This document shows positions 1-32,501 of a stretch of 32,501 bases of DNA, one piece after another (position 1 is the first letter of the stretch; every line of letters starts with the position of its first letter). The position numbers were made by a program, and so were the translations under genes. This DNA is from a virus, in the IMG/VR virus record IMGVR_UViG_3300027759_003243, positions 1 to 32,501 of that record; one strand, given 5' to 3'. The notes beneath the pieces are model-generated. The model did not search any database, was not told the DNA's origin, and saw nothing but the letters and a program-made list of their open reading frames with translations.

Positions 1-2
1 AT

Positions 3-76
3 TGGTGCCCCACGACAGAATCGAACTGCCATCACAGGATTACAAAACCAGTGTACTACCATTGTACTAGTAGGGC
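3..76 (-). tRNA. tRNA-Thr (TGT)
   Basis: Cloverleaf on the minus strand with acceptor GCCCTAC pairing GTGGGGC, discriminator A and encoded CCA. The anticodon loop TTTGTAA gives UGU. Two T-T mismatches weaken the anticodon stem, unlike the second Thr(TGT) copy at 6381-6454, so this copy may be degenerating. It is the last gene of the unit driven by the promoter at 182-210. Confidence 0.85.
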
Positions 77-83
77 GAAAATT

Positions 84-160
84 TGGCTCCCCAGCGTGGG
101 CTCGAACCACGGACAACTTGATTAACAGTCAAGTGCAACTACCAACTGTGCTACTGGGGA
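84..160 (-). tRNA. tRNA-Asn (GTT)
   Basis: Perfect acceptor TCCCCAG/CTGGGGA, discriminator G, encoded CCA, anticodon stem CTTGA/TCAAG with loop CTGTTAA, and a canonical T loop TTCGAGC. It sits directly downstream of a perfect-consensus promoter. A very different second Asn(GTT) gene lies at 6639-6717. Confidence 0.93.
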
Positions 161-181
161 ATATGTCTTTATTTAATATGA

Positions 182-210
182 ATTATACACTAGGTTGAAT
201 TTGTTGTCAA
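182..210 (-). promoter_or_regulatory. Perfect sigma70-type promoter for tRNA-Asn/Thr
   Basis: Read on the minus strand, TTGACA (210-205) is separated by exactly 17 bp from TATAAT (187-182). The predicted start is near 175, just ahead of tRNA-Asn. A 10-bp inverted repeat (arms 189-198 and 207-216, 8-base loop) overlaps the -35 box and spacer and also covers the stop codon of the HNH gene. It could be an operator or a termination hairpin for that gene. Confidence 0.85.
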
Positions 211-211
211 C

Positions 212-772
212 CTAGTTTAGTAGAATTCTACTGTGCTTTGGAACACCTGCTAACAAGTAATCCATTTGGTCAGCTAGAATGTTACGATGTTGTAAAATCA
301 TATTTTCGTAATGATTAGGTACATAAGGGGTGTACAGAAGTTCCATGCGGGCTTCTTTCAATGTCTTATGACCTTTCTTACTGTTACATTCTTTACAAGC
401 AGTAACAACATTCATCCAAGTGTTTTCGCCACCTAAAAATTTAGGGACAATATGGTCCCTGCTTAAGTGATGATAGTTAGCGTGGTGTTTACCACAGTAC
501 GCACACACTTGCCGGTCCCGACCAAACAATGTTCTGTTAGTTAATGCTACATTAGCATGTTTGTAAGGGTTGAATCCGTGACCTTTCACAGCGATAATAC
601 TAGAAGTTTCAATATAACTTTGGTCACCAGTGTTTTGAAAACCCCCACGATACTTAGCCACAATTTCACCCATGCTCCATGCTACCGCATCTTTAGCGTG
701 GTATGTAATTGCGTCATCGTGCGAGATCCATTGTCTTGGAACTCCTGAAATATCTAGTGCTAGAACAGCCAT
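212..772 (-). CDS. HNH endonuclease
   Basis: Free-standing HNH nuclease of about 186 residues. The C-terminal half holds the classic zinc-HNH core: CAYCGK, then LSRDHIVPKFLGG, then ACKECNSKKG, so two CxxC pairs bracket the DH catalytic pair. I choose the ATG at 772 over the upstream start at 799 because AAGGAG lies six bases before it. The N-terminal ~80 residues are not recognised and may bind DNA. It follows tRNA-Arg(CCG) in a tRNA array, the usual place for phage homing nucleases, although a packaging or restriction role cannot be excluded. Its stop overlaps the inverted repeat of the next promoter. Confidence 0.85.
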   Translation of the reverse strand: MAVLALDISGVPRQWISHDDAITYHAKDAVAWSMGEIVAKYRGGFQNTGDQSYIETSSIIAVKGHGFNPYKHANVALTNRTLFGRDRQVCAYCGKHHANYHHLSRDHIVPKFLGGENTWMNVVTACKECNSKKGHKTLKEARMELLYTPYVPNHYENMILQHRNILADQMDYLLAGVPKHSRILLN

Positions 773-820
773 GTTGTACTCCTTTTCTGCTATTGTCACT
801 ATAACTATTTACTCTTTGCT

Positions 821-895
821 TGGTGAGCCCTGCAAGAATCGAACTTGCATCTCAAGTATCGGAAACTTGTATGCTATCCATTGCACTAAGGACTC
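821..895 (-). tRNA. tRNA-Arg (CCG)
   Basis: Acceptor GAGTCCT/AGGGCTC with one G-T pair, discriminator A, encoded CCA. Anticodon stem CAAGT/ACTTG with loop TTCCGAT gives CCG, reading the CGG codon. It lies right after the promoter at 903-931 and is probably co-transcribed with the HNH gene. Confidence 0.92.
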
Positions 896-902
896 ATATG
901 TA

Positions 903-931
903 ACTATAACACACTATTGAATAGTTGTCAA
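903..931 (-). promoter_or_regulatory. Sigma70-type promoter for tRNA-Arg (CCG)
   Basis: On the minus strand TTGACA (931-926), a 17-bp spacer and TATAGT (908-903). The spacer contains a small palindrome, ACTAT-TCA-ATAGT. A terminator lies immediately upstream, forming a terminator-promoter junction between transcription units. Confidence 0.8.
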
Positions 932-937
932 CCAAAA

Positions 938-958
938 CAAAACCCGACTAGCGGGTTT
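938..958 (-). terminator. Rho-independent terminator
   Basis: Stem AAACCCG (940-946) / CGGGTTT (952-958) with loop ACTAG. Read on the minus strand it is followed by TTTTGTTTTGG. It lies 28 bases past the stop of the small membrane-protein gene and just before the Arg(CCG) promoter. A T run on the plus side means it could act both ways. Confidence 0.75.
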
Positions 959-985
959 TTGTGAGAGTGTGTATTTGGTGAAGTT

Positions 986-1224
986 TTACTTCCTGTCAAA
1001 TGCCCAGGCCAAAACTCCAATTGCAACCAATCCAACTAAGCCTTGGCTACCAAGTGCTGTGATGAATTTGATTACATTAGCAAGAATATCCAATCCGATG
1101 AATGGTACTGCTGCTCCGAAGATGATTTGTAGGATTACGCCCACTGCTAAAAGTTTTACACCTAAGTCTAAAACGCTACTTAAAAAACCGCCTGCGACAG
1201 GAATCCTTTGTTCATTGCTTCCAT
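986..1224 (-). CDS. Small two-helix membrane protein, read with a -1 frameshift
   Basis: GAAAGGAAC (1239-1231) lies six bases before ATG at 1224. The zero frame reads 14 codons and stops at 1182-1180, directly after a run of six T (1187-1182). Shifting -1 on this run continues for 65 more codons to the TAA at 988-986, giving a 79-residue protein. Two strongly hydrophobic segments (around KLLAVGVILQIIFG and GLVGLVAIGVLAWAF) precede a charged end FDRK. No start codon exists upstream in the -1 frame, so initiation must be in frame zero. Either slippage is programmed, or one T is missing from this copy or assembly. A late-type box GATAAATA lies at 1256-1249. Function unknown; a holin-like role is possible but unsupported. 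Confidence 0.65.
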
Positions 1225-1270
1225 ATTTTTGTTCCTTTCACAAACTAATATTTATCCTAGTTTGAAAGGT

Positions 1271-1324
1271 ATAAGACCGTTGTCTTATTGCTCAGTAAAT
1301 GTATACTTATTGTGTAGTAAGTAT
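1271..1324 (-). other. Two consecutive hairpins downstream of tRNA-Arg (CCT)
   Basis: Stem ATAAGAC (1271-1277) / GTCTTAT (1282-1288) with a CGTT loop, and stem ATACTTA (1303-1309) / TAAGTAT (1318-1324) with an 8-base loop. They lie between the 3' end of tRNA-Arg(CCT) and the leader of the small membrane-protein gene. They may be processing or stability elements; neither has a clear U tract. Confidence 0.5.
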
Positions 1325-1332
1325 GTATATGT

Positions 1333-1407
1333 TGGTCTCACTAGATAGATTTGAACTATCATCTATTCTTTAGGAGAGAATTGTTCTATCCATTGAACTA
1401 TAGCGAG
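1333..1407 (-). tRNA. tRNA-Arg (CCT)
   Basis: Acceptor CTCGCTA/TAGTGAG, discriminator A, encoded CCA. Perfect anticodon stem ATTCT/AGAAT with loop CTCCTAA gives CCU, reading AGG. Confidence 0.92.
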
Positions 1408-1415
1408 GAATTAAT

Positions 1416-1491
1416 TGGTGCCATAAGCTGGACTCGAACCAGCAACACACGAATTTTCAGTCCGCTGCTCTACCATTGGAGCTACTATGGC
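1416..1491 (-). tRNA. tRNA-Phe (GAA)
   Basis: Acceptor GCCATAG/TTATGGC, discriminator A, encoded CCA, D stem GCTC/GAGC, anticodon loop CTGAAAA giving GAA, canonical T loop TTCGAGT. Confidence 0.92.
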
Positions 1492-1499
1492 ATATAGGT

Positions 1500-1645
1500 T
1501 TTCAAGCAACCAACTATCCTTTCAGACTCATTGGGTTGTCTCGTGTAAGAGAGTTTATACTACCTTATAATCGTGTGCGGTGTCACACAGCCAACCCGAA
1601 CTGTGCTAGATTATTTGGGACTCAATCTTATCGTCTAGCTTGAAA
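1500..1645 (-). ncRNA. Putative structured RNA spacer closed by an 8-bp inverted repeat
   Basis: The 156-bp gap between tRNA-Phe and tRNA-Ser contains no good ORF. It is closed by TTTCAAGC (1500-1507) / GCTTGAAA (1638-1645). On the minus strand the interior has hairpins such as AGATT/AATCT, CACAG/CTGTG with loop TTCGGGTTGG, and TCTC/GAGA, plus a possible long-range GGGTTG/CAACCC pairing. It resembles no RNA family I recognise. Processed spacer RNA is an alternative. Confidence 0.45.
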
Positions 1646-1647
1646 TC

Positions 1648-1734
1648 TGGAGGAAGATAACGGAATCGAACCGTGCCCCATTTTTGGAGCGAACATCTTT
1701 CCAAGATGCTTAGTATCCAATACATCTATCTTCC
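1648..1734 (-). tRNA. tRNA-Ser (GGA)
   Basis: Class II tRNA of 87 nt. Perfect acceptor GGAAGAT/ATCTTCC, encoded CCA, anticodon loop TTGGAAA giving GGA, and a long variable arm with stem CTCC/GGGG. The discriminator is T, whereas G73 is the usual serine identity base. Confidence 0.88.
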
Positions 1735-1744
1735 ATTGATTGGT

Positions 1745-1780
1745 GGTCAACCCATAGAGCCAGGCTCTACAATGCCGACC
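1745..1780 (-). other. Nested hairpin in tRNA spacer
   Basis: Stem TAGAGC (1755-1760) / GCTCTA (1764-1769) with a three-base loop, enclosed by GGTC (1745-1748) / GACC (1777-1780). It fills the gap between tRNA-Ser and tRNA-Leu(CAA), a short version of the inverted-repeat-bounded spacers elsewhere in the array. Confidence 0.4.
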
Positions 1781-1786
1781 GTAACT

Positions 1787-1865
1787 TGGTACCCCGCCTC
1801 GGAGTCGAACCGAGAGAACTCTTCCTTTTGAGAGAAGCGACTTTGCCAGATTTGTCCAGCGGGGC
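1787..1865 (-). tRNA. tRNA-Leu (CAA) with short variable region
   Basis: Acceptor GCCCCGC/GCGGGGT, discriminator A, encoded CCA. Anticodon stem CTTCT/GGAAG with loop CTCAAAA gives CAA. D stem GAC/GTC with a long D loop as in leucine tRNAs, but the variable region is only about six bases (AGTTCT) instead of the class II arm. Confidence 0.78.
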
Positions 1866-1876
1866 GTAAATTTTAT

Positions 1877-1953
1877 TGGTGCCCTAGGCGAGACTCGAAC
1901 TCGCAGAACCCGGCTTCTTAGACCGGTACCTATACCAATTCGGTTACCAGGGC
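1877..1953 (-). tRNA. tRNA-Leu (AAG) with short variable region
   Basis: Acceptor GCCCTGG/CTAGGGC, discriminator A, encoded CCA, D stem ACC/GGT. Stem CCGGT/GCCGG with loop CTAAGAA gives AAG (A34 would need deamination). The variable region is five bases (GTTCT). The class assignment is unusual for leucine, so the isotype is less sure than the tRNA call itself. Confidence 0.72.
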
Positions 1954-1958
1954 ATATT

Positions 1959-2296
1959 CAACATCCCGTAGCCGGGATTCTGTTCTATCCTAACATTAAT
2001 CTTTGCCACAACCCGAATCAATAGCGCAAGTGTTGCCTGACTCTGTTTGTGTTGCTTGTTATATCACGGTAGTTTAACGATTAGTTATTTGGTGGAACAT
2101 TCGGGATTCGAACCCGTCTCAGGAACCTTTGTCACCCTTGCGGATCTAGCTTGATGATAAATCTCTGCTTGGCTTCTATCAACTTCCAGATAGATTTGAG
2201 CCGACCTACACCATGCCCCATCAAATAACTAATCTTCTACACGCACTTGCCACAAGTCCCGAACTTCCTCTGTTGCCAGCGTTAGGTCGGATGTTG
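1959..2296 (-). ncRNA. Putative 338-nt structured RNA with three nested long-range helices
   Basis: Three sets of complementary arms nest around the tRNA-like segment at 2090-2219: CAACATCC (1959-1966) / GGATGTTG (2289-2296), GCAAGTG (2026-2032) / CACTTGC (2244-2250), and a perfect 12-bp helix GATTAGTTATTT (2079-2090) / AAATAACTAATC (2223-2234). The nesting implies the flanks and the core fold as one molecule between tRNA-His and tRNA-Leu(AAG). A motif TTCGGG followed by TTGTGGCAA occurs in both flanks. An alternative local hairpin ATCCCG/CGGGAT (1963-1978) competes with the outermost helix. No known family recognised. Confidence 0.5.
2090..2219 (-). ncRNA. tRNA-like RNA with 130-nt body and encoded CCA
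   Basis: The 5' end GGGGCAT pairs with 3' ATGTTCC through all seven acceptor positions (two G-T), followed by A and CCA. A canonical T loop TTCGAAT sits on a CGGG/CCCG stem. The ~90-base interior is far too long for a tRNA and does not fold into normal D and anticodon arms. It offers TCTATC/GATAGA with loop TGGAAGTT, GGCT/AGCC around it, and ATCC-GCAA-GGGT. It lacks the tmRNA 5' consensus and any tag frame. It may be a tRNA-Ser-like gene with a giant variable arm, an intron-bearing tRNA or a new tRNA-mimic. Confidence 0.55.
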
Positions 2297-2302
2297 AAAT
2301 CT

Positions 2303-2379
2303 TGGGGTAACCAATGGGGAACGATCCCATTCTATCGCTTTCACAGAGCGAGGTGCTAAACCTTTACACTATGGTCACC
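2303..2379 (-). tRNA. tRNA-His (GTG)
   Basis: Carries the histidine hallmarks: an extra 5' G(-1) facing C73, acceptor GTGACCA/TGGTTAC, encoded CCA, anticodon stem TCGCT/AGCGA with loop CTGTGAA. The T loop is ATCGTTC: bases 54 and 58 are A and T instead of the usual T and A. Confidence 0.9.
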
Positions 2380-2395
2380 ATAACTAAATATCTTA

Positions 2396-3148
2396 ATGTT
2401 TAAACCCAACTACGATTCTTTTTACAAACGTCATGCCAATCAATCAAAAGAATGGCTTCAATCTGACAGAAAAGAATTATATGAACTGAATTTAAAAACC
2501 AATTATGACTTATTAAAAAATAATAATTGGATTGATAACTCGTTTACATATAAATTTAATTCGCATGGCTTTCGTTGTGAAGAATTCACAAATGACCCAA
2601 CCATCATGTTTCTAGGGTGTAGCTTTACTTGTGGTATAGGCTTACCTGTTGATAACATCTGGCCCGAACTAGTATCTAAAAAATTAAATATGCGTTGTGC
2701 CAACTTAGGCATTGGCGGAAGTTCTATAGATACAGCATTTAGATTATGTCACGGATGGATTGATATAATAAAACCACAGATTGTAATATTACTTGAGCCG
2801 CCCGGCGTAAGAGTGGAATTAGTATACAATGATACTATTGTAAATTTAAACACCGGGATAACTGTATTTGAAAATGGATTCATAGCGAGCAAAAATCTAC
2901 AAAACCCAAATCATAATAACCATCAAACATTCATAAAAGAATGGAGTTTAGATGATAATAATGATTATTTTAATAAGATTAAAAATAAATTAGCAATAGA
3001 AAGTATATGCTCTGCTAGAAATATCAAATGTCTTTCAATTCCCTTTAAGGAAATATTTAAAAGAAAAGTTGACCTAGCTAGAGATTTATCTCATTACGGC
3101 ATTAAAAGCAATCAATTGTTTGCTGATTATATATTAACTAAAATATAA
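2396..3148 (+). CDS. SGNH/GDSL-type hydrolase
   Basis: 250-residue putative serine esterase/acyl-hydrolase. Block I is FLGCSFTCG with candidate nucleophile S76, a block III-like NLGIGG lies around N103, and the C-terminal D-x-x-H is D230/H233 in RDLSHYG. The fold and triad are read from motifs only, and the substrate is unknown; in phages such enzymes often act on surface sugars or lipids. The only protein-coding gene of this size on the plus strand inside the minus-strand tRNA array. No Shine-Dalgarno is seen. TAAATA (2385-2390) ends five bases before the ATG, suggesting a late, possibly leaderless, transcript. Confidence 0.82.
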   Translation: MFKPNYDSFYKRHANQSKEWLQSDRKELYELNLKTNYDLLKNNNWIDNSFTYKFNSHGFRCEEFTNDPTIMFLGCSFTCGIGLPVDNIWPELVSKKLNMRCANLGIGGSSIDTAFRLCHGWIDIIKPQIVILLEPPGVRVELVYNDTIVNLNTGITVFENGFIASKNLQNPNHNNHQTFIKEWSLDDNNDYFNKIKNKLAIESICSARNIKCLSIPFKEIFKRKVDLARDLSHYGIKSNQLFADYILTKI

Positions 3149-3150
3149 AT

Positions 3151-3229
3151 TGGTCTGTGCGGCAGGATTTGAACCTGCGATTTCTCACTTCCAAGGCGAG
3201 TAGATTAAACCAGACTTTCTCACGCACAG
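3151..3229 (-). tRNA. tRNA-Pro (TGG)
   Basis: Perfect acceptor CTGTGCG/CGCACAG, discriminator A, encoded CCA, stem CTCGC/GTGAG with loop CTTGGAA giving TGG, canonical T arm GCAGG-TTCAAAT-CCTGC. It begins two bases after the SGNH stop codon on the other strand. Confidence 0.92.
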
Positions 3230-3236
3230 ATAAACT

Positions 3237-3312
3237 TGGTGGGCTATCGAGGAGTCAAACCTCGCAACATCTCTATGTCAAAGAGACAGGATTTCCAATC
3301 ACTCTAAAGCCT
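3237..3312 (-). tRNA. tRNA-Val (GAC), poorly paired
   Basis: Encoded CCA, discriminator A, T stem CGAGG/CCTCG and a perfect anticodon stem TCTCT/AGAGA with loop TTGACAT giving GAC. The acceptor AGGCTTT/ATAGCCC has mismatches at the first and sixth pairs, and the D arm is weak. It may be decaying. Confidence 0.65.
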
Positions 3313-3318
3313 ATTATT

Positions 3319-3395
3319 TGGTGGACACATGTGGGATTCGAACCCACGACATCCTACTTGCAAGGCAGGCGTTCTTCCAACTGAACTAATGGCCC
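3319..3395 (-). tRNA. tRNA-Ala (TGC)
   Basis: Anticodon stem CCTGC/GTAGG with loop CTTGCAA, D stem GTTC/GAAC, T arm GTGGG-TTCGAAT-CCCAC, encoded CCA. The 3' acceptor strand has one extra base (ATGTGTCC against GGGCCAT), so a bulged T is needed to pair it. Confidence 0.82.
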
Positions 3396-3404
3396 ATAAA
3401 AACT

Positions 3405-3479
3405 TGGTACCCAGTGTTGGTTACGATCCAACTACAACCGCCTTATCAAGACGGCACCTCACCATTCGGTCTACTGGGC
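3405..3479 (-). tRNA. tRNA-Ile (GAT)
   Basis: Acceptor GCCCAGT/ACTGGGT, discriminator A, encoded CCA, stem CCGTC/GGCGG with loop TTGATAA giving GAT. The T loop is ATCGTAA with A54 and T58 swapped relative to the canonical pair. Confidence 0.88.
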
Positions 3480-3492
3480 AATAAATACTATT

Positions 3493-3654
3493 ATGAAAAC
3501 CTACAAGAATATTACTCCTGGAGGCTTAAACTTTCACCTATCATTAATTGATGGTGTTTGTTGTATGGTTGTATATGACAGATACTTTTGCGAGTATCAA
3601 ATACAATATTTTACTAATATCAACAAAGCATTACGCTTTATCAATAATCTTTGA
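3493..3654 (+). CDS. Small hypothetical protein, 53 aa
   Basis: ATG to TGA open frame with an ordinary protein-like composition (begins MKTYKNITPGGLNF, ends NKALRFINNL) that fills the gap between tRNA-Ile and tRNA-Met, ending one base before the Met tRNA. No Shine-Dalgarno, but TAAATA (3482-3487) sits exactly five bases before the ATG as for neighbouring genes. No family recognised; it runs opposite to the tRNAs. The call rests on the box spacing and the clean fit to the gap. Confidence 0.5.
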   Translation: MKTYKNITPGGLNFHLSLIDGVCCMVVYDRYFCEYQIQYFTNINKALRFINNL

Positions 3655-3655
3655 T

Positions 3656-3731
3656 TGGTGGTAATAGTTGGACTCGAACCAACGATAGTCTGCGTATGAA
3701 GCAGGTGCATTAGCCACTATGCTATATTACC
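3656..3731 (-). tRNA. tRNA-Met (CAT)
   Basis: Perfect acceptor GGTAATA/TATTACC, discriminator A, encoded CCA, anticodon loop TTCATAC giving CAT. A paired first position (G1-C72) argues for an elongator, or an Ile tRNA with lysidine at C34, rather than an initiator. Confidence 0.88.
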
Positions 3732-3737
3732 ATATAG

Positions 3738-3824
3738 AAACATACTACCAAGAGTCCGATTCTTGTCAAGACGCATCAGCTTTGTGTTCTAGACCACGCT
3801 GCCTAACTTCGTCATAATATGTTT
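3738..3824 (-). ncRNA. Putative structured RNA with T-arm-like hairpin
   Basis: The spacer between tRNA-Met and tRNA-Thr(GGT) is closed by AAACATA (3738-3744) / TATGTTT (3818-3824). Inside, CAAGA (3749-3753) / TCTTG (3761-3765) holds a seven-base loop reading ATCGGAC on the minus strand, like the variant T loops of nearby tRNAs. GACG/CGTC (3770-3773, 3810-3813) closes a second domain. There is no CCA and no anticodon arm. It could be a decayed tRNA or an independent RNA. Confidence 0.4.
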
Positions 3825-3829
3825 TTATA

Positions 3830-3903
3830 TGGTGCTCCTTACTGGTAACGATCCAGTGTCTATACATTACCAATGTATTATAATACCTTTATACTAAAAG
3901 AGC
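3830..3903 (-). tRNA. tRNA-Thr (GGT)
   Basis: Acceptor GCTCTTT/AAGGAGC, discriminator A, encoded CCA, perfect anticodon stem ATACA/TGTAT with loop TTGGTAA giving GGT. The T arm ACTGG/CCAGT carries the variant loop ATCGTTA. Confidence 0.88.
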
Positions 3904-3907
3904 AAAT

Positions 3908-3985
3908 TGGTGCGCCCCGAGAGGTTCGAACTCCCGACCCCTGGCTTCGTAAACCAGTGCTCTAATCCGGCTGAGCTAGGGACGC
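3908..3985 (-). tRNA. tRNA-Arg (ACG)
   Basis: Acceptor GCGTCCC/GGGGCGC, D stem GCTC/GAGC, stem CTGGT/GCCAG with loop TTACGAA giving ACG, T loop TTCGAAC, encoded CCA. Very bacterial in appearance. Its first 24 bases are also the 3' end of the adjoining HNH frame, which stops in the D loop. Confidence 0.93.
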
Positions 3986-4648
3986 CTTTAATTTTTTCAT
4001 AACCCGATAATGAGTTCCGCTATCATTCAGTCCCAATGATAGTAATGCTTTACGAATACTTCCGTTATGCACTAGTAGCGCATCTATTTTTTCTTTATCG
4101 GAGTATTCGGTCTTTGTCTTTAAATTTTTAAAGACAGTTTTTTCTTTCTTTGGTCTACAACTATTGCACCAATGCTGTAAAGGAGTGTTTGTATCAGTCC
4201 CACATACGTTACATTTGTTTATTTTTTTAGGAGTTCTACCCTTGATCCAACCTTGAGGTTCTGTCCCGGGTAAATATTTTCCTGCTACTAAATTATCTAA
4301 ATTATGATACCATAATTTTCCATAACTTCCATTATTTTTACCAGTGCGTTGACGACATATCTCAATATAGCGGCGTTTCAACCAACCATACATTTTGTTG
4401 TTTCTCCTAGCATATTTGCTACTAACAACCATCATTTGAGCAGCATAAATCAACTTTGGGGTATTATGTATTTTTACTAAAAGTAAATGTGCTGTATAAT
4501 GCTCTTCAGGAGTTAATCTGACTAGGTTACTAGATGCATCAGTTCCTCCTATACATTTAGGAATAATATGATGAGTTTCGTAACTCTCAGTTAGTGTTCT
4601 ATTTTTTGCGCGGGTGATAAGTGTATGATAGTGTTTTTCGTAGTTCAT
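3962..4648 (-). CDS. HNH homing endonuclease, C terminus running into tRNA-Arg
   Basis: 228 residues. The N-terminal HNH motif is ETHHIIPKCIGGTDASSNLVRLTPEEHYTAH (residues ~24-54). A GKNNGSYGK segment near residue 105 resembles the NUMOD3 DNA-binding motif. It is followed by a four-cysteine zinc finger (CNVC...CNSC, ~146-170) and a basic helix-turn-helix-like end. The last eight codons and the stop lie inside tRNA-Arg(ACG). Upstream, 38 bases from the start, lies the 5' half of another tRNA-Arg, so the gene appears to be a mobile element lodged in a tRNA gene. TAAATA lies five bases before the ATG (4659-4654). Confidence 0.85.
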   Translation of the reverse strand: MNYEKHYHTLITRAKNRTLTESYETHHIIPKCIGGTDASSNLVRLTPEEHYTAHLLLVKIHNTPKLIYAAQMMVVSSKYARRNNKMYGWLKRRYIEICRQRTGKNNGSYGKLWYHNLDNLVAGKYLPGTEPQGWIKGRTPKKINKCNVCGTDTNTPLQHWCNSCRPKKEKTVFKNLKTKTEYSDKEKIDALLVHNGSIRKALLSLGLNDSGTHYRVMKKLKASLAQPD

Positions 4649-4685
4649 ACACTTATTTATCTTTTTGCGAACAAAATTAATAAAG

Positions 4686-4724
4686 TTCGTAGCCTAGTAC
4701 TCTATCCAACTGAGTTACGGTCGC
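4686..4724 (-). pseudogene. 5' half of a tRNA-Arg (ACG), truncated after the anticodon loop
   Basis: On the minus strand GCGACCG, then GTAACTCAGTTGGATAGAGT (D arm), CTAGG and the loop CTACGAA match positions 1-38 of a tRNA-Arg(ACG). The following bases CTTTA do not complete the anticodon stem and no matching 3' half with CGGTCGC is found nearby. The break falls exactly at the end of the anticodon loop, next to the HNH gene. A full but non-identical tRNA-Arg(ACG) follows that gene. Confidence 0.78.
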
Positions 4725-4729
4725 ATTAT

Positions 4730-6193
4730 TTATAAATTTAATTGAAATTTTACGTAGTTTTTAAGAAACTCAGCAGTAAAACTACGCATTGAATTCCAAT
4801 CTAAATCTTTTTTATATTTGTCAATGATGTCATCAATAGCGTAACCCGCTGATATTGGTTCGCCAAGTTGATAGCCTGCTGCTTTTTTATGTTCTCTTCC
4901 ACTAACATTTAGCTGAAAAGACTTTAATGTAGCATCACGATAATCCCATGTATCATTTGTCCATCGTGTATTATCTATAGGGGATAAAAATTTATAGCCA
5001 TGAGCAGCATAATTTTTATCAAATTCACTCGCCCATTTATTTGTATTATTTCTATAAATATGTAAAGCATGATACAACCAACTATGCATACCATTATCAA
5101 TACACCATTGTTCTGTTTTGTCTAAATCATCAGGAGAGTCTCCGGTTAATCCTACAATAAACCCTAACTCAAATGTAATATCATTTTTCCAAATGCTTTT
5201 TAATTCTAACAAAAAATCTTTAGCATTTTTACCGTTCCAAGGCTTACCAATTGCCTTACTTGCTTCTAGCCCAAAACTTTCTATACCAAAAAATGTGCTA
5301 CGTAGTCCGCTGTATTTTAATGATTCAATTTGTGTTCTAGTACTACCAATTATATCTAAACGATTGTAGCCAATCCATTCAAGTTTAAATGGCAATGTTT
5401 GTGCCATTTCTGCCAACTCATCAATTTTTTCAATACTTTCATTCATTGTATCATCAACAAAAAAGTATCGTGTGGTGCCAAATTTTTCAAAATTTGATAT
5501 CAATTCTTCTTTAATTAAAGAAAAATCTCGTATATATGTCCCCTTTCGTTTACCTAATAGGGGATAATTACAAAAACCACACTTAAATTGACATCCTCTA
5601 CCTAACTCTAACGGCAACACCTCATGAGGCTGTATACCTAACTTATCCATAAACCCATTGCCTTTTTTTGTAATATCAAAATTTGAACGTAAAATAATCT
5701 TATTTGATTTTTCATCAAGATATTTTAATAATGTATCTTCTGAATGATTGTAAAATTTAATCCAGCTAGCATCCCCTGTGTGGGCATGTGACCCACCTAT
5801 AAGCCAATCTAATGCTGGATATTTGCTTCTTAGTCTGGCCCTTGTTAGTGTTACCCAGTTTGGCATGCCGTCTCGTGTGAGTTCCGGGCCCCAGTCCGGG
5901 CCCCTACGTAAACTAATTGATGTGGCTAATGGCGCATCATAAGCTATAGAAGTGTTGGCTATGCTTTCGTTAGGGTACCAAAATGTGCTACTGACGCCAA
6001 TGGCTATTGTTGTACTATCAATATGTTTTTCAGTTAATGAAACCAAGTCATCAGTTGACAACAAACTACAAAAATCAATAACCTTTACTGTGTATCCAAA
6101 TTGTGTTAACCAAACTGCTAACTGATGGGCACCGGCTGGCCGCAATGCTGCGTAATCTAAATTAAATGTATTCCAAAGTATTAAATTTGCCAT
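4730..6193 (-). CDS. B12-binding-domain-like radical SAM enzyme
   Basis: 487 residues. The N-terminal ~160 residues look like the Rossmann B12-binding domain of class B radical SAM enzymes, but I see no DxHxxG cobalamin motif. The radical SAM core begins at GRGCQFKCGFC with cluster cysteines 201, 205 and 208, followed by a typical TIM-barrel sequence and a C-terminal extension. It is a paralogue of the protein at 7422-8963; both share the CNxPxLG and GIESF segments. Reaction unknown: methyl transfer, methylthiolation or ring chemistry are possible. The ATG has TAAATA five bases upstream (6204-6199) and no Shine-Dalgarno. The gene follows tRNA-Glu. Confidence 0.85.
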   Translation of the reverse strand: MANLILWNTFNLDYAALRPAGAHQLAVWLTQFGYTVKVIDFCSLLSTDDLVSLTEKHIDSTTIAIGVSSTFWYPNESIANTSIAYDAPLATSISLRRGPDWGPELTRDGMPNWVTLTRARLRSKYPALDWLIGGSHAHTGDASWIKFYNHSEDTLLKYLDEKSNKIILRSNFDITKKGNGFMDKLGIQPHEVLPLELGRGCQFKCGFCNYPLLGKRKGTYIRDFSLIKEELISNFEKFGTTRYFFVDDTMNESIEKIDELAEMAQTLPFKLEWIGYNRLDIIGSTRTQIESLKYSGLRSTFFGIESFGLEASKAIGKPWNGKNAKDFLLELKSIWKNDITFELGFIVGLTGDSPDDLDKTEQWCIDNGMHSWLYHALHIYRNNTNKWASEFDKNYAAHGYKFLSPIDNTRWTNDTWDYRDATLKSFQLNVSGREHKKAAGYQLGEPISAGYAIDDIIDKYKKDLDWNSMRSFTAEFLKNYVKFQLNL

Positions 6194-6234
6194 ATATATA
6201 TTTATGTGACACTAACGAATGCTATACATAAACT

Positions 6235-6309
6235 TGGTACTCAGTACGGGAATCGAACCCGTCTTTACAACTTGAAAGGGTGTCGTCCTAACCGATAGAC
6301 GAACCGAGT
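6235..6309 (-). tRNA. tRNA-Glu (TTC)
   Basis: Acceptor ACTCGGT/ACTGAGT, encoded CCA, D stem GTC/GAC, anticodon loop CTTTCAA giving TTC. One C-T mismatch in the anticodon stem. Confidence 0.87.
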
Positions 6310-6319
6310 ATAATAAAAC

Positions 6320-6375
6320 AGGATAGCATTTTTTTCATTAACGTTGAAAGTTTTTGAGTTTGCTGTTGCTATCCT
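6320..6375 (-). other. Spacer bounded by a 9-bp inverted repeat
   Basis: AGGATAGCA (6320-6328) / TGCTATCCT (6367-6375) encloses an A/T-rich 38-base interior that includes a TTCA/TGAA hairpin around AACGTT. It lies between tRNA-Thr(TGT) and tRNA-Glu. It may be an RNA processing helix. Confidence 0.45.
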
Positions 6376-6380
6376 AAAAC

Positions 6381-6454
6381 TGGTGCCCCATGACAGAATT
6401 GAACTGCCGTATCCTGATTACAAAACAGGCGTAATACCGTTATACGAAAAGGGC
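6381..6454 (-). tRNA. tRNA-Thr (TGT), second copy
   Basis: Acceptor GCCCTTT/ATGGGGC with one mismatch, discriminator A, encoded CCA, loop TTTGTAA giving TGT on a stem with four good pairs. Same length and 3' half as the copy at 3-76, so the two are probably duplicates that have diverged. Confidence 0.85.
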
Positions 6455-6460
6455 TAAAAC

Positions 6461-6535
6461 TGGCGCCATGGACGAGAATCGAACTCGCATAGAACGGATA
6501 GACAATCCGGTGCATTACCAGTCTGCTACCATGGC
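6461..6535 (-). tRNA. tRNA-Asp (GTC)
   Basis: Perfect acceptor GCCATGG/CCATGGC, discriminator G (the Asp identity base), encoded CCA, loop TTGTCTA giving GTC on a four-pair stem, T arm GCGAG-TTCGATT-CTCGT. Confidence 0.9.
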
Positions 6536-6542
6536 ATATATC

Positions 6543-6635
6543 TTCTCCCGACAGGACTTTCACCTGTAATATGTACAAACATCTATGTACCTTGCTTATG
6601 CAACTGAGACTGTTTAGCCCTCAGACTGACGAGAA
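6543..6635 (-). ncRNA. Cloverleaf-like structured RNA without CCA or canonical anticodon
   Basis: The spacer between tRNA-Asn and tRNA-Asp closes with TTCTC (6543-6547) / GAGAA (6631-6635) and contains four successive hairpins on the minus strand: CTGAG/CTCAG, TTGC-ATAA-GCAA, GTACA/TGTAC, and ACAGG/CCTGT with a seven-base loop TGAAAGT placed where a T arm would be. The order mimics D, anticodon, variable and T arms, but the four-base second loop cannot be an anticodon loop and no CCA follows. Candidate tRNA mimic or decayed tRNA. Confidence 0.48.
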
Positions 6636-6638
6636 ATT

Positions 6639-6717
6639 TGGCTCCGTATCTGGGTAACGATCCCAGCTAGTCATTGATTAACAGTCAAGTCCGTGCACCA
6701 TGCTCGGATTCTACGGA
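6639..6717 (-). tRNA. tRNA-Asn (GTT), divergent second copy
   Basis: Acceptor TCCGTAG/ATACGGA (six of seven pairs), discriminator G, encoded CCA, loop CTGTTAA on TTGA/TCAA giving GTT. T loop ATCGTTA is the swapped A54/T58 variant and the D arm is unusual. Little similarity to the Asn tRNA at 84-160 outside the anticodon arm. Confidence 0.83.
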
Positions 6718-6724
6718 ATAAATT

Positions 6725-6798
6725 TGGCAGGGGCACTAGGGATTGAACCTAGGCTAACAGAGTCAAAGTCTGTTGTGCTACCATTACACAATGCCCCA
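6725..6798 (-). tRNA. tRNA-Gln (TTG)
   Basis: Starts with T1 facing T72 (a weak first pair is a glutamine identity feature), GGGGCA/TGCCCC, G73, encoded CCA, perfect stem ACAGA/TCTGT with loop CTTTGAC giving TTG. First tRNA of the unit transcribed from 7042-7014. Confidence 0.9.
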
Positions 6799-6825
6799 AT
6801 AAATTTGTAACACACTATTTCTAAT

Positions 6826-7007
6826 GTGTGTATTAAAGCACTCTACATGGGTGCGTACCCACGTGTCACCTTTCGGCTAGAGAATGCTTTAATACGCTAC
6901 GATTTTTTGTCTCACAATAGAGACTCCATCCCGTAGGCCGCCCATTCGCCCATGTTTAAAGTGCAGGCTAGGATCTCGTTTCCTATAACACACTATCTTT
7001 CTAACTA
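6826..7007 (-). ncRNA. Structured leader of the Gln-Asn-Asp-Thr-Glu tRNA unit, with a three-way-junction domain
   Basis: Between the promoter and tRNA-Gln. The strongest domain is 6830-6895: an 11-bp stem GTATTAAAGCA / TGCTTTAATAC, inside it CTCTA (6841-6845) / TAGAG (6878-6882), and two apical hairpins. On the minus strand these are GCC-GAAA-GGT with a GNRA tetraloop (6877-6868) and TGGGT-ACGC-ACCCA (6861-6848). Upstream are GTCTC/GAGAC (6909-6913, 6920-6924), CTACG/CGTAG around it, and TAGGA/TCCTA. A downstream hairpin ACACAC/GTGTGT (6810-6831) overlaps one stem and could be an alternative fold. Confidence 0.5.
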
Positions 7008-7013
7008 ATCCAT

Positions 7014-7042
7014 ACTATAACAGAGTATCCATTTACTGTCAA
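7014..7042 (-). promoter_or_regulatory. Sigma70-type promoter for the tRNA-Gln unit
   Basis: On the minus strand TTGACA (7042-7037), 17-bp spacer, TATAGT (7019-7014). Inverted arms ATAACAGAGT and ACTCTGTTAT surround the -35 box and spacer. It lies just beyond the terminator of the upstream RNA unit. Confidence 0.83.
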
Positions 7043-7065
7043 ACTCTGTTATGTTGTTTTTATAC

Positions 7066-7110
7066 AACACAAAAACAAAAACCCCTGAGTACTTTCGTAT
7101 CCCAGGGGTT
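7066..7110 (-). terminator. Strong rho-independent terminator of the 7.2-kb RNA unit
   Basis: Stem AACCCCTG (7080-7087) / CAGGGGTT (7103-7110) with an inner TAC-TTTC-GTA hairpin. On the minus strand the stem is followed by TTTTTGTTTTTG. A second small hairpin GTTGT/ACAAC follows at 7053-7068. Confidence 0.85.
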
Positions 7111-7122
7111 GAATAAATTTGT

Positions 7123-7272
7123 TATGATGTAACTTGTTATTCCGGTCCCCGGGCACCTCTTTGGTTATCATTGCCGCGAATACTTGTAGGATATGATACC
7201 GCAAAGGCCGCTAAGGTCTCTATAGACCATAGTCCCGTATGTTTCGGCATGTAACAAGTTTTATTCATCATA
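7123..7272 (-). ncRNA. Independently transcribed structured non-coding RNA
   Basis: Lies between its own promoter (7367-7339) and terminator (7110-7066), giving a predicted transcript of about 265 nt with no good ORF. The core is closed by two stacked helices, TATGATG (7123-7129) / CATCATA (7266-7272) and AACTTGTTA (7131-7139) / TAACAAGTT (7252-7260). Inside on the minus strand are CCG-AAACATA-CGG, an eight-pair hairpin with loop ATAG and arms GGTCT/AGACC (7211-7232), TATCAT/ATGATA (7166-7171, 7193-7198) and a GC-rich GGTGCCCGGGGACC element. No known family recognised. The T4 tRNA cluster also encodes stable non-tRNA RNAs of unknown role, which is the closest precedent. Confidence 0.65.
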
Positions 7273-7338
7273 GTATTCTATTTAGTCCTGGTTTAAAATA
7301 ACAGCAAATAACATATGTTTTTTACTGTTTATGTGTGT

Positions 7339-7367
7339 ATTATATAGCAGTATTGATTAGAAGTCAA
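7339..7367 (-). promoter_or_regulatory. Sigma70-type promoter for the structured RNA
   Basis: On the minus strand TTGACT (7367-7362), 17-bp spacer, TATAAT (7344-7339). A short palindrome AGAAG-GTTGA-CTTCT overlaps the -35 box. It lies head to head with the radical SAM gene start at 7422. Confidence 0.83.
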
Positions 7368-7421
7368 CCTTCTATTTACCCAAAGATTTTAGATATATCA
7401 TACCAAGCTAAATATGTATCT

Positions 7422-8963
7422 ATGTATCATTGTTTACTATTTAATCTTCACAAGCCACACACCGATAATTCCTGGGCAAGAACATCAGGTATACATCGAA
7501 TAGCAAATCACTTAAGAGAGCAAGGATGGGATGCTGAAGTTATTGACTTTGCTATAGCCTGGAGTTTTTCTCAATTAGAAGAATTAGCTAAATCTAGAAT
7601 AACATCAAATACTAAATTTATTGGATTTTCACATATGTTTCAAATGGGGAAATCACTTAAGAATTGGCCGGCATCAATAGAAAAATTTTGTGCCTATATT
7701 AAACAAACTTATCCTGACATAGTTATAATAACCGGATCGCAACACAATCCCAATTTCATTTCAGACAAGGTTGATTATAGTGTAACTGGTTACGGGGAAC
7801 ATGCCCTAGATGCGCTACTGAAATATAAATTCAGCAATGGACCAAGGCCTAAATTCAATTTAATAAAAGGATTGGCCGGGCAAAAATTGATTCATGCTTT
7901 AGAAAGCTATCCGGCTCACCCAATGCGTGAACCTACATTAATTTATGAAGATAGAGATTTTATTTTCCCCGGTGAGTGGAGCACCATAGAGTTTAGTCGT
8001 GGATGTAAATTTTCTTGCTCTTTTTGTAATTTTCCTGTACTAGGAGTTAAAGGAGATTATACAAGGACTGCTGAAGGTTTTAGAAATCATATAATGACTA
8101 ACTATGATAGATTTGGGATAGAAAATTATATGGTGTCTGACGAGACCTTTAATGATAGCACCGAGAAGATTACTAAGTTTGCAGATGTTGTTGAGACTTT
8201 ACCTTGGAAACCATATTTTACGGGTTTTCTAAGAGCCGATTTGTTAGTAAGCCGACCTAAAGATAAAGAAGAATTATTGCGTATGGGGTTTTTGGGACAT
8301 TTCTATGGAATAGAAAGTTTCAATCATGCTACCGGAAAGATAATAGGAAAAGGGATGGACCCAAGTAGGTTGCAACAAGGGTTAATTGATGTTAAAAAAT
8401 ACTTACTAGAGAACAGTAATAATACATATAGAGGGATGATTAGTATAATATATGGATTACCGTTAGAAACAAAAGAATCACTGTGTCAAACTGAAGAATG
8501 GCTTTTGGCAAACTGGAGAGACCAAAGCCTGATATCTTGGGGGCTTGATCTTACTGATAATGATATGGGTGCTAGTCATTCAAAACTTTCATTAAACTAT
8601 TCAAAATACGGATACAAAAAAATAGAAGGACCTTATGATTTCAAAAGGTACACTCAATCATTTTATAGTACGCCGGGCAACGTAACTATCACAGAAGATG
8701 AAGATGGCGACAAGGATGATGTTATCAATTGGAAAAATGAAAACATGGATCTTTCATACGCAATGGATAAAGCAAGAATTATTAAAAACAAATTTCCATT
8801 AAATGGTGGATTTCAAATAGGAAATTTACTTATAAATAAAAATACTAATAAATCAGCAACTATAGAAGAACGACTTTCTATTACTAGTAATCAAGCCGGC
8901 TGGAATTATACTGATTTTACTAAATTTATATCTAATTACATTGACAAAAAACTAAGTTTGTAA
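7422..8963 (+). CDS. B12-binding-domain-like radical SAM enzyme, second copy
   Basis: About 513 residues from the ATG at 7422. I prefer this start to 7335 because the extra residues look non-coding and overlap the minus promoter, while TAAATA (7409-7414) ends seven bases before this ATG. The N-terminal Rossmann-like domain ends in TGYGEHALDALL, similar to the GxGE segment of B12-binding radical SAM proteins, but DxHxxG is absent. The cluster motif SRGCKFSCSFC gives cysteines 195, 199 and 202. Paralogous to 4730-6193. Substrate unknown. The stop codon overlaps that of the convergent gene by 12 bases. Confidence 0.85.
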   Translation: MYHCLLFNLHKPHTDNSWARTSGIHRIANHLREQGWDAEVIDFAIAWSFSQLEELAKSRITSNTKFIGFSHMFQMGKSLKNWPASIEKFCAYIKQTYPDIVIITGSQHNPNFISDKVDYSVTGYGEHALDALLKYKFSNGPRPKFNLIKGLAGQKLIHALESYPAHPMREPTLIYEDRDFIFPGEWSTIEFSRGCKFSCSFCNFPVLGVKGDYTRTAEGFRNHIMTNYDRFGIENYMVSDETFNDSTEKITKFADVVETLPWKPYFTGFLRADLLVSRPKDKEELLRMGFLGHFYGIESFNHATGKIIGKGMDPSRLQQGLIDVKKYLLENSNNTYRGMISIIYGLPLETKESLCQTEEWLLANWRDQSLISWGLDLTDNDMGASHSKLSLNYSKYGYKKIEGPYDFKRYTQSFYSTPGNVTITEDEDGDKDDVINWKNENMDLSYAMDKARIIKNKFPLNGGFQIGNLLINKNTNKSATIEERLSITSNQAGWNYTDFTKFISNYIDKKLSL

Positions 8964-9914
8964 AGTTGTTTCAATTTTAGTTCTAATTTTTTTAAGTTCA
9001 TCATATATTTTTGAACCTAATTTTTCACTAGTAATTCTATGATGATGGAACGGGCCTGCTCCGTTTGGATGTAATGGATCCATCCAGATATCATGCTGAT
9101 CCAATGTAACAAACGGTATTGTTGTTCTATAATGAGTTTTAAATCCTTTTGTTCCTAAGTTGGCTAATCTTCGTATATGCTTAATATCTGTTGGATCTAC
9201 CATTATTTTAGTTGGCTTGTAAAAGGGGATCCAGTCGGTACGTGGCTGTAATGTAGGTAGTTTTACTATGTTTGTAGTGTCGGTGTAGGAGAATTCTGTC
9301 AACAATGTATCTACTAATATACATCTATCCCCAAATATAGCAATCAATTCTTTAGTAAACTGTTTGAACAAATCAATATTTTGCCCGATAACTTCGGCTT
9401 GGTCAAAACACCTGTGATGTTGCGTTTTAATTAATTCATCTGCTAACCAACTAAACGGCGAGTTTGAATTCTTTAACAACTTTATCATAGGAGGAACAAT
9501 GGTGAATGCTTCATTACTAGTCACGTACTTTGTGTATAGTTCAGCACTAAAGTTACAAACTAATATATCGTTAGGGCCAGCGTTTTCCTGATAAAATTTG
9601 ATATAGGGAAATTTTATAATTTCGTGGTATATCCAATAATGATCTACCAATGGTGGTTTATGTCTAATAGAATACATTGTATCAAATACACGATTAGCAA
9701 TGGTATTTGGCGGGGTATACAGTGATAACAAGCTAGGAGAACGAATTGGTAATTTACCCTTGTTCAAATCTAAATCATAAGGTCTATCATTGTAGTAGTA
9801 CTTGTCTATATCAAATTCACGTCGGATAGGTGATATGTCAACCGCGTCCCACACATCACATGAACCAAAAACAAAAATTTTAGACTTAGGGGGAATATTA
9901 GTAGGTAGTTCCAT
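8952..9914 (-). CDS. SGNH-like hydrolase-fold protein
   Basis: About 320 residues. Begins FVFGSCDVWDAV, a GSC-type block I with candidate S18, and ends with WMDPLHPNG (D279/H282) in the position of the SGNH D-x-x-H block. It resembles GSCFA/DUF-type SGNH proteins rather than classic GDSL lipases; assignment is by motif only. ATG at 9914 is preferred to an upstream TTG. TATAAATA (9929-9922), a perfect T4-late box, stands seven bases before it and no Shine-Dalgarno is seen. Confidence 0.68.
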   Translation of the reverse strand: MELPTNIPPKSKIFVFGSCDVWDAVDISPIRREFDIDKYYYNDRPYDLDLNKGKLPIRSPSLLSLYTPPNTIANRVFDTMYSIRHKPPLVDHYWIYHEIIKFPYIKFYQENAGPNDILVCNFSAELYTKYVTSNEAFTIVPPMIKLLKNSNSPFSWLADELIKTQHHRCFDQAEVIGQNIDLFKQFTKELIAIFGDRCILVDTLLTEFSYTDTTNIVKLPTLQPRTDWIPFYKPTKIMVDPTDIKHIRRLANLGTKGFKTHYRTTIPFVTLDQHDIWMDPLHPNGAGPFHHHRITSEKLGSKIYDELKKIRTKIETTLQT

Positions 9915-9921
9915 AGTAGAG

Positions 9922-9953
9922 TATTTATACAGCAATATTCAGTAGAATAAATA
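9922..9953. promoter_or_regulatory. Divergent pair of late-type promoter boxes
   Basis: TATAAATA on the minus strand (9929-9922) faces the SGNH-like gene. AATAAATA on the plus strand (9946-9953) faces the small paralogue at 9971, which also has a GAGGA ribosome-binding site at 9958-9962. Matches the T4 late consensus TATAAATA. Confidence 0.6.
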
Positions 9954-9970
9954 GCTTGAGGACATAATCA

Positions 9971-10303
9971 ATGTATAAAGTTACTATAACACATACCAGA
10001 ATAGACATATCTACTCCGTTCTTTTGGGAAACAGATTTAGCTAACCATGAAGAAATACATAATATTGTAACTGAAATTTGGAACGGTGCGGCGCAATTAA
10101 TTCCCGCTGATCCGTTAGAAAGAAATTATTCATCGGACGGACTAGTATCTACTAGAATACAAATATTTGAAAGTATGGATGCGTACTATGATTGTAAAAA
10201 AATAATAAACACTCATTCAAAGTTACTCGGTTACTGGAAATTTAGAAATGATTATAATTATGAAAATAATATCTTCCGAAATATTATTGAGGAAAGTATG
10301 TAA
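9971..10303 (+). CDS. Small protein family member 1 (MYKVT...PFFWETDL)
   Basis: 110 residues, first of three paralogues with 14122-14451 and 14473-14790. Shared pattern: MYK-T at the start, TR near residue 10, PFFWETDL near 17-24, a Y-x-(D/E)DxLV/T-T strand, a YY pair, then W-x-(F/V)R-(N/D)-x-YN and IFR-(x)n-EE at the end. No signal, no membrane segment, no known family. GAGG is spaced 8 bases from the ATG. It overlaps the convergent oxygenase by 20 bases. Small size and copy number suggest a structural or binding partner role, but that is a guess. Confidence 0.8.
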   Translation: MYKVTITHTRIDISTPFFWETDLANHEEIHNIVTEIWNGAAQLIPADPLERNYSSDGLVSTRIQIFESMDAYYDCKKIINTHSKLLGYWKFRNDYNYENNIFRNIIEESM

Positions 10304-11003
10304 GGTCAGCAATCTTTTCTTTACTGGCTTCTGATAACCGTTGTCTAGTAATATCTGTAACTGAACCAGTTAATTGTAGCATGGGTCTATCCCACCATCC
10401 CATATTACATGATGAGTGTGGCATGTTTTTCCAATCCCATGTAATACAATCTCCCGCTTTCCACTGAGACCATATAGCATTTCCTAATTGAAATACTTGA
10501 CCAAGCTGCCAATCTGACAGCATAATCGCAAAGCGGCGAAACTCTAGTTCAGTTGACATGTTTAAGTTATCTAAATGTGTATGTATCATTTGGCCAGTTC
10601 GCTGATTATGAAACTTTAATGCGCTATTCTCCATACCTAGATATTCGTTTATTTTTCTAAACTCAGTAACATTTGTTGCTAACAACCTATCGAATATCAT
10701 CTGATCGGGGTTGGCGCCTGCTCTTATTAAATCTTGTTGTTCAGCATTGAATTCGTACGGAGCGTCTGTTTTACTCATAACCTGAGTACTCCAAGAACTT
10801 GGCTTGGACAATGGTATACAATATTCAATTGCTTTAGTAAAATCTAAATTAAAGTTACATACAAATGTGTAACTATCGGTGCCGTGTTCAGGAGGGCGAG
10901 AAGTGTCAAAATGCCAACTGCTTCGTTGTTTAGTATAATCCCAACGGCTGTCTTTCCAGTTTGACCTAGACTTCCAATCATGTGAATCTACTATAAATGA
11001 CAT
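10284..11003 (-). CDS. Putative Fe(II)/2-oxoglutarate oxygenase
   Basis: 239 residues. Candidate facial triad H143-x-D145 in MIHTHLDN, distal H196 in MPHSSCN, and R206 in RPMLQLTG for the 2-oxoglutarate carboxylate. Between them the WKAGDCITWDW strand is typical of the double-stranded beta-helix. Close in style to aspartyl/asparaginyl hydroxylase-like phage proteins; substrate unknown. TATAAATA at 11031-11024 lies 20 bases ahead of the ATG inside the end of the preceding gene. Confidence 0.75.
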   Translation of the reverse strand: MSFIVDSHDWKSRSNWKDSRWDYTKQRSSWHFDTSRPPEHGTDSYTFVCNFNLDFTKAIEYCIPLSKPSSWSTQVMSKTDAPYEFNAEQQDLIRAGANPDQMIFDRLLATNVTEFRKINEYLGMENSALKFHNQRTGQMIHTHLDNLNMSTELEFRRFAIMLSDWQLGQVFQLGNAIWSQWKAGDCITWDWKNMPHSSCNMGWWDRPMLQLTGSVTDITRQRLSEASKEKIADLTYFPQ

Positions 11004-11006
11004 AAA

Positions 11007-11876
11007 TTAAAGTTTATTAATACTATTTATAATACTTTTTAATGAATCTTCTCCTGCAGGGATGGGAACTGACCATTCATTTTTAAAATCACTCAACACT
11101 TCTGGATCTGTTAGATATTGTTTAGTTATTGTTTTCCAATAGTCAACTACTTCTAGTTTAGTGTTTTTGGGGAAAATAATACAATATCCACTAATGTCTA
11201 TCCATTTATTGTATTTCTTACTCATTGCCGGTACGTTGTATTGTGCCAATCCCAATGTAGTTCCTAATACTTTTAACTTACCAGAGGCGATATGTTCTCT
11301 AACTGTAGCCACCGGTAACATTGCGGCATTAATATGATTACCTAGCAAATCATTGACAATTGGACTAGCACCTTTGTAGGGCACTAATATTTGTGAGTTC
11401 TTTGGATTTATATTACTTAATAATTGATCTATCTGTAATTTGTGAGCCGGCGTACCTATACCAAATGATAGTACTGCGTCACTTCTTAGCTGATTTACCA
11501 AATCATCAAAGTCATTAATATTAGTATTTTTGCTAACAACTATTACTTCATCATATCTTCTGGTAGCAGATACATAATCAAAATCAAGTTTGTTGTTTTT
11601 TACTACAAAGGCTAAAGCTGCTATACTAGTAAATCCAATAACTGTTCCATCTTTAGGAGCAGTATTTAAGTATTGACTTCCTATCAATGATTCAGCACCA
11701 ACCTTATAATCAAATACTATATCAATATCAAAATTAGTTTTCACATATTTTTGATAATGTCGCATTGATTGATCCAATCCTCCTCCTGGAGGATAAGTTA
11801 CAACTGCTGTTATGGATGGTGCTGCATTAACTAGTGCAGAGAGGAAAAATAGGGTTATAAAAAGTAAATGTCTCAT
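11007..11876 (-). CDS. TctC-type periplasmic solute-binding protein
   Basis: 289 residues with a clear signal peptide (hydrophobic 4-16, cleavage near VNA-AP at 18). The mature protein has the family pattern of tripartite tricarboxylate transporter receptors: ITAVVTYPPGGGLDQ, GSQYL, PKDGTVIGF, SFGIGTPAHKLQ, VPYKGASPIVNDLLGNHINAAM, GKLKVLGTT. Such receptors bind carboxylates in the periplasm and deliver them to TctAB, neither of which is present here, so it would have to use host membrane parts or serve another purpose. TAAATA is five bases before the ATG (11887-11882). Captured from a bacterium. Confidence 0.88.
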   Translation of the reverse strand: MRHLLFITLFFLSALVNAAPSITAVVTYPPGGGLDQSMRHYQKYVKTNFDIDIVFDYKVGAESLIGSQYLNTAPKDGTVIGFTSIAALAFVVKNNKLDFDYVSATRRYDEVIVVSKNTNINDFDDLVNQLRSDAVLSFGIGTPAHKLQIDQLLSNINPKNSQILVPYKGASPIVNDLLGNHINAAMLPVATVREHIASGKLKVLGTTLGLAQYNVPAMSKKYNKWIDISGYCIIFPKNTKLEVVDYWKTITKQYLTDPEVLSDFKNEWSVPIPAGEDSLKSIINSINKL

Positions 11877-11888
11877 GCTCTTATTTAA

Positions 11889-13019
11889 TTACTCATCCAA
11901 TGTTCTAAAATAAAATACACTGGACGACATAGTTTTAAATCCTGAAATGCCGTCTGATGAAGCTATTTTAAACTCATCAGTAATCATATCCGTTCTCAAC
12001 TTGACATTATCTATATAGATATTTTTTACAGTTTCAAATTCTGAATTTTCAAAGAACCAAAACCACTTGTCTGTTCTATTTGCTTTTGTTGGTTTATCAG
12101 CTTGAAATCTGTTATCCCATGTATCATAGCAAACAGCCTTCGTAACATCATTTTGAAATTGATTAATCATTCCATTACTAGCTGTGTTATTACTTTTCCA
12201 CAAATAGTTTCGTTTATCTTTATTGATGTTGTAATATTCACTTGCTTGATACGCCATCTCAAACGTAAGTAGGGGCATATCAGGTGCCCAATAAAAACAT
12301 TCTGCGTTCTCTGGATCTAGTACCCCTGGCACAACGGGAGATATAGCTAAATCTGAAAAGAACATTCCAACTCTATTGTTATCACCCAACGCTAACAACG
12401 GTTTATCTATACCATATATGTGACCAGTTGTTATACTTTTATCTGCTAATACAAGGTCGCTGTCACTAATGCTTGCTGTTTGTAGCATTGCGCCCGAACG
12501 TATATGTTCTATCTTATCAAACAATGATTCAATATCAATTGATTCAACTTTGCCGACAAAATCCTTTATAGTAATTTTAATATTAGGGTGTACTCTACTA
12601 ACCCAATCCAAGGTAGGTTTAACTGAGTAGTCCCATTCGCTCCAGTAATTCAACGCTGACCGATCAACATTGTTTGGAGAGTATAGATTACCATCCATTA
12701 ATACTTTGGGCCATTTAACACATATCTCATCAAGTTTGATGTTGTTATTTAAAAATGTCATAAGGATGTTATGACTATCTGCGCCGCCCGAATAATTTAA
12801 AATCAAGTATTGATAACTATCTCTTAGTTGTTGGGCACGTTCTTTATACAACATAGATAAAGGAACTTTACCTAATAGTGTTTTGTCAAACTTTTCCCAT
12901 ATTTGATCATGGTAAACAAACTTAACTTTTAAGTTATTTTTGGATGCGTGTAGCATAGCATCGAATTTACGATTGAAAACAGTATCTCCTGCTTTCCATT
13001 GTCCATATTTTTTATACAT
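11889..13019 (-). CDS. PP-loop ATPase, asparagine synthase/N-type pyrophosphatase-like
   Basis: 376 residues. LILNYSGGADSHN (SGGADS at 77-82) is the PP-loop that adenylates a substrate in asparagine synthases, ExsB/QueC and tRNA sulfurtransferases. No glutamine amidotransferase domain and no zinc CxxC of QueC are evident. The C-terminal 200 residues are not recognised. It starts one base after the stop of the upstream oxygenase, so it is probably translationally coupled. With a second PP-loop gene at 17460 it suggests amide or activated-acyl chemistry in the island. Confidence 0.75.
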   Translation of the reverse strand: MYKKYGQWKAGDTVFNRKFDAMLHASKNNLKVKFVYHDQIWEKFDKTLLGKVPLSMLYKERAQQLRDSYQYLILNYSGGADSHNILMTFLNNNIKLDEICVKWPKVLMDGNLYSPNNVDRSALNYWSEWDYSVKPTLDWVSRVHPNIKITIKDFVGKVESIDIESLFDKIEHIRSGAMLQTASISDSDLVLADKSITTGHIYGIDKPLLALGDNNRVGMFFSDLAISPVVPGVLDPENAECFYWAPDMPLLTFEMAYQASEYYNINKDKRNYLWKSNNTASNGMINQFQNDVTKAVCYDTWDNRFQADKPTKANRTDKWFWFFENSEFETVKNIYIDNVKLRTDMITDEFKIASSDGISGFKTMSSSVFYFRTLDE

Positions 13020-13020
13020 G

Positions 13021-13647
13021 TTATAGTAAGTTTATAAAGCTATTTTTAGTTAATGATTCTTTTACGGTTTCAAAATCAGGCCATTTGTCAAATTTTGTTT
13101 GGATTATTATCCTAGGATTAGTTCCATTGCATTTAAAGCTATGGTACACATCGGTGTTTACAATATACACATCACCCTCGGAATTATGTATTTCTTCAAT
13201 GTATTCTACGCTTTCAAAGTCAGCAATGTCAATGTTTCTGGACTGAGCCTCGCCGTCATTTTTTGCTACTACATTACCCATAGCGTTAATTGTATCCTCA
13301 TCATACCATCGTACCCAATCATTTGAGTTACAACTAATAGCGATATTCAACGCTGCCTTACAATGCATTCCATCTTTGTGAATTCTCATTCCGGTACCGG
13401 GTGCTACCACAAATGCTTTTTGTATTGGTCTAGCTTTTTCTGGCCACCATTGAATTTTCAAGTCAGTATTGGTAAAAATTTTCAGAAATTCCTTGTGTAA
13501 GTAATCGTCAAAATGAACCCATTGATAGCTATCATTTATATGCCTTACATTTGGACTATCTTTTTGATTTCGTTGTAAGATTTCATTTTTAAAGAAAGAA
13601 ACAATATCAGCGGGTAGTTTTCCTAAAAAATGATAATTATTGCTCAT
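13021..13647 (-). CDS. Putative Fe(II)/2-oxoglutarate oxygenase
   Basis: 208 residues. PGTGMRIHKDGMHCKAALN supplies H90-x-D92, GDVYIVNTDVYHSF gives H169, and NPRIIIQTKF gives R179, in the order expected for an aspartyl/prolyl hydroxylase-like double-stranded beta-helix. Substrate unknown. It lies first in a coupled run with the PP-loop gene and the TctC-type receptor. A TAAATA box lies about 21 bases upstream. Confidence 0.78.
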   Translation of the reverse strand: MSNNYHFLGKLPADIVSFFKNEILQRNQKDSPNVRHINDSYQWVHFDDYLHKEFLKIFTNTDLKIQWWPEKARPIQKAFVVAPGTGMRIHKDGMHCKAALNIAISCNSNDWVRWYDEDTINAMGNVVAKNDGEAQSRNIDIADFESVEYIEEIHNSEGDVYIVNTDVYHSFKCNGTNPRIIIQTKFDKWPDFETVKESLTKNSFINLL

Positions 13648-13701
13648 AAGGGAACCAATCTAATGAACTATTTAGTAATTTATAAATTCTTGCTAAAAAA
13701 T

Positions 13702-13719
13702 GATAAATAATGATAAATA
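13702..13719 (+). promoter_or_regulatory. Tandem late-type promoter boxes
   Basis: GATAAATA occurs twice ten bases apart (13702-13709 and 13712-13719) upstream of the plus-strand run at 13738. Either could serve as the -10 element of a T4-like late promoter. Confidence 0.5.
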
Positions 13720-13737
13720 GTATTAAAGGAATGCGCT

Positions 13738-14118
13738 ATGGATGATATACAAAAAGAGGTTGTAAGACTGAACAAGCTAATTGTAGGGAACGTCAAAACA
13801 CAGACAGTAGAGGTTCCCACTCAAGTAACCTATGAACGAATGACAAAATGGCCAGAAATAAACGCACCCATTCAGACAATATTACATATACAAGGAACAT
13901 TGGGTTATAACAACTTTGTAGTGGATGATGCTGTGTATAGCGAACTAATTGGATTGAACAACAAATTAATTAGACAATTTAACAAAGCACTAGAAACAGT
14001 GACTGTTGAAGAATTATATCAACCAGAATATCCTTCCATGAAAGAAGGAATTGATCTTTTAACTGAGTTGCGTGAATACTTTGTTGCTAATAATTTAATA
14101 ACATCATACGCCGAGTAA
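13738..14118 (+). CDS. Hypothetical protein, 126 aa
   Basis: AAAGGA lies nine bases before the ATG, following the tandem late boxes. Soluble, acidic, mainly helical in appearance, with a DDAVYSELIGLNNKLIRQFNKAL segment that could form an amphipathic helix. I recognise no domain. It is first in a plus-strand run of three genes; the next two are the MYK-family paralogues, and the following start lies only three bases past its stop. Confidence 0.75.
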   Translation: MDDIQKEVVRLNKLIVGNVKTQTVEVPTQVTYERMTKWPEINAPIQTILHIQGTLGYNNFVVDDAVYSELIGLNNKLIRQFNKALETVTVEELYQPEYPSMKEGIDLLTELREYFVANNLITSYAE

Positions 14119-14121
14119 AAG

Positions 14122-14451
14122 TTGTATAAGCATACGATAATACACACTAGACCAACAACAGAGGTCCCGTTCTTTTGGGAAGTTGAACATTTAGGCATGC
14201 CAAGGCATGAGGCTATAAATAAAAAAATAAAAGAGATTTGGGGTAGTGATGTTGAGCATTTAGAAAGAATTTATTCAGAGGACAGATTGACAGCCACAAC
14301 AACACATGTTTGTGCTAGTAAAGAGTTGTATTATCAACACAAAAAAACTATGAATGCTATAATATGTGAGTTGGGGTGGTGGGAATTTAGGAACAAATAT
14401 AATAAGGATAGAAGCATAATTCGACAAATAGTTGAAGAAGATTTATCATAA
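14122..14451 (+). CDS. Small protein family member 2 (MYKHTI...PFFWEVE)
   Basis: 109 residues, initiated at TTG. The TTG is supported by the paralogues, which begin MYKVT with ATG at the equivalent place, and by the three-base gap to the preceding stop. Shares TRP, PFFWE, YSEDRLTATT, YY, WWEFRNKYN and IIRQIVEE with members 1 and 3. Function unknown. Confidence 0.78.
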   Translation: MYKHTIIHTRPTTEVPFFWEVEHLGMPRHEAINKKIKEIWGSDVEHLERIYSEDRLTATTTHVCASKELYYQHKKTMNAIICELGWWEFRNKYNKDRSIIRQIVEEDLS

Positions 14452-14472
14452 ATAGTTAAAAGGAAATAGAAA

Positions 14473-14790
14473 ATGTACAAAGTAACAGTAGTAAATACTC
14501 GCCCTAATGCGGATATCCCGTTCATTTGGGAAACTGATTTAATAGATTATCCGGCAATAAATGATGCGCTACATGCAGGATTTGGTGATGACGTAACATT
14601 TGAAGCAAAGGTATATTCTGATGATAGACTAGTAGCTACACAGACCTTTTTATCACCTAGCGTAGAAATTTATTATCAAGCAAAGGGTAGAGTAGCAGTT
14701 GATAAGTTATTGATTAACTTTTGGATTGTAAGAGATAACTATAACTTTGATAACAACATATTTCGTCAATCCACTGAAGAAGAAATCTAA
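14473..14790 (+). CDS. Small protein family member 3 (MYKVTVVNTRP...PFIWETDL)
   Basis: 105 residues with AAAGGAA before the ATG and a TAAATA box at its leader. Shares the family pattern, with YSDDRLVATQT, YYQ, VRDNYNFDNNIFRQ and EEE. Adjacent to member 2, so a tandem duplication is likely; member 1 is 4.5 kb away near the SGNH-like gene. Its stop overlaps the convergent TauD-like gene by four bases. Confidence 0.8.
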   Translation: MYKVTVVNTRPNADIPFIWETDLIDYPAINDALHAGFGDDVTFEAKVYSDDRLVATQTFLSPSVEIYYQAKGRVAVDKLLINFWIVRDNYNFDNNIFRQSTEEEI

Positions 14791-15647
14791 ACAAAGTTAA
14801 AAGTTAAACGTTTTAATACACGTCCAAATCCATTAGCAGTACTTGAATCAACTACTGCTGTCCTTTTGTGTACATTGAACCAGTTATCATACACAATAAT
14901 ATCCCCTTCTTCCCAATGATGATCATACAACGTATTGTTCTTACTTTCTATTAAATCATACACTTCATTAATAAATTCAGAAGTTTGCTCCCCGTCCAAT
15001 TGGATTCCGCGTTGTTCAATGTGATGTATCCAAGCAAATGTCTTGGGAGTTCTAAACATACAATTAACAGTGGGAGATTGTTTGAATGTTTTGGGATTAG
15101 TTTTTAAAAATGGCAAGCGTTCAAGTCTAGTATTTGGTCTATACATATCATGCATCCAAACCCAACACTCGCTATAGCGGGCACGTTCTTCTTCGTTAAA
15201 TAAATCCCAGCCCAATTCTAAATTCAACCACGAGGTGATTCCCGACCCGTCATTTGTATTGTTGTACATATACAATAGTCTACCGGGATAACTAGTTGGG
15301 CCGATGTGTGCCATGTCAGCATGATAATCCATATGACGAGCACCAAAGAAGTTATTATTACTCTTAAAGTGACTAACTGGTTTATCAGTTGTTCTATCTG
15401 CTAATGTCCTGTCAAACCCGTTGCTAACTTCAGGTCTACTATAATCGTCTTGGCCCCACACTCTACCAAATTTTTGACCCAAATCATAAAATTCATTATC
15501 GTTGAGTTTTTTACCTAATCCTCTTATAAGAATTAGATTCCTGGATAAAACAAGTTGTTGCCACCACTCAGGTGATTGACACATAGCTTCATCGTGGGTT
15601 ATTCTTACTGTGGTTCCCCATTCAGGATATATAGGTAATAGTTCCAT
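14787..15647 (-). CDS. TauD/TfdA-family 2-oxoglutarate dioxygenase
   Basis: 286 residues, close to the usual family length. H109-x-D111 in HMDYHADM, distal H260 in YDNWFNVHKRT, and an arginine in GRVLKRLTF complete the family signature. The N-terminal SRNLILIRGL segment is also typical. Family members hydroxylate taurine, carnitine-pathway or amino-acid-like substrates; this one's substrate is unknown. The ATG shares its A with the TAA of the desaturase (TAATG), so the two are translationally coupled and may act on related molecules. Confidence 0.88.
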   Translation of the reverse strand: MELLPIYPEWGTTVRITHDEAMCQSPEWWQQLVLSRNLILIRGLGKKLNDNEFYDLGQKFGRVWGQDDYSRPEVSNGFDRTLADRTTDKPVSHFKSNNNFFGARHMDYHADMAHIGPTSYPGRLLYMYNNTNDGSGITSWLNLELGWDLFNEEERARYSECWVWMHDMYRPNTRLERLPFLKTNPKTFKQSPTVNCMFRTPKTFAWIHHIEQRGIQLDGEQTSEFINEVYDLIESKNNTLYDHHWEEGDIIVYDNWFNVHKRTAVVDSSTANGFGRVLKRLTFNFV

Positions 15648-16438
15648 TAATTTTTCAAGAAAGGCAAAAAGAGTTTACAAGGATCATATTCCCACCACTT
15701 GCCACTTATGCTTGAGCCAAAGTCAAAAGACTTGGGATCGTAATGATGATTGTTGTGCCAACCTTGACCCCATGCTAAGTAGGCTAAAAGTATGTTGTTA
15801 TGTGAGTTGTCTTTTGTTTCAAAATTCCTATAGCCAATTTTTAACTTCATATGACCAACTACATTAATCAAGTTTTCTTGTGCTAAACAAATAGCGGTTA
15901 CTAAAAAGAAGCCGGTAAGAGCAAGTTTCCAACTGAATATAGCAACTAATAAAGGAACTCCCCACAATATACGTTGCTGATATTTATGAAACCAAATATG
16001 ATTTGGCTTACGCATCAAGTCTACGGCATACTTAGGATTTACCATTGGGTTTTCTTCCGTCATATGACTAAACCAACCAGCAAACGCATGCCATATTCCA
16101 TGTAACGGACTATGTAAATCTCGTTCGGTGTCTGCGTGTGAGTGGTGATACCCTCGATGTATAGCAGTCCAAAAGATACTACTTCCCTGTCCCGCAAATA
16201 CTGCCAAGAACAATATTATATTTTCTTTCCAAGTAGGTAGAGTGTGTGTTTTATGACTAATAACTCTATGATAGCCTACAGCGATGCCCAGCCCGCCAAC
16301 TAGCACCCACATAATGAATGTCGCTATCAGATAGTATGCTGGAATAATTCCCGCAATTAGCAACCCAATCGTTATCAAACCTAAAAGGGTCATGGGTACA
16401 AAGCTAAACCAAAAGGCTCGTGAAATATTTTTTAACAT
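15647..16438 (-). CDS. Membrane fatty-acid (delta-9 type) desaturase
   Basis: 263 residues with all three histidine boxes: HRVISH (57-62), HRGYHH (94-99) and HNNHH (228-232), plus NVVGH between the second and third boxes. Hydrophobic spans near 10-50, 74-90 and 160-185 fit the di-iron membrane desaturase family that inserts a cis double bond in acyl chains. The full set of ligands implies an active enzyme. It could fluidise the host membrane or make an unsaturated acyl group for the island. Upstream lies a late-type box in the 16445-16465 region. Confidence 0.92.
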   Translation of the reverse strand: MLKNISRAFWFSFVPMTLLGLITIGLLIAGIIPAYYLIATFIMWVLVGGLGIAVGYHRVISHKTHTLPTWKENIILFLAVFAGQGSSIFWTAIHRGYHHSHADTERDLHSPLHGIWHAFAGWFSHMTEENPMVNPKYAVDLMRKPNHIWFHKYQQRILWGVPLLVAIFSWKLALTGFFLVTAICLAQENLINVVGHMKLKIGYRNFETKDNSHNNILLAYLAWGQGWHNNHHYDPKSFDFGSSISGKWWEYDPCKLFLPFLKN

Positions 16439-16458
16439 AATTATCCAATCATATAATT

Positions 16459-17004
16459 TTATTTATCTGATAAACTTACAACATATTGTTTTGTGTAATT
16501 GATAATCTTTGGGCCAATTGGTTTGAATTTTCTATATATGTCAGGCCAATCATTGAACAATCCACCCCGTTTCCCCTGGTCTACTCGTTCAAACCATTTG
16601 TACATACCCAAATTGTATTCATTAAACGAAATCCATACATTTTTATAATGAGTAACTTCTTCTAAAGCAGCAGGCAATATATGCGTAGCAATATAGTATT
16701 TCACTCTATGTTTTGGTAAAATATACATTCGGGTTAGCATCAATGCGGTGTCAGGCTCTAATTGATATTCATTCCAGCCGGCACTACATACGTAAGTTCC
16801 ATCTTCTTCAATTACGTAATACTTACCTTTCCCTTCTTGGTATCTTCCATTTGCTAATATATGAAACAAGTTGCCCGGGTCATCGGCATGATCCGGATGA
16901 TAATTTAGAATATTGGATTCTGTGTCAACCGTAGACAGGCCATGCTTAAGTAAATCAATTACGTAAGTATTGGACAAATCATGTATTGTGTGCAAAGTTA
17001 TCAT
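16459..17004 (-). CDS. Putative GNAT-type acetyltransferase
   Basis: 181 residues. The segment ALMLTRMYILPKHRVKYYIATHILPAAL resembles the GNAT beta4-alpha3 region, followed by a WISFNEYNLGMYKWFER strand-helix as in GNAT motif B; the classic Q/RxxGxG/A is not well preserved. Substrate unknown. The start overlaps the end of the upstream gene by 26 bases, so the two are probably co-translated. Confidence 0.6.
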   Translation of the reverse strand: MITLHTIHDLSNTYVIDLLKHGLSTVDTESNILNYHPDHADDPGNLFHILANGRYQEGKGKYYVIEEDGTYVCSAGWNEYQLEPDTALMLTRMYILPKHRVKYYIATHILPAALEEVTHYKNVWISFNEYNLGMYKWFERVDQGKRGGLFNDWPDIYRKFKPIGPKIINYTKQYVVSLSDK

Positions 17005-17470
17005 TAATTCCTCTATGTTCCTGTTTTAACAAATAGCACCTAACTATAGAATCAAATTCTGATAGATTCCTATTGAATAATAATTCCCAATAATTTGTAA
17101 AATTACATTTAGTTTTGCTTGGTACAAATATTTCATCTACGAAAAAATATCTATCATTAATATAGCTATTCCAAACTGAGTTTTGAGTGCGTAATACATA
17201 AAACTTTAATCTATTATTGTATTCGTTTTGTTTAATTATTTCTGCTAGTATATTCTCATCAAAATTATGAGAGGTTATGTACCAAGACAAATCCTCATCA
17301 CTTTCATAATATGACATAAATGATTTTAATTCGTCATTTTCTAACAACCCATACGAATGAAAATTATTTAGGTCGCTCAAATAGGTGCTGGAAAAGATTT
17401 CATAGTGCGCCGCATTGTCAAATAACTTCTTGACCAATGGTTTATGAGACGGTAATAGTTTAATTATCAT
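16979..17470 (-). CDS. Hypothetical protein, 163 aa
   Basis: Overlaps the PP-loop gene upstream by 11 bases and the GNAT-like gene downstream by 26, so it belongs to the same operon. It begins MIIKLLPSHKPLVKKLFDN, like the first strand and helix of a GNAT fold, and has comparable length, but I see no acetyl-CoA motif. A degenerate or highly diverged GNAT is possible; otherwise unknown. Confidence 0.7.
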   Translation of the reverse strand: MIIKLLPSHKPLVKKLFDNAAHYEIFSSTYLSDLNNFHSYGLLENDELKSFMSYYESDEDLSWYITSHNFDENILAEIIKQNEYNNRLKFYVLRTQNSVWNSYINDRYFFVDEIFVPSKTKCNFTNYWELLFNRNLSEFDSIVRCYLLKQEHRGINDNFAHNT

Positions 17471-18365
17471 TATGCAATTGCCTTTTTAATTCATCTATAT
17501 ATAAACCATCTAAACTATGTTCCAATCTTTTCACATGACTATTTTGTAACTTACGATAAGCCTCTAAGTTCATTCCCATTAAATGTTCATATCCATGCGT
17601 CTTTGTCTTTTTTAATAAGTTTGGCATTAACTTGTTTAATACTTGATTTTTCGTACTTATACTTGATAACTTATAGGGTATCTTGTTATTAATCAAATCT
17701 TGTATAATTGGTTCATCTAAGTAGTACGCTATCATTTCTGGAGTATACGAAAACCATTCATTTACTAATGGTATATTATATTTTAAACCAAATCGCATGG
17801 CACTCGCATCTTCGTTTTCTCTAAAACAATAATACCATTTAAAATTCATTTGTCGTAATAACATTTCTCCGCCCATTATAGCCGGTGCTTGTAGTTTCAA
17901 AATAGTACAATACACAGTAAGATATGCCAATTGTCTACAATGTATATCAGCAGCAAACTCATATGCCTGACCGCTTTTATAGAAGTCAACTACATCAAAA
18001 TCAATTACTTCTAACACAAGATCCAGTTCTGTTGATATACGCTCCGCTAGAAGTAAATCACTAAGATTATAATCGTTTGCAAACTTAATGAACACGATTC
18101 TAGGTTTAACCCCGATATGAGTAAACGCACGTAATACAATTTCACTATCAGTTCCACCACTAAACAATACTACTAAATCTTTACCAAACTCTTTATAGAT
18201 TAAGTCGGCGGTGCGATATTGTTCTTGTAGCCAACTACTAGTTTTATAGTAATCAGTATCTATATTACCCACTTTTACTTTAAATTTATCGTAACAAGTT
18301 TGTCTATATCCATACTGAGTATCATTTATAGAATAGCGTAAATGATTGTTGTGGGTAAAATTCAT
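17460..18365 (-). CDS. PP-loop ATPase, second copy
   Basis: 301 residues. LVVLFSGGTDSEIV (SGGTDS at 69-74) is the adenylate-forming PP-loop; the GGEMLLRQMN segment further on is where asparagine-synthase-like enzymes bind substrate. No amidotransferase domain. About 75 residues shorter than the one at 11889, with little obvious similarity beyond the PP-loop. It heads a minus-strand operon with a GNAT-like gene. A box AATAAATA lies seven bases before the ATG, half of a divergent palindromic element. Confidence 0.75.
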   Translation of the reverse strand: MNFTHNNHLRYSINDTQYGYRQTCYDKFKVKVGNIDTDYYKTSSWLQEQYRTADLIYKEFGKDLVVLFSGGTDSEIVLRAFTHIGVKPRIVFIKFANDYNLSDLLLAERISTELDLVLEVIDFDVVDFYKSGQAYEFAADIHCRQLAYLTVYCTILKLQAPAIMGGEMLLRQMNFKWYYCFRENEDASAMRFGLKYNIPLVNEWFSYTPEMIAYYLDEPIIQDLINNKIPYKLSSISTKNQVLNKLMPNLLKKTKTHGYEHLMGMNLEAYRKLQNSHVKRLEHSLDGLYIDELKRQLHNDN

Positions 18366-18372
18366 ATGTTAT

Positions 18373-18389
18373 TATTTATTTAATAAATA
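18373..18389. promoter_or_regulatory. Palindromic divergent late-type promoter
   Basis: TATTTATT (18373-18380) and AATAAATA (18382-18389) form back-to-back late boxes. The minus copy is seven bases from the PP-loop ATG at 18365 and the plus copy four bases from the oxygenase ATG at 18394. Only 28 bp separate the two start codons, leaving no room for leaders or Shine-Dalgarno sequences. Confidence 0.6.
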
Positions 18390-18393
18390 GTTG

Positions 18394-19005
18394 ATGACTA
18401 CAAAAACAACATGGTATCACAAACGGGCCAATCTTGATCCGGAATTAGTATCTCGTATAACAAAAGAATTACAAGACGCAATTCCAATAATATATCCAGA
18501 ATTTGCCTTAAACAAATATTTGACTAGAGGAAATTTCCACGACAAAATAGACCATGATTTATTCAAAGAATTGTTACCTTCAATGGCAGTGGCATTGAAA
18601 CAAATAGGCATTTATGATATGTGGCAACGAACTGGGCTAGTATCTGCTACTTCGTATCAACCTGTAAAAATACACCGCGATGATATTGAAGGTAGTATTA
18701 ATCCAAAAACAATCGCTTTAAATTTTCCAATATATAATTGTGAAGAATCTATCACTTCGTTTTACGAAATAAAAGAAGGCGTAGAAATCATAGAGACACA
18801 AGAACGTGAAATCTCTAGTGGAAAACCCTGGACTAAGATAGCGGACTCGTGTTTGGAAGAAGTAGATTCTGTAATAATATCTGAACCAACATGGTTAAGA
18901 GTTAATAAATATCACGGTGTAAAATTAAAGTTAGAGAAAACAACTAGGATAGCAGCATCTTTACGCTTTAAGCCTGAGCCACTAGATTATGTAAATTCAT
19001 TGTGA
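18394..19005 (+). CDS. Putative Fe(II)/2-oxoglutarate oxygenase-like protein
   Basis: 203 residues from the ATG (a TTG lies three bases earlier). VKIHRDDIEG gives H94-x-D96, NKYHGVKL a distal H174, and TTRIAASLRF one or two candidate arginines. The strand pattern (ALNFPIYN, SVIISEPTWLRV) matches a double-stranded beta-helix, close to aspartyl hydroxylase-like proteins. Substrate unknown. The only plus-strand gene between 14.8 and 22 kb; its end overlaps the convergent aminotransferase by nine bases. Confidence 0.68.
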   Translation: MTTKTTWYHKRANLDPELVSRITKELQDAIPIIYPEFALNKYLTRGNFHDKIDHDLFKELLPSMAVALKQIGIYDMWQRTGLVSATSYQPVKIHRDDIEGSINPKTIALNFPIYNCEESITSFYEIKEGVEIIETQEREISSGKPWTKIADSCLEEVDSVIISEPTWLRVNKYHGVKLKLEKTTRIAASLRFKPEPLDYVNSL

Positions 19006-19830
19006 ATCTAATTTGGCTTGTATTACATCTTTTATATAATTAGTAATACAAATTTTGTTATTATTTTTATCAAATGCCCACATCCAGATATCTGCCGGAC
19101 GCAAATCATTTGCTAAACAATACTCTAGTTGATATTTTTTTGCGTGTTCGGTAATGTATGTAGCCTTAAAGTTGGGCAATATAACTTTAGCTGCTTCTAC
19201 CGCAAAAGTATTGAAGTAACTAAATCTATACATCGTACTAATGGGTCTAGTTAAAGTTTCTGCTAGATTATCACCAAACACTATTCCAGCCCTAAGTCCC
19301 GCTAGTTTAAAGTTTTTACTTAAACTAAATGCCACTGCGTCAAACACCGTATTACTAGTATCTAATGTATCAAGCGTGGTCCCATAAAACGCACAGTCTA
19401 AAAATATCTTAGTATTAACGTTTTTACAATGTGATATCAATGAGTTGAACCACGGTGTTATTCCACCTTCATGATTTGGTTGACTAACTATAACATAGCT
19501 ATTAGGTTTGATACTTGAAATCTCTTCAGGTGTTATAAACTTATAATTATACGGTCTTAATATTATATTATAAAACGCATAATCTGAAGTGAATGCGTAA
19601 AAAGTATCTACTTTTTTGTTTCTATATGCTACTTGATTAACCAAAGCATCGTGTATACCATTTGCGATAGCCCAATCGTTTTTATTTTCACATCCGGAAA
19701 ATGGTTTTATCCAGTCAACCCACAACTGTCTATACTCTTTTATATCTTCGTCATCACCTTTGTTTTTTATTTTCATCTCACTGAGTTTATTTAAAACTTG
19801 GGTGGGACAAAAGCTATATACATGCGGCAT
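18997..19830 (-). CDS. PLP-dependent aminotransferase-like protein, short form
   Basis: 277 residues, against about 380-400 for class I/II aminotransferases. The core is clear: VIVSQPNHEGG, FLDCAFYGT with D145 for the pyridine nitrogen, and AFSLSKNFKLAGLRAG with K172 as the Schiff-base lysine. The N-terminal strap and most of the C-terminal small domain are missing, so it may act as a lyase or decarboxylase, need a partner, or be reduced. It lies two bases past the stop of the beta-hydroxylase-like gene. Confidence 0.78.
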   Translation of the reverse strand: MPHVYSFCPTQVLNKLSEMKIKNKGDDEDIKEYRQLWVDWIKPFSGCENKNDWAIANGIHDALVNQVAYRNKKVDTFYAFTSDYAFYNIILRPYNYKFITPEEISSIKPNSYVIVSQPNHEGGITPWFNSLISHCKNVNTKIFLDCAFYGTTLDTLDTSNTVFDAVAFSLSKNFKLAGLRAGIVFGDNLAETLTRPISTMYRFSYFNTFAVEAAKVILPNFKATYITEHAKKYQLEYCLANDLRPADIWMWAFDKNNNKICITNYIKDVIQAKLDSQ

Positions 19831-19831
19831 G

Positions 19832-20314
19832 TTAACTAACTACTCCACCAACTAGATGTAGTCTTGGTATTGAAGAACAATTCATTGCTGTATGAATTTC
19901 TCTAGTGTCAGCCCAATAAACCGACCCTACTTCCATGTGCTGTATAATACCTTGTTTAAAAACAAGATAGCAATCATCATTGGTTATTATTGGTACGTGA
20001 ATTCTAGGTGAAGTGTCTCTGTGCATACTATAGCAACTATTAGGGCCCATCCACATAAACCTAGTGCGAATCAATTTATATTTGTTAATTATTTCTTCAA
20101 ATATTGTTCCCGCAAATAACGGATTCAATTCACAATAGCTTTTTTCTGAGCCGTTCTGTTTTCCAGTAGACCCTATCCACATATCATCGCCTAGTCGATA
20201 TTGTAATCCAGATTGTTTTTTTGATGCGACTTCCAACCAAGTAATATCTTTTTCAAGATTTTTATACTGTGATAGAACTATCTCACTATCGATTGTATCA
20301 ATTAGTTTTATCAT
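19832..20314 (-). CDS. Aspartyl/asparaginyl beta-hydroxylase-like oxygenase
   Basis: 160 residues. CYSMHRDTSPRIHVPI gives H98-x-D100, then MEVGSVYWADTREIHTAMNCSS with H141, and IPRLHLVGGV with R151. The pattern HRD...RIHVPI...G-x-x-Y-x-x-D-x-x-x-x-H-x-x-x-N-x-S-x-x-x-R-x-H is that of the Asp_Arg_Hydrox family. The start overlaps the methyltransferase stop by four bases. Confidence 0.85.
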   Translation of the reverse strand: MIKLIDTIDSEIVLSQYKNLEKDITWLEVASKKQSGLQYRLGDDMWIGSTGKQNGSEKSYCELNPLFAGTIFEEIINKYKLIRTRFMWMGPNSCYSMHRDTSPRIHVPIITNDDCYLVFKQGIIQHMEVGSVYWADTREIHTAMNCSSIPRLHLVGGVVS

Positions 20315-20931
20315 AGATCAAAATACCAAATAGTAGATTCATAGTCCACGGTTCGAGTAGTTTTTACCCGTTGATTTAGTACGGTTTGTAAATATTTAAT
20401 ATTCATGTACACATCAGGAAAGCGATTTAAATCGTTCATGTTAAAATCGTGTCCCACTAATCTGCCACCGGGTTTAATTTTAGGTAACCAATAATCTAAC
20501 CATACCTTGTCAGATGGATTTGTGTGAGCTGCATCTAAAAACAAAAAGTCAATTGGTTCATCCCAATCAGGAATATCAGATGGCTTGACTGCTCTTATAG
20601 TGGTAATATTTGTACATTCTTTTGTATTTTTTAAAAACTCATCAAGTGAACATTTAGTTCCTATATCAGGCAACCCATTATAATTAGTATCTACTGCTGC
20701 TAATCTAAGTTTTGACTTGTGGACCGCGACGGATCTAGTAAATTCCCAATTATTCCAAGCGTCCATGCAGTATAATTTACCCAACGGTATACTATGACTT
20801 ATTTCCCAACTACTCCGACCTAAGAATGATCCTATTTCTACTCCCACGCAACTTGCTGTATTGTATTTAGAGAACAATTCTCGCAAAACCCCACATTCAT
20901 GGTGCGACATAAAACCCGGTATATTATTCAT
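20311..20931 (-). CDS. Class I SAM-dependent methyltransferase (Methyltransf_24-like)
   Basis: 206 residues. Motif I VGVEIGSFLGRSSW (~29-42), motif II acid in LYCMDAWN, and the motif IV/post-IV region IDFLFLDAAHTNPSDKVWLDYWLPKIKPGGRLVGHDF. This arrangement is common in sugar- or natural-product-modifying methyltransferases. TAAATA lies five bases before the ATG and overlaps the stop of the upstream gene (20942-20937). Confidence 0.82.
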   Translation of the reverse strand: MNNIPGFMSHHECGVLRELFSKYNTASCVGVEIGSFLGRSSWEISHSIPLGKLYCMDAWNNWEFTRSVAVHKSKLRLAAVDTNYNGLPDIGTKCSLDEFLKNTKECTNITTIRAVKPSDIPDWDEPIDFLFLDAAHTNPSDKVWLDYWLPKIKPGGRLVGHDFNMNDLNRFPDVYMNIKYLQTVLNQRVKTTRTVDYESTIWYFDL

Positions 20932-20935
20932 AATA

Positions 20936-21493
20936 TTATTTAGTACCTATAATCATGTATCTAGTAAAGCTAAACTCAGTATATGAAAAATCTTTAGTTC
21001 CGGTATAATTATACTCACTTAAGGGATAGTAATTTATAAAACTTTCAAGCGAATCAGTATGAACAGTATGCTCATCGTCATGTATCATATTGTTTCCTTG
21101 TATAATTACTCTCATCCCAGAAGGAAGATTATTAAACCAATCCATAGTCTCAAAATGTTCTGAGGCAGTATTGATAATTAAATCACAAGTTCCTTTTAAA
21201 GGGACGATAGGTTTAGAACAATCTTCAGTAAATGCTCCAAATCTTTTTTGAAATTTCCATGCTTCGTTAATCATATTAGCAATATCTTTGCAGTTAGGAT
21301 CCAAATCAAAACTTTCAATTTGATTAACTTTAAACTTACCTCGACTTAATAATAAAAATGCGGTTATAGCATACCACCCAGCATATATATGAGTGGTATC
21401 ACTATACCAATTTAAATTTTCTAATTCTTCGCATAGCCAAATTTTACTTTCAACTTGACTATGCGTGAAGGCATCATTGTTGAATGCTATCAT
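20936..21493 (-). CDS. Methyltransferase-like protein
   Basis: 185 residues. The segment GKFKVNQIESFDLDPNCKDIAN resembles the motif II region of a Rossmann methyltransferase and GTCDLIINTASEHFETMDWFNNLP the motif IV/V region; the glycine-rich motif I is replaced by YAGWYAITAFLL. Likely a diverged class I methyltransferase or a partner of the next gene. It is tightly spaced before the methyltransferase at 20311-20931. Confidence 0.6.
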   Translation of the reverse strand: MIAFNNDAFTHSQVESKIWLCEELENLNWYSDTTHIYAGWYAITAFLLLSRGKFKVNQIESFDLDPNCKDIANMINEAWKFQKRFGAFTEDCSKPIVPLKGTCDLIINTASEHFETMDWFNNLPSGMRVIIQGNNMIHDDEHTVHTDSLESFINYYPLSEYNYTGTKDFSYTEFSFTRYMIIGTK

Positions 21494-21504
21494 AAATTAG
21501 TAAA

Positions 21505-22032
21505 TTAAATAGCTATTTTACCAATACTGTTAACTATGGAAGCAATTTTTGCGATGCTGCTTACTTCGGTGAAGGTCATGCCTTCTTTCATAACCAACTC
21601 ATCAGCATAAAATTTAATACTACGATTACATTTACCTACTATACTTGCTGCTAAAGCATACATATAGAATTTCTTTTTCGAAACACCAAATGTACTATTG
21701 ATACTAGTAAAAGCATCATCTTCAATATCATGTATTTCAGCAAAGGTGTACCAAGTATTATTTCTACCCATCAACGCTGCTGCTGCTTTGGTTGCTTCAC
21801 GTTCAGCATCATGCATAAATAATGGACTATTCATTTCTATTTCGAATGCCAATCCGCCATTGCTTGCCGCGATAGCTGCTGAGTAAGCGCACCCATGTGC
21901 ATCAACTTTTTCTAATCCGTGATTTGCCATGATATCCAAAAGATTATTTTTGATATCTTCGGCATGTTCCGGGATACTTTCTTTAACAGACTCTAACCAG
22001 TTGCCGTTAACAGTTATTGGGTTTGGCATCAT
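21505..22032 (-). CDS. Hypothetical helical protein linked to rubredoxin/rubrerythrin
   Basis: 175 residues, alanine-rich and predicted mostly helical from composition. An ATGATG start overlaps the rubredoxin stop (ATGA), so it is coupled to the redox pair upstream. A single DAHGCAYS segment holds a cysteine but the AhpD CxxC is absent. Not recognised; membership of an alkylhydroperoxidase-like or four-helix family is conceivable. Confidence 0.7.
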   Translation of the reverse strand: MMPNPITVNGNWLESVKESIPEHAEDIKNNLLDIMANHGLEKVDAHGCAYSAAIAASNGGLAFEIEMNSPLFMHDAEREATKAAAALMGRNNTWYTFAEIHDIEDDAFTSINSTFGVSKKKFYMYALAASIVGKCNRSIKFYADELVMKEGMTFTEVSSIAKIASIVNSIGKIAI

Positions 22033-22163
22033 AGTGTCATTTCCTCATAATCTTCTTTACCACAGCCGCACTCAGGGCATACATGGTCGTCAGGAAGTTG
22101 TTCCCATTTACCTTCAATTGTTTCATCGTGGACATGGCCACATATTACACAAACGTGTTCCAT
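22029..22163 (-). CDS. Rubredoxin
   Basis: 44 residues, MEHVCVICGHVHDE followed by LPDDHVCPECGCGKEDYEEM. Two CxxCG knuckles (C5/C8 and, around residue 30, CPEC) bind one iron as in rubredoxins; shorter than the usual ~52 residues. The ATG overlaps the rubrerythrin stop (TAATG) and the stop overlaps the next ATG, so the three genes are translationally coupled. It would pass electrons to the rubrerythrin, which lacks its own rubredoxin domain. Confidence 0.93.
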   Translation of the reverse strand: MEHVCVICGHVHDETIEGKWEQLPDDHVCPECGCGKEDYEEMTL

Positions 22164-22612
22164 TATAGTTCTCCTAATTTTTGTTGATATGCTGCTGCGT
22201 GACGTTGTTCAACCTTTTGTAACGCCGCAAAACGTTTTTGTGCTTTAGCTAACACTGCCTTAAATTGTTCAGCATGTTCTTTGCTTTCTTCAATTTGATG
22301 TTGTGCTTCTTTGTAGGCAAAATCATTACCTTCATTGACCGCAGCAGTTGCCATTCTTGGATACATTGTAGTGAATTCATATGTTTCACCTTCAATGGCT
22401 TTTTCTAAACATTCTTTAGTTGATGGCTTACCAATCAACAATTCCAAGTGACCCCAAGCGTGTAGTAGTTCTTGATCCGCAGTATGCTCAAAATGTTTAG
22501 CAATATTTTCATGCCCCTCTTCACGGGCAATCTTTGCGAAATAACGATATTTAATATGTGCTTGACTTTCTCCTGCCAAAGCACTTTCTAAGTTTTTAAT
22601 TGTAATAGACAT
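22163..22612 (-). CDS. Rubrerythrin (di-iron ferritin-like domain only)
   Basis: 149 residues of the erythrin/ferritin-like four-helix domain. Iron-ligand candidates are E15 in AGESQAH, E48/H51 in QELLH, EGETYEF and EESKEHAE. Rubrerythrins reduce hydrogen peroxide and usually carry a C-terminal rubredoxin domain; here that domain is a separate coupled gene. A strong ribosome-binding site (AAGGAGA) precedes the ATG. Likely protects the phage's iron enzymes or host during infection. Confidence 0.9.
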   Translation of the reverse strand: MSITIKNLESALAGESQAHIKYRYFAKIAREEGHENIAKHFEHTADQELLHAWGHLELLIGKPSTKECLEKAIEGETYEFTTMYPRMATAAVNEGNDFAYKEAQHQIEESKEHAEQFKAVLAKAQKRFAALQKVEQRHAAAYQQKLGEL

Positions 22613-22656
22613 GATTTCTCCTTGTGTGTAAAAGTCTCTATGAGTATACTCTACTC

Positions 22657-22672
22657 GTAGATATTTATCTAC
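22657..22672 (-). promoter_or_regulatory. Late-type box inside a perfect hairpin
   Basis: GTAGAT/ATCTAC with a four-base loop forms a 16-base hairpin that contains GATAAATA on the minus strand. It overlaps the stop of the small membrane protein and lies about 45 bases ahead of the rubrerythrin ATG. It could be a promoter, a terminator-like hairpin, or both. Confidence 0.45.
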
Positions 22673-22842
22673 ACATTTGGGTCAATCTTCTTTTTACGCA
22701 ATTTTATTTGCTCTCTATACCATGCCTTTGAAGCAGCACGATCTTGTTTTTCTTGATTTTCGTGTTCTTCTGTTTTTTTATTGCGTATATGTTTAATGGT
22801 AAAGAATATACCAATCACAATCAATAGTAGAAGTAACTCCAC
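22669..22842 (-). CDS. Small single-span membrane protein, 57 aa, GTG start
   Basis: Begins at GTG two bases after the previous stop. Residues 2-15 (ELLLLLIVIGIFFT) form one membrane helix, followed by a charged tail rich in K, E, R and Q that would face the cytoplasm. The ATG one base earlier leads to an early stop in its frame. Function unknown; common style for small phage membrane proteins. Confidence 0.72.
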   Translation of the reverse strand: MELLLLLIVIGIFFTIKHIRNKKTEEHENQEKQDRAASKAWYREQIKLRKKKIDPNV

Positions 22843-22843
22843 A

Positions 22844-23140
22844 TTAATCTTCTTTTATATACAACCCATTGCTGCGTTTATCTCTGGGGTGATCTATATC
22901 TTGGTCAAACTTTCGTTCTTTGAGTGTTTTTTCACCGAATAATTTTTCACTATGACATATTAAACATTTTGGATTACCACAATCTAATGCGTGATGTTTT
23001 GCCAATCGGTGTGGTTCTTTAATAAATTTTGTATGACCCATATGCCCCATTTCTTTAACAATTTTCAATTGTTTATGGATGGCATTGTCATCCTTAAGCA
23101 AGCGTCTGCTGTGCTTAAGTTTATCAGCTTCCGTACTCAT
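22844..23140 (-). CDS. Conserved small phage protein with Cys-x4-C-x2-C
   Basis: 98 residues, very basic at the N terminus, with HRLAKHHALDCGNPKCLICHSEK in the middle; the clustered His and Cys residues suggest a metal site. I recall similar short sequences among T4-like phages of aquatic bacteria, without known function. It starts one base after the IscU stop, so it is probably coupled. Confidence 0.75.
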   Translation of the reverse strand: MSTEADKLKHSRRLLKDDNAIHKQLKIVKEMGHMGHTKFIKEPHRLAKHHALDCGNPKCLICHSEKLFGEKTLKERKFDQDIDHPRDKRSNGLYIKED

Positions 23141-23141
23141 T

Positions 23142-23522
23142 TTAGTGCTTCTTTCTGTAATCTTCTACTGCGGCTTTGATGGCGTCTTCGGCAAGGATGG
23201 AGCAATGTATTTTAACTGGGGGGAGGGCGAGATGTTCGGCGATGGTAGAGTTTTTGAGGGTTGCAGCTTCATCCAATGTTTTACCCTTGACCCACTCTGT
23301 GACAAGACTTGAACTAGCAATTGCCGACCCGCACCCATATGTCTTAAATTTTGCATCTGATATTATTCCTGTAACAGGGTCTACTTTGATTTGCAGTTTC
23401 ATTACGTCACCGCATGCTGGGGCACCGACCATTCCCGTACCCACATCTTCATCTTCTTTACCAAAACTACCTACATTACGTGGATTTTCGTAGTGGTCAA
23501 CAACTTGTTGTGAGTATGCCAT
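23142..23522 (-). CDS. iscU: IscU-type iron-sulfur cluster scaffold
   Basis: 126 residues, full length for IscU. The three cluster cysteines are present: C37 in PACGD (with D39), C64 in YGCGSA and C107 in HCSI. LPPVK at 100-104 is the recognition motif for the HscA chaperone, so it could plug into the host Isc system. No iscS, hscA or fdx is seen in the window. The ATG overlaps the stop of the upstream small gene (TAATG). It would build Fe-S clusters for the two radical SAM enzymes or other phage proteins. Confidence 0.95.
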   Translation of the reverse strand: MAYSQQVVDHYENPRNVGSFGKEDEDVGTGMVGAPACGDVMKLQIKVDPVTGIISDAKFKTYGCGSAIASSSLVTEWVKGKTLDEAATLKNSTIAEHLALPPVKIHCSILAEDAIKAAVEDYRKKH

Positions 23523-23644
23523 TATTTAGCCTCTTTACTTATCATTAATAAAACTTTTGCTTGTATGTTTTTAGCAAATTGTGGTTGAGGGAAGTTCCAT
23601 CCGACGAATGCCCCTAAAAATAAATATAACAAAGTTTCTAACAT
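23522..23644 (-). CDS. Small membrane protein, 40 aa
   Basis: AGGAGA lies six bases before the ATG. The N-terminal LETLLYLFLGAFVGWNF is one membrane helix; the tail is polar and lysine-rich. The stop overlaps the iscU ATG. Function unknown. Confidence 0.78.
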   Translation of the reverse strand: MLETLLYLFLGAFVGWNFPQPQFAKNIQAKVLLMISKEAK

Positions 23645-23665
23645 AATATGTCTCCTGTACAGTAT

Positions 23666-24229
23666 TTAGTCAGTTGAATTATCTTCTAAGACGTTCCAGC
23701 CTAATTTGAACAAATCTTCACGGATTTCATCAGTAACTACACTTTCACTAACATATGCTTTAGCTTCAAAAAACTCTTGTCTTTGATGGTCGTCCATATT
23801 CTGAAATACTTCCTCATTCATTGGTTCATCACTCTGTATACCAGTACAGTACCAATCCATGTAGTCACCTTGTTCACGCATATCAGCAATTATTGCCCCA
23901 GCATGTCTCCAACTAGCACCCCATTTTTTACCACTTAGTATAGGCCATACATCATTTCTTTGAAACTCATTATTACAAATTGCTGCGTATAGGTGTTGAG
24001 CATATACATTATCACTTTTAGCTTTCTCTATAATCCACTCAGTTGAACGCAAGTCATACTCTAAGTTATCTTTGCGCCACTCTGGGTCTTGTGACCTTAA
24101 TTTATCCTGAATATCATAATCTTCGTAATGCTCTATCATAGCAACAGCATCTTCATCCAATGGATCTTCTGCTAATTTTTCTCTATACATTTTAGTACTA
24201 AACTCATTTCTTGTCGGGCTTCTGTTCAT
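23666..24229 (-). CDS. Conserved hypothetical phage protein, 187 aa
   Basis: Acidic, soluble, with many W/Y/D/E residues (EWRKDNLEYDLRSTEWI, DVWPILSGKKWGASWRHAGAIIADMREQGDYMDWYCTG). No domain recognised. It overlaps the SleB-like gene by 26 bases and so is likely co-translated with it. Confidence 0.72.
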   Translation of the reverse strand: MNRSPTRNEFSTKMYREKLAEDPLDEDAVAMIEHYEDYDIQDKLRSQDPEWRKDNLEYDLRSTEWIIEKAKSDNVYAQHLYAAICNNEFQRNDVWPILSGKKWGASWRHAGAIIADMREQGDYMDWYCTGIQSDEPMNEEVFQNMDDHQRQEFFEAKAYVSESVVTDEIREDLFKLGWNVLEDNSTD

Positions 24230-24752
24230 TCTTCACCTTCTGCTTGCTATAGAAAATATGATTACCAATACGTGCTACTTGTTTATAGGGCCACAATGGA
24301 TCTATTGTATTTGCATGAAAGAATAGTGCTGACTTGGGGACAACATTCTTGTACATATCAAAGACCATAACTTCATACGCAACTCTCATTGCTTGTTTGA
24401 ATTTTGGATTTGATTTGTTAGGATCACTTTTATCTTCGCAAACCCAACTAAACTGACATACTACGTTTTCGTTGATTAATGTTTTCTGATAGATAACTTT
24501 ACAAGGTGTTTCAGCGAACCCATGATTAACACGATTCAATACAACTCTAGCGATTGCTGCTTGTCCGGGCATTGCTTCTGCCCCTGCTTCATAATAAATA
24601 TTTCTTGCCATACATGCTATTTGCTTCATATCAATCTTCTTTAGAGTGATAGTGGGCATATCAATAGCAATTTGTGTTGGCGAAGGAACAGCCATGATAG
24701 ATAAAAACATCATGGACATTATTATTAACTTATTTTTTAATGATAATAACAT
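24204..24752 (-). CDS. SleB/CwlJ-type cell-wall hydrolase
   Basis: 182 residues. A hydrophobic N-terminal segment (~9-24) acts as signal or anchor. The hydrolase_2 domain runs from ~44: MARNIYYEAGAEAMPGQAAIARVVLNRV with candidate catalytic E55, then VCQFSWVCEDKSDP. Family members are lytic transglycosylases/amidases; in phages they serve as endolysin or wall-remodelling enzyme. The upstream promoter TTGGTT-17-TATACT and a good ribosome-binding site (GAAAGGAA) give it its own expression signal. Confidence 0.88.
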   Translation of the reverse strand: MLLSLKNKLIIMSMMFLSIMAVPSPTQIAIDMPTITLKKIDMKQIACMARNIYYEAGAEAMPGQAAIARVVLNRVNHGFAETPCKVIYQKTLINENVVCQFSWVCEDKSDPNKSNPKFKQAMRVAYEVMVFDMYKNVVPKSALFFHANTIDPLWPYKQVARIGNHIFYSKQKVKNEQKPDKK

Positions 24753-24768
24753 AATTTCCTTTCACTGT

Positions 24769-24797
24769 AGTATACTACAGTTTTGTTGAATAACCAA
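24769..24797 (-). promoter_or_regulatory. Sigma70-like promoter for the SleB gene
   Basis: TTGGTT (24797-24792), 17-bp spacer, TATACT (24774-24769) on the minus strand. The -10 lies in the palindrome CTGTAGTATACTACAG (24765-24780) and the -35 in a 10-bp hairpin AATAACCAAA/TTTGGTTATT (24789-24811) that also ends the preceding gene. Confidence 0.6.
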
Positions 24798-24806
24798 AAG
24801 ATTTGG

Positions 24807-26774
24807 TTATTGTACCCAGCAATCACAATTACAAGTGATAACTTGTTCAATTGCTTGAGCAACTGATAGTGATGCCGGTAGTAATGAGCCCGATGTATAT
24901 ATCGGATTCAATGCTGGTGGTATTAATTGAGTATACGGAGAGCCAGCTAAACTTCCCGGCACAATTGGGCCGCCGCCTTGACTACCTTCACCTCCACCTG
25001 CGCCTGGGCCAGCAAAGAAGGGTGTAGCATCTGGTATTGATACTTGACTTATACCTTCTGTTCCTATACCTATATCAGGACTTGGTACAGGCAACCCATC
25101 TATTGTTCCTATTCCCAATACTGCTGCCACACTTGAGTTTGGGGCTCCTAATATTTGTGGTTCTATTTTTGTAGCAGGTGGATTTGTTACAGCCGTATTC
25201 GGATCAGCAACAGTAACTAAGAAGTTTTCAGTAGCAGGTTCATAATATCCTGCAGGAGCAACATTAAACGGGAACGCAGGAGCAGAGTTTGCTACTGTGC
25301 CGTTTGCTGTTAATTCCGTTGCTTCTGCTGCTGATAATGAGTCGGGTATATTATCATCTAATAGTATACCGGCTTCAATTAATCTTGCTTGATTTCTTTC
25401 AGAACGCATCATACCAACAATACTTTCTCCTGCAACTTTTGTTAAATCAGAGATAGCTTCTAAAGTTTGAGCCGCCATGTTTGGTTGTGTTTGTTTAGAA
25501 TATACTGGAACTGAATCAGTAAAACTATATATCATAATCGGATACTGAAATAAATCTTCTCTATCAACTTCTGCTGGAGGAACATTAGGAGGTGGAATTT
25601 TTGTTAGTCCTAGGTTTCTAGCTTTTTGCTCAATAGTTAATTGTGTTCCTAAGTTATCCCACATGTCATTTAATTCCATTGACTGGCCAGGATGAGTTGT
25701 TTCAATTATTGCTATTTGAGCATTAGCCGCATCTATATATGCTTGAACTACAGTATCTAAATCTGGTGTCAACGCAGGAGGGGCTTGGATAGTTACATTC
25801 AATGTAGCAGGTGGAGGGGGCGGAGTGGCACTCGCACCTGAACCATACGATACACTTATACCTGGATCTCCCAACAACCCACTAAGTACTTTGCCAAATG
25901 TAGTAGATCCATTATTTACTACTGGTTTAGTATCAATTGTAAGTATTAAAGTAGCACCTGATCCACCATCTATTGTAGCAGTTGGGGTAGCAGCACCATC
26001 TCTTCCATATCCACCGCCACCATTAAATGATGCTATTCCTTGAATAGATTGTATTGTATAAAAATAATTATAGTTACCAAATCCGTCGGGTATGGCTGAA
26101 GTTGAATAACCCGGGGTAACAGTTGCTGTTGCTTGTTCCCAAGTAAGTGCCAAATAAAGATTTTGATAGATAGTTGATAGAGCCGTGGTTTGTAAACCTA
26201 TAATTGCAGGTTGTATATCTTTCCATGGATAGGGCAATCCAGACATACATCCAAAAAAGTCTGAATATGTATATGTACCATATGGACCGCTACCCAATGC
26301 TATCAATGCTAATGCTGCTTTTGCTTCAGTAGTATCAGTAGGAACATTAGTGCCGTTAACTAAGTTTAATCCTGCAGTAGTTTCTAAACTTGCTACTACT
26401 TGAGCAAATTTTTCAATCTCAAGTTTACGTACATTTTTAATTTGTTGCATCGTTGCGCTAAAAGCACCGGCTGCTGCTGCTATATCACTAGGCAATATAT
26501 TTTCAAGATAGGATCCAAATCCTTCTGGCAATATTTGTAAATTAACTTGTTCTGCAGCAGTTGTAGGGAATTGACTATTAAGAGCATTAACTACACTACT
26601 TGCTCCAGTTGAAGTAGTACTAGCAGATGGGGCCAGCACCGTTCCTACTTGATTTGAATTAACTTGAACACCAAGTGAAGAACTACTCAACCCGCCTCCT
26701 CCGCCTCCACCACCGCCGCCATACGCATCACCTGCTAGGCCTGCTACGTCACCAAAATTCTGTATGATGGTCAT
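24807..26774 (-). CDS. Large virion structural protein, tail-tip/fibre-like
   Basis: 655 residues from the ATG at 26774, which has GAGG seven bases upstream and follows the stop of the preceding gene; a longer frame to 26855 overlaps that gene and is rejected. A run of ten glycines (residues ~19-28) and a later proline run (PPPPPA) act as linkers. Low in charge and rich in A, G, S, T, P and N with many short repeats of TPxxD/IGxGT type, as in phage tail or baseplate fibres; ends with an unusual CNCDC. No enzymatic motif. Context with the PAAR gene suggests a tail-tip component. Confidence 0.72.
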   Translation of the reverse strand: MTIIQNFGDVAGLAGDAYGGGGGGGGGGLSSSSLGVQVNSNQVGTVLAPSASTTSTGASSVVNALNSQFPTTAAEQVNLQILPEGFGSYLENILPSDIAAAAGAFSATMQQIKNVRKLEIEKFAQVVASLETTAGLNLVNGTNVPTDTTEAKAALALIALGSGPYGTYTYSDFFGCMSGLPYPWKDIQPAIIGLQTTALSTIYQNLYLALTWEQATATVTPGYSTSAIPDGFGNYNYFYTIQSIQGIASFNGGGGYGRDGAATPTATIDGGSGATLILTIDTKPVVNNGSTTFGKVLSGLLGDPGISVSYGSGASATPPPPPATLNVTIQAPPALTPDLDTVVQAYIDAANAQIAIIETTHPGQSMELNDMWDNLGTQLTIEQKARNLGLTKIPPPNVPPAEVDREDLFQYPIMIYSFTDSVPVYSKQTQPNMAAQTLEAISDLTKVAGESIVGMMRSERNQARLIEAGILLDDNIPDSLSAAEATELTANGTVANSAPAFPFNVAPAGYYEPATENFLVTVADPNTAVTNPPATKIEPQILGAPNSSVAAVLGIGTIDGLPVPSPDIGIGTEGISQVSIPDATPFFAGPGAGGGEGSQGGGPIVPGSLAGSPYTQLIPPALNPIYTSGSLLPASLSVAQAIEQVITCNCDCWVQ

Positions 26775-26778
26775 TATC

Positions 26779-28053
26779 TTATCCTCTAAACGTTCTAGTC
26801 TCTGAGACCGGGGCTGATGCACCAGTAACTCCGCCTTCAAGGCGGCCCACAGCATATGAACTCATATTACTATTAAGATAACGTTCAGTTTTATCTGGTG
26901 TAGTAGGCATAGGAGCAGGCGGTGGTCTTGGTGGAACGGCAGGTGGTAATGGTGGAATAGTTGTCCCGACTGATGCTACTATTTCAGGAGCAGATAAAGC
27001 AGAATTAAGTCCACCGTTAGTAGTTGAGGTAGAAAATATAGGATAATATGTTTTGCTATTAGTTGGACCCGGCACTGCGTTATATATAGGTACTGTCAAT
27101 GACAAATAACTTTGCGGGAACATCTTTTTGACATCAAGTAAATCTGCTAGACTAGTTAATCCCACAGTATTACAATTTAAACTAACTAATATAGCTGCTA
27201 AATCAACACCGCCAATTAATAAAAATGCTGCGTATGTTTTTTGTTGCTGTTCTGTTGTAACGTTGATATTACTTGAAATATTGTCAATTTCATTAGTTGT
27301 TAATCCTGCTGCCAACAATGCTACTGATAATGAGGGAGTTAAAGCATTATACTTTTTAAGAGTTACTAATAGATTAGAAGGAAATCCAAATGTCCAAATA
27401 GTAGATAAATCTAATGCCTTACCTAAATTAATTAAATCTCTTCCAAACACCCCTGTTGCTAAACTTACATTAGTCACATCAGCAGTAGTTAAATCATTCA
27501 TATTACTATAGGTACCTTCTAAGAAACCTATTGAATTCTGCGCTGCCATAATTGATTTGTTTGAATAATCAATAAATGAACTTGCCGCAATAAATGACCC
27601 ACAAAAATCAGTATACATCCCATTAAATGATAATGTATCATTGTAATTGAATTCATTATATCCTTGCCATGGGAACAATCTTATATATCCCCAACTAGCA
27701 GTTTCTCCTGTGTAGCCAGTACCATCAATTTGTCCGGGGCCGCCCCAAAAAGGACTACCTGTATATGTATAAGTAGGCGGAGGACTATTGCCTAAAGCAG
27801 GTATCGTACTACTACCTATTGTTGTAATATTAGCATATGTTTCATCACTTACATTACCGTATGATAAATTAATAGAATGAGTAATCCAATATAAACAACT
27901 ATTATTTACCACAGTGCCAGTGGTATAGTCGGTAGAATTAGTGCTAGAACCCACATACCCGGCGGTAGGATTATTAATCCAAAAGCCTTTGCCTTGGACT
28001 AACCCACTCATTACATTTACACCTAAAGGGCTTTGTTTTCCTGTATCACTCAT
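26779..28053 (-). CDS. Virion structural protein, tail-tip associated
   Basis: 424 residues; the ATG overlaps the PAAR stop by four bases. Rich in N, T, S, G and Y with a proline-rich stretch PPLPPAVPPRPPPAPMP near residue 365, then a short tail. SPLGVNVMSGLVQGKGFWINNPTAGYVGSSTNSTDY at the start looks like a structural beta domain. Co-encoded with the PAAR tip and the 655-residue protein. Specific role unknown. Confidence 0.72.
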   Translation of the reverse strand: MSDTGKQSPLGVNVMSGLVQGKGFWINNPTAGYVGSSTNSTDYTTGTVVNNSCLYWITHSINLSYGNVSDETYANITTIGSSTIPALGNSPPPTYTYTGSPFWGGPGQIDGTGYTGETASWGYIRLFPWQGYNEFNYNDTLSFNGMYTDFCGSFIAASSFIDYSNKSIMAAQNSIGFLEGTYSNMNDLTTADVTNVSLATGVFGRDLINLGKALDLSTIWTFGFPSNLLVTLKKYNALTPSLSVALLAAGLTTNEIDNISSNINVTTEQQQKTYAAFLLIGGVDLAAILVSLNCNTVGLTSLADLLDVKKMFPQSYLSLTVPIYNAVPGPTNSKTYYPIFSTSTTNGGLNSALSAPEIVASVGTTIPPLPPAVPPRPPPAPMPTTPDKTERYLNSNMSSYAVGRLEGGVTGASAPVSETRTFRG

Positions 28054-28331
28054 GGTACAAATATATCAGGACTACCTTGAACGATACTGTGACCGCAAGT
28101 GTTTCCTGAACCTATTCTTAATACGGGACTTCCTTCTGCTATTACAGTTGGACTTCCATCTGTTGTAGTTGGAGCATCGTGTGGAGGGTGCGGTTTGCCC
28201 CATGGGGCATGTGATGTAATACTACTCACATGTAGCCCCACTTCAATTCCATTGGCAATGACCGTCTTGGCGCCACGAATAATCGTTCCACCTGCTTGAT
28301 TTGCGTCACCCTTCCTACTCAATGCTGCCAT
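28050..28331 (-). CDS. PAAR-domain tail-spike tip protein
   Basis: 93 residues, the size of a single PAAR cone. Begins AALSRKGDANQAGGTI, then VIANGIEVGLHVSSITSHAPWGKPHPPHDAPTTTDGSPTVIAEGSPVLRIGSGNTCGHSIVQGSPDIFVP. Histidines and one cysteine (H-x-P-x-x-H, CGH) would bind the metal at the cone apex. It caps the spike that pierces the host envelope. It is first of the three-gene structural run. Confidence 0.9.
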   Translation of the reverse strand: MAALSRKGDANQAGGTIIRGAKTVIANGIEVGLHVSSITSHAPWGKPHPPHDAPTTTDGSPTVIAEGSPVLRIGSGNTCGHSIVQGSPDIFVP

Positions 28332-28334
28332 TCA

Positions 28335-28628
28335 TTATCCCATTACAATTTTTTTATCTGGTAATTTAATACCAGTAGTTGCTTCAATATACTTATCCTT
28401 GATGTTATCATCAGTATTAGCATAAAAAGCAATCGCACTAGTATTTAGCGTTACATTTCCGCGTTGTTCTGCGGTAAACATGCTAGGAATCATCTGCATA
28501 CCCTGTTGACTAGGCGCAATGCTCACTGGCTCTGTAATAGTGATATTAGTTTGACCTATTTCTAAAACTTTGGCAATCATTTCTTCGCCGCTGTTTAATT
28601 TGAATGTATATACTTTTCCTGTTTCCAT
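28335..28628 (-). CDS. Small LSm/SH3-like phage protein
   Basis: 97 residues. METGKVYTFKLNSGEEMIAKVLEIGQTNITITEPVSI has the strand pattern of an Sm/LSm fold (length-conserved beta1-beta2-beta3 with NGEEIIAKV-like turn). Such short proteins are widespread in T4-like phages near the nrd genes. RNA binding is conceivable but not shown. The start overlaps the glutaredoxin stop by one base. Confidence 0.65.
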   Translation of the reverse strand: METGKVYTFKLNSGEEMIAKVLEIGQTNITITEPVSIAPSQQGMQMIPSMFTAEQRGNVTLNTSAIAFYANTDDNIKDKYIEATTGIKLPDKKIVMG

Positions 28629-28858
28629 TAGACACTTTCTGTTAATTTTTGTTTGAGTTCTGTAAACCCACCCACAAGTTCTCCGTCTAGGAAAATTTGT
28701 GGAACTGTACGGGCATTTGGTACTGCCTCTAATAATTCTTCTTTCGTGTAACCGTCACCGATTTTCTTTTCTTCAAACTGTATTCCCTTACTTGTTAACA
28801 ATGCTTTCGCTTGGTCACAATAAGGGCAGTGGTACTTACTCCATACTATTGCTTTCAT
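28628..28858 (-). CDS. Glutaredoxin
   Basis: 76 residues with the redox motif CPYC (11-14), the cis-proline TVPQIF (~52-57) and GGFTEL that binds glutathione. Provides electrons to ribonucleotide reductase, whose genes follow upstream in the same direction. Confidence 0.93.
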   Translation of the reverse strand: MKAIVWSKYHCPYCDQAKALLTSKGIQFEEKKIGDGYTKEELLEAVPNARTVPQIFLDGELVGGFTELKQKLTESV

Positions 28859-28869
28859 ATTATTTCCTT

Positions 28870-29973
28870 TTATAAACTTGGTAGTTGGTCGTAATCAAGT
28901 TGTTCACTCATTACACCCAATACGTAATTGGTGGATTCATTCTCTTGTAGTGCTGTCTGCTTCTTGCTTGTATCACTATGTTTGTTGAACCATGGTATAG
29001 GAGTACTTTTTGGGCTGTTGCCCTGATACTTAATACCAATCTCTTTCAATGCTCCTACCGCTGTGTAATCAACAAAGTCTTTTAACACATTAGCATTCAA
29101 CCCAATGACTGGACCTTTGTTAAACAAATAATCTGCCCAGGCTTTTTCTTCACGTATAACATCAGCATATAACTGATAGACTTCACTTTCACATTCTTGC
29201 TTAATGGCTGCAAAACGACTATCCTCTTTAATGACTTGATTAATAAGATAAGCAGTCCAGCCTTTATGTAGAAGTTCATCTTGGAGAATTAAACTGATAA
29301 TGTTACCATTACCAATAAAGATTTTGTTCTCAACCATTGCTAAACTTGTAGCAAATGATACCATAAAGCGGAATGCTTCCAGTGCGTAACTGGCATGTAA
29401 TGCCATCCAAATTGCTTTAACATGCGATTCTTCTGTAACAGATTTTGGACTGATCTCTTTAAAGCAATTTAATTGATGTAGTTTTTCATAGTAGTTACCA
29501 ACACTACTAGCCATATTAATTATTTCTTGTGTGTCATGTATAGTATTGAATACTTCTTTGGGCACATTATAGATGTTACGAATGATGTGACTATAACTCT
29601 TGCTATGAATGTTAGTTTCAAAGAAACTCCAGTTATATATCAATGCTTCTAGTTCTGGTAATGATACAACAGGAGTGAATACTTGACTTGGTGCTCGTCC
29701 TTGTAAACTATCTAATGCTGTTTGTCTTAATAAGTTACTAGTAAAGATATGTTTAACGGCATCACTAGCTTCTTTAAAGTCATTCGCATCTTTAGTTAAA
29801 CTGATTTCTTCTGGTTGCCAAAAGAAACCACGTGCTGTTTCTTCAAACTTAGCAATCTTTGGATACTTAACTTCCTCAAAACGTTGAATAGTAACTGGAC
29901 CGGCTGGGTCTAGAAACATCTTACGACTTAAGTAATCTGTCTTTGTATGTAGGTTATATTGTGCTTGTGACAT
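28870..29973 (-). CDS. nrdB: Ribonucleotide reductase class Ia, beta subunit
   Basis: 367 residues. Di-iron and radical-site candidates: D92 in LDSLQGRAP, the E and H of FFETNIHSKSYSHI with the following Y in the position of the stable tyrosyl radical, and E/H of LQDELLHKGW. The spacing E-x3-H in the first ligand helix differs by one residue from the E-x2-H of the Escherichia coli enzyme. The C-terminal tail YDQLPSL would dock into NrdA. Makes the radical for deoxynucleotide synthesis. Confidence 0.96.
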   Translation of the reverse strand: MSQAQYNLHTKTDYLSRKMFLDPAGPVTIQRFEEVKYPKIAKFEETARGFFWQPEEISLTKDANDFKEASDAVKHIFTSNLLRQTALDSLQGRAPSQVFTPVVSLPELEALIYNWSFFETNIHSKSYSHIIRNIYNVPKEVFNTIHDTQEIINMASSVGNYYEKLHQLNCFKEISPKSVTEESHVKAIWMALHASYALEAFRFMVSFATSLAMVENKIFIGNGNIISLILQDELLHKGWTAYLINQVIKEDSRFAAIKQECESEVYQLYADVIREEKAWADYLFNKGPVIGLNANVLKDFVDYTAVGALKEIGIKYQGNSPKSTPIPWFNKHSDTSKKQTALQENESTNYVLGVMSEQLDYDQLPSL

Positions 29974-29984
29974 TTATTTTCTCT

Positions 29985-32303
29985 TTAAAGTTTACAGGAT
30001 TCGCAGTCGGATTCGTCATCAAAATTTATTGGCTCTAACATCGGCGGTGCGATTTCAGCATCAGCTTTGCTACCCTGTTTATTCACGAGGCTATAATAGA
30101 AAGTCTTAAGGCCCCACATATGTGCCTGCATCAAGTTCTTTGCTATCAATGTAGTTGGAACTTTACGGTCAGCATAATGAGCAGGGTTATAGAATGTGTT
30201 TGTGCTGATACTCTGGTCAATGTATGCTGCTAATACTGCTGCTGTCTTTAAGTAACCATCACAATCTTTTTGTTCCCACATCAATTGATACTTGTTCTTT
30301 AATTTATGATACTCTGGAACAACTTGAGTGAAACTACCTGCTTTACTTTCTTTCACACTAATCAAACTCATTGGCATCTCAATGCCATTTGTGCTGTTTA
30401 TAACTACACTACTTGATTCTACAGGAGCGATAGCCATTTGTGTAGCATTGCGGACACCGTGTTCTTTCATGTTTGTGCGTAGTGTTTCCCAATCTAATTC
30501 TGGGTGAAAGTCTGTTAATTGATTAACACCGTTGGCTCTTAGTTCCCAAGGGAAGATGCCTTGACCATATCGTGTCTTATCACTACCTTCACACTTGCCG
30601 CGTTCTTTAGCAAGTTCTACTGACGCTTCTGTTAGATAGTATGCTAGATGTTCTGCCCAGATTTTAACTTCAGCCAATGCGTCTTTCTCGCCATACTTCA
30701 AGCTACGCTTTGCATGCCAGTATGCTAAGTTAGTGACACCAATGCCTAGTGGACGAATCTCATCGTTGCTTAGTTTAGACTGGATGGAAAGAAAGTCCTG
30801 GTAATCCAGTATATTGTTAAGACTCCGATGTAGAATGCGACAAGCGCGGCGCATATCTTCGGGATTACGGAAGGCTCCCCAATTGATACTTCCGAGAGTA
30901 CAGAGTGCGATACGTCCTTCCTTATCGTCAAGTCTCTTAAATGATTTCGTTGGTAAAAGTATTTCACAGCATAAATTACTCTGGTAAATTGTATGATACT
31001 CTGGATCAAATGGACCCTGCTTCATAACATTATCAATGAATACTAGATAGATTCTACCTGTGTCTGTTCGTTCTTTTAGTATTCCGCTTTTGAATACCTC
31101 TTCGGCATTCATTGTCTTTTTGCGTAGGTCTTTACGCTTTTCGTATTTAGTATATAATTCTTCAAATAGTTCAGTATTGCAATAGAATGCTTCATATAAG
31201 TCAGGTACTTCGTTGGGATCAAAGAATGTTATGTTCTCTTTGTTCTTAAATCTACGCCAGAAGAAAGCACTAAGTACTACGCCATAATCCATGTGTCTTA
31301 CTCTAGTTTCTTCTGTACCTTGATTGTTCTTAAGAACAATAAGGTCATCAAACTGATGATGCCATATAGGGTAAAAGACAGTGGCGGAAGCGTTGCGAAT
31401 GCCACCTTGACTACAACTTCTCAAGTCACCGAACCATTTCTTTAAGAACGGAATCATACCAGTGTGCATGATTTCACCACCGCGAATAGGTGATCCTAGT
31501 GGGCGTAGTCTACCAATTTCTAAACCAATGCCAGCACGTTTGCTAGCATACTTTGCCATCATCTCTCCTGAAGCAAAGATACTGTCCAAATCATCGTCAC
31601 TGCGAATAAGCACACAACTACTAAATTGCTTAGTTGGAGTTCCCAAGCCAGCAAGCACAGGGGTAGCCAATGTAAAAAGACCATCACTAGCAGCATTATA
31701 GTATTCTTTGATGTATTTGATTCTTGCTGAGTTTGGTTCTTCACTGTGAAAAACGGTAGCTGCCGCAACCATGTAACGAATTTGAGGTGTTTCATATATT
31801 TCTTTTGTTGAACGATTCTTTACTAGATACTTTTCAATCAATTGTTCAATGGCGGCATAACTATATGTCTCGTCCTTAGAATGATCTATTAAATCATTCA
31901 TCTTGTTCCAATCTTCTTCACTATACCATTCTAGTAATTCACTTGTATATAATCCAGTTGCTACATTCTTTTTAACAATATCGTAGAGATGTGGAACTTC
32001 ATATTGACCATATACATCTTTACGCAACATACTCATGCGTTGCTTACCAGCTACATATTGATAGTTGGTATGTCCAACATCACTGTTGCTTTCTACATCA
32101 ATCAAATCAACGATTGCTCTAAGTGTTATACTATCTATTTGACTTGTAGTGATGCCATCATAAAAGTGTAATTGAGATTTAATCTCAATCATACTTGGAC
32201 TTACATCTGCTATTCCGTTACATACTTTTGCTACTTGTGCTTGCCACTTCTCCAACATTAACGGCTCTTTTTTACCATTACGCTTTAAGACATTTATAAT
32301 CAT
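29985..32303 (-). CDS. nrdA: Ribonucleotide reductase class Ia, alpha subunit
   Basis: 772 residues, normal length. N-terminal ATP-cone (residues ~1-90), active-site cysteines in FSSCVLIRS, NLCCEI (with the catalytic E) and ALCTLGSINWG, and a redox CESC near the C terminus (DDESDCESCKL). Reduces ribonucleoside diphosphates to supply phage DNA synthesis. Ribosome-binding site ATAGGTG precedes the ATG. Followed 11 bases on by nrdB. Confidence 0.97.
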   Translation of the reverse strand: MIINVLKRNGKKEPLMLEKWQAQVAKVCNGIADVSPSMIEIKSQLHFYDGITTSQIDSITLRAIVDLIDVESNSDVGHTNYQYVAGKQRMSMLRKDVYGQYEVPHLYDIVKKNVATGLYTSELLEWYSEEDWNKMNDLIDHSKDETYSYAAIEQLIEKYLVKNRSTKEIYETPQIRYMVAAATVFHSEEPNSARIKYIKEYYNAASDGLFTLATPVLAGLGTPTKQFSSCVLIRSDDDLDSIFASGEMMAKYASKRAGIGLEIGRLRPLGSPIRGGEIMHTGMIPFLKKWFGDLRSCSQGGIRNASATVFYPIWHHQFDDLIVLKNNQGTEETRVRHMDYGVVLSAFFWRRFKNKENITFFDPNEVPDLYEAFYCNTELFEELYTKYEKRKDLRKKTMNAEEVFKSGILKERTDTGRIYLVFIDNVMKQGPFDPEYHTIYQSNLCCEILLPTKSFKRLDDKEGRIALCTLGSINWGAFRNPEDMRRACRILHRSLNNILDYQDFLSIQSKLSNDEIRPLGIGVTNLAYWHAKRSLKYGEKDALAEVKIWAEHLAYYLTEASVELAKERGKCEGSDKTRYGQGIFPWELRANGVNQLTDFHPELDWETLRTNMKEHGVRNATQMAIAPVESSSVVINSTNGIEMPMSLISVKESKAGSFTQVVPEYHKLKNKYQLMWEQKDCDGYLKTAAVLAAYIDQSISTNTFYNPAHYADRKVPTTLIAKNLMQAHMWGLKTFYYSLVNKQGSKADAEIAPPMLEPINFDDESDCESCKL

Positions 32304-32313
32304 TCTACACCTA

Positions 32314-32501
32314 TTATATTTTTTTATTTATTTTAGTCATATCTATGTGACTAGCCATTGTGAAATCGTTTAGACTATTACTTATGACCGTATTAGGGTA
32401 GTAATTACATATATATTTTGCGCTATCGACCATGACTAAGGCACATTCTTCACTATTATCGTCTATTGCTAGGCAAAAGTCAATGTCTTTGATGCCCACT
32501 A
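32314..32501 (-). CDS. 3' end of an unidentified gene, cut by the window edge
   Basis: An open frame of about 62 codons runs from the window edge to a stop ten bases before nrdA. The visible end (KDIDFCLAIDDNSEECALVMVDSAKYICNYYPNTV) looks like real coding sequence but I do not recognise it. A GTG at 32499 is the only near-start visible; the true start is probably beyond the window. Confidence 0.55.
   Translation of the reverse strand, partial: VGIKDIDFCLAIDDNSEECALVMVDSAKYICNYYPNTVISNSLNDFTMASHIDMTKINKKI

Follow-up and report, generated by a model that had tools for sequence, protein, structure and literature searches.

The attenuators of amino-acid biosynthetic operons in E. coli and Salmonella (trp, his, leu, thr and ilv) combine a promoter, a short leader ORF and two competing structures, a 2:3 antiterminator and a 3:4 terminator, with the terminator preceding the regulated genes. 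T-box riboswitches answer tRNA shortage by antitermination. The tRNA cluster of phage T4 also encodes stable RNAs. Classical attenuator leaders contain at least two control codons for the amino acid made by the operon (PMC1183508). GOLLD and ROOL (PMC12286853), like the stable RNAs of T4, are large or stable, and several of these RNAs lie near tRNA genes in phage genomes.

The unit described here has the arrangement of the amino-acid operon attenuators and lies before a phage tRNA array. It is very probably a ribosome-mediated transcription attenuator that would act as a general sensor of tRNA shortage.

Layout of the locus

The window, a virus record of 32.5 kb, was compared with relatives gathered among IMG/VR viral contigs; Table 1 lists the features of the locus. 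A sequence-only reading of this DNA had described a free-standing structured RNA gene with its own minus-strand promoter and a strong terminator, heading a tRNA array. Promoter, terminator and position are as described, the position in the relatives as well, and an Rfam search with the unit gave no match. The predicted transcript folds better than its shuffles, with a minimum free energy (MFE) of −76.7 over 266 nt (z = −4.8) and a z of −3.3 without the 5′ hairpin and terminator. The helices proposed for its core fared unevenly. Across 17 sequences, 73% of cells are paired versus 68% in shuffles, and there are 42 two-sided cells versus 19, but the 7+9 bp closing stem is patchily kept, with one pair of the 9-bp stem failing in 10 of the 17.

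Table 1. Features of the putative attenuator locus in the window
Feature	Position	Strand	Basis or remark
Promoter P1, TTGACT-17-TATAAT	7367–7339	minus	11/12 match, joint best in the 10 kb scanned
Leader transcript	7331–7071	minus	directly upstream of the P2/RNA2 unit
5′ untranslated hairpin of the leader mRNA	7301–7328	minus	predicted folds; similar hairpin seen in relatives
Conserved AACCAGGACTAAATAG block before the start codon	7278–7293	minus	near-invariant in 17 aligned sequences
Leader ORF, 44 codons + stop, MMNKTCYMPKHTGLWSIETLAAFAVSYPTSIRGNDNQRGARGPE	7271–7137	minus	coding tests; amino-acid and codon diversity
Candidate pause hairpin GGTCTATAGAGACC at a Trp codon inside the ORF	7215–7228	minus	4/8 pairs with two-sided changes (helix 6)
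Region 2, GGTGCCCGGGG, toward the 3′ end of the ORF	7147–7157	minus	predicted antiterminator partner of the terminator 5′ arm
Intrinsic terminator AACCCCTGGGATACGAAAGTACTCAGGGGTT + T-tract	7071–7110	minus	strong predicted hairpin
Region 3 (terminator 5′ arm)	~7097–7110	minus	pairs with region 2 in the predicted antiterminator
Second promoter P2, TTGACA-17-TATAGT + TG extension	7014–7042	minus	promoter scan
RNA2, structured RNA and first gene after the putative attenuator	7007–6805	minus	covariation; Rfam search
tRNA array	1–6798	minus	19 tRNAs called by ARAGORN and a further one by Rfam

The alignment of 17 sequences that shows the AACCAGGACTAAATAG block was made without use of that pattern. 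AGGA within the block may be the ribosome binding site; its spacing of ~14 nt to the start codon is unusually long and odd for an SD sequence.

Other features of the window lie around these elements. The contig stops inside the tRNA array. A tRNA-Asn-like sequence at 6639–6718 (minus), missed by ARAGORN, was recognized by eye, and the tRNA at 6384–6454 (minus) is called by Rfam only. Two minus-strand ORFs inside the array, 212–799 and 3962–4648, look by eye like HNH-type endonucleases, and a tRNA-Arg-like fragment (~4725–4680) lies upstream of the latter. The long tRNA spacers at 2090–2290 and 1500–1640 (minus) look structured by eye and are possible further structured RNAs, one of them with a T-arm-like 3′ end (GGGTTCGAATCCC). 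Radical-SAM proteins are encoded beside the array (7335–8963, plus) and within it (4730–6193, minus), one of the two with a weak B12-binding match, and a TctC-like receptor is encoded at 11007–11876. A role of the leader peptide as RiPP precursor for the adjacent radical-SAM gene (7335–8963) was considered and rejected, because a similar-sized neighboring long ORF is found only in the closest relatives.

The leader ORF has a coding signature

The sequence-only reading saw no convincing ORF in the transcript, a statement overturned by the 44-codon ORF at 7271–7137. Phage proteins, together with a DNA-level search of the records concerned, led to seventeen relatives. The leader frame, 44–58 codons long, is open in every relative, and indels among the 17 aligned sequences come in multiples of three. 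In each of the nine representatives checked, both remaining forward frames are interrupted by stops. In a codon permutation test, these nine representatives scored 342 against a null of −865 ± 377 with a maximum of 284 in 2000 permutations, and a wider sequence set gave a z of 3.8. This signature suggests that the ORF is translated. Judging by dN/dS, which is mostly ~0.3–0.6, the peptide sequence evolves fairly fast; the 5′ block AACCAGGACTAAATAA is nearly fixed, and the motifs KHTGxW and SIRG are strongly conserved in the leaders of the family that includes the window (family A, below).

What could the peptide be? It has no convincing relative in Pfam or PHROGs, no PDB match and, in a structure model, no confident fold (pLDDT 56, pTM 0.11), and a small protein with a known fold was rejected as a candidate on these grounds. 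Annotated phage records were searched with a 601-nt region, two leader peptides, a peptide of ORF2 (the second small ORF, below) and three stretches of RNA2, and no relative came up. None of the 448 matches in one of the annotated-phage searches covers the query well, and the matches listed fall on a tRNA that the query includes. A pattern search of a genome collection gave one match, which has neither the ORF nor tRNAs and is taken as chance.

Two families of leaders before phage tRNAs

The 5′-block pattern matched in 43 stretches of viral contigs and the RNA2 pattern in 106. Upstream of RNA2, other phages have a like layout with a different small ORF of 36–55 codons (family B). The loci were collected by motif patterns and are related, so cell-wise p-values overstate independence; locus counts vary between tests because the flanking length needed or the de-duplication differs. 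Of 102 loci, 101 have a promoter match of at least 10/12 in the 160 nt before the leader ORF; of 102 shuffled controls, 7 do. Same-strand tRNAs lie at most 1.8 kb downstream in 79 of 80 loci. An RNA2-like core is found 69–425 nt past the ORF stop in 43 of 46 family-A loci (upstream control, 0 of 46); in the remaining three, the end of the available sequence is too near.

The order in family B is promoter, leader ORF, terminator, usually ORF2, RNA2 and tRNAs, and ORF2, where present, starts at a median of ~18 nt after the terminator. Between terminator and RNA2, the best promoter-like match is 8–9 of 12 in 52 of 59 family-B loci, which is the shuffled level, and 56 of the 59 lack a match above 9 of 12. 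Hence, the array in those 52 loci seems to need read-through. Most family-A loci, the window’s among them, have P2, which family B mostly lacks. Since P2 follows the terminator in the window’s family, the window array need not depend on read-through; in P2-bearing phages, the putative attenuator would add to a basal supply.

This second small ORF, of ~48–60 aa and with the motif KEQLxxLIxxKxxRAKxY, is conserved between terminator and RNA2 in family B (L224, L230, L254 and others). It is also seen in many of the family-A loci L167–L222, often with its start codon inside P2, and in the window as a remnant only (ATGGATACTCTGTTATAG).

A terminator and a predicted competing antiterminator

Among 114 loci, 110 have a terminator-like hairpin between the leader ORF and the genes that would be regulated; two of the 110 proved to be the wrong hairpin and were removed before the antiterminator analysis. 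In the 108 loci analyzed, complementarity to the terminator 5′ arm is found upstream of the terminator, nearly always near the ORF 3′ end, and region 2 ends 23–49 nt before the terminator in 104 of them. Mean z for the antiterminator pairing is −3.0 in the 45 family-A loci and −3.2 in the 63 family-B loci. Examples of region 2/region 3 are AGGGTCC/GGACCCT, AGGGTTC/GAACCCT, GTCCAGG/CCTGGAC and TCCAGGGGTTTCATA/TATGAAACCCCTGG. Where loci differ in one partner, the other differs to match. The duplex with a locus’s own arm averages −17.6 kcal/mol versus −13.7 with the arms of other loci, and synonymous-codon shuffling of the leader weakens region 2 pairing (−18.5 versus −13.7; −16.9 versus −11.2), all duplex values coming from a best-site search that was applied identically to the shuffles. 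Two-sided cells exceed shuffles in alignments A7 (28 versus 11.5) and A8 (7 versus 2.6). There is thus support across relatives for a predicted antiterminator that would exclude the terminator. Taken singly, the window’s own antiterminator is not significant, with 9 of 100 shuffles equally good, so the case rests on the family.

In the full-length window transcript, the terminator is the minimum-free-energy state; hence, a switch must be kinetic. When folding of the window RNA was simulated without a ribosome, region 2 was hidden. A ribosome stalled at any of the codons tried from 10 to 36 let 2:3 pairing precede synthesis of the terminator 3′ arm, and when it stood at the stop codon the terminator alone formed. 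Stalls simulated from codon 8 to five codons short of region 2 freed the antiterminator in 98 of 98 loci, at practically every position tried; this simulation assumes from the outset that region 2 is blocked once the ribosome has reached the stop codon. The simulations thus predict that read-through would rise when a ribosome stalls in the leader. The simulated antiterminator still formed without a ribosome in most loci (family A, 27 of 37; family B, 59 of 61), which means that superattenuation is not a general feature.

Leaders that sample nearly all amino acids

The window leader peptide contains all 20 amino acids. So do 75 of 98 distinct leaders, and another 12 contain 19; the corresponding background, 47-residue segments of ordinary proteins from these phages, is 2.9% with all 20. 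Of leaders below 40% identity, 14 of 22 have the full set. Column shuffles, which keep the composition of each column, never reached the observed diversity (0 of 2000 in either family; for example, 14/16 observed versus 4.0 and 24/28 versus 6.5). A loss at one position is therefore made good at another. Fourteen ordinary-protein blocks from the same loci showed no diversity effect (mean z −0.04), and seven ORF2 peptides contain 17–18 different amino acids. Codon use is varied as well, with 35.7 distinct codons per leader versus 32.4 expected given the amino acids and 96 of 98 leaders above expectation (control windows, z −0.3). In family A, 33 of 37 leaders have used all 20 amino acids before region 2 begins; in family B, 38 of 61 have. 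From one family to the other the conserved motifs change, and the diversity of amino acids and codons is kept. A single control Arg codon (SIRG, YDRT) was also considered, but it is missing from some leaders, and the all-amino-acid pattern explains more.

Are the exceptions informative? The comparison covered 48 loci that have 6 kb or more of downstream sequence and eight or more tRNA isotypes. Amino acids are absent from their leaders in 21 cases, and in 16 of these the tRNA in question is missing from the array too (odds ratio 24). Swapping arrays between loci gives an expectation of 3.7 matches, and 0 of 5000 swaps reach 16; the concordant absences come from about six lineages, so this p-value is optimistic. 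In L306, Asp and Glu are the only amino acids missing from the leader and the only ones whose tRNAs are missing from the array; the leader of L236 lacks Glu and Tyr, and its array lacks Asp, Glu and Tyr. The five mismatches are Phe in L163, Leu in L231, Arg in L234 and Val in L296 and L312; arrays may be incomplete where the contig or fetched stretch ends. In a general form, then, the putative control codons appear cognate to what the operon would supply.

RNA2, a structured RNA behind the leader

The object that does resemble the sequence-only description, with its own promoter and a strongly covarying RNA outside Rfam, is the next unit, RNA2, which is conserved in ~80 phage loci (alignment A6). 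In 77 sequences, 20 pairs in four helices have 92.7% of cells paired versus 66.8% in shuffles, with 387 two-sided compensatory cells versus 109. RNA2 belongs to no Rfam family, and neither the GOLLD nor the ROOL covariance model matches it. Its core consists of AACGAG, GCACUNNAAACAU and RAAYGGGCGGC, with a long helix GTATTAAAGCA...TGCTTTAATAC. As the first gene behind the putative attenuator, it may have a role in processing or transcription of the array.

Judged by eye, the insertions in the long terminal helix of RNA2 vary, and some are tRNA-like. In L242, L120, L179 and L148 the apical insert can, again by eye, be taken for a tRNA or a fragment of one, with the T-arm GTAGGTTCAAATCCTAC or GGGGTTCGAATCCCC, and in L224 and L267 the helix seems by eye to be broken at its apex by a longer insert in which an ORF begins, resembling an endonuclease-type insertion. 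In the window RNA2 (6982–6994, 6807–6840), AGTGTG flanks ACACAC, giving two mutually exclusive pairings and a possible switch.

Discussion

How would such a unit work? RNA polymerase would start at P1 and make the short ORF, which a ribosome would translate. On reaching the stop codon, the ribosome would cover region 2, the 3:4 terminator would form, and transcription would end before RNA2 and the tRNAs. If a tRNA were absent or uncharged, the ribosome would stall earlier, leaving region 2 free to pair with region 3; the terminator would then come too late, and polymerase would continue into the array. Because the leader contains nearly all 20 amino acids and unusually varied codons, almost any tRNA shortage should give the signal. 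It is likely that a broad group of phages, with contigs of up to 345 kb, has such a sensor, a near-pangram leader kept matched to the tRNA set under its control, and turns on its tRNA array when any host tRNA is depleted, for instance by anticodon-nuclease defences or host RNA breakdown. The promoter, the ORF, the 2/3 complementarity, the position, the amino-acid and codon diversity and the leader-array match are features seen by comparing sequences; transcription, translation, the direction of the response and its trigger are what we infer.

There are other ways to read the locus. The ORF could encode a small functional early protein, such as a host-takeover peptide, with the hairpin an ordinary terminator that insulates the tRNA array. 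The unit does have its own promoter and terminator, its conserved motifs and dN/dS would suit a protein, and attenuator peptides can act in trans (PMC7298713). This is nonetheless improbable: besides the missing family, PDB match and fold, leaders of dissimilar sequence are found at this site and are near-pangrams too, and a protein function leaves both the region 2 complementarity and the leader-array match unexplained. Slightly less probable still is an attenuator that responds to another translation signal, be it nascent-chain arrest, an inhibitor or a general translational slowdown, rather than to tRNA shortage. Strong conservation of SIRG and KHTGxW in family A would suit such a signal, and stalls at many positions free region 2, but those motifs change between families while diversity stays, and absent amino acids track absent tRNAs.

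That the unit is a free-standing structured noncoding RNA, as the sequence-only reading had it, is very improbable. Low folding energy and partial covariation of the predicted helices speak for it; against it are an open frame with a coding signature in all relatives, the patchy closing stem, and an RNAalifold consensus of all relatives that keeps little besides the terminator. What survives of that description is a discrete promoter-to-terminator unit that belongs to a new conserved phage RNA family and heads a tRNA array. A conserved ORF with a coding signature, a predicted antiterminator, and RNA2 and tRNAs that follow without an above-shuffle promoter in relatives together make a cis-acting attenuator the best reading.

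What would a tRNA-shortage attenuator imply? One that samples the tRNAs supplied by its array would imply that there are phages able to gauge tRNA shortage and respond to it; this would favor a depletion or defence-evasion view of phage tRNAs over simple codon compensation.

Among known systems, the amino-acid operon attenuators differ in that their leaders repeat control codons of the regulated amino acid, whereas the phage leader covers almost the full set of amino acids with many different codons, and its regulated genes would be phage tRNAs. The window fold, in which region 2 is hidden without translation, resembles superattenuation (PMC1183508). T-box riboswitches, unlike the phage leader, work by direct binding of tRNA and do not depend on a translated ORF, and Rfam searches gave no T-box match. 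The leader unit differs from the T4 stable RNAs, GOLLD and ROOL in having a coding ORF; RNA2 is better compared with them, but at ~200 nt it matches neither GOLLD nor ROOL in Rfam. In open-access full texts, we found no leader covering all amino acids and no attenuation of a phage tRNA array; subscription papers lie mostly outside this search, and an earlier report is possible. The class of mechanism is a known one; the general sensor, the tRNA-array target and the match between leader and array appear to be new.
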